Notes: generated from the sequence alone by a model not told the origin. Positions 1 to 64,000 are shown, numbered from the stretch's first letter. The stretch is DNA of 64,000 bases from Campylobacteraceae bacterium (GCA_027014605.1 JALWDJ010000094.1:1-64000); one strand, 5' to 3'. Translations and numbers: made by a program.

Positions 1-188
1 ATCTTAAGAGCCTCTACACTATCTGGATTACCCATATCCATATGGGAGTCAGTAATATGTACAAGCTTTAGTGAGTTTGTTTTCTTCTCTTTTTTTGATG
101 TAGCCTCTGTAGCCATAAGTGGTGTTAAAGATAGTGCTATAGCACCTTTAAAAAAGTCCCTTCTTGAATTTGAGTTATTTTTTTTCAT
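1..188 (-). CDS. Tat-exported calcineurin-like metallophosphoesterase, N-terminal part only (runs off window start)
   Basis: Minus-strand reading from ATG at 188: MKKNNSNSRRDFFKGAIALSLTPLMATEATSKKEKKTNSLKLVHITDSHMDMGNPDSVEALK; twin-arginine signal RRDFF and metallophosphoesterase-like 'HITDSHMD'. Confidence 0.6.
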   Translation of the reverse strand, partial: MKKNNSNSRRDFFKGAIALSLTPLMATEATSKKEKKTNSLKLVHITDSHMDMGNPDSVEALK

Positions 189-265
189 TTATATTTCCTA
201 TTTTTTAATTTTAGGAGTCTATTTTAGCTTAAGTAACTTTAACTTTTCACCTTATTATAAATACT

Positions 266-385
266 CTACTTTAACTCCCCCCAAGAGAGTCCAATATTAA
301 CAGAGCGTTTTAGAGGAATATTAAGCTTCATTATATTTTCCATAATCTTATTATATGTCTCTGACATAGATAATTTAATTAAATC
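266..385 (-). pseudogene. Remnant of a second polA 3' end, internally deleted but in frame
   Basis: Minus strand translates DLIKLSMSETYNKIMENIMKLNIPLKRSVNIGLSWGELK*, matching two separate segments of the downstream PolA (…SASDLIKLSM… and …KKIMENIMKLNVPLKCSVNIGDSWGELK*). Confidence 0.85.
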
Positions 386-949
386 TTATATTCCTAATCT
401 ATCAAATATTTTAAACATCTGACTACAACTTAAAATGTTTTCAATATCAAATTCTCTCTCTTTAGCATTCTTATAAGCATTTTCTAGATAAGGAGATAAT
501 TTTTCTACTAACTGTTGCATATTTTTATTTTTTTTGTAATTGTGTAAAACAGTATTTTCTAATCTTTTAATTGCTGTTTCAACATCAGCACACCTGTTAG
601 TAAAGTTTCTATTTTTTTTAAAATGGAGATAGAACCAATACTCTAAACAGGGATTATTGATAATAATGTTGTCTGAATAGTTTTGTAGATACTCTTTTAG
701 CAAATTGATATTATTTTCTCTTATAACTACATCAAGGTCAATAATCCAAAAGACATAATCTGCTTGTTTTAACTTCTCTTTAAAGATTTTATACATCTTT
801 TTCAAAGATTTTTTTAATGGTATCTCTGGCAATACGCTTACACCATTTGGTTTAATATTATTGATATAAGATATTTCACTCTCTCCATCAACCAATACAA
901 TATAGTTTGGCTTAAGTTTTCTCTTTGGACGACTTTTTCTTTTAGCCAT
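386..949 (-). CDS. RloB-family protein (AbiLii-like), putative phage-defence partner
   Basis: 187 aa; 'NYIVLVDGESEISYI', 'VFWIIDLD' and 'NNPCLEYWFYLHFKK' resemble RloB family motifs (G.tE…, D.D, NPCfE.W.llHF); overlaps the ATPase gene start. Confidence 0.8.
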   Translation of the reverse strand: MAKRKSRPKRKLKPNYIVLVDGESEISYINNIKPNGVSVLPEIPLKKSLKKMYKIFKEKLKQADYVFWIIDLDVVIRENNINLLKEYLQNYSDNIIINNPCLEYWFYLHFKKNRNFTNRCADVETAIKRLENTVLHNYKKNKNMQQLVEKLSPYLENAYKNAKEREFDIENILSCSQMFKIFDRLGI

Positions 950-2166
950 TAAATATCCATAAAATAGTCTTTTAAGTTAGGTATTGCACCCAATTTACCA
1001 CTTTTATATATATTGTACATTGAAGACTCTTTTCGTAGAGTTTTTGTATCAAAATCACTTAAACTAAATAGCTCTGTTGAACTATTTTTTGATTTTTCAG
1101 TAAACCAAATAATATCTTGTCTCAAAATATCTTTTTCTAGTAATAGTTCTCTTGAGTGTGTTGTAAAAATAAGTTGAGAGTCTTTTGCATTGACTATAAA
1201 ACTTAATAAGAAGTGTTTTAACAAGTCAGGGTGTAAAGAAGCCTCTAATTCGTCAATTGGGATAATAAGAGACTCTTTTAATAAAAGTGTTAAAATGATT
1301 GAGAGTTGATAGTATCTTTGTGTACCAGTTGATTCATCGTTATACTCTAATTTATATCTTTTCAGATGTGTAAAAAATATTTCTAATTTTTTTAAATCAT
1401 TATGTTTTTTATTAATTCGTTTTAAGAACTCTTTAAACTCTTCTTCTAGTTCACTCTCCTCTATCTCAAAATTATCAATTCCAAAATCAGCATTTTGTAA
1501 AATATTTAATATCATTTTTTTATTTAAATCTTTTTTTTCTAACTGTTCAACAACAAAACCGACTAAATCAGTTGTTGGAAATATTGGTGGTAATACTTTT
1601 TTAAACCATGCTATTACATTTTCTAACTCTTCAATATCTATATTTGTTTTCATATAACCACTTAAAATTGAATTGTTATGGAGTGTATTATTTTTTAAAG
1701 ACTCTTTTGCAGACTTATTAATTTTGATTTTTGAACCAAAATTGTAGTTATTTCTATCAAAAATCAAAGCTTTTCTAGGATTATAAAAATAGAGTTGTTC
1801 AGCTAAAACTTTCTCTTTTGATACTTCTAAAATATATGAGTATTTTATGTTATTCATTAAAAAATCAAGTTCAAAAGAGGTTGATTTTTTTATCTCATCT
1901 GTAAATAAAAAAGGTTCTAATTCTATTAATTGGTCTTTTCGTTCAAGTGGATTTCTAATAAATTTTACTAAAAATTCAAGAGCTTTAAGTATATTTGTTT
2001 TACCACTTGCATTGCTCCCGTAAATTATAGCTGTTTTTAATATTTTCTCTTTACCTGAGTTATATATATAGTATTTATCATTTTCACTCTTATCAACTGT
2101 TTCAAAAGAGAGAGTTATTTCATCATCTATAGAACGAAAGTTTTTTACTGAAAAATTGATAATCAT
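949..2166 (-). CDS. AAA_15/AAA_21 family ATPase (RloA/AbiLi-like), putative phage-defence protein
   Basis: 405 aa; 'MIINFSVKNFRSIDDEITLSFE', Walker A 'IYGSNASGKTNILKAL', 'LIIPIDELEASLHPDL' Walker B, 'LIFTTHSREL'. Confidence 0.85.
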   Translation of the reverse strand: MIINFSVKNFRSIDDEITLSFETVDKSENDKYYIYNSGKEKILKTAIIYGSNASGKTNILKALEFLVKFIRNPLERKDQLIELEPFLFTDEIKKSTSFELDFLMNNIKYSYILEVSKEKVLAEQLYFYNPRKALIFDRNNYNFGSKIKINKSAKESLKNNTLHNNSILSGYMKTNIDIEELENVIAWFKKVLPPIFPTTDLVGFVVEQLEKKDLNKKMILNILQNADFGIDNFEIEESELEEEFKEFLKRINKKHNDLKKLEIFFTHLKRYKLEYNDESTGTQRYYQLSIILTLLLKESLIIPIDELEASLHPDLLKHFLLSFIVNAKDSQLIFTTHSRELLLEKDILRQDIIWFTEKSKNSSTELFSLSDFDTKTLRKESSMYNIYKSGKLGAIPNLKDYFMDI

Positions 2167-2277
2167 ATAGTTTTCCTAGCCAAATTTACGATTTATATGC
2201 AAAATTATACTGTAAAATTTTTAAAATATAGTTTTTATCATTTAGTTTTTTAAAACTTTTTTATATCTATTTTTCGG

Positions 2278-2370
2278 TTAAAGGTCTAAAAAATCTGCAT
2301 CTTTTGTTACTATAGTTAAATTATTCTCTTTTGCATATCTCCAAATTTCACTATCTTTCATATTTGGGTC
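2278..2370 (-). pseudogene. Truncated DUF5615/PIN-like (Mut7-C/VapC-type) toxin fragment
   Basis: Minus strand reads DPNMKDSEIWRYAKENNLTIVTKDADFLDL*, resembling the '…sDeeIwryAkengyvIvTkDaDF' motif of DUF5615 proteins; an in-frame stop lies just upstream and no rest of the gene is present. Confidence 0.6.
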
Positions 2371-2391
2371 TATCTATAACATATTTAAATT

Positions 2392-5031
2392 CTATTTCAA
2401 CTCTCCCCAAGAGTCTCCAATATTAACAGAGCATTTTAGAGGAACATTAAGCTTCATTATATTTTCCATAATCTTTTTAAATTCCTCTGCAACCTCATCT
2501 ACAATATCTTCTCTTATCTCAAATATAAGCTCATCATGAATTTGAAGTAGCATTGCACCATCAATATTGTCTTGTTTAATCTTTTTATCTATCTCTAACA
2601 TAGATAGTTTAATTAAATCAGATGCACTCCCTTGAAATAGAGTATTTATAGACTCACGCATAAATGATGCCTTCTGCATATTGTTTGCACTCTTATAATT
2701 AAAAAATCTCTTTCTCTCTAATATAGTCTCAATATATCCAATCTCTTTTACTCTATCTTGAACACTTTCTAAAAATCTTTTAACTGTTGGAAATGAGTTA
2801 AAGTAGTTTTTTATAATCTCTCGTGCCTCACTAATAGAGATTTTTAGCTCTCCAGAGAGTTTTTTAGCTCCCATTCCATATAAAATCCCAAAATTGATAG
2901 ATTTTGCAATGGCTCTCTTCTCTTTAGCTAACTCTTCTCCAAATAGTCTTATAGCTGTTATTGTATGAATATCCAAATCACTATTAAATGCCTCTATTAG
3001 AGTTTTATCTTTAGAGAAGTGTGCTAGTAGTCTTAGTTCAATCTGAGAGTAGTCAATACTCAGTAGTTTATATCTATCTTTTGCTATAAATGTTTCTCTT
3101 ATTTTTCTACCAAGAGGTGAACGAACAGGAATATTTTGTAGATTTGGCTCTTTTGAACTGAGTCGTCCTGTTGATGTACCTGTCTGTAGAAAAGATGTAT
3201 ATATACGACTATTTTCATCTTTTTCAGCCAATCTTAAAAGGGGTATCGCATAGGTTGAGAGGAGTTTTTGAGTAGCCCTATACTCTAATATCTTAGGGAT
3301 AATATCATGTTCATCTATTAGTTGATTTAATACCTTTTCATTGGTACTATATCCTGTTTTTGTCTTTTTTATACTCTTTAATCCTAACTTATTAAATAGA
3401 ATATCTCCTAACTGTTGAGTAGATTTAATATTAAACTCACTCCCACTTAAACTATATATCTCTTCTGTTAACTCTTTAATTTTAGCACTTAATAGATTTT
3501 TTAGACTATTTAATCTATCTATATCTATCTTAATACCTGTCTGCTCCATATCTATTAGTATATTTATAAATGGATATTCAACTCTCTTAGCCTCATCTCT
3601 TAAACTCTTTTCTAAAAGCCCATTTAGTTTAAAATAGAGTCTATATGTAATTAGAGCATCTTCACTAGCATAAAATGATGCCAAATCGATATCAACAGAT
3701 GAGAAATCTTCTCCCTTTTTAACTAGACTCTTAAAAGATTTCATCTCATAATCAAAAAACTTTTTAGCTAAACTATCTAACCCTATCTTACTACCTGCAT
3801 TAAGTAGCCACGCCATTATCATTGTATCTGCATAGGGGATAATCTTCTCTATTCCATATCTATAATATAGAATTGATAAATCAAATTTTAGATTTTGTCC
3901 TACCACTTTAGCCTTTAATATCTTTTTAATAGCTCTTATCCCATCATCTATATTAATCTGCTCTCCAACTCCTAAGTAGTTATGAGCAATTGGTACATAA
4001 TAGGCTATATGGTTATCCATAGCAAATGAGAAACCGACTAATCTATCTCTTTTTATATCTAATCCTGTTGTCTCTGTATCAAATGCTATAATAGTATCTG
4101 TAGTAATAGTATCAATAATTTTAAATAGCTCTTGACTACTATTTAGAGTAATATTTTTAAATGATATTTGAGGAGTCTCTCTGAACTCTGCCTTTTTTAG
4201 TGCCTGTCTCATCTCATATAGTTTAAAATCATCAATTAATGGTATAAGATAGTTTTTATCTTCAAAGATAAAACTATCTAAATCAAAATCTTTAAATATA
4301 TCTCTTCTTAGAGTTACTAACTCTCTTGATAGAAATGCACTCTCTTTTCCATCTAAGAGTAGCTTCTGAACTCTTTTAGTTCCAGCTCTATCTATATTGT
4401 CATAGATATTTTCTAAAGTATGAAACTCATTAATAAGCCTAGATGCTCCAACCTTTCCAATCCCCTTTACTCCAACGATATTATCCGAACTATCTCCAAC
4501 AAGTGCTTGAAAATTTGTGAAATCTTTAGGTTTAACCCCAAACTTTTTAAAACAGCCATCTTCATCTATCTCTATCTTTTTTATCGCATCGTAGAGTTTA
4601 ACTCTATTATCTATTAGTTGATATAAATCCTTATCGTGAGATACAACTCTTACCTTTAATCCCTTATCTTTAGCAAAAGAGGCTACGGTTGCAATTACAT
4701 CATCAGCCTCATAACCATCTTTAGAGATATTTGCAAATCCCATCTCGCTTATCCAATCAATTGCAATAGGTAACTGTTTTAGTAAATCTTCAGGGGCATC
4801 TCCTCTATTTGCCTTATACTCTGGATATATATCATGTCTAAATGATTTCTCTTTTGTATCTAATGCAAAGACAATATAGTCTGTATTATGCTCCCTCTTT
4901 AGAGAGTCAATTAGATTTATAAATCCTGTCAAAAGTCCTGTTGGAAAACCTTTTGAGTTTCTAAGGGGAGGAAGAGCAAAATATGAACGGAAAAAAAAAC
5001 CAAATGTATCAATAATTGTAATAGTTTTCAA
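2392..5031 (-). CDS. polA: DNA polymerase I (5'-3' exo, 3'-5' exo and polymerase domains); TTG start
   Basis: 879 aa; N-terminal FEN-type domain (GYEADDVIATVA), DTETTG exo motif, YASEDALITY, 'LLSIDYSQIELRLLAHFSKD', 'QIHDELIFEI'. Confidence 0.97.
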   Translation of the reverse strand: MKTITIIDTFGFFFRSYFALPPLRNSKGFPTGLLTGFINLIDSLKREHNTDYIVFALDTKEKSFRHDIYPEYKANRGDAPEDLLKQLPIAIDWISEMGFANISKDGYEADDVIATVASFAKDKGLKVRVVSHDKDLYQLIDNRVKLYDAIKKIEIDEDGCFKKFGVKPKDFTNFQALVGDSSDNIVGVKGIGKVGASRLINEFHTLENIYDNIDRAGTKRVQKLLLDGKESAFLSRELVTLRRDIFKDFDLDSFIFEDKNYLIPLIDDFKLYEMRQALKKAEFRETPQISFKNITLNSSQELFKIIDTITTDTIIAFDTETTGLDIKRDRLVGFSFAMDNHIAYYVPIAHNYLGVGEQINIDDGIRAIKKILKAKVVGQNLKFDLSILYYRYGIEKIIPYADTMIMAWLLNAGSKIGLDSLAKKFFDYEMKSFKSLVKKGEDFSSVDIDLASFYASEDALITYRLYFKLNGLLEKSLRDEAKRVEYPFINILIDMEQTGIKIDIDRLNSLKNLLSAKIKELTEEIYSLSGSEFNIKSTQQLGDILFNKLGLKSIKKTKTGYSTNEKVLNQLIDEHDIIPKILEYRATQKLLSTYAIPLLRLAEKDENSRIYTSFLQTGTSTGRLSSKEPNLQNIPVRSPLGRKIRETFIAKDRYKLLSIDYSQIELRLLAHFSKDKTLIEAFNSDLDIHTITAIRLFGEELAKEKRAIAKSINFGILYGMGAKKLSGELKISISEAREIIKNYFNSFPTVKRFLESVQDRVKEIGYIETILERKRFFNYKSANNMQKASFMRESINTLFQGSASDLIKLSMLEIDKKIKQDNIDGAMLLQIHDELIFEIREDIVDEVAEEFKKIMENIMKLNVPLKCSVNIGDSWGELK

Positions 5032-5164
5032 ATTAAAAGCCTAATAAATAATATGGGGTATTTTACAATATTTTGATTAAACGAAAATCAATAGTATGCT
5101 TAATTTTATATTAATAAGATATAATAATTATTATATTAAAAAAATAAACAGTAAAAGATTTTAT

Positions 5165-5539
5165 ATGGAAAAGTTAGTAAATGACCCCTATTTAAATACT
5201 GTTAAGATAAATTTAGCAGATAAAAGAATTAAACATAAGAGAGATAAAAATACTAAAAGGGATAGTTTTTTATCTCAAAAAGTATATATAACTGATTATA
5301 TGAATATCTCTGAAGAGGTGGCATCTATAATTTTTTTAATAGCTTTTTTATTAATACCTTATGGAGTAGGTGTTCTATTTGTATTTCTTATTTTTGCAAA
5401 AAATGATATAGATATTTTTAAAAGAATAGATATTGATGAGTACTATATATTATGGTCAATAGGTTATGAGATAATAGCACTCTTTTTACTTCTATTTATC
5501 TTTAAGAGTGCCATTAATTTTAAATTAAAGAGATTATGA
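5165..5539 (+). CDS. Hypothetical membrane protein with two predicted TM helices
   Basis: ORF 5096-5539; ATG at 5165 preferred (MEKLVNDPYLNTVK…); hydrophobic stretches 'VASIIFLIAFLLIPYGVGVLFVFLIF' and 'IIALFLLLFIF'. Confidence 0.6.
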   Translation: MEKLVNDPYLNTVKINLADKRIKHKRDKNTKRDSFLSQKVYITDYMNISEEVASIIFLIAFLLIPYGVGVLFVFLIFAKNDIDIFKRIDIDEYYILWSIGYEIIALFLLLFIFKSAINFKLKRL

Positions 5540-6355
5540 GATATGTTCCAATGCCTCTTTCATTAATGCTATATGATAATTCTCTTGATTATTGATAAAT
5601 GTAAAAAATGATGCAAAGTATTCAGAGCTACTACTAACAGCCTCTGCTAATCTTTTACACTCCTCTTTAGCTCCTATCTCCTCTTGTATGCCATCTTTTA
5701 AAAATTGCTTTAAATCATCAAATTTATAAATCTCTTCCATTAAACTTCTAGGAACAGCTAAAATTCCCATATCTGCCATTATCTGTCCAAAACTTCTAAG
5801 GTGAAAAAATGACTCATCAATTAATATTTGGAATATTCTATTTAAAAAGGCATCATTACTATTTGCTTTTGAGTAGTTATATACCATAATAAGCTCATAC
5901 TCCTTATAGCTCTCCTCAAATAGAAATAGAGTTAAAGCGTCTCTAGCTTCATCTGTCAAGTTAACATTAGGATACTCTCTTTTTGTATCAAAACAGCTAG
6001 ATACATCTTCATCAGGTATATTTTTTAGAGCTAACTTAATGTAGTTAAAATCACTCTGCATTCTAAACGCTATATCTCTATCTTTACAACTATCTAATTT
6101 ATTCTCAATGCTCTCAATTCTGCTTATAATATTATTTATCATAATAGATAATCTATCTACTCTAATTGGAACTTGATTTACGCTATAGTTATACTCTTCT
6201 CCTCTTTTAATAAAATCATTCTCTAGCCAAGTAAAGTGTTTAAAAAATATATTAGAAAATTCATATAAATCTTGTCTTGTAGTTGTTTTTGACATAAATC
6301 CTGTAAACTGTGTAGCTAAAAATAGCTCATGAACCTCTCTAAATAAATCGTGCAT
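5534..6355 (-). CDS. Ferritin-like/diiron-type conserved protein
   Basis: ATG (MHDLFREVHEL) overlaps the stop of the scaffold gene as TAATG; ExxH motifs 'DESFFHL' and 'QENYHIAL' suggest a ferritin-like fold. Confidence 0.6.
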   Translation of the reverse strand: MHDLFREVHELFLATQFTGFMSKTTTRQDLYEFSNIFFKHFTWLENDFIKRGEEYNYSVNQVPIRVDRLSIMINNIISRIESIENKLDSCKDRDIAFRMQSDFNYIKLALKNIPDEDVSSCFDTKREYPNVNLTDEARDALTLFLFEESYKEYELIMVYNYSKANSNDAFLNRIFQILIDESFFHLRSFGQIMADMGILAVPRSLMEEIYKFDDLKQFLKDGIQEEIGAKEECKRLAEAVSSSSEYFASFFTFINNQENYHIALMKEALEHIS

Positions 6356-6798
6356 TATTTCTCCTCCTCTTTTGGTGTACAATCTGTTTTTATTATATAG
6401 CTTATCATTGGAAAATCTTTATCTTTTTTTCTCTCTAAATATGTATCCATTGAGGCTTGAAGTGCAAGTACTACCATCTCTGTACAAGCCGCATCTTCAG
6501 GTGTTTGATTATCTAGCATACCTAAGGTAACAGATATAAGCTCTCTAGCTCTTGAAAAGCTTACTCCTTTAGCTTCAGTTGTAATAATAGAACCAGCAAC
6601 TATGGTTGTAGTACAACCAATTGCTTGAAACTTAATATCCTCTATAATAGGTTCATCTTCCTCTCTTACTTTAATATATATGGCAACCTTTTCACCATTT
6701 TGTGGATTTTTACCCATTCCTGTAGCATCACTATCTATCATTTCCCCATAATTTTTAGGGTTCATCATATGTTCCATAAGCTGTGCATCTGCATTCAT
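6355..6798 (-). CDS. IscU/NifU N-terminal-type iron-sulfur scaffold-like protein
   Basis: 'HMMNPKNYGEM', 'KFQAIGCTTTIVAGSIITTEAKG', 'AACTEMVVLALQASMDTYL'; internal ATG at 6798 has an AAAGG-type RBS. Confidence 0.8.
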   Translation of the reverse strand: MNADAQLMEHMMNPKNYGEMIDSDATGMGKNPQNGEKVAIYIKVREEDEPIIEDIKFQAIGCTTTIVAGSIITTEAKGVSFSRARELISVTLGMLDNQTPEDAACTEMVVLALQASMDTYLERKKDKDFPMISYIIKTDCTPKEEEK

Positions 6799-6938
6799 TA
6801 ATTTACCTTTCATAAAAAAAATTAAAACTTAACAATAAATTAGTTCTTTTGTTGGTGATTATATCTAAAATTTGATAATGCCATATATATTAGTTTAAAA
6901 TATCTCAAATTGATATAAAGGATTTGTGTTAAAATAGG

Positions 6939-6944
6939 TATAAT
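6939..6944 (+). promoter_or_regulatory. Putative -10 element for lptA-engB operon
   Basis: 'TTAAAATAGGTATAATAAC' 25 nt upstream of lptA ATG. Confidence 0.45.
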
Positions 6945-6968
6945 AACAGAAAAAATAGGGTTTAATTT

Positions 6969-7433
6969 ATGAAAAGAATATATATATCTATTTTTATATT
7001 TCTCTCTACTCTTCTTTATGGTGATATGGTTGATATTAAGGCTAACTATTTTCATGCAAATAATATATTAAAAGTTGCATATTTTGAGGGAAATGCTAGA
7101 ATTAAAGAGGGAGTAAATAGATTTAGTGCAAATAAAATAATAGTATATTTTAATAAGAAAAAAAAGGCTACTAAGTATGAGGCTATTGGTGGGGTAACAT
7201 TTGATTTGGTTGAGCATGGAGTACACTATGTTGGTAAAGCAGAAAAGATAATATATTCACCAAATAGTTCAAAATACTACTTCTATGGAGATGTTGTATT
7301 AAGAGATTTAACTAATAATAGAAAGATAGAGGCTAATTCAATATCGTTAGATTTAAAAACAGGTTTAGCTGATATTAAGGGTGGAAATAGAAAACCTGTA
7401 CATTTTATATTTGAGATAGAGGATAAAAAGTAG
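6969..7433 (+). CDS. lptA: LptA/OstA-like LPS transport periplasmic protein
   Basis: Signal peptide, 'VDIKANYFHANNILKVAYFEGNARIKEGVNRFSANKIIVYFNKKK', 'GDVVLRD'; directly upstream of engB. Confidence 0.8.
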   Translation: MKRIYISIFIFLSTLLYGDMVDIKANYFHANNILKVAYFEGNARIKEGVNRFSANKIIVYFNKKKKATKYEAIGGVTFDLVEHGVHYVGKAEKIIYSPNSSKYYFYGDVVLRDLTNNRKIEANSISLDLKTGLADIKGGNRKPVHFIFEIEDKK

Positions 7434-8032
7434 TGATACCAAGAGTTATAGATGCAGATTTTATAAAATCTGCACAATCATTAAGAGATAGTATAGATGA
7501 TACGGTAAGTGAGGTAGTATTTTTAGGTCGTTCAAATGTTGGTAAAAGTTCAACTATAAATGGATTAACATCTCGTAAAAATTTAGCAAAGAGTTCATCA
7601 ACTCCAGGTAAGACTCAACTTATTAACTTTTTTAATATAAGATATAGATGTGATGAGAGAGATTTTAATATTCGTTTTGTTGATTTACCTGGTTTTGGAT
7701 ATGCTAAAGTCTCTAAAGATTTAAAGAGTATATGGCAGAAAAATTTAGTAGAGTTTATTAAACATCGTGTTTCTATTCGAGTTTTTATTCACTTAAGAGA
7801 TGCAAGACATCCTAATGCTAAAATAGATAGAGATGTTGAAGAGTATGTTTCTAAATTTATTAGAGGTGACCAAGTATATTTAAGTATCTTTACTAAAATA
7901 GATAAACTTAATCAAAAAGAGAAAACTGCACTTAAAAAAGCTTTTCCTAACTCTATTGTTATTAGTAATTCAAAACGATATGGATATGATAGGGTACATC
8001 AGAAGATTTTTAAACATATATTTGGGATATAG
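7433..8032 (+). CDS. engB: Ribosome biogenesis GTPase EngB/YsxC (GTG start)
   Basis: 'VVFLGRSNVGKSSTINGLTSRKNLAKSSSTPGKTQLINFF', 'FVDLPGFGYAKV', 'FTKIDKL'. Confidence 0.95.
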   Translation: MIPRVIDADFIKSAQSLRDSIDDTVSEVVFLGRSNVGKSSTINGLTSRKNLAKSSSTPGKTQLINFFNIRYRCDERDFNIRFVDLPGFGYAKVSKDLKSIWQKNLVEFIKHRVSIRVFIHLRDARHPNAKIDRDVEEYVSKFIRGDQVYLSIFTKIDKLNQKEKTALKKAFPNSIVISNSKRYGYDRVHQKIFKHIFGI

Positions 8033-8034
8033 TA

Positions 8035-8508
8035 ATGGTGAGATTAGTTAAAGCAAAACTTTCAGATATTGATAATATGCAAAAATTAGTCTCTAAAGAG
8101 ATTGAAGAGGGGATTATTTTAGCAAGAAGCAAAGATGAGGTTGCTACTAATATTCGCTCTTATGTTATAGCAAAAGATAAGGATAGGATAGTTGGTTATA
8201 CAGCACTACATATTCACTCAACTCGTCTAGCAGAGATTAGAAGTCTTATTGTAAGTAGTGCATATAGAGGACAGAATATTGGAAAAAAATTAGTAGAGTT
8301 TGCATTAAATGAGGCTAAAGATATAGGAGTAGAAAAAGAGGTTCTAGTTTTAACTTATTTGACCGATTTTTTTAAGAAATTAAATTTTATAGAGATACCA
8401 AAAGATACAATTCCAGAACATAAAATTTGGGCTGATTGTATTAAATGTATCCATTTTCCAATATGTAATGAGGTCTCTTTAGTATATAAAATAGGTGGTA
8501 AGTCATAA
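8035..8508 (+). CDS. argA: GNAT acetyltransferase, short ArgA-type N-acetylglutamate synthase
   Basis: 'AEIRSLIVSSAYRGQNIGKKLVEFAL', 'FFKKLNFIEI', 'HKIWADCIKCIHFPICNEVSLVYKI'. Confidence 0.75.
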   Translation: MVRLVKAKLSDIDNMQKLVSKEIEEGIILARSKDEVATNIRSYVIAKDKDRIVGYTALHIHSTRLAEIRSLIVSSAYRGQNIGKKLVEFALNEAKDIGVEKEVLVLTYLTDFFKKLNFIEIPKDTIPEHKIWADCIKCIHFPICNEVSLVYKIGGKS

Positions 8509-8966
8509 TGGATTATAGAGATAATAAAAAAAACCAAAAAATTTTAGAGTGGATATTTATAGCATTTTCTGTAATGGTATATCCAATGTTAAAATCTATG
8601 TATCCTATATTACCTCCTCTATTTGGTATTGCTGGGTTAGTTATTATATATAATATAAATAAAAATGTAATCTATACAATATCTACAATGTTTTATCTAA
8701 TTCATTTAGATTTAAATTTAGGTCTTCCCTTTATGTTATCTATATTTTCTATATTAATAATTAATACTTTTATATATCCATCTCTAAAACTACTTATAAG
8801 ATGTAAAGTCTGTTTATCAGTAATATTAATCATATTAATAGATATGTTTTATTATATAAATCTATTTATATATGATTTAGTTTTAGATGCCTCTACTATT
8901 ATAGTTGATTCAATGTTATCATTTTATATATTTATTGATATTATTATAGGAATGTTATTATGGTAA
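8508..8966 (+). CDS. Hydrophobic membrane protein, possible MreD-like (position before PBP2)
   Basis: 152 aa, multiple TM segments; overlaps mrdA start. Confidence 0.5.
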   Translation: MDYRDNKKNQKILEWIFIAFSVMVYPMLKSMYPILPPLFGIAGLVIIYNINKNVIYTISTMFYLIHLDLNLGLPFMLSIFSILIINTFIYPSLKLLIRCKVCLSVILIILIDMFYYINLFIYDLVLDASTIIVDSMLSFYIFIDIIIGMLLW

Positions 8967-10780
8967 GATTTGGAATAGTTATTACAGTTTTTGTACTATT
9001 TTGGATTATGTTAATTACTAGAATTTATCAAATTAGTATTAAATCTAATCTGTATTATGAAGGATTAGCTAAAAATAATATAGAGAGAAAATATTTTATA
9101 AAACCTGTTAGAGGAGAGATATTAGATAGAAATAAAAAACTTTTGGCTGTTAATAAGATAGGTTTCTCTATTAAAATTGCTCCACATTTAAAACTTAATA
9201 GTAAAGAGCTTAATCAGACTATAGATAGTATTATAGAGGAGTTTCCAGATTATAATAGAACTAAATTATTAAAAAGATATAAAAAAAAGAACTCATATTA
9301 TAATCATAGATTTATTAAAATAATTGATTTTATCTCTTATGAGGATATGATAGGAGCATATCCAAAATTGACTATTAATAAATTAATTAAAATAGATTCT
9401 GAAACAGAGAGATATTATCCTGCTGGAAGTATGGCTACACATATAGTAGGATATGTCGGTAGGTCAAATAAAAGAGATAATAGTAAAGATAATGTAGTTG
9501 ATAAAGTAGGAGTTGTTGGTAAAACGGGTTTAGAGAGACAATATAATAGGATTCTTGAGGGGGAGTTAGGTTATAGGACTGTAAAGGTTAGTGCAACAAA
9601 TAAAGTAGTTGCAGAGCTTGAGAAAAAGAAACCTATTGAAGACCAAAATTTAATACTTAATGTAGATTTAGATTTACAAAAAAAGATAAATGAGTTATTT
9701 GCAGGACAGGCAGGAGTAGCTATTGTTATGAATGTAAATGGAGATGTATTGGCTGCTGTTAGTTATCCCTCTTATGACCCAAATCTATTTGTTGGAGGTA
9801 TCTCTTCAAAAAAATGGAGAGCTCTTATAGATGACCTTAATCACCCTTTTACAAATAAGATTGTATCTGGATTATATCCGCCAGGTTCTAGTATTAAGAT
9901 GGGAATGGCATTAGCATATTCAAAATCAGGAAAGGGGGCATTAGATAAGGCAGAATATTGTAAGGGATATATTAAAATAGGTAAAAATAAACATAAGTTT
10001 AGATGTTGGTCCAAATGGGGACATGGAACGGTAAATTTAAGAAAAGCAATTAGAGAGAGTTGTGATGTCTATTTTTATAATAAGAGTCTTCAAGTTGGTA
10101 TTAATGATATGTCAAAATACCTAAATGAGTTTGGATTAGGTGTTAAAACTGGGATAGATTTACCAAGAGAGAGGTCAGGAGTCATTCCAAACAAAGAGTG
10201 GAAGATGAGAACATATAAACAGCCATGGTATCTAGGTGAAACTATAATTGCTTCTATTGGACAAGGATATGATTTGGTTACACCTATACAGGTTGCTAGA
10301 TATACAGCATTTTTAGCAACTAAGAAACTTCCTACACCTCACTTAGCACATATTGTAGCAGGTAAGATTGTTAAACCTGAATATAAAGAGATAGATGTAA
10401 ATTGGCATCATTTAGATTTAATTCGTAAAGGTATGTATGATGTATGTAACTCTCCAAGGGGTACTGCTAGAAGATTTATGTCACATCTTCCAATAGTTGT
10501 AGCTGGTAAGACAGGGACTTCTCAAGTTATATCCATTCCACAACGAGAGAAGAGAAGAATGAAAGAGTCTGAGATGGAGTATTATAGTCGGTCTCATGCA
10601 TGGTTAACAACCTATGCACCTTTTCATAATCCTAAATATGTAGTAACTGTATTAGTTGAACATGGGGGACATGGAGGTAGTGCCTCTGCACCAATTGCTG
10701 CTGCTATATATAGATGGATGTATAAAAAGGGTTATTTTAAAGATAAAGATGAGAAGGTATCTTCATCTAAATCTAAATAG
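8960..10780 (+). CDS. mrdA: Penicillin-binding protein 2 (peptidoglycan transpeptidase)
   Basis: 'RGEILDRNKKLLA', 'YPPGSSIKM' (SxxK), 'VVAGKTGTSQV' (KTG). Confidence 0.93.
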   Translation: MVRFGIVITVFVLFWIMLITRIYQISIKSNLYYEGLAKNNIERKYFIKPVRGEILDRNKKLLAVNKIGFSIKIAPHLKLNSKELNQTIDSIIEEFPDYNRTKLLKRYKKKNSYYNHRFIKIIDFISYEDMIGAYPKLTINKLIKIDSETERYYPAGSMATHIVGYVGRSNKRDNSKDNVVDKVGVVGKTGLERQYNRILEGELGYRTVKVSATNKVVAELEKKKPIEDQNLILNVDLDLQKKINELFAGQAGVAIVMNVNGDVLAAVSYPSYDPNLFVGGISSKKWRALIDDLNHPFTNKIVSGLYPPGSSIKMGMALAYSKSGKGALDKAEYCKGYIKIGKNKHKFRCWSKWGHGTVNLRKAIRESCDVYFYNKSLQVGINDMSKYLNEFGLGVKTGIDLPRERSGVIPNKEWKMRTYKQPWYLGETIIASIGQGYDLVTPIQVARYTAFLATKKLPTPHLAHIVAGKIVKPEYKEIDVNWHHLDLIRKGMYDVCNSPRGTARRFMSHLPIVVAGKTGTSQVISIPQREKRRMKESEMEYYSRSHAWLTTYAPFHNPKYVVTVLVEHGGHGGSASAPIAAAIYRWMYKKGYFKDKDEKVSSSKSK

Positions 10781-10869
10781 TTTAATAATTTTTACTTAAA
10801 AAAATATTAATTTTAATAAAAAATATTATTTTTAATACTTTTTTTAATACAATATTGTATAATTTTAAA

Positions 10870-11832
10870 ATGAGAAGAATTATACTACTAATTATAATGA
10901 CCATTGGATTTATTAATGCTATTGAGTACAAAATAGTACATGTACAAAAAGGGGGTAGAGTTAATGTTAGAGAAGTTCCTATTATAAACTCTATTACTAA
11001 AGTGGGAACAATTCCATATTATGCTGTTGGTATCAAAATAAGGGATTGTAAATATGGTAGTGATGGTAAAGAGTGGTGTTATATATCCTATCCAATGGGT
11101 GCAAAACATCTTGATGGTTGGATTAGAAAATATTATCTTGCACCAATGGGTAGTGATTTTACATCAAATATATATATTAAGAGTTTTTTACAGAACTTCT
11201 ATAAATCTGATGAGGAGAATTTTTTAGATAAATTAAAAGTATTTTATCGTACTCCAATGCAACAATATTTCTATAGAAGAAATGTAAATCTTATACAACT
11301 TAGAACTGCAAAGGTAAATTTTTATAAAAAATGGCCAATTAGACACTATACTCTATTGAGCTTTAAGATTTTAGTAAAAAGAGTTAACTATATTGATGTT
11401 AAAACAGTTGTTAGATGGAGATTAAAAAATCAATATGAGAGTAGCTCAGGAATAGATATTCAAAAAGTAAGATTAATCCCAACAAATGGTGAATTTAAGG
11501 TACTTGCTATTAAAAACCTTCAACATCTAGTTGATACAGATGAAAATATAGCTGATGATGTTAATAACACTCTATTAGTACCTTCAGATATTAATAGAAG
11601 TATTAAACAATTTTACATAAAAGTTGGTAGTTTTTTCTCTACTCCAAATAAGCAATATCTTGAAAAGATTTCACAAAATGGATTTAATTATATTATAAAA
11701 GAGGTTACTCAAGATGGGGCTATAATTAAGAGAGTATATATAGGTCCATATAGTACAGCTAAAGAGGTAGAGGATAATTTAAAAATTGTTAGAGAGAAGA
11801 TTAATTCAAACGCTTATATCCAAAGCTTTTAA
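10870..11832 (+). CDS. Exported SH3-like + SPOR-like domain protein
   Basis: Start moved to ATG at 10870 (MRRIILLIIMTIGFINA signal); 'GGRVNVREVPIINSITKVGTI' SH3-like; C-terminal 'FYIKVGSFF…RVYIGPYSTAKEVEDNL' SPOR-like. Confidence 0.7.
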   Translation: MRRIILLIIMTIGFINAIEYKIVHVQKGGRVNVREVPIINSITKVGTIPYYAVGIKIRDCKYGSDGKEWCYISYPMGAKHLDGWIRKYYLAPMGSDFTSNIYIKSFLQNFYKSDEENFLDKLKVFYRTPMQQYFYRRNVNLIQLRTAKVNFYKKWPIRHYTLLSFKILVKRVNYIDVKTVVRWRLKNQYESSSGIDIQKVRLIPTNGEFKVLAIKNLQHLVDTDENIADDVNNTLLVPSDINRSIKQFYIKVGSFFSTPNKQYLEKISQNGFNYIIKEVTQDGAIIKRVYIGPYSTAKEVEDNLKIVREKINSNAYIQSF

Positions 11833-11908
11833 TAAAAACTTTTAATTAATCGTAGGTTTTTTAGAAACTTATGATAAAATTAAATGAAAAATATTAAAAG
11901 GATTTAGG

Positions 11909-11992
11909 TTGTTAAAAAAGATATTTGGTTTTCTTTTTATTCTTCTATCATCAGGCATTTCAGTTTGGTATCCTTTGCTTAAACTCTTTTAG
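11909..11992 (+). CDS. Candidate 27-aa single-TM micropeptide leading the XpaC/TelA cassette (TTG start)
   Basis: Reads (M)LKKIFGFLFILLSSGISVWYPLLKLF*; preceded by AAAAGGATTTAGG; its TAG overlaps the AGGAG RBS of the next gene. Not in the ORF track. Confidence 0.4.
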   Translation: MLKKIFGFLFILLSSGISVWYPLLKLF

Positions 11993-12000
11993 GAGATTTT

Positions 12001-12831
12001 ATGTCAAAAGCAAAACGATACAATCCCGATTTTAAAAAGGATAAATCTTTTCTTAAAAAAGGAATTTTTCTATATATATTTTTAATTCCACTATTTATAG
12101 CTATTACGATATCTCTATTAATGCTAAAGGTAAAATATTTTATAGCCAATATAATTGCATTTGGACTATTTTTTGCAACAGCAAAAGCAAACTCTATAGG
12201 TTTAGCTCAAGAGTTGGAGTATTACACCAAAACACTTACAAAAGCTCCTAAAATACCATATAAACTAATAGCAGGAGTTCTACTCGGTATATCTACATTT
12301 TTTAGTGCATCTATTGCAGGTTATCAAAACATATTTATTGGTATCTTTTTGGGAGTTATAGCCTCTATAGGATATTTTCTATATTATGGATTTGACCCAA
12401 GAGCAGATAAGCTTACAAATATTGGTGATATTTCAGCAGAGTTTGTCTTAGAGACATTAGCCAAGGCTAGAGGCAAATTAAAGAGTATTGAAGAGGATAT
12501 GACTCATATTAAAGATACAAAACTCACCTCTCAACTAAGAGTTGCTATCAATAAGGCTTATGAGATATTGAAAAATATAGAAGATGACCCAAAAGATGTA
12601 AGGGTTGCTAGAAAATTTATTATTGTATATATAGATGGTATTAAAAAAGTTACACAATCATATATAGAGTTAGATGAAAAAGATATAACATATGAGACAA
12701 AAGAGAAGTTATATAATCTATTATCCGATGTAGAAGATAGATTTGAAAAAGAGATATTAAGATTAAAAAGAAATAATCAATTTGACCTTGATGTAAATAT
12801 TGATGTACTTCAAGAGCAGATTAAAAATTAA
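12001..12831 (+). CDS. XpaC family (5-bromo-4-chloroindolyl phosphate hydrolysis-type) membrane protein
   Basis: Two to four N-terminal TM segments and a charged helical C-terminus ('FVLETLAKARGKLKSIEEDM…'); located directly upstream of telA. Confidence 0.7.
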   Translation: MSKAKRYNPDFKKDKSFLKKGIFLYIFLIPLFIAITISLLMLKVKYFIANIIAFGLFFATAKANSIGLAQELEYYTKTLTKAPKIPYKLIAGVLLGISTFFSASIAGYQNIFIGIFLGVIASIGYFLYYGFDPRADKLTNIGDISAEFVLETLAKARGKLKSIEEDMTHIKDTKLTSQLRVAINKAYEILKNIEDDPKDVRVARKFIIVYIDGIKKVTQSYIELDEKDITYETKEKLYNLLSDVEDRFEKEILRLKRNNQFDLDVNIDVLQEQIKN

Positions 12832-12846
12832 TATAAGGATAGATAA

Positions 12847-13989
12847 ATGGAGACAAAAAGTAAAGAGATTATAGAGGCAACTATTGAGGCTAAAAGTGAA
12901 AATCTACCTGCTGTTATGCCAGAAGAGCAGAGTAAATTAGAAAAAGCATTAAGTGAATTGGATTTTAATAATAGAACATCTATTATCTATTTTGGTGCAT
13001 CTGTTCAAGAGGAGCTTGATGATATATCAAATCGTATGATAGATGGGGTTAAAAATAAAGATACAGGTGCAGTTGGAGCTGTTTTAAATGAGATGGTAGC
13101 TTCTATTAAAGGTTTTAATATAGAGGAGTTAAATCCAAATAAAAAACTGCCTTGGTATAAAAGTCTATTTGGTGGAACTAAGCCTTTAGTTAAATTTATG
13201 CAAGGGTATGAAGAGGTTAGGGACCAGATAGATGAGATTTCAAATAGCCTAGAGGGACATAAATCTCAACTTATGAGAGATGTAAAATCATTAGATAAAC
13301 TCTATGAGGCAAATTTAGACTATTTTAGAAATTTAGAGATATATATACAAGCAGGAGAGATAAAACTAAAAGAGTTAAATGAGAAAATTCTCCCAGAGTA
13401 TGAGGCTAAAGCTAAGAGTGGGGATATGATGACAATACAGGATTTAAAAGAGATGAGAGGTTTTAGAGATGATTTAGAGAGAAGAGTACACGATTTAAGG
13501 CTATCAAGACAGGTTGCAATGCAGTCTCTTCCTAGTATTAGACTTATTCAAGAGAATGATAAATCTTTAATAAATAAGATTACATCAACCATTGTAAATA
13601 CTGTTCCACTCTGGAGAAATCAATTAGCTCAAACTGTTACCATTTTTAGAAGTCATGAGTCAGCAAAAGCTCTTAAAAATGCAAATGATTTAACAAATGA
13701 GCTATTAGAGAAGAATGCAGAGGGGTTGAGAGAGGCGAATAAGGAGATTAGAACTCAAATGGAGAGAGGTCTTTTTGATATTGAGAGTATTAAGAAAGCA
13801 AATCAGACTCTAATAGATACATTAAATGATTCACTAAGAATTGCAGATGAGGGTAGAGAAGCAAGAGTTAAAGCGCTTAATGAGCTACACAAAACAGAGC
13901 AGGAGCTAAAAGATGCTCTACTTGCTACAAAAGCAAAAATGGAGACCTCATCAGATAAATTAGTAGAAGATTTAAATAAGAAGGGGTAG
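12847..13989 (+). CDS. TelA/KlaA family 'toxic anion resistance' protein
   Basis: 380 aa; 'NPNKKLPWYKSLFGGTKPLVKFMQGYEEVRDQIDEISNSLEGHKSQLMRDVKSLDKLYE', 'LPSIRLIQENDKSLINKI', 'VPLWRNQLAQTVTIFRSHES'. Confidence 0.9.
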   Translation: METKSKEIIEATIEAKSENLPAVMPEEQSKLEKALSELDFNNRTSIIYFGASVQEELDDISNRMIDGVKNKDTGAVGAVLNEMVASIKGFNIEELNPNKKLPWYKSLFGGTKPLVKFMQGYEEVRDQIDEISNSLEGHKSQLMRDVKSLDKLYEANLDYFRNLEIYIQAGEIKLKELNEKILPEYEAKAKSGDMMTIQDLKEMRGFRDDLERRVHDLRLSRQVAMQSLPSIRLIQENDKSLINKITSTIVNTVPLWRNQLAQTVTIFRSHESAKALKNANDLTNELLEKNAEGLREANKEIRTQMERGLFDIESIKKANQTLIDTLNDSLRIADEGREARVKALNELHKTEQELKDALLATKAKMETSSDKLVEDLNKKG

Positions 13990-13992
13990 TAG

Positions 13993-15069
13993 ATGGGACT
14001 TTTTGATTGGATAGGTGGGCAGTTTATAGATGTTATTGAATGGCTTGATGATAGTCATGATACTATGGTATATAGATTTCCAAGGCATGGAAATGAGATA
14101 AAATATGGAGCAAAACTTATAGTTAGAGAGTCACAAGTAGCTGTTTTTGTAAATGAGGGAGTAGTTGCAGATGTATTACAACCTGGAATTTATGAGTTAG
14201 AGACTAAAAATTTACCAATCTTAACTTCACTGAAACATTGGGACCATGGATTTAACTCTCCATTTAAGGCTGAAGTATATTTTTTTAATACAAAAAGATT
14301 TCCAAATCTAAAATGGGGAACAAAAAATCCAATTATGGTAAGAGACCCAGAGTTCTATATGGTAAGGCTTCGAGCTTTTGGAACTTATGAGATACGCATA
14401 ATAGACCCTAAAAAGTTTATGGTAGAGATAGTTGGAACTGATGGACACTTTACAGTTGATGAGATAGATGAGCAGTTAAAAAATCTAATACTCTCTAAAT
14501 TTACAAGAGTATTAGGTGAGAGCAAAATACCAATTTTAGATTTAGCCTCTAATTATGAGAAGTTTAGTAAATATATTACTAAAAATATTGCTCCATATTT
14601 TAAAGAGTATGGATTAGAACTTACAAAAGTTATTGTAGAGAATATCTCTCTTCCTGAAAATGTAGAAAAAGCACTAGATAAAAGAACAAGTAGAGAGGTG
14701 ACAGGAAATCTTGATGATAATCTAAAATATCAAGCAGGTGAAGCCTTAGCTAACTCTAAAGGTGGAGGTACTATTGGTGATATAATGGGGGCAGGAATTG
14801 GTTTTTCTATGGGACAAGAGATGTTTGCCAATAGAGACAAAGAGAAAGATACTCCTCCACCACTCCCATCAAGAGATACAAAAATGTATCATATTGCTGT
14901 TGATAATCTCTCACAAGGTCCTTATGATGTACGAACTATTCAACAGTTTATTGATAAAGGAGATATTAAAAGAGATACTTTAGTATGGACAAAAGGTATG
15001 AAAAATTGGGAGAGTGCAGGTGAAGTATTATCTGAACTCTTTGAAAATACACCTCCACCACTTCCATAA
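13993..15069 (+). CDS. SPFH-domain (YdjI-type) protein with C-terminal GYF_2-like domain
   Basis: 'MGLFDWIGGQFIDVIEWLDDSHDTMVYRFPRHGNEIKYGAKLIVRESQVAVFVNEG'; C-terminal 'MYHIAVDNLSQGPYDVRTIQQFIDKGDIKRDTLVWTKGMKNWESAGEV' GYF_2-like, flanked by TPPPLP motifs. Confidence 0.82.
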   Translation: MGLFDWIGGQFIDVIEWLDDSHDTMVYRFPRHGNEIKYGAKLIVRESQVAVFVNEGVVADVLQPGIYELETKNLPILTSLKHWDHGFNSPFKAEVYFFNTKRFPNLKWGTKNPIMVRDPEFYMVRLRAFGTYEIRIIDPKKFMVEIVGTDGHFTVDEIDEQLKNLILSKFTRVLGESKIPILDLASNYEKFSKYITKNIAPYFKEYGLELTKVIVENISLPENVEKALDKRTSREVTGNLDDNLKYQAGEALANSKGGGTIGDIMGAGIGFSMGQEMFANRDKEKDTPPPLPSRDTKMYHIAVDNLSQGPYDVRTIQQFIDKGDIKRDTLVWTKGMKNWESAGEVLSELFENTPPPLP

Positions 15070-15080
15070 ATTGGAGTGCC

Positions 15081-16166
15081 ATGAAGTTTAAACCAAAAAA
15101 TTTTATATGTAAAAATTGTGGTGGGGTTTTAAGATATGATGTTTTATCTCATGAGTTAAAGTGTGATTTTTGTGGTTCTATTGAGAAAATAGAGAAATCA
15201 AATAAGCCAATAGAAGAGTATGATTTTAAAGAGGGTTTAGCAAAATTTTCTAAAAATAGAGTTGTGGATAATAGAGAGATTACATGTAATAAGTGTGGTG
15301 CTACATTTAAGTTAGACTCTTATGAGTTAAGCTCTCTTTGCCCATATTGTAAAACTCCTATTATTACAGATTTAACAAAAGATATACAACCAAAATCTCT
15401 AATCCCATTTGAAATAACGGAAAAAGAGGCACAAGAGAGATTTAAAAAGTGGATTGGCTCATTATGGTTCGCTCCAAATCAGTTAAAAGATTTTGTTGAT
15501 GGAAACAAAAAACTAATTGGATATTATCTTCCATATTGGACATTTGATAGTAATACAAGAACAAAATATAGTGGAGAGAGAGGAGATATATATTTTGTAA
15601 CAGTTAAAAGAGTAGTTGAGATAAATGGTGAAGATGTGGAGATAGAGGAAGAAGAGCCTAGAATTATGTGGACTCCTGTTAGTGGTGAAGTTTATCATAG
15701 TTTTGATGATGTGACAGTTGGTGCTTCTAAAACAATATCTCATAGTCTATTAGATAGATTAGCCCCCTGGAATACAAAAGAGTTAATCCCTTTTAATGAG
15801 AAGTATCTATCTGGATTTGTATCTGAAGAATATACGATAGATTTAAATGAGGGTTTTAGATATGCAAAAGAGCAGATGAAGAGAGTTATTATAGGAGATA
15901 TTAAACGAGATATTGGAGGAGACCAACAGCAGATAGATTATATGCATACAGAGTATAGTGATACGACATATAAAGATACACTATTTCCAATATATTCAGC
16001 AGAGTTTAAATGGCAAGGAAAACTATATGACTATCTTATAAATGGACAGAGTGGAAAGGTTGTAGGAGAGAGACCATATAGCGTTGTTAAGATAACTATA
16101 GCTATTATCTCAACTATTACTATCTTGGTTATTATATATTATATATATGGGCGTTATCACCATTAG
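15081..16166 (+). CDS. TFIIB-type zinc-ribbon membrane protein (YdjG-like)
   Basis: 'CKNCGGVLRYDVLSHELKCDFCGS', 'CNKCGATFKLDSYELSSLCPYCKTPI', C-terminal TM 'ITIAIISTITILVIIYYIYG'. Confidence 0.78.
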   Translation: MKFKPKNFICKNCGGVLRYDVLSHELKCDFCGSIEKIEKSNKPIEEYDFKEGLAKFSKNRVVDNREITCNKCGATFKLDSYELSSLCPYCKTPIITDLTKDIQPKSLIPFEITEKEAQERFKKWIGSLWFAPNQLKDFVDGNKKLIGYYLPYWTFDSNTRTKYSGERGDIYFVTVKRVVEINGEDVEIEEEEPRIMWTPVSGEVYHSFDDVTVGASKTISHSLLDRLAPWNTKELIPFNEKYLSGFVSEEYTIDLNEGFRYAKEQMKRVIIGDIKRDIGGDQQQIDYMHTEYSDTTYKDTLFPIYSAEFKWQGKLYDYLINGQSGKVVGERPYSVVKITIAIISTITILVIIYYIYGRYHH

Positions 16167-16179
16167 GTAATGGTGATAA
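16154..16179. terminator. Bidirectional hairpin terminator between convergent genes
   Basis: Perfect inverted repeat TTATCACCATTA-GG-TAATGGTGATAA; the + strand gene's TAG stop straddles the loop. Confidence 0.8.
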
Positions 16180-16182
16180 TTA

Positions 16183-18216
16183 TTAGATTTTAAATATAAA
16201 ATCACCTCCATCTAAACTCTCATTTTTATATTGAGGTTTTTGTCTATTATGGGTTTTATTTTCAACATATTTTTTGATATAATCAGCAAGAGTTGTAAAT
16301 CTAATATATCCCTTTTTAGTTCCATCTTCTCCCTCTAGTGCTTTTAGAAGGGCTTGTGTAAATGGTGAGTGGTTAGTACCATCTGATACAGGTTGGTCAT
16401 CTCCTGCTGTTAATATATTAATAGATTTTTTATTTAGTAAATCTCTAAATATAGATGAAGAGCTATTACTATTAGCATTATTTGTTGTTATTTCTTTAGT
16501 TGGTCGTATTCTAACTGAACGAGTTTTACTATCATATTCAACTCTATCTAACTCTTTAGCAGATGATGATGGTATAGATTTTTTTGCATATTTACTATCC
16601 ATTGCAAGTCCAGAAAAACATGAGTCTAAAATAATACCAATATGTTTAGCCCTTGTATCTCTTGTATACATAACAAGTGAACTTATGCTAATGGCTGATT
16701 TATCATAGTACATTACATCAGGATTTGGATTATTGAGGTCTGCATTAAAATCATAAGGTAAAATATAACCCTCTCTGACACCATTATATCCTGTTACTGC
16801 ATCTCCATGCCCTGCAAAATAGAAAAGTGTTGCATCTTGATTTGTTGATGTCTGTTTTATCTTTTTAAGTGCATCTAATATTCTCTCTTTTGTAGCATTT
16901 TCATTATATAACTCAATTACTTCAAATCCTTTTTTTCTTAAAAGTTTTGCTACACTTCTAGCATCATTTACAGCATTAGCAAGTCGTGGAATAGATAATC
17001 TTTTATAGTGGTCAATTCCTACAACAATAGCATACTCTTTGCGATACCATGATGATATACCATTTTGATTAGTGGTAGCTATAGGTGCATTTGAACTACT
17101 AGATGAGCTAAGAGTTGGTTCATAGCTATTTCTTATCTCAAATAGTTTAATTCTCTTTTTTCCTTCTAATCCAACTAATAGATGTCCAGATTTATTAATA
17201 CTAACACTATATCCTCTATCTTTTAGTACAATATTTGTAATATGTCTCTTCTTTTCTAAATCCCATAATCTAATAGTCTTATCCTCTGAAGAGGTTGCCA
17301 TATATGCTCTATTTCTTGCCACTGCAATATCTGTAATTGGTTCTCTATGTTGATTAAACTCTTTTAGAGTATTTCCTTGATTATCTTTAAATTTAATTGT
17401 GTATTTCCATACAGGTGGACCATTTCTTTTTCTATAGTTTCCCTCTGCACTCTCTACTTCTGTAAGTCCTAATATAGTATAGTCATCAAATGATTTTGCT
17501 GCTTTTATCTCTCCATACTCATTTGATGGAGCTAGATATGAGTATATCTCTCTTTTTCGTAAAATATCCCATATTTTTACCTTTTTATCTTTTGCTGTTG
17601 AGACTATTTTTCTATTATAATCGATAAATCCTATATTAGTAACACTATCTCTATGTCCTTCTAATTTTGCTATCTGTTCACCTGAATTAATATTCCAAAT
17701 ATCAATAACTTTATCATCTCCACCACTAGCTACTTTTTTATTATCTGAACTAATAGCAATAGCCAATATATCATTTGAGCTACTTCTCATTCTTTTTACA
17801 AGATTAAAACTATCTAAATTCCAAATCTCAACATATCCATCATCTCCACTACAAGCAAGATATTTTCCATCACTACTAATATCTACTGCTTTTATCTCAT
17901 CATTTTTACTCTCTATTGAGCTAATTGGTTTTAAATCTAAATTATATATAGTAATAGTGCTACTATCTCCATAAGCTATAATGGTATTATTTTTAGGATT
18001 AAATTTTACTCCATATAATTTATAGTTGCTATATATACTATTTATAAAATCGTAACTAAGCTCTCCACCAATTACTGTTAGTGGCTCTTTTATATCTTTT
18101 ACTTTTACAGATGAGGTTGATATTGATATTCCCTTATTTATTGTTGGACTATTTTGACAAGCTGTTAAAGTTAGGATACTTAAGCTTATTAGTAAATATT
18201 TTAGATTAATTTTCAT
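16183..18216 (-). CDS. WD40-repeat caspase (peptidase C14) family predicted lipoprotein
   Basis: N-terminus 'MKINLKYLLISLSILTLTAC' (lipobox LTAC); WD repeats '…DGYVEIWNLD', 'DDKVIDIWNINSG', 'KDKKVKIWDI', 'SEDKTIRLWDL'; caspase His 'LFYFAGHGDAV' and Cys 'IGIILDSCFSG'. Confidence 0.9.
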   Translation of the reverse strand: MKINLKYLLISLSILTLTACQNSPTINKGISISTSSVKVKDIKEPLTVIGGELSYDFINSIYSNYKLYGVKFNPKNNTIIAYGDSSTITIYNLDLKPISSIESKNDEIKAVDISSDGKYLACSGDDGYVEIWNLDSFNLVKRMRSSSNDILAIAISSDNKKVASGGDDKVIDIWNINSGEQIAKLEGHRDSVTNIGFIDYNRKIVSTAKDKKVKIWDILRKREIYSYLAPSNEYGEIKAAKSFDDYTILGLTEVESAEGNYRKRNGPPVWKYTIKFKDNQGNTLKEFNQHREPITDIAVARNRAYMATSSEDKTIRLWDLEKKRHITNIVLKDRGYSVSINKSGHLLVGLEGKKRIKLFEIRNSYEPTLSSSSSSNAPIATTNQNGISSWYRKEYAIVVGIDHYKRLSIPRLANAVNDARSVAKLLRKKGFEVIELYNENATKERILDALKKIKQTSTNQDATLFYFAGHGDAVTGYNGVREGYILPYDFNADLNNPNPDVMYYDKSAISISSLVMYTRDTRAKHIGIILDSCFSGLAMDSKYAKKSIPSSSAKELDRVEYDSKTRSVRIRPTKEITTNNANSNSSSSIFRDLLNKKSINILTAGDDQPVSDGTNHSPFTQALLKALEGEDGTKKGYIRFTTLADYIKKYVENKTHNRQKPQYKNESLDGGDFIFKI

Positions 18217-18260
18217 GACTTTTCCTTGTTTTTAATCGTAGATTTTAATTTTAATATATC

Positions 18261-18279
18261 TAAATGTCTTTAAAGTGTC
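18261..18279 (-). promoter_or_regulatory. GACA direct-repeat motif upstream of WD40-caspase gene
   Basis: Minus strand GACACTTTAAAGACATTTA, then 7 nt, then TAAAAT; matches the motif at 19922-19940 at 17/19 positions with the same spacing. Confidence 0.5.
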
Positions 18280-18414
18280 TTTTTCCCTTAATTTTTTCTT
18301 ATAATAATGATGATTATACATTAAATTATATTATATATTAATTATGTAGTTATAAACTATTTTTTTTTATATATAAATTTAATCTTTTTAACATACTATT
18401 TATATAAATTTTCT

Positions 18415-18420
18415 TATAAT
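18415..18420 (+). promoter_or_regulatory. Putative -10 element for caspase-DUF4384 gene
   Basis: TATAAT within TTTTCTTATAATTAATC, 30 nt before the ATG at 18451. Confidence 0.4.
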
Positions 18421-18450
18421 TAATCTATTATTAAATATTAAGGATTTTTT

Positions 18451-19923
18451 ATGAGTAGTTTTTTTAAATTAGTATTATTAATTTTCATTTTCACACTACA
18501 AGGGTGTAATAAAGAGTTAAAACCTCAATCTAAAGGATTATCTATTAATAATAGTGTATTATCTAAAGATGTAGCTAATATTAAAAAAGAGGCATTAATT
18601 ATTGGTATTAGTGATTATGCACCAGGTAATAGAAATGATTTAGATGGTATAGAGAGAGATACAAGCAAAATGAAAAGACTCTTTGAGAGTTGGGGATTTA
18701 AAGTTACAACTTTATATAATTCTCAAGCTATGAAAATAGTTGATTATCTTGATGATTATGCGAAAAGATTATCTCCAAATGACTATTTTGCTTTTTACTA
18801 TAGTGGACATGGTTCATATAAACCTGATGAGAGTGGAGATGAAGCAGATGGACAAGATGAGACTCTAGTTTTGAGTGATGGGATAATTAATGAACATCTA
18901 CTCGATGATACGCTATATGAAAAGTTTAATGCTATAAAGGCAAAAAAATTAATATTTTTAGACTCATGTCATAGTGGAACAGCATTTAGAGCAATTAATA
19001 AAAATGGAGTTAAAGTAAAGAGTATTTCACCAGATGATGTAACTAAGACCTATCCCGTATCATCTAAAATGAGAGGAATATCTATTAATAGTAGCTCTAC
19101 TTCTAAAGATATTATTAAGGGTAGTGATTATATTGTATTTTCTGCAGCACAAGATAATGAAGAATCATTAGCAACACCTACAGGAAGTCTATTTACAAAT
19201 GCACTATATCAAACATTTACAACTAATGATATTAATAGACCTTTAAGTAGTATAAAAAATGAGTTAACAAATGATGTAATTGAGTATGCAAAAGAGACAC
19301 AAAGCCGACCTCATCATCCAAATATTAGTTATTCAAATCCAGAATTTAAGAGTAAATCTTTAGAAGATTTTTTAAATATAAAAGGAAAGACTACTCCTCC
19401 TCAAAAGGCAACTCAAATAGAAAATTCTTCATTACAAAATACCTTAGATGAGATGATAGATAGTGGAAAATATAAAAAGATGTATATTAAAGGTAGCAAA
19501 GATATTTATAGTGTAGGTGAAGCTGTAAGATTTATTATTGATACAAAAGGAGATAGAGGATTTTTAACTATATTTTATATTGATGGAAATGATGTAACTA
19601 TGTTATATCCAAATAGATTTGTATCTCCTAAAGAGATAAATGGAAGATATAACTTTCCAGATGATTTAGCTAATGGGAAATTTGAATTAGAGGCTTATAA
19701 AAGTTGTAAAGGGTGTAGTGAAGAGAGAACTGTTATATATGCAATTTTATCATCAGAACAGATTACAGATATAGGTGAAATTAAAAGTGGAAATTTAATG
19801 AGTTTTCCAAAGAACTCAAAAAAGTCTAAAATTATGAGTCGAGCTGTAAAATTAAAGGTTATTTCTCAAACTAAAAATTACTCTAAACCACAATTAGGAA
19901 AATATGAATTTATTGTAAAATGA
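18451..19923 (+). CDS. Caspase (C14) family predicted lipoprotein with C-terminal DUF4384 domain
   Basis: Lipobox 'LLIFIFTLQGC'; 'FAFYYSGHGSY' and 'KLIFLDSCHSGTAF' caspase dyad; C-terminal 'IYSVGEAVRFIIDTKGDRGFLTIFYIDGNDVTMLYPN' DUF4384-like. Confidence 0.9.
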   Translation: MSSFFKLVLLIFIFTLQGCNKELKPQSKGLSINNSVLSKDVANIKKEALIIGISDYAPGNRNDLDGIERDTSKMKRLFESWGFKVTTLYNSQAMKIVDYLDDYAKRLSPNDYFAFYYSGHGSYKPDESGDEADGQDETLVLSDGIINEHLLDDTLYEKFNAIKAKKLIFLDSCHSGTAFRAINKNGVKVKSISPDDVTKTYPVSSKMRGISINSSSTSKDIIKGSDYIVFSAAQDNEESLATPTGSLFTNALYQTFTTNDINRPLSSIKNELTNDVIEYAKETQSRPHHPNISYSNPEFKSKSLEDFLNIKGKTTPPQKATQIENSSLQNTLDEMIDSGKYKKMYIKGSKDIYSVGEAVRFIIDTKGDRGFLTIFYIDGNDVTMLYPNRFVSPKEINGRYNFPDDLANGKFELEAYKSCKGCSEERTVIYAILSSEQITDIGEIKSGNLMSFPKNSKKSKIMSRAVKLKVISQTKNYSKPQLGKYEFIVK

Positions 19924-19940
19924 CATTTTTAAGACATTTA
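19922..19940 (+). promoter_or_regulatory. GACA direct-repeat motif upstream of DUF4384 lipoprotein gene
   Basis: GACATTTTTAAGACATTTA, 7 nt, TATAAT (19948-19953), then ATG at 19982. Confidence 0.5.
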
Positions 19941-19981
19941 TTTATGATATAATTAAAATTAATATTTTAAGGAGAATAATA

Positions 19982-20614
19982 ATGAAAAAAAAACAGTTTT
20001 ATAAAGTATCTATTTTAGTAGTAACAGCAATTTTTGCTATAGGTTGTTCATATAATAAAACACCAAAACCGATAAAACATGTAAAAGTAAATAAGCCTGT
20101 AAGAGTAGTACCAGCCAAGCCATCAGGTATTACTCTATCACAATTAAATAGTGGAGGGGTAACAACACTTGCACTAAAAGGAGGACATAAATTTAAAGAG
20201 GGAGAACCTATTAATTTTATTATTGATACACGAGGTGCAGAGGGTTATTTATATGTTGTATATAGTGATAGTAGTGGAGAGGTTGGAGTATTATATCCAA
20301 ATCCAAAATCACCATTAACTGAGATAAGTGGAAAATATATATTTCCAAGAGATTTTGGAAATATGACGATAAATGCAACAAAAGATTGTAAAAATTGTAA
20401 AGAGGATAAGACAATAATATATGCACTTTTAAGTAAGAAACCTATTTTAGATATTAAAAATATAAGTCAGGCTCAACTTAGAAATATATTAGGTGGGCAG
20501 AGTCTTCAAACAAGTATAGCAAAAAGTAAAGGTATAAGTATGAATTTAGATGCAGGAACAACTAATAGTAATGCTAATGTAAATATTGGTGTACTTGAGT
20601 TTGTAGTAGAGTAG
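19982..20614 (+). CDS. Stand-alone DUF4384-domain lipoprotein
   Basis: Lipobox 'VVTAIFAIGC'; 'GEPINFIIDTRGAEGYLYVVYSDSSGEVGVLYPNPKSPLTEISGKYIFPRDF…CKNCKEDKTIIYALLS' parallels the C-terminus of the preceding caspase. Confidence 0.85.
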   Translation: MKKKQFYKVSILVVTAIFAIGCSYNKTPKPIKHVKVNKPVRVVPAKPSGITLSQLNSGGVTTLALKGGHKFKEGEPINFIIDTRGAEGYLYVVYSDSSGEVGVLYPNPKSPLTEISGKYIFPRDFGNMTINATKDCKNCKEDKTIIYALLSKKPILDIKNISQAQLRNILGGQSLQTSIAKSKGISMNLDAGTTNSNANVNIGVLEFVVE

Positions 20615-20627
20615 AAGGAGAAAAGAT

Positions 20628-21608
20628 ATGAAAAGAGTAGTAAAATTATCAATAGTAGCAGTAAGTTTTCTTATATTTAGTGGATGTGCCACAGACAGTC
20701 CAAATGTAAAAGAGGCTGGTTCAACCATTACGGAACAAAAGTCAATATACTCATCTATTTTACCACAAATTAATGATATGGTAAGAATTTTTAGAAATGA
20801 ACCTATGAATATATTTGTAAATCAGATAGAGAATAAAACAGGAGCAAGAGGTAAATTACCAGCCGATATTACTACAATTGTAAATACAACATTTACAAAA
20901 ATAGGAGATTATGTAGTTCCAATTTTTAATCTTGAAGCTAGTGAAAATGCAAAAAGACAGACATATATTATTAATGGAGCAATTACTGAGTTTGATGTTG
21001 TTAGCTCAAAAGATAGTGGAATAAATGCTTCTGGTACAGGGACTGTTGGAAAAAGACATAATAGATGGGATTCAGATGGCTCGATTGATAGTGAAAGTCA
21101 AACTATTCATTTAGGAATAAGTCTAATACCATCTGATATGCATACAGGAAACTATATACCACTAAAATCGACATCAAATAGAGTTGTAATTGAGAAGAAG
21201 AGTAGTGCAAATGAGTTTGCATTTTCAATTTTAGGTAGTGGATTTGGATTTAATAATGCTGTTACAAAATCTCAAGGTATTCATGCTTCAATTACTGCTT
21301 TAGTAGAACTTAGTGTTGCAGAGGTTTTAGGTAAATTGGGTAATTTCCCATATTGGCTTCTTATGAAAGGTGGAAAAGTAGATAAAAATGTAGTAAATAG
21401 TCTTATGCATCAATTTCTTCATGAACCTCTAAATAAAAAGATAGAACAGGTTAGTTATCTACTTATGTTACATGGAAAAAATGTTAAAGTAACAAGATTA
21501 ATGAACAATCAATTAAAACAGGCAATTATTGAATATAAGAGTGAGCATGGATTACCAGCTGATGACACACTCTCTAAAGAGTTTTATAGAACTCTATTAG
21601 AACCTTAA
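20628..21608 (+). CDS. CsgG-like lipoprotein with C-terminal peptidoglycan-binding-like extension
   Basis: Lipobox 'VSFLIFSGC'; CsgG-like 'NIFVNQIENKTGA', 'YIINGAITEFD', 'SQTIHLGISLIPSDMHTG', 'ANEFAFSILGSGFGFNNAVTKSQGIHASITALVELSVAEVL'. Confidence 0.7.
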   Translation: MKRVVKLSIVAVSFLIFSGCATDSPNVKEAGSTITEQKSIYSSILPQINDMVRIFRNEPMNIFVNQIENKTGARGKLPADITTIVNTTFTKIGDYVVPIFNLEASENAKRQTYIINGAITEFDVVSSKDSGINASGTGTVGKRHNRWDSDGSIDSESQTIHLGISLIPSDMHTGNYIPLKSTSNRVVIEKKSSANEFAFSILGSGFGFNNAVTKSQGIHASITALVELSVAEVLGKLGNFPYWLLMKGGKVDKNVVNSLMHQFLHEPLNKKIEQVSYLLMLHGKNVKVTRLMNNQLKQAIIEYKSEHGLPADDTLSKEFYRTLLEP

Positions 21609-21615
21609 AATATTA

Positions 21616-21636
21616 AGAGCAAATCTTACTTGCTCT
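21616..21636. terminator. Hairpin between convergent genes
   Basis: AGAGCAA-ATCTTAC-TTGCTCT inverted repeat. Confidence 0.65.
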
Positions 21637-21637
21637 A

Positions 21638-22378
21638 TTAATTAAGTTTAATCTCATCTTCATTAGATATTCCCTTAATACAAGCACTAGATACATACCT
21701 TTCAAATCTATCTAAATCATCATTATAACCTATACATACTAGCATATCTCCTCTATCTAGTGAGTGTTCTAATCCACTTGTAATAAATAAAAACTGTTCA
21801 CTTAATTTTCTGTCTATCATTCCAACTAAAATAATCCCATATTTAGAAAAATCAAAATCATCAACTTTTATATTATTAAGAAAAGAGTTTTTAGGAATAT
21901 CTATCTCTCTTATAGATAATTGATGTTCAGATGATAGAAGATTGGTTATGAGTTTTGTAGCTATTGGTTTATTTAAGATATTATAAATTCTATTAGCACT
22001 GACTTGATATAGATCTATTACTTTATATGCACCTGCCATTTTTAACTTTTGTGTTACATGAAAAGAGTCAGATAGTGCAATAATCTTACTTTTTGGAAAT
22101 AGAGATTTTAGAGATAGGGTTAAAAATACATTAAAGTGGCTATCTTCCATAACACAGACTAGATAGTCACTCTCTTCTACATCTAACTGTTGCTCTAGTG
22201 CATCATCATCTGTCATATCTAATTTAATAATATCTAAATATCCATGCTCTTTTGCTTTATCATAAGAGTCTTGCTCTGATACAACAATAATAACATTAAA
22301 GTTTTGTTTCTGTAACTCTTTAGTTAAAAATGTACTTCGCTTACTATATCCAAATATAAATGCTTTTCTATTAGCCAT
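21638..22378 (-). CDS. TrkA-N/RCK NAD-binding domain protein (potassium channel regulatory subunit-like)
   Basis: 'MANRKAFIFGYSKRSTFLTKELQKQNFNVIIV…'; overlaps the upstream channel gene. Confidence 0.8.
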   Translation of the reverse strand: MANRKAFIFGYSKRSTFLTKELQKQNFNVIIVVSEQDSYDKAKEHGYLDIIKLDMTDDDALEQQLDVEESDYLVCVMEDSHFNVFLTLSLKSLFPKSKIIALSDSFHVTQKLKMAGAYKVIDLYQVSANRIYNILNKPIATKLITNLLSSEHQLSIREIDIPKNSFLNNIKVDDFDFSKYGIILVGMIDRKLSEQFLFITSGLEHSLDRGDMLVCIGYNDDLDRFERYVSSACIKGISNEDEIKLN

Positions 22379-23921
22379 AATATATCTCTCCATACTGCTC
22401 TTTAAAATATTTTATACTCGCTTTATGTCCCATAACAAGAAGAATATCACCTACTCTAAAATCTATTTTTGTAGGTGGATTAAATATAAACTCCTCTTTT
22501 AATCCACACTGAAAACCGATAAATAGGAGTTTATGTTTTTTAAAATCAATCTCTTCAATACTCTTACCTACCAATTTATAGTGCATAATAGTTGAAATCT
22601 CATCAAGTTGAGCTAAAGTTTGTCCTGTAAGCATAGAGTATATTGCTTTATACATAGCAGGTTGGGTAATTGCAAATAGTAGCATTCTATTAGCTACCAT
22701 ACTAGGTAATATAACATGGTCAACACCTGCTAATTTAAATTTTTTTACTATTTTATCATTACTAGCTCTTGCTATTACATTGATTTTTTTAGATAGTGCT
22801 TTAGCATTTAGAGTAATATATATGTTGTTTATATCACTCCCCGTAAGTGCTAAAAGTGTAATATTTGAGTATTCTATATTAAATTTTGCAATTACATCAT
22901 GCCTACTAGCATTTTCATTAATAATATTATACCCATCTTTAATTCCTCTCTCTACTTTTTTCTTATCATCTTCTAAAATTACATACTCATAAGAGTGCAA
23001 GGAGTGATTTTTTAAAAACATTCTTGTCATCTGTCCATAACCACATATAATTAAAAATTCTCTATTTTTATTAATCCTCTCAACTATACGATTCTCTTTT
23101 AACTCATTTAGTTTTTCAGAAAATGCAGATACAATAACAGAAGTTACAAATGAAATCATAGCAATTCCACTAACAATAATTATCATAGATACTACTCTTC
23201 CTGCTGGAGTAATTGGAGATATATCTCCATATCCAACAGAAGAGATTGTAACTAATGCCCAATAGATAGCATCAAAGAGTGAATTTATATTTGGATTTGT
23301 TCTCTGTTCAAATACATAAATGGCAATTCCTGCTGTTGTAACTATAAAAATTAATAAAAAAAGAAGAGTAATAAGCTCAAATCTTTTAGTAGCAAGAACT
23401 TCAATAAATTGATGGATACTTTTTGTATATCTTAGTAGTTTAAAGACTCTAAATAGTACAAAAATTCTTAAAACTCTAAGTGGTCTATATGCTGGTAGTA
23501 TAGCTAATAGGTCAACTATAGCCGAAGGTGATAATATATACTCTATTTTACCTTTTATAGTTGTTATTATGGGAGATAATACTCTAAATGGTTTATTTAA
23601 AAATTTTGCTTCCTCATAATCTTTGACTATCTTGGTATGAAAATCATTATATACCCAAAATCTAAGAATATACTCTAATGAGAATATAGCTGTAACTGCA
23701 TATAAATCAAAATCATCAACCCATTGTGGAATTTGATGTTCTACTTCATAGACTAAAATAATTACAGAGACTAAAATAAGAAAAATCATAAAAGAATCAA
23801 AATATCTTTTATATATATAGTCTGGATTTTGTAAAAAGTTATAAAATAGTTTTTTTGTATCTCTATACCGTTTTGAACGGTGTAGAAAAAAAGCAATTTT
23901 TAATATTAATTTTGTAAACAA
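22371..23921 (-). CDS. Voltage-gated-type potassium channel with RCK (TrkA-N) domain
   Basis: S1-S6-like TM region, selectivity filter 'TISSVGYGDISP', RCK 'FLIICGYGQMTRMFLKNH'. Confidence 0.9.
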   Translation of the reverse strand: MFTKLILKIAFFLHRSKRYRDTKKLFYNFLQNPDYIYKRYFDSFMIFLILVSVIILVYEVEHQIPQWVDDFDLYAVTAIFSLEYILRFWVYNDFHTKIVKDYEEAKFLNKPFRVLSPIITTIKGKIEYILSPSAIVDLLAILPAYRPLRVLRIFVLFRVFKLLRYTKSIHQFIEVLATKRFELITLLFLLIFIVTTAGIAIYVFEQRTNPNINSLFDAIYWALVTISSVGYGDISPITPAGRVVSMIIIVSGIAMISFVTSVIVSAFSEKLNELKENRIVERINKNREFLIICGYGQMTRMFLKNHSLHSYEYVILEDDKKKVERGIKDGYNIINENASRHDVIAKFNIEYSNITLLALTGSDINNIYITLNAKALSKKINVIARASNDKIVKKFKLAGVDHVILPSMVANRMLLFAITQPAMYKAIYSMLTGQTLAQLDEISTIMHYKLVGKSIEEIDFKKHKLLFIGFQCGLKEEFIFNPPTKIDFRVGDILLVMGHKASIKYFKEQYGEIYYG

Positions 23922-23965
23922 TCAACCCCCTCTAATTTTAATTTGAAGCTATTTTGATTATATCT

Positions 23966-26458
23966 TTAATAAGATAAAATTTTAATTTTACTAATCCCAT
24001 TTCCCTTTTTTATTATATCTATCTGTGTAGATATCCTATCTTTAAGGCTCTCTACATGAGATATTATTCCTATAAGTTTCTCTTTTGATTTTAAAGTCTC
24101 TAGTGTAGAGATTACTATATCTAAACTTTTAGAGTCTAGTGTACCAAAGCCCTCATCTATAAATAGAGATTTTATTTTAATCTTATTTGATGCTAAATCA
24201 GATAAACCTAGGGCTAAAGCTAAAGATACAATAAATCTCTCTCCACCACTTAGAGTATTAATATCTCTTAGAATACTTGCTTGATAGTAGTCAACTAATC
24301 CAAATTTTAGAGCATCTCTTTCTGTTGTATATTTAAATATTTCTAATTTATATCTTGGTGCTAATTTTTTTAAATGATTATTTGCTAGATTAATAAGAGA
24401 TATAAGGGTTAATCTCTGAACATATATATTAAATGAGTCTATAGTTCCACCCAATAGTTTAAAAAGACTATTTAGTGTATCTAATCTAGCTTTTTTATTA
24501 TTTAAATCTTTTAATATTTTTTGATTTTTATCTCTTAATAGAGTATCTTGTTTTAATTTTTCTATAATTTTACCTCGTTCTTCTAATAGATTATTAATAT
24601 TTTCTTTTATAGATATTTCATTAAATAGGGCTATTTTATCTTTTAATATGTCTAAATCTATATATAATCTTCCTCTCTCTCCTTTAGTTTTTTTTAACTC
24701 CTTTTCTTTCTCTCTTATATTATCTTTTAAACTCTCTATTTTATCTTTTAACTCCTCTTCTATCTCTTTTTCTCTTATTTTTTTATGCTCTATATCATCT
24801 CTTAATCTATCTATTCTATTTTTTATTTGAGATAGTTCTGAAATTAGAGAGTCTAAATTTATATTTAAAATATCATCTTGTTCTTTTGTTTCTCTTTTTT
24901 TTAAGTTTTGATAATTTGATATAGCTCTATTAATATTTGTCATATCTTTTAGATTAGATAATTCTATACTATTTCCTATTTTATTTAATTTATTATCTAT
25001 ATTCTCTATTCTATTTATAATATACTCTCTATCTCTCTCATATCTACTTATCTCTTGTAGAATAGTTTTAAGATTTTTATCTAAATTTGATATATCTTTT
25101 TTTATCTTTCTTATTTCAATCTCTCTTTTATTTGGTCTTATCTTCTGATACTCTTTTATTTTAGGGTGAATAGTAGAACCACATAATAGACACGGTTCTC
25201 CTTTTTTAAGTTTTTCTCTTCTACTTTTTAGAGATGCAATCTCTATCTCAAGTCTATATATATTCTCTTTATCTTTTAGTCTATCCTCTAATATTAATCT
25301 TTTACTCTTAAAATCTTTTTCTATATTTAATCTATTTTCTAATTTCTTTAAAATCTCTTTTAACTCTTTTTTTTGTTCTTTTTTTTCATAAATTAATTCA
25401 AGATACTCTCTCTCTTCTATTAGCTTATCTATATCAAAGTTAGATAATTCTTTTTTTATATCTTTTAATATATCCTCTTTTATAGCCTTTTGACTACTCT
25501 CTAATTCAAATTTAATCTCTTTATCTCTCAAACTCTTCTCTAAATTATCTATCTTAGATAGATTTTTATCTATTATATTTTTAGTATCAATTTTCTCTTT
25601 TTCAATTCTTTTATATATATTTTCTATATTTTTATTATATAAAATAATATCTTGATTTAATCTATCTATCTGACCCTGTTTATGCTCTATAGAGATATTA
25701 ATTTTGCTCTTTAGAGATTTTAAGTTATCTATTTTAGATTTAGATATATCTAACTCTTTTAACTCTATCTCTATCTCTTTTAGTCTAATATTTAACTCAT
25801 CTCTATTATCTAAAAGCTCTTCAGAGGCAATTTGTATCTTATTTAATATCTTATCAACTTCTCTCTTTTGAGCTGTAATTTTTTCTCTCAGTGTAATACC
25901 TATCTTTTTATATATCTCTTCACCTGTAATCTGCTCTAAAAGAGTACCTTTATCTTTAGATGAGGCTAGTAAAAATGCAGAAAACTCACCTTGGGCTAAA
26001 AGTGCAGCTCTTAAAAACTGTTTGTAGTTTAGATGTAGAATACTCTCTACTTTAGCTACGATATCTCTTTTTTTTTCTGCTAAGATTTTTCCACTAGTTA
26101 GATTTTTTAATCTAACACTCTCTATTGGTCTATTTAATTTTTTGCTACTTCTACCTAAAACTCTAATACTCCATGTAGCTTCATATATCTCTCCATTTAT
26201 ATTAAACTCAACGCTAGATAGTGCTTCTCTACTTCCATGGTTTACAATATCTACTAAATTTCCACTCTCTAATCTTGGTACTCTATGATAGAGTGCTAGT
26301 GTAATAGCGTCTAATATAGTACTTTTTCCTGCACCTGTTACTCCTGTAATAAGAAATAGTCCTGTTTGAGTAAATTTATCATCTCTAAAATCTATCTCAA
26401 TAGGTTTTGGTGAGCGAAGTGAGTTTATATTTTGTAATCTTATCTTATCTATCTTCAC
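23966..26458 (-). CDS. sbcC: Exonuclease subunit SbcC (SMC-like ATPase)
   Basis: 'LITGVTGAGKSTILDAITLALY', zinc-hook 'CLLC', 'LSGGERFIVSLALALGLSDL', 'LFIDEGFGTLDSKSLD'. Confidence 0.94.
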   Translation of the reverse strand: MKIDKIRLQNINSLRSPKPIEIDFRDDKFTQTGLFLITGVTGAGKSTILDAITLALYHRVPRLESGNLVDIVNHGSREALSSVEFNINGEIYEATWSIRVLGRSSKKLNRPIESVRLKNLTSGKILAEKKRDIVAKVESILHLNYKQFLRAALLAQGEFSAFLLASSKDKGTLLEQITGEEIYKKIGITLREKITAQKREVDKILNKIQIASEELLDNRDELNIRLKEIEIELKELDISKSKIDNLKSLKSKINISIEHKQGQIDRLNQDIILYNKNIENIYKRIEKEKIDTKNIIDKNLSKIDNLEKSLRDKEIKFELESSQKAIKEDILKDIKKELSNFDIDKLIEEREYLELIYEKKEQKKELKEILKKLENRLNIEKDFKSKRLILEDRLKDKENIYRLEIEIASLKSRREKLKKGEPCLLCGSTIHPKIKEYQKIRPNKREIEIRKIKKDISNLDKNLKTILQEISRYERDREYIINRIENIDNKLNKIGNSIELSNLKDMTNINRAISNYQNLKKRETKEQDDILNINLDSLISELSQIKNRIDRLRDDIEHKKIREKEIEEELKDKIESLKDNIREKEKELKKTKGERGRLYIDLDILKDKIALFNEISIKENINNLLEERGKIIEKLKQDTLLRDKNQKILKDLNNKKARLDTLNSLFKLLGGTIDSFNIYVQRLTLISLINLANNHLKKLAPRYKLEIFKYTTERDALKFGLVDYYQASILRDINTLSGGERFIVSLALALGLSDLASNKIKIKSLFIDEGFGTLDSKSLDIVISTLETLKSKEKLIGIISHVESLKDRISTQIDIIKKGNGISKIKILSY

Positions 26459-27650
26459 GGCTATCCTCTCTTACAATAGATAATATCTCATAAAAAGCAT
26501 CTTTAACTTTAGGATTATCTTCTAAATTAAACTCCTCCTCTTGACACTTTTTTATAAAAATATCTTCTGGAGTTAGTGAAGATAGAGATATACTCTCTTC
26601 TAATATCTCTCTAGGATAATTAAACTCTCCATTCTCTACAGATACTCTAACTACCTCTAAATCTAAGTCTCTACTAATATCTATTATCTTCTCATTTATA
26701 AGTAAATCTATACTCTTATTCACTATAGTAATATCAACCCAACTTTTTAATGGTAATAAGCTATCAATAGATTTTAACTTCTCTTCTACCTCATCTATTT
26801 TACATCTAATAGATATTAACTCTCTAAATCTAGGTACTACCACCTCTTTAATATCTAACTCTCTACCATTAATATCTAAAAGGATTACTTTAGAGTCTCT
26901 TTTTGCCTCATTAAAACTTAAAGGAATTGGAGAGCCACTATATCTTATATGCTCTTTTCCTCCAACCTTTTGAGCCTTATGGAGATGTCCTAATGCAATA
27001 TAGTCAAAGGTATCTGGAAAATCATCTGCTGATATATCTCCTAAGCCACCTACATATATGCTACTCTCACTATCACTAATATTTGTATTGGTAGCAAATA
27101 GATGTCCTGTTGCAATAAAAAAGCTATTATCATCTCTTAACTCTTCACACCTCTTTGCAACCCTAGAGTAGTAGTCAATTAGTGCTTTTTTATATCTACT
27201 ACTTATATCATTAAAATCCTCTTTAGATATAGCCTCTCTAATATCTCTATCTCTTAAAAATGGTATAGCTACTATTGTAATATTACTATCTTCTATTGGG
27301 AATATATTATCACTATTAACACTTCCCACTACAGAGATATTAAGAGCATTTAATATCTCTTTAGGAGCTTCAATAGTAGATGGAGAGTCGTGATTTCCTG
27401 CTGTAATAATTACTCTTTTACATTTTGTATTATTAAGAGAGATTAAAAAGTTATAATATAGTCTTAAAGAGCTATTTGATGGCATAGATGTATCAAATAT
27501 GTCTCCTGCTACTATTAATATTTCAATTTCATTATCTCTAATATAATCTCTTAACCAATTAAAAAAGGCTAAATACTCTTTTTCTCTAGGTTTTTCATAT
27601 AGTCTATGTCCAATATGCCAATCTGAAGTGTGAAGTACCTTCATTTTCAA
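26445..27650 (-). CDS. sbcD: Exonuclease subunit SbcD
   Basis: 'MKVLHTSDWHIGHRLYEKPREKEYLAFFNWL', 'VAGDIFDTSMPS', 'AGNHDSPS', 'YIALGHLHKAQ'. Confidence 0.94.
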   Translation of the reverse strand: MKMKVLHTSDWHIGHRLYEKPREKEYLAFFNWLRDYIRDNEIEILIVAGDIFDTSMPSNSSLRLYYNFLISLNNTKCKRVIITAGNHDSPSTIEAPKEILNALNISVVGSVNSDNIFPIEDSNITIVAIPFLRDRDIREAISKEDFNDISSRYKKALIDYYSRVAKRCEELRDDNSFFIATGHLFATNTNISDSESSIYVGGLGDISADDFPDTFDYIALGHLHKAQKVGGKEHIRYSGSPIPLSFNEAKRDSKVILLDINGRELDIKEVVVPRFRELISIRCKIDEVEEKLKSIDSLLPLKSWVDITIVNKSIDLLINEKIIDISRDLDLEVVRVSVENGEFNYPREILEESISLSSLTPEDIFIKKCQEEEFNLEDNPKVKDAFYEILSIVREDSREDR

Positions 27651-28366
27651 TTCACTTTAGATTTAATCTCACTACCAATAAATTTAGCATGTTTTAAAAA
27701 GAAGAAGTGGTTACCACTAAGAGGATAAAAATTGCTGTTTTTAATTAGTGAAGCTACTATTTTACCTGTATATAGAGGAGTAGCTGTATCCTCTTTTCCC
27801 CAGAATAGAAGAGCATTGCCTCTATATTTAGCAAACTCATCTCTAAAATCTTCATCAACTACATTTTTAAATGTTTCATACATCTCATGACTCATTCCTT
27901 TTGCATCTGAAGATACAAATAGCTCCCTAATTTTTCCAAAACCTAATGGTTTAAGCAGTTTAAAGGTAGCAATTTTAACCTTAACCGACCATGGCTTTTT
28001 AGTCTTGATACCTGCTGAGGAGAGTAGAATTAGATATCTAGGATTTAGTAGAGTTGCTACTTTGCCACCAAAGGAGTGTCCCATTATAGCTATTGGATTT
28101 ATTTTAACTGCTTCTATAAATAGAGATACAATATTAGCATAATCTTTAGTAGTTAATATCATATCATTACTACTACTACCAAATCCTGGTAAATCAAGAT
28201 ATATCTGCCTATATATATTTAGTTCATTGCTAAATACCTGTTTCATTATCTCTTTATTACTACCCCACCCATGTAGTATTAGAATATCTATATTTTTGTT
28301 TGAGTTTATTATCTCATAACTAAGTTTAAATCTATTATTTTTATATCTAATCTCTTTTTGTGCCAT
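27647..28366 (-). CDS. Alpha/beta hydrolase
   Basis: 'ILILHGWGSNKEIM', nucleophile elbow 'IMGHSFGGKVATL', 'LLFWGKEDTATP', terminal 'GNHFFF'. Confidence 0.85.
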   Translation of the reverse strand: MAQKEIRYKNNRFKLSYEIINSNKNIDILILHGWGSNKEIMKQVFSNELNIYRQIYLDLPGFGSSSNDMILTTKDYANIVSLFIEAVKINPIAIMGHSFGGKVATLLNPRYLILLSSAGIKTKKPWSVKVKIATFKLLKPLGFGKIRELFVSSDAKGMSHEMYETFKNVVDEDFRDEFAKYRGNALLFWGKEDTATPLYTGKIVASLIKNSNFYPLSGNHFFFLKHAKFIGSEIKSKVN

Positions 28367-28504
28367 AGAATTACTTTTTTATATGAATTTTATCATCTTT
28401 AAGCTAATTAAATGGAATTTTAATTAACGATAAAAAAATATAAGTATTAAAATATATTTTCTTTTAATTCTGTTATAATAATAGTCACATTCTAAAGGAG
28501 TATT

Positions 28505-29851
28505 ATGAAGATAATTATTGCTGGAGCTGGAAAAGTCGGTTATCATCTAGCTAAAACTCTCTCTATCCTACATGATATTACAATCATTGATAAAAACTCT
28601 AAAGCTATTTTAAAAATAAAAGAGAATTTAGATGTACTTGCAATTCATGGCAATATTGAAGACCCAAATATCTTTCTTAAATTAGACAAAAATATAGATT
28701 TTTTTGTTGCTGTTACAAATAGTGATGAGGTTAATATAATATCTTCTCTTATAATAGATGATATTATTGAGGTTCAAAAGAAGATTATTAGGTTAAAAAA
28801 TATTTTTTTTAGTAAAAGTTCTATTTTAAATAAATTAAATATATATGAGACAGTTTTTCCCTATTCACATACAGCAAATACAATAAAATATCTCTTAGAG
28901 TTTCCACAAGCTAATAATGTTAAATTGTTTGATTACTTTAATATTATACTTCTCTCTATTAGGGTTAATAATAGTGAGTTTGTAGGGTATAATATAAGAG
29001 AGGTTATGAAAAAGTTTAATGATGAAGTTATGGTTGTAGGTGTTGAGAGAGATAAGGAGTTTTTTATTCCGTCTCCTACAGATTTAGTAAAGCATGGAGA
29101 TTTAATATATCTCTTTGGTCAAAAAGAGAAGATTAAAAAAGAGTATAGTGATTTTGAAAATCAAGAGAGTGTAGATAAAAAGATAAAAAATTGTATAATT
29201 TTTGGAGCTGATAATTTAGGCATTGAGATAGCTAAAGTTTTAGTTGAAAAAAAGTTAAATGTAAAGATAATAGATAAAGATTTAACTAAGTGTCAACAGG
29301 CAATAGATGTCCTTCAAGATAGTGTAATTGTATTAAATAGTAGATATGGTTGGGGACATCTTCTAAAAGAGGAGGGATTAGATAATGCTGATATGCTAAT
29401 TGCAACTACGACTAATGATGAGTATAATATTATTAAGTGTATAGAGGGAAGAAAAGCAAGAATAGATAAGGTTATTGCTATAAATAATGATAGAGAATAC
29501 TACTCTTTAATGCATTCACTAAATTTAGTAGTAGTAAGAGGTGAAAAGATTAATAGTTATTACTCAATTTTAGAGAGCATAAACTCCAATAATATTGTAA
29601 AACAGAAGAGATATTGTGGAGATATGGGAGTTCTATTTAGTAAAAAAATTATAAAAAATTCAAGATCAATTGATAAAAAAATTTCTATATCAGATAAGAT
29701 AGATAAGGTAGCTTTAGTATATCTCGTGCGAGATGGTTCTATTTTAAAAGAGTTTGAAGATATAAAATATCAAGAGGGTGATATATTAGTAGCCTTTTCT
29801 AAAATAGATAATAGTGATATTTTAGATAAGTGGATACATCAGGATATATAG
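28505..29851 (+). CDS. trkA: Trk potassium uptake regulatory protein TrkA
   Basis: 'MKIIIAGAGKVGYHLAKTLSILHDITIIDKN'; duplicated NAD-binding/TrkA-C layout; followed by trkH. Confidence 0.92.
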   Translation: MKIIIAGAGKVGYHLAKTLSILHDITIIDKNSKAILKIKENLDVLAIHGNIEDPNIFLKLDKNIDFFVAVTNSDEVNIISSLIIDDIIEVQKKIIRLKNIFFSKSSILNKLNIYETVFPYSHTANTIKYLLEFPQANNVKLFDYFNIILLSIRVNNSEFVGYNIREVMKKFNDEVMVVGVERDKEFFIPSPTDLVKHGDLIYLFGQKEKIKKEYSDFENQESVDKKIKNCIIFGADNLGIEIAKVLVEKKLNVKIIDKDLTKCQQAIDVLQDSVIVLNSRYGWGHLLKEEGLDNADMLIATTTNDEYNIIKCIEGRKARIDKVIAINNDREYYSLMHSLNLVVVRGEKINSYYSILESINSNNIVKQKRYCGDMGVLFSKKIIKNSRSIDKKISISDKIDKVALVYLVRDGSILKEFEDIKYQEGDILVAFSKIDNSDILDKWIHQDI

Positions 29852-31297
29852 ATGATAGATATAAAAAGTGTTATTAAAGTCATTGCAATAATATTATCTA
29901 TATTAGATATATTTTTTATTTTTCCCATTATTGTAGGAATTTATTATCATGAGACAATATTTAGATTTGTGCTATTTGAACTATTTTTAATTATTTTAAC
30001 TGTAGCTATTTTATATCAATTAAGAGAGCATAAAATAGTATTAAAGATAAAAGGTGCAATAGTTGTTACAAATTTAACTTGGATTATGTTAGGCGTTGTA
30101 GGTGCTATTCCATATATCTTATATACTTCAGTTGATTTTAGTAGTGGTTTTTTTGAAGCTATTAGTGGATTTACTACTACAGGAGCTACTGTTTTTTCAA
30201 ATATAGAGATAATTCCAAGAATGGTTTTATTTTTTAGAAGTATGACACACTGGTTAGGTGGAATGGGAATTATTATTTTAGGTGTAGGACTACTCTCATT
30301 TATTAATCCAACAGGTAGTATAACACTATTTAAAGCAGAGTCAACTGGAATTACAATGGATAAATTTGCCCCTAAAATAAAAGATACAGCTTTAATGTTA
30401 TGGGGGATATATATCTTTTTAACTATAATAGATACTATATTTTTACATCAATTTGGAATGAATTGGTTTGATGCTATAAATCATGCTTTCTCTACAATCT
30501 CAACAGGAGGGTTCTCTACAAAAAATGACTCTTTAGGATATTTTCATAGTGATGCAATTATATGGATAACAACTATTTTTATGGTTATATCTGGAATTAA
30601 CTTTTTAGCTCATCTTAGATTAATACGAAATGATTTAAGTGGATATAGGAGTGAGGAGGTAAAATATTATATATTAATATTTTTAGTACTCTCAGTAGTT
30701 TTATCTATATCTCATACAATTAGCAGTAATATGTCTATATCTCAATCTTTTACACACTCATTTTTTACAATAGCATCTATTATGACAACAACAGGTTTTG
30801 CCACAGTAGATTATGGTACTTGGGGACATTTTGCTGTAGCTATTATATTTATTGCTATGTTAATAGGTGGAAATACAGGCTCAACTGCTGGTGGAGTTAA
30901 AGTTATACGATATATTGTTGTTGTTAAAAATTTACTATCAGAGATAAAAAGAGTATTGCACCCAAATGCAGTTGTATCTATCTTTATAGATGGCAATAAG
31001 ATTAAAAGTTCACTTATTACATCTGTATTTGGATTTTTTACTCTATATATATTTACTACTATTATAGTTATGGTATATCTATATGCAAGAGGATTAGACG
31101 AGATGAGTTCAATTTCTACAGCTCTTGCTACTGTTGGAAATATTGGACCAGGGTTTGTAAAGACTGGTCCTGTAGAGAATTATGGTTTCTTTTTATGGTA
31201 TGATAAGATTGTATTGAGTTTTGCTATGATTGTTGGGAGACTAGAGTGTTATACTGTATTTTTACTTCTGTCTAAATTATTTTGGAAAAAATTTTAA
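29852..31297 (+). CDS. trkH: Trk potassium transporter membrane subunit TrkH
   Basis: 'FFEAISGFTTTGATVFSNIE', 'MTHWLGGMGIIILGVGLL', 'HAFSTISTGGFST', 'IGGNTGSTAGGVKVIR'. Confidence 0.94.
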   Translation: MIDIKSVIKVIAIILSILDIFFIFPIIVGIYYHETIFRFVLFELFLIILTVAILYQLREHKIVLKIKGAIVVTNLTWIMLGVVGAIPYILYTSVDFSSGFFEAISGFTTTGATVFSNIEIIPRMVLFFRSMTHWLGGMGIIILGVGLLSFINPTGSITLFKAESTGITMDKFAPKIKDTALMLWGIYIFLTIIDTIFLHQFGMNWFDAINHAFSTISTGGFSTKNDSLGYFHSDAIIWITTIFMVISGINFLAHLRLIRNDLSGYRSEEVKYYILIFLVLSVVLSISHTISSNMSISQSFTHSFFTIASIMTTTGFATVDYGTWGHFAVAIIFIAMLIGGNTGSTAGGVKVIRYIVVVKNLLSEIKRVLHPNAVVSIFIDGNKIKSSLITSVFGFFTLYIFTTIIVMVYLYARGLDEMSSISTALATVGNIGPGFVKTGPVENYGFFLWYDKIVLSFAMIVGRLECYTVFLLLSKLFWKKF

Positions 31298-31309
31298 AAG
31301 AGAACTGTT

Positions 31310-32656
31310 ATGGCAAAAAAGAAGAGTCTATTTGAGTGTCAAGCGTGTGGATTTCAATCTCCAAGGTGGTTAGGAAAATGTACTAACTGTGGAGAGTGGG
31401 ATAGCATGATTGAGTTAACTACTGAACAGATAAAGTTTATTGAAGAGAGTAAGAAATCTACTTCTAATAAAATAGTAAAAGCTACCCCTATTACTGAGAT
31501 TATGCAGGAGGATATTGAGAGATTTAGCTCTGGAAGTAGAGAGTTAGATTTAGTCTTAGGTGGAGGGATAGTTAGTGGCTCTTTAACTCTTATTGGAGGA
31601 AGCCCAGGGATTGGTAAATCAACACTTCTACTCAAAATTGCAGGTAATTTAGCAAAAATGAAGAGAGGTGTTTTATATGTCTCTGGGGAAGAATCAGCAG
31701 GACAGATAAAATTAAGAGCTAATAGATTAGATGTAAATTATGATACTTTATTTCTATTAGCAGAGATTAATCTACAATATATTATTGAAGAAATTAATAG
31801 TAAAGAATACGATTTTATAGTAATAGACTCTATCCAAACACTATACTCCGAGGAGACATCATCCGCCCCTGGTTCTGTAACACAGGTAAGAACTATCACT
31901 TTCGAGCTTATGAGGTTGGCTAAAAGTTTAGATATTCCCATATTTATTATTGGACATATTACAAAAGATGGCTCTATAGCTGGACCTAGAGTACTTGAAC
32001 ATATGGTTGATACTGTACTATATTTTGAGGGGGATTTAAACTCTGAATTAAGACTTCTAAGAGGATTTAAAAATCGTTTTGGAAGTACAAATGAGGTTGG
32101 AATATTTGAGATGAGTAAAGATGGACTTCTTGATGCTAAGAGTGTAGCAGGAAAGTTTTTTAGCAGAGACAAACTCTCATCTGGTTCAGCCTTAACTGTT
32201 ATTATGGAGGGTAGCAGACCAATTATTATTGAGATACAGGCTCTTGTAGCAGAGGCTTATGGACACCCAAAAAGAAGTTCAACAGGATTTGATAACAATA
32301 GATTAAATATGCTCTTAGCTCTTTTAGAGAAGAAACTAGATTTACCATTAGGAACTTATGATGTATTTGTAAATATATCAGGAGGTATTAAGATAAATGA
32401 GCCATCAGCAGATTTAGCAATTATTGCGTCTATATTAAGTTCATATAGGGATAGAGAGTTAAGTAGTAAAACTATATTTTTAGGTGAAGTTAGTCTAACA
32501 GGTGATGTTAGAGAGGTAACGGCACTAAATCAGAGATTAAAAGAGATAAAGACACAAGGTTTTACAAAAGCAGTTATTCCAAATAGACCACTCGAAGAGA
32601 CAACCATTAAATGTTATATAGCAGATGAAGTTTCAAAAGTTGTAGAGTGGATGTAA
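31310..32656 (+). CDS. radA: DNA repair protein RadA
   Basis: N-terminal zinc finger 'CQACGFQSPRWLGKCTNCGEW', Walker A 'GGSPGIGKSTLL', 'KNRFGSTNEVGIFEM'. Confidence 0.95.
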   Translation: MAKKKSLFECQACGFQSPRWLGKCTNCGEWDSMIELTTEQIKFIEESKKSTSNKIVKATPITEIMQEDIERFSSGSRELDLVLGGGIVSGSLTLIGGSPGIGKSTLLLKIAGNLAKMKRGVLYVSGEESAGQIKLRANRLDVNYDTLFLLAEINLQYIIEEINSKEYDFIVIDSIQTLYSEETSSAPGSVTQVRTITFELMRLAKSLDIPIFIIGHITKDGSIAGPRVLEHMVDTVLYFEGDLNSELRLLRGFKNRFGSTNEVGIFEMSKDGLLDAKSVAGKFFSRDKLSSGSALTVIMEGSRPIIIEIQALVAEAYGHPKRSSTGFDNNRLNMLLALLEKKLDLPLGTYDVFVNISGGIKINEPSADLAIIASILSSYRDRELSSKTIFLGEVSLTGDVREVTALNQRLKEIKTQGFTKAVIPNRPLEETTIKCYIADEVSKVVEWM

Positions 32657-32711
32657 TCAAACAGAAATTAACAAAGATTTAGATATAATTAATAGAAAAA
32701 AGGATTTTATT

Positions 32712-33308
32712 ATGATAAGAAGAATTTTACTCATACTGCCTTTAGTTTTAACTCTTAGCTACACAGATGTCAATTTTATTAAACCTATTATTCAGGTTGG
32801 ATTTAACAGTGGTGGAGATGAGTTAGTAACGATTACACATGATTACTATAATGAGGCCTATACCATAGATGCAGGTGATGGAATTAATCTTGAGATGGGT
32901 ATGGCAATAGAGAACCCTATTACTAATTTTGAGACACAGTTTCTTATAGGTTATAAATTTGATAGTGATAGTAATGGAGATACTACTTGGAGTATGATAC
33001 CAATTTCTGCTTTAGCTTTTATTAATGCAGAGGGTTGGAAGTTTGGGGGGGGATTGACTTATCATATTAGCCCCTCATTAGAGGGTAGTGTTACATCTGA
33101 TGGTTCTCTCTTAAGAGATGATTTTGATGATGCTTTAGGTGGTATTGTACAGATACAATATGAGATAGCAAATACTTTTGCAATAGGTTTAAGAGGTATT
33201 TTTATAGAGTATCAGTTAAGTAGAGACCCATCACAAAAAGCAAATGGAAATAGTATTGGGTTAATTGCAACAGTTAAATTTGGAGGAACTCGTTCAAGAT
33301 ATAGATGA
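32712..33308 (+). CDS. Putative outer-membrane beta-barrel-like exported protein containing a G8 tract
   Basis: Signal peptide 'MIRRILLILPLVLTLSYT'; Gly/aromatic alternating strands; GGGGGGGG at 33045-33052. Confidence 0.6.
   Translation: MIRRILLILPLVLTLSYTDVNFIKPIIQVGFNSGGDELVTITHDYYNEAYTIDAGDGINLEMGMAIENPITNFETQFLIGYKFDSDSNGDTTWSMIPISALAFINAEGWKFGGGLTYHISPSLEGSVTSDGSLLRDDFDDALGGIVQIQYEIANTFAIGLRGIFIEYQLSRDPSQKANGNSIGLIATVKFGGTRSRYR
33045..33052 (+). repeat. Homopolymeric G8 tract inside CDS (possible phase-variation site)
   Basis: 'gaagtttggggggggattgac' read directly. Confidence 0.9.
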
Positions 33309-33309
33309 T

Positions 33310-33978
33310 TTACTTAAAAAAATCTATAAATAGTGTCATATATTTTTTAACAATACTCTTCTTATATGGAACTATAGACTCTCCATCATAATTTAGATTT
33401 TCAAATGTATATATCTCTCCACTCTCTTTAATATTAGATGTATCCATTCCAATTTTTGGACGCATATATATAGTTGTTTTTGGGACATCTCTATCTAATA
33501 GAGGGATAATTTCAAGTCTGCTATCTCCTACACATAGAGGTTTTTTAACTTTTGCAGATGCTTGTGAAAATGAGGTGACTCCTGCTACTATTTCGCTATT
33601 ACAGTATAATTTTGGATTTTCTACTTTTATAATATCTAGTAGATAATAGACAGTACTATATACTCCACTATCACCTAAAGTTACAAAACTTAGAGTATTG
33701 TAATCTTTAAATGCACTATATATAACATCTACTTGGTATTGCCAATCCTCTTTTTTAAAGTGCATAGGGGTATATATAGGAATAATAGGCTTTTTAAAGT
33801 TATGTTCTCTCATAAGTTCTATTATAATCTTATGGGTTAGAGATTTTTTAAAACTTCTATCTTCACTTTTTGTAGGCACACATATAGCATCACTACTCTT
33901 AAGAGTTTTTAGTGCTTTTATAGTGATAAGTTCAATATCGCCTGGTCCTAAAGAGACCATATATAGTTTTTTATCCAA
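33310..33978 (-). CDS. cbiL: Precorrin-2/cobalt-factor II C20-methyltransferase
   Basis: 'MVSLGPGDIELITIKALKTLKSSDAICVPTKSE' SAM-dependent tetrapyrrole methylase; adjacent to cbiK/cbiM. Confidence 0.82.
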   Translation of the reverse strand: MDKKLYMVSLGPGDIELITIKALKTLKSSDAICVPTKSEDRSFKKSLTHKIIIELMREHNFKKPIIPIYTPMHFKKEDWQYQVDVIYSAFKDYNTLSFVTLGDSGVYSTVYYLLDIIKVENPKLYCNSEIVAGVTSFSQASAKVKKPLCVGDSRLEIIPLLDRDVPKTTIYMRPKIGMDTSNIKESGEIYTFENLNYDGESIVPYKKSIVKKYMTLFIDFFK

Positions 33979-34789
33979 GTTTTATTATCTCTTCTTTAAT
34001 ATTTTGAAAAATTATATCTCTAATATCTTTTAATTCAATAAGATTAAATCGTTTTGAGTTACCTATTGGTAGTACAATTTGTGAGTTAAAAAACTCTCCT
34101 AACTCATTACTAATCTCTACCATATCTTTAAAGTAGTGGTTTCCACTAACTAAAAGCATAGGAACAACTTGAATAGAGTCTATTTTATCCTCTTTTAGTT
34201 TTTTTATTAGACTATCTTTAATAGCATAGTATGGAAATGCCCCCTCAAGTGAACATGTATAGTTATATCTTGAAATAGTTTTTAAAAACTCCTCTGTATA
34301 ATTTACTGAAGATAATCCTGCCAAATCTAAAATGGGTACACCATGTATAATATATAGATTTGCCCAACCTTTTCTACTAATTTGACTATTTAGATTTTTT
34401 AGAAATAGTGAACTCTCTTTTGTTTTATTGATAATAGCTTTAGTGTAGCGAATATTTGAGTATGAGAAGTTTCTAAAACCCTCAACAGTTCTAATGAGAA
34501 GTTCATGCTCATCTGTTGGAAATAGATTAATTGAAGCTACTACAATATTTCTATACCCTAACATATCAACATCAGCCAATAGTTGTGGAAGATTTTTATA
34601 CTCTATATCCCTCTTTTTTAAATCTTTAATTACCATTCGAGAGCTAAATGAGATAAATACATCAATATCTTTAAACCTATCCTCAACCTCATCTTTTAGA
34701 GCAAGATACATATCCTGCTCTACTACTGAACCAAAACAGGCTAATATTATAGCCTTATCTTTTTTATAGTGTCTATATCTTTTCATCAA
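33971..34789 (-). CDS. cbiK: Sirohydrochlorin cobaltochelatase CbiK-like
   Basis: 'KAIILACFGSVVEQ', 'SINLFPTDEHE', 'VVPMLLVSGNHYFKDM'. Confidence 0.85.
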   Translation of the reverse strand: MMKRYRHYKKDKAIILACFGSVVEQDMYLALKDEVEDRFKDIDVFISFSSRMVIKDLKKRDIEYKNLPQLLADVDMLGYRNIVVASINLFPTDEHELLIRTVEGFRNFSYSNIRYTKAIINKTKESSLFLKNLNSQISRKGWANLYIIHGVPILDLAGLSSVNYTEEFLKTISRYNYTCSLEGAFPYYAIKDSLIKKLKEDKIDSIQVVPMLLVSGNHYFKDMVEISNELGEFFNSQIVLPIGNSKRFNLIELKDIRDIIFQNIKEEIIKLG

Positions 34790-35469
34790 ACTCTACAATT
34801 TGTTAAACGCTTATCAAAAAGAATATTGCAACTATCACTCTTATACCAAGCTTTTACAGCTGATAGAATTGCTAAATCTATAAGTGGTTCTAATATAACT
34901 ACTAACATATAAGCACTACCAAAAGTTAATACATTATGGATATTTTCGGAAGTAAACCCTTGTCCATAGAATGCCCAAAAAGCTACCCAACTAACAATTG
35001 CTCCCTCCCAAATAATAGACATCTTTAGCATTTGAGAGTAAGTTATATCTTTGTATGCTATTTTCTCTGGTACAATTTTTTTAGTTGCTCCATATAAAAT
35101 TAACATACTAGCTAAGAGTGTTGTTACATTTATCCCATATTGTGGTAGGTCAAATTGTGCTACTGTTACACCTTGTAGCAGTAGTCCTAAAGCTAAACCT
35201 GTCATAGCTGGTGCTACTCCAAATATCATTAAGAGAGTTGTTCCTAATATTAGATGAACCTCACTAACTCCAACAGGATAGTGTGGAAATACCTCAAAAA
35301 ATATAAATACTAAACCTATAGATATAATACTCTTTAGTAGATATGATAAGAGTCCATTTTCTTTTATATTTTCATAAGCTAATTTTGCACCAATTCCAAT
35401 AACTGCTGTTCCTGTTGCATAGCTAAGTATCATCTTAGCACCATTTACTACACCTGCTTCTATATGCAT
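34786..35469 (-). CDS. cbiM: Cobalt transport protein CbiM
   Basis: 'MHIEAGVVNGAKMILSYATGTAVIG', 'VGVSEVHLILGTTLLMIFGVAPAMTGLALGLLLQG'. Confidence 0.85.
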   Translation of the reverse strand: MHIEAGVVNGAKMILSYATGTAVIGIGAKLAYENIKENGLLSYLLKSIISIGLVFIFFEVFPHYPVGVSEVHLILGTTLLMIFGVAPAMTGLALGLLLQGVTVAQFDLPQYGINVTTLLASMLILYGATKKIVPEKIAYKDITYSQMLKMSIIWEGAIVSWVAFWAFYGQGFTSENIHNVLTFGSAYMLVVILEPLIDLAILSAVKAWYKSDSCNILFDKRLTNCRV

Positions 35470-35777
35470 TCTATTCTCCTTTTTTTATAATTATACTATT
35501 TTATTAATTTGAAAAATAGTTTTTGGTGGAGATGTTTTATACTCTTGATACTCAAAAGCTTTTTTATGATTTTTATAGTTACTATCAATCCAAGATAACT
35601 TATGTAGAGTAGAGTACATAGCTATTGCTGATAATTTAAAATATAGTTTTAAATATCCCTTTAAATAGTTCATATGAAATTATATCTAAAATTAAATATA
35701 ATGTTTCAACCGTTCGCAGGTATAATAAAGAATAGGGTATATATATGAGAATATAGCAACTTGTTATTTTCTCTTGC

Positions 35778-35783
35778 TATAAT
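35778..35783 (+). promoter_or_regulatory. Putative extended -10 element for the malate dehydrogenase operon
   Basis: 'CTCTTGCTATAATGG' 33 nt upstream of the ATG at 35816. Confidence 0.45.
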
Positions 35784-35815
35784 GGATTTAAAGATAAATT
35801 AATAAAAGGATAGCA

Positions 35816-36769
35816 ATGTCAAAAGGTAAGAAAGTAACAGTTATTGGTACAGGTAATTTTGGCTCAACAGTTGCATTTATATTAGCAATGAATGGTGTTT
35901 GTCATAATGTTGTTTTAAGAGGTAGAAATTATAATATAGCAAAAGGAAAAGCTCTTGATATGTCACAAGCTTCTAATGCAGCAAGACAACATACTATTGT
36001 AAAAGCAGGAAAAGGTCCTGAAGATATGGTTGACTCTGATGTTGTAGTAATTACTGCAGGAGCTCCTAGAACTCCTGGTATGAGTAGAGATGATTTACTT
36101 ATAAAAAATGCAGAGATTGTAAAGATGTACTCACGAGAGATAAAAGAGCATGTACCTAATGCTATTGTTGTTGTTGTATCTAATCCTCTTGATGCTATGA
36201 CTTATGTTGTTTTAAAGGAGACAGGATTTCCTAGAGAGAGAGTTTTAGGAATGGCAGGAATATTAGATAGTGCTAGAATGGCTCACTTTATATATGAAAA
36301 GTTAGAGTATGGTGCTGGGCAAATTCGTGCTACTGTTATGGGTGGACATGGTGATACTATGGTTCCTCTTCCTAAATTTACAACTGTTGCAGGTGTGCCT
36401 ATTGAGGATTTATTAGACTCTGAGGAGATTGGTGAGATTGTGAAAAAGACTAGAAATGGTGGAGCAGAGATTGTTAATCTATTAGGAAATGGTTCAGCAT
36501 ATTATGCACCTGCAAAATCAACAACTGTAATGGTAGAGGCAATTTTGCGGGATACAAATCAAATTCACTCATGTGCTGTTATGTTAAAGGGTGAGTATGG
36601 ATATTCAGATATAGTATCAGGTGTTCCTGTTATGATTGGAGCAGGTGGAGCTGAACAGGTTATTCAGATGGGACTTAAACCTCTTCAGATAAATAGATTT
36701 AAAAAATCTGTAGCTTCAGTACAGAAGATGGTTGATAAGTTAGAGGAGATAAAATTTTTTGAGAAATAG
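35816..36769 (+). CDS. mdh: Malate dehydrogenase (LDH/MDH superfamily), copy 1
   Basis: 'GTGNFGSTVAFILA', 'TAGAPRTPGMSRDDLL' (Arg typical of MDH), 'GGHGDTMVPLP' catalytic His. Confidence 0.9.
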   Translation: MSKGKKVTVIGTGNFGSTVAFILAMNGVCHNVVLRGRNYNIAKGKALDMSQASNAARQHTIVKAGKGPEDMVDSDVVVITAGAPRTPGMSRDDLLIKNAEIVKMYSREIKEHVPNAIVVVVSNPLDAMTYVVLKETGFPRERVLGMAGILDSARMAHFIYEKLEYGAGQIRATVMGGHGDTMVPLPKFTTVAGVPIEDLLDSEEIGEIVKKTRNGGAEIVNLLGNGSAYYAPAKSTTVMVEAILRDTNQIHSCAVMLKGEYGYSDIVSGVPVMIGAGGAEQVIQMGLKPLQINRFKKSVASVQKMVDKLEEIKFFEK

Positions 36770-36821
36770 TTATTAAACTAATATATGTTACTCTTCTATT
36801 TTAATATAAAAAAGGATAAAT

Positions 36822-37772
36822 ATGATAAATAAAAGACGAGTAGCAATAGTTGGAGCAGGAGCAGTTGGAGCTAGTACAGCTTATGCCTTGGCTCTTAATG
36901 GAGCTTGTGGCGAGATAATTTTATACGATATAGTTTCAGATATTGCAATTGGAAAAGCTATAGATATAGCACAATCGACAAACTATTCACCACGAGGTAC
37001 AGTAGTTAGATCTATAGTTAACCCTGAAGAGATGGTTAATTGTGATATTGTTGTTGTTACAGCAGGAGTTCCACGAAAAAAAGATATGACTAGAGCAGAT
37101 TTATTAAATATAAATGCAAATATAGTCAAAGAGGTCTCTTTGAATATAAAAAAATACTCACCAAATGCGATAATTATATGTGTATCTAACCCTTTAGATG
37201 TTATGAATTTTGTTATTCAGAAGATAACAGGTTGGGATAGAAGTAGAATTATTGGAATGAGTGGAGCTCTAGATGGTTCACGAATGGCATATCAGATATA
37301 TAAAAAGTTAGGTTTTGGAGCATCACAGATAAAGGCTATGGTAATTGGTGAACATGGGCAAAATATGATACCATATCCTGAAATTTCAGATGTTGCTGGA
37401 GTTCCACTTACAAAACTACTCTCTAAAAATGATATAGATAACATTATTCAAAAGACAAAAGATGGTGGAGCAGAGATTGTAAAATATCTAAAGACATCAG
37501 CATTCTATGCACCTGCTAGAGCCATAGCTGTAATGGTTGAAGCTATCTTAAATGATGAAGATAAGATAATCTCAAGCTCTGTTATACTTGATGGAGAGTA
37601 TGGATATAGAGGCGTATCTATTAGTATTCCTATAGTTTTGGGTAGAAGTGGAGTTAAAAAGATAATTGAGCTCGATTTAGATGAGCCAACTAGAGAGAAG
37701 TTTGATTTAGCTGTTGAGTCTATTAAAAATGGTATTTCTATTTTAGAAAATAGTGATTTTTTCAATAAATAG
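36822..37772 (+). CDS. Malate dehydrogenase-like (LDH/MDH superfamily), tandem copy 2
   Basis: 'GAGAVGASTAYALA', 'TAGVPRKKDMTRADLL', 'GEHGQNMIPYP'; same length and layout as copy 1. Confidence 0.87.
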   Translation: MINKRRVAIVGAGAVGASTAYALALNGACGEIILYDIVSDIAIGKAIDIAQSTNYSPRGTVVRSIVNPEEMVNCDIVVVTAGVPRKKDMTRADLLNINANIVKEVSLNIKKYSPNAIIICVSNPLDVMNFVIQKITGWDRSRIIGMSGALDGSRMAYQIYKKLGFGASQIKAMVIGEHGQNMIPYPEISDVAGVPLTKLLSKNDIDNIIQKTKDGGAEIVKYLKTSAFYAPARAIAVMVEAILNDEDKIISSSVILDGEYGYRGVSISIPIVLGRSGVKKIIELDLDEPTREKFDLAVESIKNGISILENSDFFNK

Positions 37773-37780
37773 GATTAGAT

Positions 37781-38893
37781 TTGGAGTGTAAATATTTTGG
37801 AGAGTGTGGCTCTTGTAGTATATATAGTATTAGTTATGAAGATGAGTTAAAAGATAAAAAAGCAAGAGTTTTATCTCTACTCTCTCCTTTTGGAGTAGAG
37901 GAGTTAGAGCTATTTAGTAAAAATGATACTCACTATAGGGCAAGAGCAGAGTTTAGATTATGGCATCATAATAATAGAGTAGATTATGCTATGGGAAAAC
38001 TTAATAAAAAAGGTGTTGTTACTATTGATGAGTGTCCAAAAGTTATCTTACCTGTTTATAATATCTTATCTCCACTACTATCTAAGATTAATAGTTCAAA
38101 AATATTAAAAGAGAGACTTTTTGCTATTGAGTTTTTAGCATCAACCATAGGTAATGTTTTAGTTACTATGATATATCATAAAAAGTTAGATGATATATGG
38201 ATAGAAGAGACAAAAGAGTTAGAAGAAAAACTCAATATATCTATTATTGGAAGAAGTAGAAAACAGAAAGTTACTCTAAGTAGAGATTTTGTCTTAGAGA
38301 AGTTTTTTATAGATAATCAAGAGTATATATATAGATACTATGAGGGTGGATTTACTCAACCAAACCCTGCTATTAATATTAAAATGATAAATTGGGCTAT
38401 AGAACAAGCAAGGAGTATATCTTATGGAGATTTTTTAGAGAGTTATTGTGGACTTGGAAATTTTACAATTCCAATATCTAAATATTTTAGTCGAGTCTTA
38501 GCTACAGAGATAAGTAAACGCTCAATTCAATCTGCAAAAGAGAATGCCTCTTTAAATAGTATAACAAATATAGAGTTTGTTAGACTCTCATCAGAGGAGA
38601 TGACAGAAGCCCTTAATAAAAAAAGAGAGTTTAGAAGATTAAAAGATATTAATTTAGATAGTTATAACTTCTCTACAGTATTAGTTGATCCACCAAGAGC
38701 AGGTTTAGATAGTGCAACCATAAAGCTTATCTCAAATATAGATAATATTATCTATATCTCATGCAATCCAGATACCTTAGCTAGAGATTTAGAGATACTT
38801 ACAAAAACTCATAAGATACAATCTAGTGCCATATTTGACCAATTTCCACATACACCTCATATTGAGAGTGGAGTGTTTTTGGTTAAAATATAA
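37781..38893 (+). CDS. trmA: tRNA (uracil-5-)-methyltransferase TrmA (TTG start)
   Basis: 'FLESYCGLGNFTIPISKYF', 'VLVDPPRAGLD', 'IIYISCNPDTLARDL'. Confidence 0.9.
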   Translation: MECKYFGECGSCSIYSISYEDELKDKKARVLSLLSPFGVEELELFSKNDTHYRARAEFRLWHHNNRVDYAMGKLNKKGVVTIDECPKVILPVYNILSPLLSKINSSKILKERLFAIEFLASTIGNVLVTMIYHKKLDDIWIEETKELEEKLNISIIGRSRKQKVTLSRDFVLEKFFIDNQEYIYRYYEGGFTQPNPAINIKMINWAIEQARSISYGDFLESYCGLGNFTIPISKYFSRVLATEISKRSIQSAKENASLNSITNIEFVRLSSEEMTEALNKKREFRRLKDINLDSYNFSTVLVDPPRAGLDSATIKLISNIDNIIYISCNPDTLARDLEILTKTHKIQSSAIFDQFPHTPHIESGVFLVKI

Positions 38894-38922
38894 TATTAAA
38901 ATAATTTCTACTTCTATGGAAC

Positions 38923-38941
38923 TTTGCGATATAATCGCAAA
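38923..38941. promoter_or_regulatory. Palindrome centred on a -10-like sequence upstream of aspS
   Basis: TTTGCGAT-ATA-ATCGCAAA; contains GATATAAT; 48 nt before the aspS start. Confidence 0.4.
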
Positions 38942-38988
38942 AAATTTTTAATATGGATATATTTTTTATCTAAAATAGAGGAATAAGC

Positions 38989-40755
38989 GTGAGAACACAC
39001 TATTGTGCAGATGTAAATGAGACACTTATTGGCAAAGAGGTAACTGTTGCTGGTTGGGTATCTAGTAGAAGAGACCATGGAGGTCTAATTTTTATAGATT
39101 TAAGAGATAAAGATGAGGTTGTACAACTTGTTTGTGACCCAGCAGATAGTATTGAGGCTCATAAGATAGCAGAAGATGTTAGAGACCAGTTTGTATTGGT
39201 AGCTAAAGGAAAAGTTAGAGCTAGAGGTGAGGGGCTAGAGAACCCAAAACTAAAAACAGGTAGAGTTGAGATTGTTGTAGATAAGTTAATTATTGAAAAT
39301 CGCTCTAAGCCAATGCCTTTTGATTTAGGAGATAATAAGGTAAATGAGGAGATTAAACTAAAATATAGATATTTAGAGCTTAGAACTCAAAAATCTTATG
39401 ATATTTTTAAACTCCGTTCAAAAGCTACAGTAGCTACTAGAAATGCACTTGATGAGTTAGGATTTTTAGAGGTTGAGACACCTATACTTACAAAATCAAC
39501 TCCAGAAGGAGCAAGAGACTATCTAGTGCCAAGTCGTGTACATGGTGGAGAGTTCTATGCACTTCCTCAATCTCCACAACTATTTAAACAGCTTTTAATG
39601 GTAGGTGGATTTGATAGATATTTTCAGATTGCAAAATGTTTTAGAGATGAGGATTTAAGAGCAGATAGACAACCAGAGTTTACTCAGATAGATATTGAGA
39701 TGAGCTTTTGTGACCAAGAAGATGTTATAGCTGTTGCTGAAAAACTTATGCACTCCATATTTACTAAGTGTGGATTTAGCATTCCTGAAAAATTTAATAG
39801 AATTTCATATAGTGAGGCTATGGAGAAGTATGGCTCGGATAAACCAGACACTCGTTACGATTTAGCAATGGTTGATGTAATTGATATTTTTGAGAGATGT
39901 GATAATGCAATTTTCTCAAATATAGCAAAAGATAAAAAGGGTAATAGAATAAAAGCTCTAAAAGTTCCAAATGGAGATAATATCTTCTCTAAAAGAGAGA
40001 TGAAGAGATTTGAAGATTTCGTTAGAAAATTTGGAGCGTCTGGTTTAGGCTATTTTCAGATGAAAGAGGAGGGACTAAAAGGACCTCTAACTAAATTCTT
40101 TACAGCTGAAGATTTAGAAGAGATTATAGCAAGATGTGAGCTTAAAGTTGGAGATGCAGTATTTTTTGGAGCAGGTAATAAGAAGCTAGTACTTGACTAT
40201 ATGGGAAGATTTAGAATTCATCTAGCCAATCTTATGGGAATAATTCCAGAGGATAAGTTTGAGTTCTTATGGGTTACAGATTTCCCTATGTTTGAAAAAG
40301 AAGATGGAAGAGTTAAAGCATTACACCACCCATTTACAATGCCAAAGAGAGATGAAAATGGAAAAATATCTTTTGATGATATAGAGGATATTAGCTCTAT
40401 TGCTTATGATTTAGTCTTAAATGGTGTTGAGTTGGGTGGTGGCTCTATTCGTATCCATAAAGAGGATATTCAATCAGAGGTATTTAAACTTTTAGGTATA
40501 TCTGATGAGGAGGCAGAGGCTAAATTTGGTTTCTTACTGGAGGCACTTAAATTTGGAGCACCACCACATGGAGGTATCGCCTTTGGATTAGATAGACTTA
40601 TTATGTTAATGAGTGGAACTAGTAGTATTAGAGAGGTTATTGCATTTCCAAAAACACAAAAGGCACAGTGTCTGCTTACGGACGCACCAAGTGTAGTTGA
40701 TAGTGAGCAGTTAAATGAGCTTAGTATTAGAGTTAGAAAACAGATAAAAGATTAA
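38989..40755 (+). CDS. aspS: Aspartyl-tRNA synthetase (GTG start)
   Basis: '[23 protein letters not shown]', '[23 protein letters not shown]', '[15 protein letters not shown]'. Confidence 0.97.
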
Positions 40756-40765
40756 GGGAGAAATA

Positions 40766-41362
40766 ATGTCAAAAAAACTATTTTTAATTATTGGAGCACC
40801 AGGTTCAGGAAAAACAACAGATGCTAGTCTAATAGCACAAAAACATAGTGATAAGATAGTTCACTACTCAACAGGTGATATGCTTAGAGAAGAGGTATCT
40901 AGTGGAAGTGAACTTGGAGCTACTATTGAGAGCTATATATCAAGAGGGGCATTAGTACCTTTAGATATTATTATAGATACAATTATCTCAGCTATTAATA
41001 ATGCACCTGTTAATATTATACTTATGGATGGTTATCCAAGAAGTGTTGAGCAGATGAAGGCATTTGATAAAATTTTATCTAATAATAGTGATATTGAGCT
41101 AGTATCTGTAATTGAGGTTAGAGTTAGTGAACAGGTAGCTAAAGAGAGAATTTTGGGTAGAGCGTCTGAAGCTAAAGAGGGTGAGGTTAGAAGTGATGAT
41201 AGCATAGAGGTTTTTTATGATAGAATGAAAATCTATACTGAGCCACTTTCAGAAATTCAAGAGTTCTATACATCTAAAAATCTTCTACATGTAATTAATG
41301 GAGAGAGAGAGATTAGTGAAGTTGTAGAAGATATGGATAACTTTATTATTAATAAATTTTAA
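40766..41362 (+). CDS. adk: Adenylate kinase
   Basis: 'LIIGAPGSGKTTDASLIAQKH', 'HYSTGDMLREEV', 'LMDGYPRSVEQM'. Confidence 0.92.
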   Translation: MSKKLFLIIGAPGSGKTTDASLIAQKHSDKIVHYSTGDMLREEVSSGSELGATIESYISRGALVPLDIIIDTIISAINNAPVNIILMDGYPRSVEQMKAFDKILSNNSDIELVSVIEVRVSEQVAKERILGRASEAKEGEVRSDDSIEVFYDRMKIYTEPLSEIQEFYTSKNLLHVINGEREISEVVEDMDNFIINKF

Positions 41363-41390
41363 GAGATAAAACTAATTTTATCTCTTAAAA
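41357..41390. terminator. Bidirectional hairpin terminator between adk and mltB
   Basis: Perfect 15-bp arms TTTTAAGAGATAAAA-CTAA-TTTTATCTCTTAAAA. Confidence 0.85.
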
Positions 41391-42383
41391 TTTTCCATAT
41401 CTCTTTTTATATGCTCTTTTGATCTTTTGAGCTAATTGATGAACAACCATTGCATAGTATGAGCTTTGGTTATATCGAGTAATGACATAAAAATTTCTTC
41501 CTCCATACCATAACTCATCATATCCACCTCTCTCTAGTTTAATTAGACTAACCATTCCATGATAGTTAAAATCCTCTCTAGGTTTAATACCCTTTAAACT
41601 TTTACGATAGTACTTATGAGTATAACCTGTTGGGAGTCTATCAAAGCGTAATCCCTCATATTTAACTCTAACTGCTACATCCTCCCCTCTTCTCCATCCA
41701 TGTTTTTTAAAATAATAAGCTATACTTCCAATAGCATCAAATACATTATTCATCTGTTTTTTCCCATCATGGTTAAAATCTACTGCAAATCTCTTATATG
41801 TTGTGGGAATAAATTGAGCTAATCCAATAGCACCAGATGAAGAGCCTCTTATCTTTTTAGGATTTATTTTTTCTCTAGCAGAGAGCCTTAAGAGTGCTAT
41901 TAGCTGTTTTCTATAAAATTTTGCTCTTCTATCATTTTTATCAAATGCTAAATGTACTAAACGGTCAAATACAAAATAGTCTCCCCTCATAAGCCCATAC
42001 TCACTCTCTATCCCGATAGTGGCTACAATATATTCAGGCTCAATTCCATATTTTTTATATGCTCTCTTTAATGTTTTACGAAACTTGTGCATAAAATATA
42101 CTCCACCACCAACTCTTTTTAGGAATTGATATGAGTATATATCCCAACTACCCATTGAGTCACATCTACCACCATAACAGAATAAGCCTTGTCTTAATCT
42201 TCTAATATAGCTATTTTTGCGAACATTTTTAAACCATCTCTCTAATGTTTTTTTCTTAAAACCATATCTATACTGCATAGTATGCATAAACTTTTTAACA
42301 CTTTTTCTTTTTGTATAATCTACTGCATTTAGTGTCAATGTAGTTATTAAAAAAATTGAAATAATCAATATAATCTTTTTCAA
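41385..42383 (-). CDS. mltB: MltB-family lytic murein transglycosylase
   Basis: Signal peptide; 'VATIGIESEYGLMRGDYFVFDRLVHLAF', 'SSSGAIGLAQFIPTTYKRFAVDFNHDGKKQM'. Confidence 0.88.
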   Translation of the reverse strand: MKKIILIISIFLITTLTLNAVDYTKRKSVKKFMHTMQYRYGFKKKTLERWFKNVRKNSYIRRLRQGLFCYGGRCDSMGSWDIYSYQFLKRVGGGVYFMHKFRKTLKRAYKKYGIEPEYIVATIGIESEYGLMRGDYFVFDRLVHLAFDKNDRRAKFYRKQLIALLRLSAREKINPKKIRGSSSGAIGLAQFIPTTYKRFAVDFNHDGKKQMNNVFDAIGSIAYYFKKHGWRRGEDVAVRVKYEGLRFDRLPTGYTHKYYRKSLKGIKPREDFNYHGMVSLIKLERGGYDELWYGGRNFYVITRYNQSSYYAMVVHQLAQKIKRAYKKRYGKF

Positions 42384-42444
42384 TAAAAAACCTTCTATAA
42401 TAAAATATAGGATATTATAGTATGATTTTTTTAAAATATTAAGT

Positions 42445-43332
42445 TCACTTAGTTTTTATACCAAATTGAAGATTTTGGAAAATTAAATTATCTTCATCTC
42501 CCTCTCCTGTTGCCTCTTCAAGATTTGCTGTACCTGTTTTGGAGATAATTGATTGTCCTTCTTTACTTAGTACAAAATCAATATATTTTTTTGCTATATA
42601 TTTGGGTTTACCATTTAGATAGAAATATAGAGCCTGTCTAAGTTTATATTTATTAGATAGTATATTCTCTTTTGTAGGGTTAATTCCATCAACTTTTAAC
42701 ATTTTAATATCTTTATCTATTTTAGAACTTATTACATTATCAATAGCAAAAGCATATTTATTTTTTGCGATTTCTTCTCTAATAAATCCTGAACTTTTAA
42801 CAATCTCTGCTTTATTATAAAATTTTTGATTTATATTATTAAATAATAATTCTCTAGCTGTTAAACCAATACCTGATTTATTACCAGCTCTTATAATTAG
42901 ATGAATTGGTTTATCCTCTCCACCTAAATTTTTCCAATTTATTATTTTTCCAGTTAAGATTTTTTTGATATTATCTGTGGAAATATTATCTATTTTATTT
43001 TTTGGATTTACTATAAAAGATAATGCACCCCAAGCGACCTGTATCGACCATATATTTTTTTCACTATCAATACTTTTTAGGGGTTCTCTACATCCAGAGC
43101 CAATATCTGCCTTTTTTTTGTTAACACTTGATAATACAAATTGGTCTCCACCTCTTTTATTCATCTCTATGTTGATATTATATTTTTTGCTAAAAGCTTC
43201 ATTTAATTCTTTCATAAAAGCTACTCGTGTAATTCCACAAGCATATATTTTTAATCTGTTATCTGAAGATTTTGCAAAAAGTATTGAGCTTAATATAGAT
43301 ATAGATAGGGTGATAGTTGATATTTTTTTCAT
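42445..43332 (-). CDS. PstS-like periplasmic substrate-binding protein (PBP-like)
   Basis: Signal peptide; 'GGDQFVLSSVNKKKADIGSGCREPL', 'NIKKILTGKIINWKNLGGEDKPIHLIIRAGNKSGI', 'YIDFVLSKEGQ'. Confidence 0.75.
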   Translation of the reverse strand: MKKISTITLSISILSSILFAKSSDNRLKIYACGITRVAFMKELNEAFSKKYNINIEMNKRGGDQFVLSSVNKKKADIGSGCREPLKSIDSEKNIWSIQVAWGALSFIVNPKNKIDNISTDNIKKILTGKIINWKNLGGEDKPIHLIIRAGNKSGIGLTARELLFNNINQKFYNKAEIVKSSGFIREEIAKNKYAFAIDNVISSKIDKDIKMLKVDGINPTKENILSNKYKLRQALYFYLNGKPKYIAKKYIDFVLSKEGQSIISKTGTANLEEATGEGDEDNLIFQNLQFGIKTK

Positions 43333-43360
43333 ATAAAATTTTCCTTTTTTTAATTTTCAT

Positions 43361-43978
43361 CTATTTAATTGTTAATCCAAGACTATTCCACATCTGCATA
43401 CCACCACGATAATATAGTAGTTTGTCTTGAGGATAACCTACATTAATAAGAGTCTTAATTTCAGTAGTTGCCTGTTTATCCCATGCTCCATTACCAAATA
43501 TAAGTAGTGTTTGAGCATTATCAAAATTCCAGTTATAACCTATTTTTGTACCACCTAGAAGTGTTAAAATTTTATTAAAATATTTACTTTTTTTGTTAAG
43601 CATTGAGAATGGTAAATTTATTGCTGTTGGGATAGTACCTTTTTTATGCCATTTTCTAGTTCTTGCATCAATTAATAGTGAACCACTACTATTTTTCATA
43701 TTTTTAATAAAATTTAATACTTCAAGTTCTCCTAGAGTTTTTACATTTTCAATATTCATTGGTTGAATACAGTATGGAGGACACTCTTTTTTAATTTTAT
43801 TAAAACTACTACTTAATTTACTATTTGGCTCTTGAACTCTTTTTATAATAATTTTATTCCCTTTATCTTTTGCTATTATTGAAGTTAACTCTTTTGTAAT
43901 TTTTGTGTCAACTGCAAATAATGTATTTAAATTTAATATTATTCCTAAACTAATAGTAATACTCTTCTTTATTTTCAT
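43361..43978 (-). CDS. Exported rhodanese-fold protein lacking the catalytic Cys
   Basis: 'KECPPYCIQPMNIENVKTLGELEVLNFI', 'LLIDARTRKWHKKGTIPTAINLPF', active-site loop 'LIFGNGAWDKQATTEI', 'YYRGGMQMWNSLGL'. Confidence 0.75.
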   Translation of the reverse strand: MKIKKSITISLGIILNLNTLFAVDTKITKELTSIIAKDKGNKIIIKRVQEPNSKLSSSFNKIKKECPPYCIQPMNIENVKTLGELEVLNFIKNMKNSSGSLLIDARTRKWHKKGTIPTAINLPFSMLNKKSKYFNKILTLLGGTKIGYNWNFDNAQTLLIFGNGAWDKQATTEIKTLINVGYPQDKLLYYRGGMQMWNSLGLTIK

Positions 43979-44109
43979 TATAATATTATCCTTCCTTATA
44001 TCTTAGCGATATTTTAAACAAAAAAACTAATAATAACTTTAAAACTTATTAAAATTTTATTTTTTTTAGATAAAATAATATTAAATAAAAAGCACAAGGT
44101 TTAATTAAT

Positions 44110-44760
44110 ATGTTTGATATTGAAAAAGATTATAGAGATGAGTATCAGATTGATTATATAAAAGAGAGTCAATCTGCAACTATTAATCAAGATAATGATG
44201 ATGATGAAAATAGTCTCTATTTTAAAATTTTATTTCTAGTAGGTACTATAGCTATTGTGGGATATTTAGGATTTTACTATATTCATAGTAGTCATGAGAC
44301 TCCTAAAAAGAGTAGAGTAATGGGTGTATCACATCTTAATTCTAATGAGGAGACTACTGTTCAGACTCCTCCATCAGTAAAAAAAGATAATACTTATATT
44401 AGAGATAATATTAAAAATATAGTTAGTAACTATGAAAAGGAAAATAGTAGAGTTCACTATAGAAACTCACAAGATATATCTAATGAACTTAATAGTATGG
44501 TTGATGCTTTTTATAATAAAAAAGCTTCTATTCCTATAGAGCTTAGTGGAATAGTTAATGAATTTTATAAAGAAAATAGTAAAGAGTTAAAAGGAGATAA
44601 AGATAGAATAATTACAGTTAAAGAGGGTGATACATTAGCTCTTATTGCACAACGATTTTATGGTAATGCTATGAAGTATCAAAAAATAATAGATGCAAAT
44701 AGACAGTTGCAAAAATCTACAACTCTATATATAGGAGAGAAAATCAAAATACCGTATTAA
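44110..44760 (+). CDS. Single-TM protein with C-terminal LysM domain
   Basis: TM 'ILFLVGTIAIVGYLGFYYI'; 'ITVKEGDTLALIAQRFYGNAMKYQKIIDANRQL…LYIGEKIKIP'. Confidence 0.85.
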   Translation: MFDIEKDYRDEYQIDYIKESQSATINQDNDDDENSLYFKILFLVGTIAIVGYLGFYYIHSSHETPKKSRVMGVSHLNSNEETTVQTPPSVKKDNTYIRDNIKNIVSNYEKENSRVHYRNSQDISNELNSMVDAFYNKKASIPIELSGIVNEFYKENSKELKGDKDRIITVKEGDTLALIAQRFYGNAMKYQKIIDANRQLQKSTTLYIGEKIKIPY

Positions 44761-44774
44761 TATTTTATATTAAT
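44756..44774. terminator. AT-only hairpin between convergent genes
   Basis: ATTAATAT-TTT-ATATTAAT. Confidence 0.4.
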
Positions 44775-44776
44775 TT

Positions 44777-46633
44777 TTAAAATCTATTTTTTTTTAATTG
44801 AATGGTTTTAAGATAACTATTTTCACTTAAATATAGATAGAGTTTACCTAAAAAATCTCTTTTCTTAGAGTGACTAAGAAGATTTGATTCCTCTATCATA
44901 TATTTTAGTTGTTTATCTATTAGGTTTTTATTATAATCAATATCTTCTAATACATCTATTAGATTTTGAGCTTCTATTAAATTATCTAATCTATAAGTTC
45001 CATCTTCATTAAAATTTACAATAACCTCTGTAGGGTGTGTAAAGAGATTATGTTTCATACCTAAAATCTCTTGGTAAGCTCCTGTTAGAAAAAATGCTAT
45101 AAAATATTCATCTTTTGTTATATCTATATCATGTAGATAGAGAGGTTTATCTCTATTAAATGTTATCTCTCCATCACTATCACAAGTAATATCCCAAAGT
45201 GTTGCAGAGTTTGTTGGTTTATTATCTAATCTATCTATTGGCATTATTGGAAAATTTTGCCCTAATCCCCAAAAATCAGGTAGAGATTGAAAAGCTGAAA
45301 AGTTAATTAGATATTTTTCTTGAATTTTATCTTGAAGTATTTTTAATTCATCTGTATCTTCATCTTTTAAGAGCATAATAGCTTTTTTTATAATTAAATT
45401 TACTAAAATTTCTGTATTTGAACGGTCTTCTAAATCTATATATCCTAAATCAAATAGGGTTAATAGACTCTCCATATGGTCAAGACTATCATGTAGATAC
45501 TCCCTTGCATTTGAGCGATTTATAGCTTTGAGAAGTGCATATAGCTCTTCTATTAGTGGTGGATTTTTATCTTTCAATCTTAAGCTTTTTTCATTATATT
45601 CACTTGAAAATAGTTCTAATACAGGTGCTATTAATATAGCATGGCTAGATGCTATAAATCTACCAGATTCTGTAAATATATCGGGTTCATCTATATTTTT
45701 ATTTTTAGAAATCTCTTTTATTAGAAATACTACATCATTAGCAAACTCTTTAAGTGAATAATTTAACTCTTTACTATTTAGATGTTGAGAGTATTCAATG
45801 GCTAATCCACCACCAATATTAATAGCATTTAACTCTTTAGCACCTCTTTTTTTTAAATCAGCATATATATTTCCTACCTCTCTTAGAGCCTTTTTTAAAG
45901 GTGCAATCTGATTTATTTGTGAACCTATATGAAAATGTATCATATATAATCTATCTAAAAGAGTACTCTCTTTTAATAACTCGTAAGCTTCTAGTATCTC
46001 TGTTGATGTTAATCCAAATTTAGAGCCATATCCTCCACTCTTTGCCCATATACCGACTCCAGAGCTGTGAAGTCTAACTCTTATGCCAATCTTAGGTTTA
46101 ATATGATGATTAAACTCTCTATCTACTTCTATAATAGTTTTTAACTCTCCAAGCCCCTCAATGGTGATAGTTATATTATGTCCCATATAACTAGCAATAA
46201 AACAGAGAGAAATCATCTCTTTATCTTTAAATCCATTTACTGTAATGGGAGAACCTAGAGGAGTATGAGTTATAGCAATAATAAGTTCAGCTTTACTTCC
46301 TGCCTCTAATCCATAATTATACTCTTTAGATACATCAATAAGTGAGTTTATAAAATTTGGAAATTGATTTACCTTTAGTGGAAATAGAGCATTAAACTCT
46401 CCATTATATGTAAATTCATTTTTTGCTCTATTAAACTCAAAATAGAGTTTACTTATCTGTTTTTTTATAAGATGGGGAAACCGTAGTAGAATTGGTCCTC
46501 TATGTCCTTTTTCTCGTATCTTTTTTACTATTTCTATTAAAGATGGTTGATTTTTATAATTAATATTTATTTTTCCATCTTTAACAATAAAATTGTTATC
46601 ACCCCAAATATCAATTCCATATATATTTTGCAT
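44777..46633 (-). CDS. speA: Biosynthetic arginine decarboxylase
   Basis: 'YGIDIWGDNNFIVKDGKININYKNQPSLIEIV', 'FPLKVNQ', 'FHIGSQINQI', 'NIGGGLAIEYSQ'. Confidence 0.93.
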   Translation of the reverse strand: MQNIYGIDIWGDNNFIVKDGKININYKNQPSLIEIVKKIREKGHRGPILLRFPHLIKKQISKLYFEFNRAKNEFTYNGEFNALFPLKVNQFPNFINSLIDVSKEYNYGLEAGSKAELIIAITHTPLGSPITVNGFKDKEMISLCFIASYMGHNITITIEGLGELKTIIEVDREFNHHIKPKIGIRVRLHSSGVGIWAKSGGYGSKFGLTSTEILEAYELLKESTLLDRLYMIHFHIGSQINQIAPLKKALREVGNIYADLKKRGAKELNAINIGGGLAIEYSQHLNSKELNYSLKEFANDVVFLIKEISKNKNIDEPDIFTESGRFIASSHAILIAPVLELFSSEYNEKSLRLKDKNPPLIEELYALLKAINRSNAREYLHDSLDHMESLLTLFDLGYIDLEDRSNTEILVNLIIKKAIMLLKDEDTDELKILQDKIQEKYLINFSAFQSLPDFWGLGQNFPIMPIDRLDNKPTNSATLWDITCDSDGEITFNRDKPLYLHDIDITKDEYFIAFFLTGAYQEILGMKHNLFTHPTEVIVNFNEDGTYRLDNLIEAQNLIDVLEDIDYNKNLIDKQLKYMIEESNLLSHSKKRDFLGKLYLYLSENSYLKTIQLKKNRF

Positions 46634-46738
46634 TGTTTCCCTTATATTAAAACTAATTTAAATAATAACATACTATTTGTAATATATTACTTTAATAAAA
46701 AATGTATATAATTTTAAGAAAAATATAAGGCTTATTTT

Positions 46739-47335
46739 GTGAAGTTAATATTAAGTTTAATATCTTTATCTCTATTAGCAAATGCTCATCAAATTGGTGG
46801 AACAGGGTTTTTATCTGGTTTTGAACATCCTGTTTTAGGATTTGACCATTTTTTAGCAATGGTTAGTGTTGGAATTTGGAGTGCTCAGATTGGAGGTAGA
46901 GCAATATGGTATGTTCCTGCTACTTTTGTATCTTTTATGATTGTTGGTGGGATTTTAGGTATATATGAGATTGAAGTTCCTATTTTTGAGATAGGTATTG
47001 CAATGTCTGTATTTTTACTTGGTATTGCAATAGCTAGTGAGAGATTTATCCCTGTAAAGATTGGTTTAGCATTTGTGGCATTCTTTGGAATATTTCATGG
47101 TTATGCTCATGGGGTTGAGATGCCAAATATATTAAATCCATTTCTATACTCAATAGGTTTTGTACTTGGAACTTCACTTATTCATATATTGGGTGTTTTT
47201 ATTGGAATAATATCTGAAAAAAATAGAAAATCAGCACAATTTTTAAGATATATTGGAGCTGGAATTGCAGGAATTGGACTTCATATATTAACTTCATTTA
47301 TTCCACTAATATTAATTATGATTAAAATGCAATGA
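46739..47335 (+). CDS. hupE: HupE/UreJ family membrane protein (GTG start)
   Basis: 'GFLSGFEHPVLGFDHFLAMVSVGIWSAQIGG', 'FFGIFHGYAHGVEMP'. Confidence 0.88.
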   Translation: MKLILSLISLSLLANAHQIGGTGFLSGFEHPVLGFDHFLAMVSVGIWSAQIGGRAIWYVPATFVSFMIVGGILGIYEIEVPIFEIGIAMSVFLLGIAIASERFIPVKIGLAFVAFFGIFHGYAHGVEMPNILNPFLYSIGFVLGTSLIHILGVFIGIISEKNRKSAQFLRYIGAGIAGIGLHILTSFIPLILIMIKMQ

Positions 47336-47345
47336 GGAGATAGAA

Positions 47346-47654
47346 ATGAAAAAATTTGTATATATATTAATTTTAATTACTATTTTAGATGCCCATACTA
47401 AAATGATGTTAAAGAGGTATTATACATACTATTTATTGGGATATAAATACTCTAAGAGTATTTTAAATGATGTAAAAAGTAAGCATATAGCATTAGCTAA
47501 TAGTAAACAGATGTGTATTGATACTTTGGGTTCAGCATATATGGACTCTAAATTTAAAGGTTCATGTATTTTTGGTGCGACTAATGCAATGAGTGGAAAG
47601 ACTAAAATAGATTTAAAAACCTTTTTATCTAGTTATATCCATGAGAAATTTTAA
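47346..47654 (+). CDS. Small exported hypothetical protein
   Basis: 102 aa with signal peptide 'MKKFVYILILITILDAHT'; RBS AGGAG upstream; follows hupE. Confidence 0.6.
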   Translation: MKKFVYILILITILDAHTKMMLKRYYTYYLLGYKYSKSILNDVKSKHIALANSKQMCIDTLGSAYMDSKFKGSCIFGATNAMSGKTKIDLKTFLSSYIHEKF

Positions 47655-48091
47655 TTTTTTTTAGATTTTAGTTTTTCAATAGTCTCTTCTGCTTTTACTA
47701 AAACTCTCTCAAACTCCATTAACTCTTCATCTTTTTTCTGTATTAGAGCTTCTAACTCTGCAACTCTTGATGTTATATTGTTTCCATGTTTCTGTTGTAT
47801 CTCTTGAAGAGTATTTGATGTTTTTTGAAGTAGATTTATCTTTTTCATAAGTTCACCTTTTAATTCTCTATTTTTTTTATTGCAATCTTCTACTAACTGT
47901 TTTTCTTTATTATATCTTTCTTGAAGACTTTTTAATTGAGAGCTATATTCATCTTCTCTAATACTTATCTCATCATAATCCAAATCATACTCTTCAGCTC
48001 CCAGAGCTTTTCCAAAAAGCCAACCAATTAAAAACCCTAATAGTATGGCTACTATTAGACAAATAGCCATCTCTCCAATTAATTCAAACAT
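47651..48091 (-). CDS. Single-TM coiled-coil protein of unknown function
   Basis: N-terminal TM 'ICLIVAILLGFLIGWLFGKALG' then long heptad-rich coiled coil. Confidence 0.65.
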   Translation of the reverse strand: MFELIGEMAICLIVAILLGFLIGWLFGKALGAEEYDLDYDEISIREDEYSSQLKSLQERYNKEKQLVEDCNKKNRELKGELMKKINLLQKTSNTLQEIQQKHGNNITSRVAELEALIQKKDEELMEFERVLVKAEETIEKLKSKKN

Positions 48092-48097
48092 ACTATT

Positions 48098-48838
48098 TTA
48101 TCTCCTTTTTATCTCAATTTCTACTCTTCTATTTAAATGACTGTATGGTTTATTTTTATATAATAAGTTATCTTCTCCAAGTCCTTTATAGTCTATAATA
48201 TCAGGATTAATCCCATGACTTCCTAGATAGAGTTTAACACTTTTAGCTCTAGCTTCACTTATCCACTTATTAACACTCTTTTTACCACTAGCATCTGTAT
48301 AACCTCTAACATCTATTTTTATATTAGGAATATCTTTTATTATAGCTATAATCTCTTTTAGGGTTCTTTTACTTTGGGGTGTTAGTTTTGCACGATTTCT
48401 ATAAAAATTTATTTTTTTCTTTTTTAAAATTTCTGTTATTTTATTTTGGGCTATTTCTATATCATCTTCTATATTATTCTGTTCTATATCTGTAGTAATA
48501 TTGTTGCTACTATTTGTATCACTTTTAGTAATATTTTGTTCAAGATTTTTATCTTCTATATCTGTTGAAATTGTAATATTTGTATCTATTAAATTGTCTT
48601 TTCTATCTTGATTTGTATTATCTTTTTGAGGTGGATTAATCTCTTCTATAGTTTCAATCTCTTTAGATGGTAGATTACTATTTTGAGTATTATCTATTTT
48701 AGATTTTTCTATTCTATTCTCAGATATTAAATTTTCTGCTCTACTAATAAACGCATCTTTTTGTATAAAAATACATAGTATTATATACAAAGTAGATATT
48801 ATTGAACCATATAAAAGTATTTTAGTACTTTTTTTCAT
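48098..48838 (-). CDS. OmpA-family (OmpA/MotB C-terminal domain) protein
   Basis: 'INFYRNRAKLTPQSKRTLKEI…KIDVRGYTDASGKKSVNKWISEARAKSVKLYL…IIDYKGLGEDN…NRRVEIEI'. Confidence 0.85.
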   Translation of the reverse strand: MKKSTKILLYGSIISTLYIILCIFIQKDAFISRAENLISENRIEKSKIDNTQNSNLPSKEIETIEEINPPQKDNTNQDRKDNLIDTNITISTDIEDKNLEQNITKSDTNSSNNITTDIEQNNIEDDIEIAQNKITEILKKKKINFYRNRAKLTPQSKRTLKEIIAIIKDIPNIKIDVRGYTDASGKKSVNKWISEARAKSVKLYLGSHGINPDIIDYKGLGEDNLLYKNKPYSHLNRRVEIEIKRR

Positions 48839-49014
48839 AATTGAATTAATCCTTTTTTAAACTTTTAATAAAGTAGTAATTTTACGATATTATATTATAA
48901 TTTGTTATTAATTTAACTGAACTCATCAAATTATTCAACTAATTTATATTAAGTGAATATTATATAATTTTTAGTATAATCTTTAGATTTTTTTATATCC
49001 AAATAAGGAAAATT

Positions 49015-50181
49015 ATGCTTTCAAAACGAATACAGACACTATCTACTTCTATGACTATTGCTATTACTGCTTTAGCATTAGAGCTTAAGGCAGAGGGAAA
49101 AGATATTCTCTCTTTTTCTGCTGGAGAACCAGATTTTGATACACCTATAGAGATTAAAGAGGCTGCTATTAAGGCTATTAATGAAGGTAAAACAAAATAT
49201 ACAGCAGTTCCAGGTACTCCTGAACTTCTTAATGCCGTTGTAGGAAAATTAAAAAGAGACAATGGCTTAGAGTATGAAACTAATATGATACAGACAAATA
49301 ATGGAGCAAAACACTCTCTATTTAATCTATTTCAAGCTCTTATAGATGAGGGTGATGAGGTTATTATTCCTGCACCATATTGGGTAACTTATCCTGAAGT
49401 TGTAAAGTATTCTGGAGGTAAACCTGTAATTATAGAGACAGATGATACAACAAGTTTTAAGATTACTCCAGAGAAACTAAGCGAGGCTATTACCCCAAAA
49501 ACAAAAGTTTTAGTAATAACATCTCCTTCAAATCCGACTGGTTCGGTTTATACTAAAGAGGAGTTAGAGGCTTTAGCAGAAGTATTAAAAGATACTAATA
49601 TAATTGTATTTAGTGATGAGATGTATGAAAAACTTGTTTATGGTGGTGTAAAATTTACAGCATTAGCATCAATTTCAGAAGATATGTTTCAAAGAACAGT
49701 TACAATTAATGGTCTAAGTAAATCTGCTGCAATGACTGGTTGGAGATTTGGTTATCTTGCTACTCCAAATATAGAGTTAGTTAAAGCTATGAATAAGCTA
49801 CAGTCTCAAAGCACATCAAATATTAGCTCAATTACTCAAGCAGCTGCAATTGCAGGATTAGATGGTTCAATAGATAAGAGAGTTGAAGAGATGAGATTAG
49901 TTTTTGAGAGTAGAAGAGATAGGGCTTATGAGCTTATTAATGCAATTGATGGCTTATCTGTTATTAAACCTGATGGAGCATTCTATCTATTTATCAATAT
50001 CAAGGAGGTAGGTAGTGACTCGTTGAAATTTGCAAAGGAACTTTTAGCACAAGAGGGAGTAGCAGTTGTTCCTGGTATTGCATTTGGTGCAGAGGGGTAT
50101 ATTCGTCTCTCATTTGCTACAGATATTGATACTATTCAAGAGGGTATTAAGAGATTAGAAAATTTTATTAAGAGAAGATAA
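49015..50181 (+). CDS. aspC: Aspartate aminotransferase (class I/II PLP-dependent)
   Basis: 'FSAGEPDFDTPIEIKEAAIKAINEGKTKYTAVPGTPEL', PLP Lys 'TINGLSKSAAMTGWRFGYLA'. Confidence 0.93.
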   Translation: MLSKRIQTLSTSMTIAITALALELKAEGKDILSFSAGEPDFDTPIEIKEAAIKAINEGKTKYTAVPGTPELLNAVVGKLKRDNGLEYETNMIQTNNGAKHSLFNLFQALIDEGDEVIIPAPYWVTYPEVVKYSGGKPVIIETDDTTSFKITPEKLSEAITPKTKVLVITSPSNPTGSVYTKEELEALAEVLKDTNIIVFSDEMYEKLVYGGVKFTALASISEDMFQRTVTINGLSKSAAMTGWRFGYLATPNIELVKAMNKLQSQSTSNISSITQAAAIAGLDGSIDKRVEEMRLVFESRRDRAYELINAIDGLSVIKPDGAFYLFINIKEVGSDSLKFAKELLAQEGVAVVPGIAFGAEGYIRLSFATDIDTIQEGIKRLENFIKRR

Positions 50182-50254
50182 ATTTTATTTTCGCTAAAGT
50201 TATATATTGGTTTTTTTTATTAAAGACCAAAATACAATAAAATAAGGAATATTA

Positions 50255-50590
50255 ATGAACATAGATTTAACTCCAGAAGCACTATTGTCACAGTTAGGGT
50301 ACTCAAAAACAGAATACTCCATTAAACAGATGGAGAGAATTATAAAAAATACCAATAATTTTGAGAGATTTTCAAGACATATATTATCTCTACATGACAA
50401 TTTAGCTCCAATAAAAGGGTTCATTGCTATGTCAAACTCACAAGATAACTTTAAAATCAAAGCTAGTGAAGATGTATCTCCTGAAATATCAGATGAGTTT
50501 AATAATAAAGTTAAAAAGTGGGCAAAAAAATATAAAGTAAAAATAAAAAAAGTCTCTAATAAACCAACATACTATATACTTGGACAGTAG
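50255..50590 (+). CDS. Conserved hypothetical protein upstream of helicase
   Basis: 111 aa; stop codon directly abuts the ATG of the UvrD-type helicase (TAGATG). Confidence 0.65.
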   Translation: MNIDLTPEALLSQLGYSKTEYSIKQMERIIKNTNNFERFSRHILSLHDNLAPIKGFIAMSNSQDNFKIKASEDVSPEISDEFNNKVKKWAKKYKVKIKKVSNKPTYYILGQ

Positions 50591-52612
50591 ATGCCACTTA
50601 GTACTCTAAATAGAGAGCAGTTGAGTGCAGTCACTGCACCTATGGGCAATAATTTAGTTATTGCTAGTGCAGGGACAGGAAAGACATCTACAATAGTAGG
50701 AAGAATAGCAAATCTTATAAAGAGTGGAGTAGAGCCTTCTAGCATACTCCTCTTAACCTTTACTAATAAAGCTGCTGGTGAGATGTTACAGAGAGTTGGA
50801 AGATATTTTCCATCTTCTGTAGTCAATAGAATTGAGTCTGGAACTTTTCATGCAGTAAGCTATAGATGGTTAAAGGAGATGAGAGAAAATGTTATATTAA
50901 AACAGCCAAATGAATTAAAGACTCTATTTAGAAGTATATATGAGAAGAGACAGTTTAGAAGATTAAATCATGATATAGAGCCATTCTCTTCAACATATCT
51001 ATATGAACAGTATAGCTTATATCAAAATGCATCATTTGATGGTTTTGATATATGGTTTATAGATAAATATCCAGAACATAGAGTACTTATAGATATCTAT
51101 ATGAATATTATAGATGAGTATGAGCTTACAAAAGATAAATTTGGTTTTGTCTCATTTAATGATTTGCTTCTAAAAATGAAAGAACTCTTATTAGAAGAGG
51201 GTAGAGAGATAAGTGAAGTTTTAGTTGATGAGTATCAAGATACAAATACTCTTCAAAACTCATTAATAGATGCAATAGAGTCAAATTCTCTTTTTTGTGT
51301 GGGAGATTATGACCAGAGTATATACGCCTTTAATGGTGCAAATATTCAGAATATTGCTACCTTTACAAAAAGATATAAAGATGCTAGAGTATTTACTCTA
51401 AGTAAAAATTATCGTTCAACTGCTTCAATACTATCTTTAGCTAATATGGTTATTGAAAAAAATGAGAGAATTTATCCAAAAAAGTTAGAAGTTACTAAAA
51501 TTGATATAGATTTACCTCCAAGACTACTTATATATAGTGAACTATTTAATCAATATCAAGGGGTAGCAGAGAAAATTAAAAACTCAAATACAAAAAGAGA
51601 TGATATTGCTGTAATTTTTAGAAATAATTCAAGTGCAGATGGGGTTGAAGCTAGTTTAAGAGAACTTGGTATAAACTCAAAAAGAAAGGGTGGAAATAGT
51701 TTTTTTGATGCAAAAGAGGTTAAATTTCTATTAGATGTTCTATCATTAGTTGTAAATCAGAAAGATATGATGGCATTTATTCATATTTTTGAGTATGGAA
51801 AGGGGATTGGAACAGCATTAGCAAAAGAGATGTTTGAGTCTTTTATCCATTTTGGGGAGGGAAATCTATTTAGAGGTATATTATCTCCTACAATCTTTAC
51901 TCTTCCAAAACTAAATCCTACTAAAAATATACAATTAGGACTTTTTGATGATGATACACAGATTGGCTCAATTAGCCGTTTTAATGGTCTCTTATTAGAT
52001 GATAAGATAAAATCCAACCCTATATTAAAACATCCTAAGGTAACCTCTAATGGAGTTTTATTTTATAGAGATTTTTATAATTTTCTAAAATCAATAAGAG
52101 GTGTAAAACAGCCTAAAACTATGCTTTTAAAGCTTATCAATTCAGCTCTATATGAAAATATTATAGATACTTTATCAACTCAGAGAGCAAAACTTAAATC
52201 TGGTGAAATAGATAGAGAGAGAAAAAAATTAGCAAGAGAGAATATCTTAAGAAAAGCAAAACTCTTAAGTGATTTATCATCTCAATATAGAGAGGTAAGA
52301 AGATTTGTAAATGCAATGGTTTTAGGTGGAAATGAGTTGAGTCAAGGTAAGGGTGTAAATCTTTTAACAGTACATGCGAGTAAAGGTTTAGAGTTTAGAG
52401 AGGTATATGTTATAGATTTAATGGATGGTAGATTTCCAAATAGAAAACTTATAAGTAGAGGTGGAAGTATAGAAGAGGAGAGAAGACTATTTTATGTAGC
52501 AGTGACTAGAGCAAAAGAGAGATTATATCTCTCTTTTGCAAAATATGATAAAGTTAAAAAGATAGATTTTGAAGGTTCTCCATTTCTATATGAAGCTGGA
52601 TTATTGACTTAA
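50591..52612 (+). CDS. UvrD/Rep family ATP-dependent DNA helicase
   Basis: 'LVIASAGTGKTSTIVGRIANLI', 'VDEYQDTN', 'GDYDQSIYAFNGA', 'LTVHASKGLEFREVYVI', 'VAVTRAKERLYLSF'. Confidence 0.93.
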   Translation: MPLSTLNREQLSAVTAPMGNNLVIASAGTGKTSTIVGRIANLIKSGVEPSSILLLTFTNKAAGEMLQRVGRYFPSSVVNRIESGTFHAVSYRWLKEMRENVILKQPNELKTLFRSIYEKRQFRRLNHDIEPFSSTYLYEQYSLYQNASFDGFDIWFIDKYPEHRVLIDIYMNIIDEYELTKDKFGFVSFNDLLLKMKELLLEEGREISEVLVDEYQDTNTLQNSLIDAIESNSLFCVGDYDQSIYAFNGANIQNIATFTKRYKDARVFTLSKNYRSTASILSLANMVIEKNERIYPKKLEVTKIDIDLPPRLLIYSELFNQYQGVAEKIKNSNTKRDDIAVIFRNNSSADGVEASLRELGINSKRKGGNSFFDAKEVKFLLDVLSLVVNQKDMMAFIHIFEYGKGIGTALAKEMFESFIHFGEGNLFRGILSPTIFTLPKLNPTKNIQLGLFDDDTQIGSISRFNGLLLDDKIKSNPILKHPKVTSNGVLFYRDFYNFLKSIRGVKQPKTMLLKLINSALYENIIDTLSTQRAKLKSGEIDRERKKLARENILRKAKLLSDLSSQYREVRRFVNAMVLGGNELSQGKGVNLLTVHASKGLEFREVYVIDLMDGRFPNRKLISRGGSIEEERRLFYVAVTRAKERLYLSFAKYDKVKKIDFEGSPFLYEAGLLT

Positions 52613-52621
52613 AAATAGTTT

Positions 52622-54217
52622 TTAACTTTCATGTTTTTCTACAAATTCTTCATAACCTCCTTTGAAATCTATGATAGAGCCATCACTATTAATCTTAATA
52701 ACTCTATTTGCAAAAGCATCAATTAGTTCTCTATCATGAGATACACATATAACTCCACCTTGATATTTATGGAGTGCTTCACCTAAAGCTATAATTGCTT
52801 CTAAATCTAAGTGGTTATTTGGCTCATCAAGAACTAAGAAATTTGCACTATCCATCATCATTTTACTAAGCATTATTCTATGCTTCTCACCACCTGAACA
52901 GCTATTTACAGATTTACTCTGCTCTTCACCTGAAAATAGCATTCTACCAAGACACTTTCTTATTTCATCAATATGCCATTTTGGATTATGTCCTTGTATC
53001 CATTCATATAACTTCTCATCTCCTACTACAATATCAGTTGTATTTTGAGGAAAATATGTAGTACTAATAGTCTCTCCCCATTTGAAAGTTCCACCATCTT
53101 GTTTGATTTGTTCCATTAAGATATTTAATAGAGTTGATTTTCCTACACCATTAGCTCCAATTAGTGCTATTTTATCACTCTTTTCTAATTTAAAAGATAT
53201 ATCTGAAAAAACTCTATTATCTTCATAAGATTTTGCTAAACTCTCAACCTCTAAAATTTCATTTCCAATATCTCGATGAGGTTTAAACATAATAGATGGC
53301 TCTCTTCTTGAAGATACTTTTATCTCTTGGAGATTTAATTTATCTAACTGTTTTTGACGACTTGTGGCTTGTCTTGCTTTTGAGGCGTTTGCTGAAAATC
53401 TTGCAATAAATCTTTCTAACTCCTCTTTTTCTCTTAAAGCTCTATTACGGTTTATCTCTGCTTGTTTAGCAATTAGATTAGCAGATATATACCAATCATC
53501 ATAATTACCTGTAAACTCTCTAATATTTTGAAAATCAAGGTCTAATATGTGAGTTACTACATTATTTAAGAAGTGTCTATCATGTGATATAACAACCATA
53601 GTACCATCATGTCGTTTTAACTCATGTTCTAACCATGATATTGTATCTATATCTAAGTTATTTGTAGGTTCATCAAGAAGTAGAATATCTGGTTTTAAAA
53701 ATAAAACTTGTGCTAATAGGATTTTAAATTTATCTCCACCTGTTATAGAACTCATTAAATCATTATGTTGAGACGCAGGAAAACCCAAAGCTTCAAGTAG
53801 TTTTTCTATTCTTATTTCTGATTCATATGTTGGATCTTCATCTGCACATATCATCTCTAACTCACCTAGTCTATTATTTACAGCCTCATCTTCAAAATTT
53901 CCTTCCATATAGAGTTTCTCTTTCTCTTTTTGAGCCTCATATAGTCTCTTATTTCCATATAAAACTGCATCTTTTAGAGTAAAATCTTCAAATGCATATT
54001 GATTTTGTCCTAATACACCCAATTTTAGATAAGGTTGTATTTTAACTTCACCATCTGTTGGTTCTATCTCTCCTGATAATATCTTTAAAAATGTTGATTT
54101 ACCTGCTCCGTTAGCTCCAATTAAACCATATCTTTTTCCTCTATCTAATTTTATATTGATTTTATCAAAAAGTACTCTTTTACCATATCTTTGTACTATA
54201 TTTACTGTAGTTAGCAA
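52622..54217 (-). CDS. ABC-F family ATPase (YbiT/EttA/Uup-like)
   Basis: Two ABC domains: 'GLIGANGAGKSTFLKILSG', 'SSITGGDKFKILLAQVLFLKPDILLLDEPTNNLD', second 'ALIGANGVGKSTLLNIL', 'CSGGEKHRIMLSKMMM'. Confidence 0.92.
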   Translation of the reverse strand: MLTTVNIVQRYGKRVLFDKINIKLDRGKRYGLIGANGAGKSTFLKILSGEIEPTDGEVKIQPYLKLGVLGQNQYAFEDFTLKDAVLYGNKRLYEAQKEKEKLYMEGNFEDEAVNNRLGELEMICADEDPTYESEIRIEKLLEALGFPASQHNDLMSSITGGDKFKILLAQVLFLKPDILLLDEPTNNLDIDTISWLEHELKRHDGTMVVISHDRHFLNNVVTHILDLDFQNIREFTGNYDDWYISANLIAKQAEINRNRALREKEELERFIARFSANASKARQATSRQKQLDKLNLQEIKVSSRREPSIMFKPHRDIGNEILEVESLAKSYEDNRVFSDISFKLEKSDKIALIGANGVGKSTLLNILMEQIKQDGGTFKWGETISTTYFPQNTTDIVVGDEKLYEWIQGHNPKWHIDEIRKCLGRMLFSGEEQSKSVNSCSGGEKHRIMLSKMMMDSANFLVLDEPNNHLDLEAIIALGEALHKYQGGVICVSHDRELIDAFANRVIKINSDGSIIDFKGGYEEFVEKHES

Positions 54218-54307
54218 CTATTTGTCCTTACCTATTTTATTAATTGTGAAATTTTAGCATAATGTTTTAGATTGTTTGATTATAAGGATTTTAAAAAAAA
54301 TAGTAGA

Positions 54308-54333
54308 TAGCAAGCTAAATTAATAGTTTGCTA
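54308..54333 (-). terminator. Hairpin downstream of pckA
   Basis: TAGCAAGCTA-AATTAA-TAGTTTGCTA: ten-bp stem with one G/T opposition (a G-U or A-C pair depending on strand). Confidence 0.6.
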
Positions 54334-54341
54334 ATATAAGT

Positions 54342-55925
54342 TTAGATTTGAGGTCCAGCTATAGAGTAGTCAAATTCACTCCCCTTATCATTGTATCTTT
54401 CAAAATTTTCAATAAATTTCTCAGCAAGTTCTTTTAGAGTTTCATTAAACTTTTTTTCATCATCCCATGTATTTTTAGGGTTTAGTATGGCATTATTTTT
54501 TATACCATCTAAAGATTTAGGGAATTGAAGATTAAATATATCTAATGTATCAAATTCAGCACTATTTATAGAACCATTTAATATGCCATTAATACATGCT
54601 CGTGTATCTTTGATACTCATTCTTTCATTTTTTCCATTTTTTCCTGTGTTTACTAGATATACATTTACTCCATGTTTATCTATCTTTTCACCTAAGAGTT
54701 TAGCATATACAGTTGGATGTAGTGGTAAGAATGCCTCTCCAAAACATGCTGAAAATGTTGCAACAGGTTTAGTTATTCCTCTCTCTGTTCCTGCCACTTT
54801 TGCAGTATATCCACTAAGAAAATAGTACATTGCTTGTTCTTTAGTAAGTTTTGATACAGGAGGAATTACTCCAAAAGCATCATAGGTTAAAAAGATAATA
54901 TTTTTAGGGTGTCCTGCTTGTAGATTATCTTTATGATTTTTTATATGTTCAATAGGATAAGATACTCTTGTATTTTCAGTCTTTGATTTATTGCTATAGT
55001 CAACTAATCCACTATTATCAACTATAACAACATTTTCTAAAAGTGCATTCTTTTTAATAGCATTAAATATTTCTGGTTCACTCTCCTCTTTAAGGTCTAT
55101 TACTTTGGCATAACATCCACCTTCAAAGTTAAATATACCATTATCGTCCCAACCATGTTCATCATCACCAATTAAAGCTCTATTTGGGTCTGTTGAGAGA
55201 GTTGTTTTACCAGTTCCAGATAATCCAAAAAATAGACACACATCATCATCTGCACCAACATTAGCAGAGCAGTGCATAGATAGTTTGCCTTCTAGTGGTA
55301 ACCAGTAGTTCATCATAGAGAAAATCCCTTTTTTCATCTCTCCACCATACCATGTCCCACCAATAATAGAGATATTCTCTTCTATATTGAAACAGACAAA
55401 TACTTCAGAGTGTAATCCATGTCTTTTCCACTCTCTATCAGTTGTTTTACATGCATTATATACGACAAAATCAGGTTTAAAGTTTTCTAACTCTTCCTCT
55501 GTTGGGCGAATAAACATATTTTTTACAAAATGTGCTTGCCATGCTACTTCAGATACAAAACGGATTGATTTTCTACTATCTATACTAGCACCAGTAAAAA
55601 CATCCATAATATATATATCTTTTCCTGAAAACTCATTTTTAGTAAAATTAAAGAGTTCATCAAATATCTCTTTATCTATTTTTTTATTTGTCTCTCCCCA
55701 ATATATATATTGATTTGATGGAGCTTGATTAACAAAATATTTATCTTTTGGACTTCTGCCTGTAAATATTCCTGTATCACAGATAGCAGCACCAGTTGAT
55801 GAGATTTTACACTCATTTCTATTCATCTCATGAATTTGAAGTTCATCATAGCTTAAGTTATAATAAACATTACCAATATTTTCAAGTCCTAATTCCTCAA
55901 GAGCATTTGGTGTCTTGGTACTCAT
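54342..55925 (-). CDS. pckA: ATP-dependent phosphoenolpyruvate carboxykinase
   Basis: '[32 protein letters not shown]'; start set at MSTKTPN because the six preceding codons of the ORF contain an AGAAGG RBS. Confidence 0.95.
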
Positions 55926-55969
55926 CTTTTTTACCTTCTTCATATAAATAAGTTATTTGCCCTTATAGC

Positions 55970-56003
55970 AAATAAAATATGATTTAAAAATCATATTTTA
56001 TTT
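55970..56003. promoter_or_regulatory. 16-bp perfect palindrome upstream of pckA (operator or hairpin)
   Basis: AAATAAAATATGATTT-AA-AAATCATATTTTATTT; directly upstream of a minus-strand TTTGCTATAAGG -10-like sequence. Confidence 0.6.
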
Positions 56004-56015
56004 AATATAAGAAGA

Positions 56016-56041
56016 TAGCATAATTAAGAGTAATTATGCTA
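56016..56041 (-). terminator. Hairpin downstream of oadB
   Basis: Perfect 11-bp arms TAGCATAATTA-AGAG-TAATTATGCTA just after the oadB stop. Confidence 0.7.
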
Positions 56042-56049
56042 TTAAAATG

Positions 56050-57387
56050 CTATTTAAAAATAGATAGAAGTACACCAGCTGCAACTGCTGAGCCGATAAC
56101 TCCAGCTACATTTGGTCCCATTGCATGCATTAATAGAACATTTCCAGGTCTCTCCTCTGCTCCAACTTTACTTACAACTCTAGCAGCCATTGGTACAGCA
56201 GATACACCTGCAGCTCCAATAAGTGGATTGATAGGTTCTTTTGAGAATTTATTCATGATTTTTGCCATTAAAACACCTGCTGCTGTTCCAGCGCCAAATG
56301 CAATTAGACCAATAATCATAATACCTAAACTCTCCAATACTAAAAACTTATCTGCTGCTAGTTTTGAACCAACACCAAGTCCTAAGAAGATAGTTACAAT
56401 ATTAATAAGTGAATTTTGCATTGTATCACTAAGTCTATCTATAACTCCTGACTCTTTAGCAAAGTTACCAAATGAAAATGCACCAATTAGAGGGGTTGAT
56501 TCTGGCAGTATTAAAATAGATAACATAAGTACAACTATAGGGAAAAATAGCTTCTCTAATCTATGTACTTTTCTCTGAACTCCCATCTTAATCTGTCTCT
56601 CCTCTTTTGTAGTCAATGCTCTCATAATTGGAGGTTGAATTACAGGAACAAGTGCCATATATGAGTATGCAGCAACTGCAATAGCACCTAACATATCAGG
56701 AGCTAATCTATTTGCAATAAAGATAGAGGTTGGTCCATCAGCTCCACCAATAATAGATATTGCACTAGCATCTTGTAAATCAAATCCAAGTGCAACAGCA
56801 CCTACAAGTGAACCAAAGATACCAAATTGAGCAGCACCACCAAGAAGAGCAGTTTTTGGATTAGCTAATAGAGGTCCAAAATCTGTCATTGCTCCAACTC
56901 CCATAAATATAAGAAGTGGAAAGAATTCATTTGCAATACCCATATTGTATATAACTCCAAGCATACCCTCAGGTCCTGCCATATGTGCTAATGGAATATT
57001 GGCAAGTAGTCCACCAAATGCTATTGGTAAGAGTAGAAGTGGTTCAAATCCTTTTGCTATTGCAAGATAGAATAGTAAAAATACAATACCAATCATAATA
57101 ATTCTACCAAGTGATGACTCAAAAGCACCCATAACATGTTCTTTTGCTTCACCTGCTGGGTCTGATGTCATCTCTCCATCATGAGTATCTAAAATAGCAT
57201 TAATACCTGTAGTCTCCCAAAAACTACTTGCTAATTGGCTAAGAGTTTTTGATTTATAAGGCTCTTTTTGACTATTCTGCTCTTGTTGAGTTTCATGATG
57301 TACCTTGGTTTCCTCAGTTGCTAATGAGATTGAACTCATGGTAACTAGAGTAAATAGTATTGAGAGGAAAAATTGTTTAATTTTCAT
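56050..57387 (-). CDS. oadB: Na+-translocating (oxaloacetate) decarboxylase beta subunit
   Basis: '[66 protein letters not shown]', '[18 protein letters not shown]'. Confidence 0.93.
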
Positions 57388-57390
57388 ATC

Positions 57391-59196
57391 CTACTCCATT
57401 GTAGCAAGAAGTTGACCATCGATTACAGTATCATTAACTTTTACATCAATAGATTTAATTACACCTGCTTTTTCAGCTACAATATCAATCTCCATCTTCA
57501 TAGCCTCTAAAATCATAATCTGTTCACCCTCTTGTACACTATCCCCAGCAGATTTTAAAATTTTCCACACATTACCTGGAGTTTGTGATTTAATCTCAAG
57601 AGAACCTTTACCACCTGCTGTTGGAGCAGTTTTATTTTCTGTAGTAGGAGATGATGCTGTCTCTACTGCAGGAGTTACTTGTATATCTGCATTACCCTCT
57701 GCAACTTGAACACTATATTTTTTACCATCAACCACTACTGTATAATTTCCACTCATATTTTCTCCTCCACTCTTTGTTGTTTTTTTATCTTCACCTTTTC
57801 TTACCATTAAAGGACTCTCACCCTTTAAAAACGCTATACCTTTTTGGTCACATGCTGCTGCTATAAATATATTCTCTTCAGTTGTATCTAAATTCTCATC
57901 TTCAAGAACTTTTTTCCAATATGCAATAGATTTTGTAACCTCTCTGTTTGCTAAATCTAATGGATTTTCTGTTGTTGGTTCTAAATTTAATTTTTCAGAT
58001 GCTAGTTTAATAATCTCTGGGTCTGCTGGAACAGGAGTTTTTCCAAAATATCCAAGTACCATTCTTCCATATCCTGGTGCAATTTGCTTCCATTTTCCAA
58101 ACATAACATTAGCATAAGCCTGTTGCCAATAGAATTGACTAACAGGTGTTACAGATGTACCATAACCACCTTTTTCTACTACCTCTTTCATCTCTCTAAT
58201 AACCTCATCAAACTTATCGAGGTTTCCACTATCTCTCATCATTTGAGTATTTGCAGTTAATGCACCTCCTGGCATTGGAGAGAATGGAATGAGAGGTGAT
58301 ACTTGAGTTGCTTCTGGTGGTATCATATAATCAGCTAAACACTCTTTTAATCTATCTTCATATTTGAGTATTTTATTTAACTCTAAATCACCAAGATTAT
58401 AGTTAGTTCCTTTTGTAGCATGTAACATAGTTAAAATATCAGGTTGACTTGTTCCTCCACTAACAGGACTTGCTGCCATATCAATACCATTAGCACCAGC
58501 TTCAAGTGCTGCTAAATATGATGCTACAGATACACCTGCTGTCTCATGAGTATGAAGTCTTAGATGTACATTTTCACCTAGAAGTTTTCTAGCCATTGAT
58601 ATGGTCTCAAATACCTTATTTGGATTTGCTGTTCCACTTGCATCTTTAAAACATAGGCTATCAAACTCTATTCCTGCATCTAAAATATCTCTTAAAGTCT
58701 TCTCATAAAATGCTACATCATGTGCACCTTTACACCCTGGTGGTAAATCCATCATGGTAATGACTGCTTCATGTTGAAGTCCATGTTTTTTAATAGACTC
58801 TCCACTATAAGATAGATTATTTACATCATTTAAAGCATCAAAATTTCTAATAGTTGTAGTTCCATGTTTTTTAAATAGTTTTGCATGGAGGTCAATAAGC
58901 TCTGCACTTCCTGTATCTAACATAACCGTATTGATACCTCTTGATAGAGTTTGAAGATTAGCCTCAGGTCCTACTATCTCTCTAAATCTATCCATCATCT
59001 CAAAAGCATCTTCTCTTAAATAGAAGTAAAGACTCTGAAATCTTGCTCCTCCACCAAACTCAAAGTGATTTATACCTGCATTTTTTGCTGCTTCAACTGC
59101 AGGAAAAAAGTCATCCATAAGAACACGACCACCAAAAACAGATTGAAATCCATCTCTAAAAGTTGTATCCATTACATCAATATATTTCTTTGCCAT
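57391..59196 (-). CDS. oadA: Oxaloacetate decarboxylase alpha subunit / pyruvate carboxylase subunit B-like, biotinylated
   Basis: 'DVMDTTFRDGFQSV', 'CFKDASGTANPNKVFE', C-terminal biotinyl 'ILEAMKMEIDIVAE'. Confidence 0.93.
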   Translation of the reverse strand: MAKKYIDVMDTTFRDGFQSVFGGRVLMDDFFPAVEAAKNAGINHFEFGGGARFQSLYFYLREDAFEMMDRFREIVGPEANLQTLSRGINTVMLDTGSAELIDLHAKLFKKHGTTTIRNFDALNDVNNLSYSGESIKKHGLQHEAVITMMDLPPGCKGAHDVAFYEKTLRDILDAGIEFDSLCFKDASGTANPNKVFETISMARKLLGENVHLRLHTHETAGVSVASYLAALEAGANGIDMAASPVSGGTSQPDILTMLHATKGTNYNLGDLELNKILKYEDRLKECLADYMIPPEATQVSPLIPFSPMPGGALTANTQMMRDSGNLDKFDEVIREMKEVVEKGGYGTSVTPVSQFYWQQAYANVMFGKWKQIAPGYGRMVLGYFGKTPVPADPEIIKLASEKLNLEPTTENPLDLANREVTKSIAYWKKVLEDENLDTTEENIFIAAACDQKGIAFLKGESPLMVRKGEDKKTTKSGGENMSGNYTVVVDGKKYSVQVAEGNADIQVTPAVETASSPTTENKTAPTAGGKGSLEIKSQTPGNVWKILKSAGDSVQEGEQIMILEAMKMEIDIVAEKAGVIKSIDVKVNDTVIDGQLLATME

Positions 59197-59210
59197 TATC
59201 TACCTTATTA

Positions 59211-59456
59211 TCATTTATTTTTAGAATATTCCGATATAGCTGCAATAATGGCAGCGACTCGTCGTTGTTCTTCCTCTATATCATCACCTATTTTAGGCAT
59301 AGTTGGCGTGATAGGAGTTTTCTCTGGGAAATACTTCTGGATTAGAGAAGCTTGAAGCTTAATAAGTTGAACTAGTACTATGAGAAATAGAAATACTACC
59401 CCCATACCAAGTACCATAAACTTTAAAGCTTCGACTATATAATTTACTTCAGTCAT
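59211..59456 (-). CDS. oadG: OadG-type gamma subunit
   Basis: 81 aa; TM 'ALKFMVLGMGVVFLFLIVLVQLIKLQASLI', short charged tail; upstream of oadA. Confidence 0.8.
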   Translation of the reverse strand: MTEVNYIVEALKFMVLGMGVVFLFLIVLVQLIKLQASLIQKYFPEKTPITPTMPKIGDDIEEEQRRVAAIIAAISEYSKNK

Positions 59457-59528
59457 AAAAAACCTTTTTACTTTTATAGATTTATTTTATATATGTATTC
59501 TATCAATTTTTACTTGTAAAAGCTTGAT

Positions 59529-60917
59529 TTACCTTCTCTTTTTAGAACGATTACTCTGTCGTGCTACTTTTTGTTTATCTTGATACTCATCTAACATGCT
59601 CTTTACACTCTCTTTGTCATATCCAATAGTAATAGTTTTTGAGTAGTTCTCCTTTAATAGTATTGTTACTACTTTTTCAACAAATTCATGATAGTTCATA
59701 TCCTCCATACTATCAATAAAATCTATTGCTAATTCATCTATAGTAACTTCTCTCACCATCTTTTCTAAAATAGAAAAATTAGTTTGATTATCTAAGCTAT
59801 TGCTCTCTATTTCTATAGTTGCTAACTGCATATTAGCCCCAACTTCTTTTTTTATTCTTTGAAGTTCTCTAAATTCATTAGTAGATACAAGTGTAATAGC
59901 TTTTCCCTCTCTACCAGCTCTACCTGTTCTACCAATTCGATGTACATAGCTTTGAGGGTCAAATGGTATATGGTAGTTAAATACATGTGTAACCTGTTTT
60001 ATATCAAGTCCTCTAGCCGCTACATCTGTAGCTACTAATATCTGTATCTCATTTCTTCTATATGCTTTTATAACTTCATCTCTCTCATTTTGCTCTAAGT
60101 CACCATGTATCCCTTTAGCATTAAAACCTAATGCTTGGAGATACTCAGAGAGTCTATCAACCTCTTTCTTCATTCTACAAAATATAAGAGATTTTTTGAT
60201 ATTTTCACTCTCTAATAGTCGAATAATTGCTTCATCTCTTTGTGACTCATTAATTACATAATATTGCTGTTTAATAATATTATTAGTTGTACTCTTATCT
60301 TTACCAACAACAGATATAAATTTTGGATTTGATAATATCTCATCAGCCAAAGCCTTAATAGGCTCAGGTATAGTTGCAGAGAAGAGTAGAGTCTGTCTAT
60401 TTTGAGGAATATACTCAAAAATCTCTTTTATCTCGTCTAAAAATCCCATATCAAGCATCTCATCTGCCTCATCAAGAACAACAATTTCAGGATTAAAATT
60501 ATCTATTTTCCCTTTTTTATATAGGTCTTTAAGTCGTCCTGTAGTAGCCACAACTATTTGTACACCTTTATTGATGAGTGCTATCTGTCTTCCATAACCG
60601 ACTCCACCATAGATAGCAATAGTTCTTATACCACAAAATCTTCCAAGATAATAGAGTTCATCACTAACTTGTGTAGCTAACTCTCTTGTTGGGGTAATTA
60701 CTAAAGCTCTCTCTATATTTTCATTTGCAATCTTATCTATAATAGGTAATCCAAATCCAGCAGTCTTTCCTGTTCCTGTGTGAGCCTGTGCTACTAAATC
60801 CTCTCCATTCTGAATAATGGGGATTACCTCTTTTTGAATAGGGCTAGGCTCTCTAAAACTTGCTATTCGTATCCCTTTTAAAAGCTCTTTATGAAAATTA
60901 AATTCATTAAATGTCAA
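59529..60917 (-). CDS. DEAD-box RNA helicase
   Basis: 'AQAHTGTGKTAGFGLPI', 'VLDEADEMLDMGF', 'LLFSATIP', 'HRIGRTGRAGREG'. Confidence 0.94.
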   Translation of the reverse strand: MTFNEFNFHKELLKGIRIASFREPSPIQKEVIPIIQNGEDLVAQAHTGTGKTAGFGLPIIDKIANENIERALVITPTRELATQVSDELYYLGRFCGIRTIAIYGGVGYGRQIALINKGVQIVVATTGRLKDLYKKGKIDNFNPEIVVLDEADEMLDMGFLDEIKEIFEYIPQNRQTLLFSATIPEPIKALADEILSNPKFISVVGKDKSTTNNIIKQQYYVINESQRDEAIIRLLESENIKKSLIFCRMKKEVDRLSEYLQALGFNAKGIHGDLEQNERDEVIKAYRRNEIQILVATDVAARGLDIKQVTHVFNYHIPFDPQSYVHRIGRTGRAGREGKAITLVSTNEFRELQRIKKEVGANMQLATIEIESNSLDNQTNFSILEKMVREVTIDELAIDFIDSMEDMNYHEFVEKVVTILLKENYSKTITIGYDKESVKSMLDEYQDKQKVARQSNRSKKRR

Positions 60918-60939
60918 CTTAATACCTTATAAACATATT

Positions 60940-61704
60940 TTATATTATCATCAATAGAAAAACTCCAAAAAGTATTCTATAGATACCAAATGCAACAAAA
61001 GTAAATCGTTGCAAAAAAACTATTAATAGTTTTATGGTTAAATATGCTACTACAAAGGCTACCACAAAACCAATTAAAAACGGCGTTAAATCAGCACCAA
61101 TAAACTCATGGTAGTGTTTTAACAAATCATAGCCACTTACAGCCATCATAACAGGAATTGCAAGTAAAAAAGAGAACTCTGTAGAGGTTTTTCTACTAAC
61201 TCCACTTAGCATTCCAGCAATAATTGTAGAACCTGCTCTACTAGTTCCAGGGATTAGAGAGAAAATTTGCCCAAATCCAATCCATAGGGCTTGAGTCCAA
61301 CTAACTTCTTCAATCTCTTTTGCTGTTGATTTATTATCTTTATGAAAATACTCTACAATTAAAAATATAATACCACCAACTATAAACATAGTAGCAACTA
61401 TCTCTACACTAAAGATAGATTTTATCCAATCTTTTAATAGAAATCCAACTATAGCAATTGGTAGAAATGCTACAAATACCTTTTCCCATAGTTTTATCTC
61501 TTTTAGGTTTATCTTCTCTCTATAGAGTAGTATAACAGCTAAAATTGCTGCAAACTGTATAATAACCTCGTAAGCTTTTATAACAGAACTCTGCTCAACA
61601 CCTAAAAATTTACTCGCTACTATCATATGTCCTGTTGAAGAGATGGGTAAAAACTCTGTAAAACCTTCTATTGCACCTATTACGATTGCTTGAAAAATAT
61701 CCAT
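60940..61704 (-). CDS. uppP: Undecaprenyl-diphosphatase UppP (BacA)
   Basis: 'GAIEGFTEFLPISSTGHMIVASKFLG', 'IPGTSRAGSTIIAGMLSGVSRKTSTEFSFLLAIPVM'. Confidence 0.95.
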   Translation of the reverse strand: MDIFQAIVIGAIEGFTEFLPISSTGHMIVASKFLGVEQSSVIKAYEVIIQFAAILAVILLYREKINLKEIKLWEKVFVAFLPIAIVGFLLKDWIKSIFSVEIVATMFIVGGIIFLIVEYFHKDNKSTAKEIEEVSWTQALWIGFGQIFSLIPGTSRAGSTIIAGMLSGVSRKTSTEFSFLLAIPVMMAVSGYDLLKHYHEFIGADLTPFLIGFVVAFVVAYLTIKLLIVFLQRFTFVAFGIYRILFGVFLLMII

Positions 61705-61745
61705 GATTATAATCCTACTATTAATTTCTTAAAAAATATCTCTAT

Positions 61746-62369
61746 TTAATCTATAATTTTTAAAATCTCTTTTAAATCTTTTTTATCAACTATATGTGTT
61801 GAAGCCTCTTTTAATATAGGTTTAGCACAAAATGCTACTCTAATTGAGGCATACTTAAACATGCTAAGGTCATTTGCACCATCTCCAACTACTAGTGTAT
61901 TCTCTTGGTTAATATATAAAAGATTTTGTAGTCTCTTTAGCATATCTCCTTTAGAGAAGTTAAACATCATATCTCCACCGACTCTACCTGTTAATATTCC
62001 GTTATTATCATGTAGTATATTTGAAAAGTCAGCATTAATTCCTAATTTTTTACAACTTGGAGAGGTAGCATTTCTAAATCCACCTGAAAAGCAGACAACT
62101 CTATAGCCTCTACTCTTTAATTTATCTATTGTCTCTTTAGCTCCATTAATAATTGGTAAATTTTGACAAATTTTATCAACCTCTACTTTAGGAAGACCCT
62201 TTAGAAGTGCTACTCTAGTAGTTAGTGCTTCAAAAAAGTCTAACTCCCCCTCCATCGCTTTTTTAGTAATAGATGCTACCTCTTTTTCAAATCCTAATGG
62301 TTTAGCTAAAAAGTCTATAGTCTCACCGTCCATAAGTGTTGAGTCAAAATCAAATACAGCCAATTTCAT
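61746..62369 (-). CDS. serB: Phosphoserine phosphatase
   Basis: 'AVFDFDSTLMDGETIDFLA', 'FSGGFRNATSPSCKKLGI', 'VVGDGANDLSMFKYASIRVAFCAKP'. Confidence 0.92.
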   Translation of the reverse strand: MKLAVFDFDSTLMDGETIDFLAKPLGFEKEVASITKKAMEGELDFFEALTTRVALLKGLPKVEVDKICQNLPIINGAKETIDKLKSRGYRVVCFSGGFRNATSPSCKKLGINADFSNILHDNNGILTGRVGGDMMFNFSKGDMLKRLQNLLYINQENTLVVGDGANDLSMFKYASIRVAFCAKPILKEASTHIVDKKDLKEILKIID

Positions 62370-62441
62370 ATTTATATACTACCTCTATGTTAAATTTTGC
62401 TAGAATTATATCCAATAAACAATTAGGACTTATATATATTT

Positions 62442-63368
62442 ATGTTTGAAAAATTTTGTAAAAGACTTCAGAACGATAGACCATTTATTACAGTAGAGAT
62501 AACCCCTCCTCATGGGGCATCAATAGATAAGATTATAGAGGATATTAAACGGTTAGAGTTAGATAGGAGAGTTGTTGGTTTTTCAGTTACAGACAATCCA
62601 TTAGCAAAGCTTAAGATGGATGCAACATTATCTGCTATTAAGATACAAGAGAGTTTTAAGAAACCTGTTATTACTACAATGAGTATGAGAGATAAAAATA
62701 AACTCTCACTTCAATCTACTCTTTTAGGTGCAAATGATTTTAATATAAGAGCGATTTTAGCTTTAACTGGGGACCCTGCAAAGTTATCTGACCAACCAGA
62801 AGTTAAAGGAGTTTTAGAGCGAGACTCTACACTTCTACTTAGTATTATATATAGATTAAATAATGGATTAGACTATAATAATACCCCTTTAAATCCAAAA
62901 CCAAAATCTATATATCCATTTGCAGTATCTAATGCTTACGCTAAAAATATGAAAAATATTAAAAAGAAGATAGTAAAAAAACTGAACTATGGAGCAAGAG
63001 GAATTATTACACAACCTGTATATGATTTAGATAATGCAAGAGAGTTAATAGAGATATTTGAGAGTGCTAAAGATGAATCCATAAGAGATACAGCAAAAGA
63101 TGCACAACTTATTTTGGGACAGTTTCCTGTTGTAAGGGCAAAAACTGCTAATTTTATATCAGATAGAGTTCCTGGGATTACTGTGCCAAAAGATATTATA
63201 GATGAGATGAATTTAGCCCAAATGGATGGGGAAGAAAAAGAGCAAGAGGTTGGATTTAATATCTCTAAAGAGATATTAAATACTATTATTAAATTTCATC
63301 CTAAAGTTCACCTTATGACACATAATCGCTTTGATTTATGTAGCAAACTTATTGATGAGGTTATATAG
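62442..63368 (+). CDS. metF: Methylenetetrahydrofolate reductase (MetF-like)
   Basis: 'VEITPPHGASIDKIIEDIKRL', 'TGDPAKLSDQP', 'ARGIITQPVYD'. Confidence 0.8.
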   Translation: MFEKFCKRLQNDRPFITVEITPPHGASIDKIIEDIKRLELDRRVVGFSVTDNPLAKLKMDATLSAIKIQESFKKPVITTMSMRDKNKLSLQSTLLGANDFNIRAILALTGDPAKLSDQPEVKGVLERDSTLLLSIIYRLNNGLDYNNTPLNPKPKSIYPFAVSNAYAKNMKNIKKKIVKKLNYGARGIITQPVYDLDNARELIEIFESAKDESIRDTAKDAQLILGQFPVVRAKTANFISDRVPGITVPKDIIDEMNLAQMDGEEKEQEVGFNISKEILNTIIKFHPKVHLMTHNRFDLCSKLIDEVI

Positions 63369-64000
63369 TAGATGGTTTCCAATTGGTATTTTCATTTAAT
63401 TTTGGAAAACCATCTAATATCTCTTGAGGTTTAAAATTTGTTTTATAGGCAAAAGCTTTACATCCTTCAACCCAATATCCTAAATATATCCATCTAAGTT
63501 CTAAAACTTTTGCTAACTCAATCTGATATAAAAGAGAATAGATTCCTAAAGATAGTTTTGAGTAGTCTGGGTCATAGTAGAAATATATTGAGGATATTCC
63601 ATCTTCAAGTATATCTAATAAATCAACACCTATAATTTGACCATCTCTTATATATAGTACCTCTTTTCCAAACTCATAAGCCCCCTCTACAAAGTTCTCT
63701 TTATACTCTCTTAGAGATATATTTCTATGCGACCAATTATCTTTTTTCTGTTTAAAGTTATGATATTTATTATATAGGTCAATATGAGCTTGAGTCATTG
63801 TTGGCTTCTGTATAATTATCTCTGTTTCAGCGTTTCTTTTGATAGATTTCCTTTGAGATCTACTTGCTTTAAATTTATTGGCATCTATTCTAAGAGATTT
63901 ACACTCATTACACCCATTACAAATTGGGTGAAAATAGTAACAACCAAATCTACGCCACCCTCTCTGGATTAGAGCAGTATTATATTTTCTTGTTGCTCTA
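63361..64000 (-). CDS. bpt: Aspartate/glutamate leucyltransferase-type (Bpt/ATE) protein, N-terminus off window end
   Basis: The same frame continues upstream of the called ATG: RATRKYNTALIQRGWRRFGCYYFHPICNGCNECKSLRIDANKFKASRSQRKSIKRNAETEIIIQKPTMTQAHIDLYNKYHN…; CxxCxxC plus C-terminal GNAT-like 'YFYYDPDYSKLSLGIYSLLYQIELAK'. Confidence 0.88.
   Translation of the reverse strand, partial: RATRKYNTALIQRGWRRFGCYYFHPICNGCNECKSLRIDANKFKASRSQRKSIKRNAETEIIIQKPTMTQAHIDLYNKYHNFKQKKDNWSHRNISLREYKENFVEGAYEFGKEVLYIRDGQIIGVDLLDILEDGISSIYFYYDPDYSKLSLGIYSLLYQIELAKVLELRWIYLGYWVEGCKAFAYKTNFKPQEILDGFPKLNENTNWKPSTI

Follow-up and report, generated by a model that had tools for sequence, protein, structure and literature searches.

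Two predicted lipoprotein caspases co-inherited with a CsgG-like lipoprotein in a Sulfurovum-like genus may have joined a surface-protein export system

Four adjacent genes in a 64,000-nucleotide stretch of DNA from a Campylobacteraceae bacterium (GCA_027014605.1, JALWDJ010000094.1:1-64000; hereafter the window) encode two caspases with intact catalytic dyads, a DUF4384 protein and a CsgG-like protein, all with lipoprotein-type N-termini. Three of these genes form a conserved operon that is co-inherited with the divergent WD40-caspase gene and with a separate operon of predicted secreted proteins. We tentatively favor, at a probability of roughly 0.45, a reading in which a CsgG-type surface-protein export system acquired envelope caspases, rather than one in which the caspases serve cell death.

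The original prediction placed four open reading frames at 16183-21608, and all of them were found there, bordered by terminator-like hairpins:

16153..16180, no strand: hairpin terminator-like site, left edge of the four-gene block
16183..18216, minus strand: WD40 propeller and C14 caspase predicted lipoprotein, 677 aa (Pfam WD40 and Peptidase_C14; lipobox LTAC, putative lipid-bearing C20)
16618..16620, minus strand: catalytic Cys533 of the WD40-caspase (LDSCFSG), invariant across the orthologue alignment
16807..16809, minus strand: catalytic His470 of the WD40-caspase (FAGHGD), invariant across the orthologue alignment
18217..18450, no strand: A+T-rich divergent intergenic region, 234 bp, where divergent promoters are presumed only
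18451..19923, plus strand: C14 caspase with a metacaspase-like GDExDGxDE segment and a C-terminal DUF4384-like domain, predicted lipoprotein, 490 aa, putative lipid-bearing C19
18808..18810, plus strand: catalytic His120 of the caspase-DUF4384 protein (YSGHGS), invariant across the orthologue alignment
18967..18969, plus strand: catalytic Cys173 of the caspase-DUF4384 protein (LDSCHSG), invariant across the orthologue alignment
19982..20614, plus strand: stand-alone DUF4384 predicted lipoprotein, 210 aa, putative lipid-bearing C22, beta-rich domain (Pfam DUF4384, 27.4 bits)
20628..21608, plus strand: probable CsgG-fold predicted lipoprotein, 326 aa, putative lipid-bearing C20, C-terminal helical domain at ~253-324 (Foldseek, weak profile matches, relatives over the PF03783 cut-off)
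21616..21636, no strand: hairpin terminator-like site, right edge of the four-gene block

The caspase-DUF4384, DUF4384 and CsgG-like genes are co-directional, spaced 58 and 13 bp apart and preceded by plausible ribosome-binding sites, and the WD40-caspase gene diverges from this three-gene operon across the 234-bp intergenic region. Promoter-like matches in that region were no commoner than in shuffled sequence, and we therefore claim no promoter there; an Rfam search of the four-gene region returned no match. The dN/dS values of the module genes (0.16-0.31) indicate purifying selection, and the genes are therefore under constraint.

Each of the four proteins has a basic start followed by the hydrophobic stretch and lipobox cysteine that had been claimed, and a PROSITE-like lipoprotein rule picked out these four adjacent genes and no other among the 58 genes of the window, predicting lipidation from sequence. 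The lipobox cysteine is kept in 14 of 15 CsgG-family members and in most caspase-DUF4384 orthologues, two of which (L034 and L031) have a simple Sec-type signal in its place. In this lineage, the lipoproteins might be directed to the inner membrane.

Intact caspase His/Cys motifs had been reported in two of the proteins, and the Peptidase_C14 scores of 84.2 bits for the WD40-caspase and 110.4 bits for the caspase-DUF4384 protein, far over the Pfam cut-off of 21.4, agree with this, as do the dyads H470/C533 and H120/C173, each unchanged among its orthologues. The first gene additionally bears a WD40 propeller, which refines the earlier description. For the caspase domain of the caspase-DUF4384 protein, the nearest PDB entries were GSU0716 and metacaspases, with which it has the acidic GDE-DG-DE segment in common, and D70 and D171 are conserved acidic residues located where the metacaspase S1 pocket expects them. 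Both caspases are predicted proteases that may prefer Arg/Lys, and Ca2+ could plausibly activate the metacaspase-like one. Bacterial caspases are mostly discussed in terms of cell death or stress. Prokaryotic caspase homologues with WD40 or DUF4384 domains are known, some with likely signal peptides (PMC3501461, PMC6426788, PMC7475262); both domain partnerships of the module thus have counterparts among prokaryotic orthocaspases and metacaspases, but the papers found describe no pair of lipid-anchored caspases that shares an operon or is co-inherited with a CsgG-like gene.

The DUF4384 assignment also held, narrowly for the stand-alone protein, which scored just over the PF14326 cut-off (27.4 versus 27 bits), whereas the copy inside the caspase fell below it at 19.8 bits, yet is ~40% identical to stand-alone copies. 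The model of the stand-alone protein reached a pLDDT of ~90 in its core, and its fold search against the PDB gave nothing better than E 0.003 and no specific fold, and therefore we claim only a beta-rich domain.

The fourth protein had been called CsgG-like, and the call proved right though not evident from the window protein alone: it had no Pfam match at E 0.01 and scored 11.6 bits against PF03783, below the cut-off of 20.8, while its relatives at L041 and L042 exceed that cut-off. A structure model built on 15 relatives (mean pLDDT 73) gave as top Foldseek match CsgG 4uv2 (E 6.1e-5; target TM ~0.43, a moderate match because the model is a lone protomer), followed by FlgT and PelC, whose folds are related to that of CsgG, and a weak profile match was to CsgG 3x2r. 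From the relatives and the fold comparison, the protein likely has a CsgG fold. Two low-confidence stretches of the model (130-155 and 193-212) we read from the alignment as counterparts of the CsgG membrane hairpins, and on this modeling the protein may form a pore. The fourth protein has an extra C-terminal helical domain, a further refinement of the earlier description. This confidently modeled domain (253-324) weakly matched the peptidoglycan-binding domain 5tv7 (E 0.028) and may bind peptidoglycan.

LpoB, an outer-membrane lipoprotein belonging to the same fold class, activates a peptidoglycan synthase, and an unlikely alternative is that the fourth protein acts like LpoB in cell-wall or envelope regulation, with the caspases cutting envelope regulators under stress and no export taking place. 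This account draws on the weak similarity of the C-terminal domain to peptidoglycan-binding domains, on three genomes of the genus in which a caspase and a DUF4384 lipoprotein gene are neighbors arranged in the same way, on G027 and G032, the two of these whose sequence was read, where a DUF1425 (YcfL) domain is joined to the caspase and two LpoB lipoproteins come next, and on G046, where a relative of the CsgG-like gene clusters with YcfL and LpoB. Although LpoB and YcfL are CsgG-related lipoproteins like the window protein, and sister genomes pair a caspase-YcfL fusion with two LpoB genes, the window protein differs in its longer CsgG-type fold, retaining regions that match the CsgG membrane hairpins; it was not matched by the LpoB model, and CsgG-like paralogues adjoin secreted repeat proteins rather than cell-wall enzymes. 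Other caspase loci of the genus comprise a caspase-YcfL fusion accompanied by two LpoB genes, with a DUF4384 lipoprotein close by, in sister genomes (L088 and L089), a caspase-DUF4384 gene with a DUF4384 lipoprotein (L083), and a WD40-caspase with a caspase-DUF4384 gene (L031 and L079). Given the caspase-YcfL/LpoB loci besides the module, secreted caspases have been tied to CsgG/LpoB-type lipoproteins at least twice in the genus.

The reading of an export system that gained caspases draws on the company kept by caspase-free CsgG-like paralogues, which lie directly 3' of a KNR-motif protein gene and near genes for GIN, ankyrin or repeat proteins at L030, L041, L042, L044-L047 and L085. At L041 the paralogue occurs with GIN and ankyrin genes, caspases being absent; at L030 and L044-L047 the paralogues accompany long repeat-rich secreted proteins, one copy belonging to the window's own genome (contig C60); and at L085 (G046) a relative is clustered with repeat, pentapeptide, YcfL and LpoB genes. 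These loci suggest that the stable pairing is between the CsgG-like protein and secreted surface-type proteins, with caspases and DUF4384 added in one branch, and we therefore read export as the core function and the caspases as an addition.

We surveyed 34 genomes of one uncultured Sulfurovum-like genus together with 298 other Campylobacterota genomes. The caspase-DUF4384/DUF4384/CsgG-like operon was present in 10 of the 34, and full WD40-caspase orthologues occurred in nine of the ten operon genomes versus none of the 24 others (Fisher p 1.9e-7), in keeping with the expectation that the genes co-occur in related genomes; in G004, G006, G008 and G019 the WD40-caspase lies on a different contig from the operon. 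In G008 the operon retains the window's left neighbor and the WD40-caspase its right neighbor, suggesting that an ancestral block was broken up by rearrangement. Mapped onto an aspS tree, the operon, the WD40-caspase and the secreted-protein operon require 6-7 changes, and in each of the four pairs that are independent and well supported the WD40-caspase accompanies the operon (sign test p 0.125). Since four pairs cannot reach significance in a sign test and the bins are incomplete, we regard the co-inheritance statistics as supportive rather than final. A phylum-wide module was rejected: the 298 genomes yielded no comparable module and only scattered, isolated matches outside the genus, so that the anticipated spread across Campylobacterota contracts to one genus. 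A genome scan beyond the phylum recovered only Sulfurovum-like loci and, from other bacteria, distant caspases that by profile lack a DUF4384-only or CsgG-like gene as neighbor.

The idea of a single envelope module survived in that the genes behave coherently, with operon and WD40-caspase kept together even in the four genomes where they are unlinked and with a CsgG fold likely for the fourth protein, but the unit extends beyond these four genes. A companion operon encoding GIN/DUF2807, ankyrin and 'KNR-motif' proteins and a lipoprotein, all predicted to be secreted, belongs to the module from a distance; in the window's genome it lies on contig C27 (L124:6636-9381), unlinked to the four genes. 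The KNR protein, small and secreted, carries a [ST]F...KNR motif; a profile of its family found members in all ten module genomes, and this operon form occurs in only one other genome, G028 (Fisher p 8e-8). The three-gene operon or the WD40-caspase gene lies beside or close to ankyrin and KNR-motif genes in five module genomes (G001, G004, G011, G031 and G032), with a GIN/DUF2807 gene also in that vicinity in G001 and G011.

As a candidate caspase target, the KNR motif was rejected: it is equally conserved where caspases are lacking and reads KNL in G031, which has caspases, and is therefore no obvious target. A homologue of the small repeat protein was found in only 8 of the 34 genomes, one of which has neither the module nor the companion operon. 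A ten-residue motif recurs in the small repeat proteins, in some ankyrin C-termini and in a gene downstream of the module, matching 11 proteins against 1.25 in shuffles, ten of the 11 belonging to these families; as the pattern was drawn from these same proteins, it describes them but tests nothing, and it was set aside as evidence. The ankyrin protein from the window's genome does not match it.

Considering the module as a self-destruct or defense device, a phage or stress signal would lead the caspases to open or process the CsgG-like protein, permeabilizing the outer membrane and killing the cell. The caspase domains match the PADLOC caspase model and the distribution is patchy, with ~6 changes on the tree, as such a device might be expected to show. 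However, PADLOC found no complete defense system, the DUF4384 and CsgG-like proteins were unmatched, no defense genes were recognized beside the module in the genomes examined, and the companion operon codes for secreted surface-type proteins. The proteins are, moreover, predicted to lie outside the inner membrane, and we know of no phage-sensing caspase located there. Because only single caspase and repeat models match, this defense reading is not favored, and we consider it quite improbable.

Among known export systems, the module resembles curli (type VIII) secretion in having a probable CsgG-fold outer-membrane lipoprotein and associated small repeat-rich secreted proteins, but differs in its very low similarity to CsgG, the extra C-terminal domain, the two caspases and the identity of the secreted partners, which are GIN, ankyrin and KNR-motif proteins. 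Canonical curli was rejected, as neither CsgE nor CsgF exceeded its cut-off in any of the 34 genus genomes, with a positive E. coli control. Pseudomonas encodes, together with the outer-membrane export components of its Fap amyloid system (FapA-F), a periplasmic cysteine protease, FapD, whose active-site cysteine is required for FapC secretion (PMC5557850). This arrangement is akin to that of the module, but the Fap protease is of C39 type and the barrel formed by FapF is trimeric and unrelated, whereas the module combines C14 caspases, predicted to be lipid-anchored, with a candidate CsgG-fold pore, and none of the four module proteins matched these Fap families.

Taking together the companion operon and the caspase-free paralogues beside similar secreted proteins, we read the module as an export system fitted with caspases. 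The CsgG-fold lipoprotein would oligomerize in the outer membrane and may grip peptidoglycan through its C-terminal domain; its clients, or its partners outside the cell, would be the GIN/DUF2807, ankyrin, KNR-motif and lipoprotein products of the companion operon, and possibly also small repeat proteins separate from that operon. Next to the pore, the two caspases would be held by their lipid anchors on the periplasmic side, and DUF4384, which occurs fused to one of them and also as a lipoprotein in its own right, would tether the fused caspase to the complex. Once activated, the caspases would cleave behind Arg/Lys in a client or in part of the pore and so license or end export. Against this reading count the failure of CsgE and CsgF to exceed their cut-offs in the genus, the unlinked companion operon in the window's genome, the restricted occurrence of the small repeat protein and the small number of independent pairs on the aspS tree. 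Alternatively, membrane-attached caspases might degrade extracellular or misfolded proteins for surface turnover or nutrition, displayed or anchored by the CsgG-like and DUF4384 proteins and with no dedicated client. The many secreted caspases of varied make-up in the genus fit such general envelope proteolysis, but this does not account for why the caspases are so strictly inherited along with the CsgG-like gene and the GIN/ankyrin/KNR operon, and we regard it as rather unlikely. The export reading can be carried further, to a distinct machine of which the lipid-anchored caspases are obligate parts, with a CsgG-like peptidoglycan-attached pore, cleavage-controlled traffic, DUF4384 docking and GIN/ankyrin/KNR clients; this stronger form we hold to be doubtful.

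The composition had been thought undescribed, and no paper with this combination was found; a literature search for caspases with CsgG, LpoB or Sulfurovum, which covered few subscription papers and no preprints, yielded no such system. For DUF4384, a domain without assigned function that frequently accompanies caspases, the module suggests a part in docking. Because the caspases are inherited together with an outer-membrane protein resembling a pore and with a particular secreted-protein operon, a role other than death can be framed as a specific and testable hypothesis, with its partners named and FapD as precedent. If true, an export machine with obligate caspases would mean that bacterial caspases have a physiological function at the cell surface that is unrelated to death.

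The window's own genome carries a second CsgG-like lipoprotein gene, on contig C60, within a cluster ordered as follows.

L030:3416-9075: three secreted proteins with Asn/Ser-rich repeats, a protein with the KNR motif, then the CsgG-like lipoprotein

The one repeat protein scanned had no Pfam match, and the locus appears to be a cluster for the export of surface fibres that is as yet undescribed. Across the alignment of the secreted KNR-motif family (A5; loci L036, L037, L041, L042, L030, L044-L047 and L085), KNR(A/S) was near-invariant close to the N-terminus; the motif is a candidate export signal. Genes of this family adjoin CsgG-like genes or sit in their companion operon. In G011, a truncated DUF4384-type lipoprotein of 60 aa (L036:2268-2450) is flanked by a DUF4384 gene and a CsgG-like gene.

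Upstream of the caspase module lies a conserved operon, which is syntenic in genome G008, where it adjoins the caspase operon in inverted orientation.

Window 12001-16166: XpaC-like (PF10112), TelA, SPFH/Band 7 with GYF_2, and a zinc-ribbon protein

Elsewhere in the window, two malate/lactate-dehydrogenase-like genes stand in tandem (35816-37772).

Further caspase genes included a lipoprotein-like caspase fused to an Lcl_C domain (PF07603; L078:619-1836) and ~7 caspase-like genes within 12.6 kb (L093, G030:C392). Two other loci shared one arrangement, with a DUF4384 lipoprotein close by in each.

L088:5014-7159 and L089:8065-10320: caspase-DUF1425 (YcfL) fusion, then two LpoB lipoproteins

Caspase-YcfL with LpoB, a CsgG-related lipoprotein, is apparently a second caspase/CsgG-class association.
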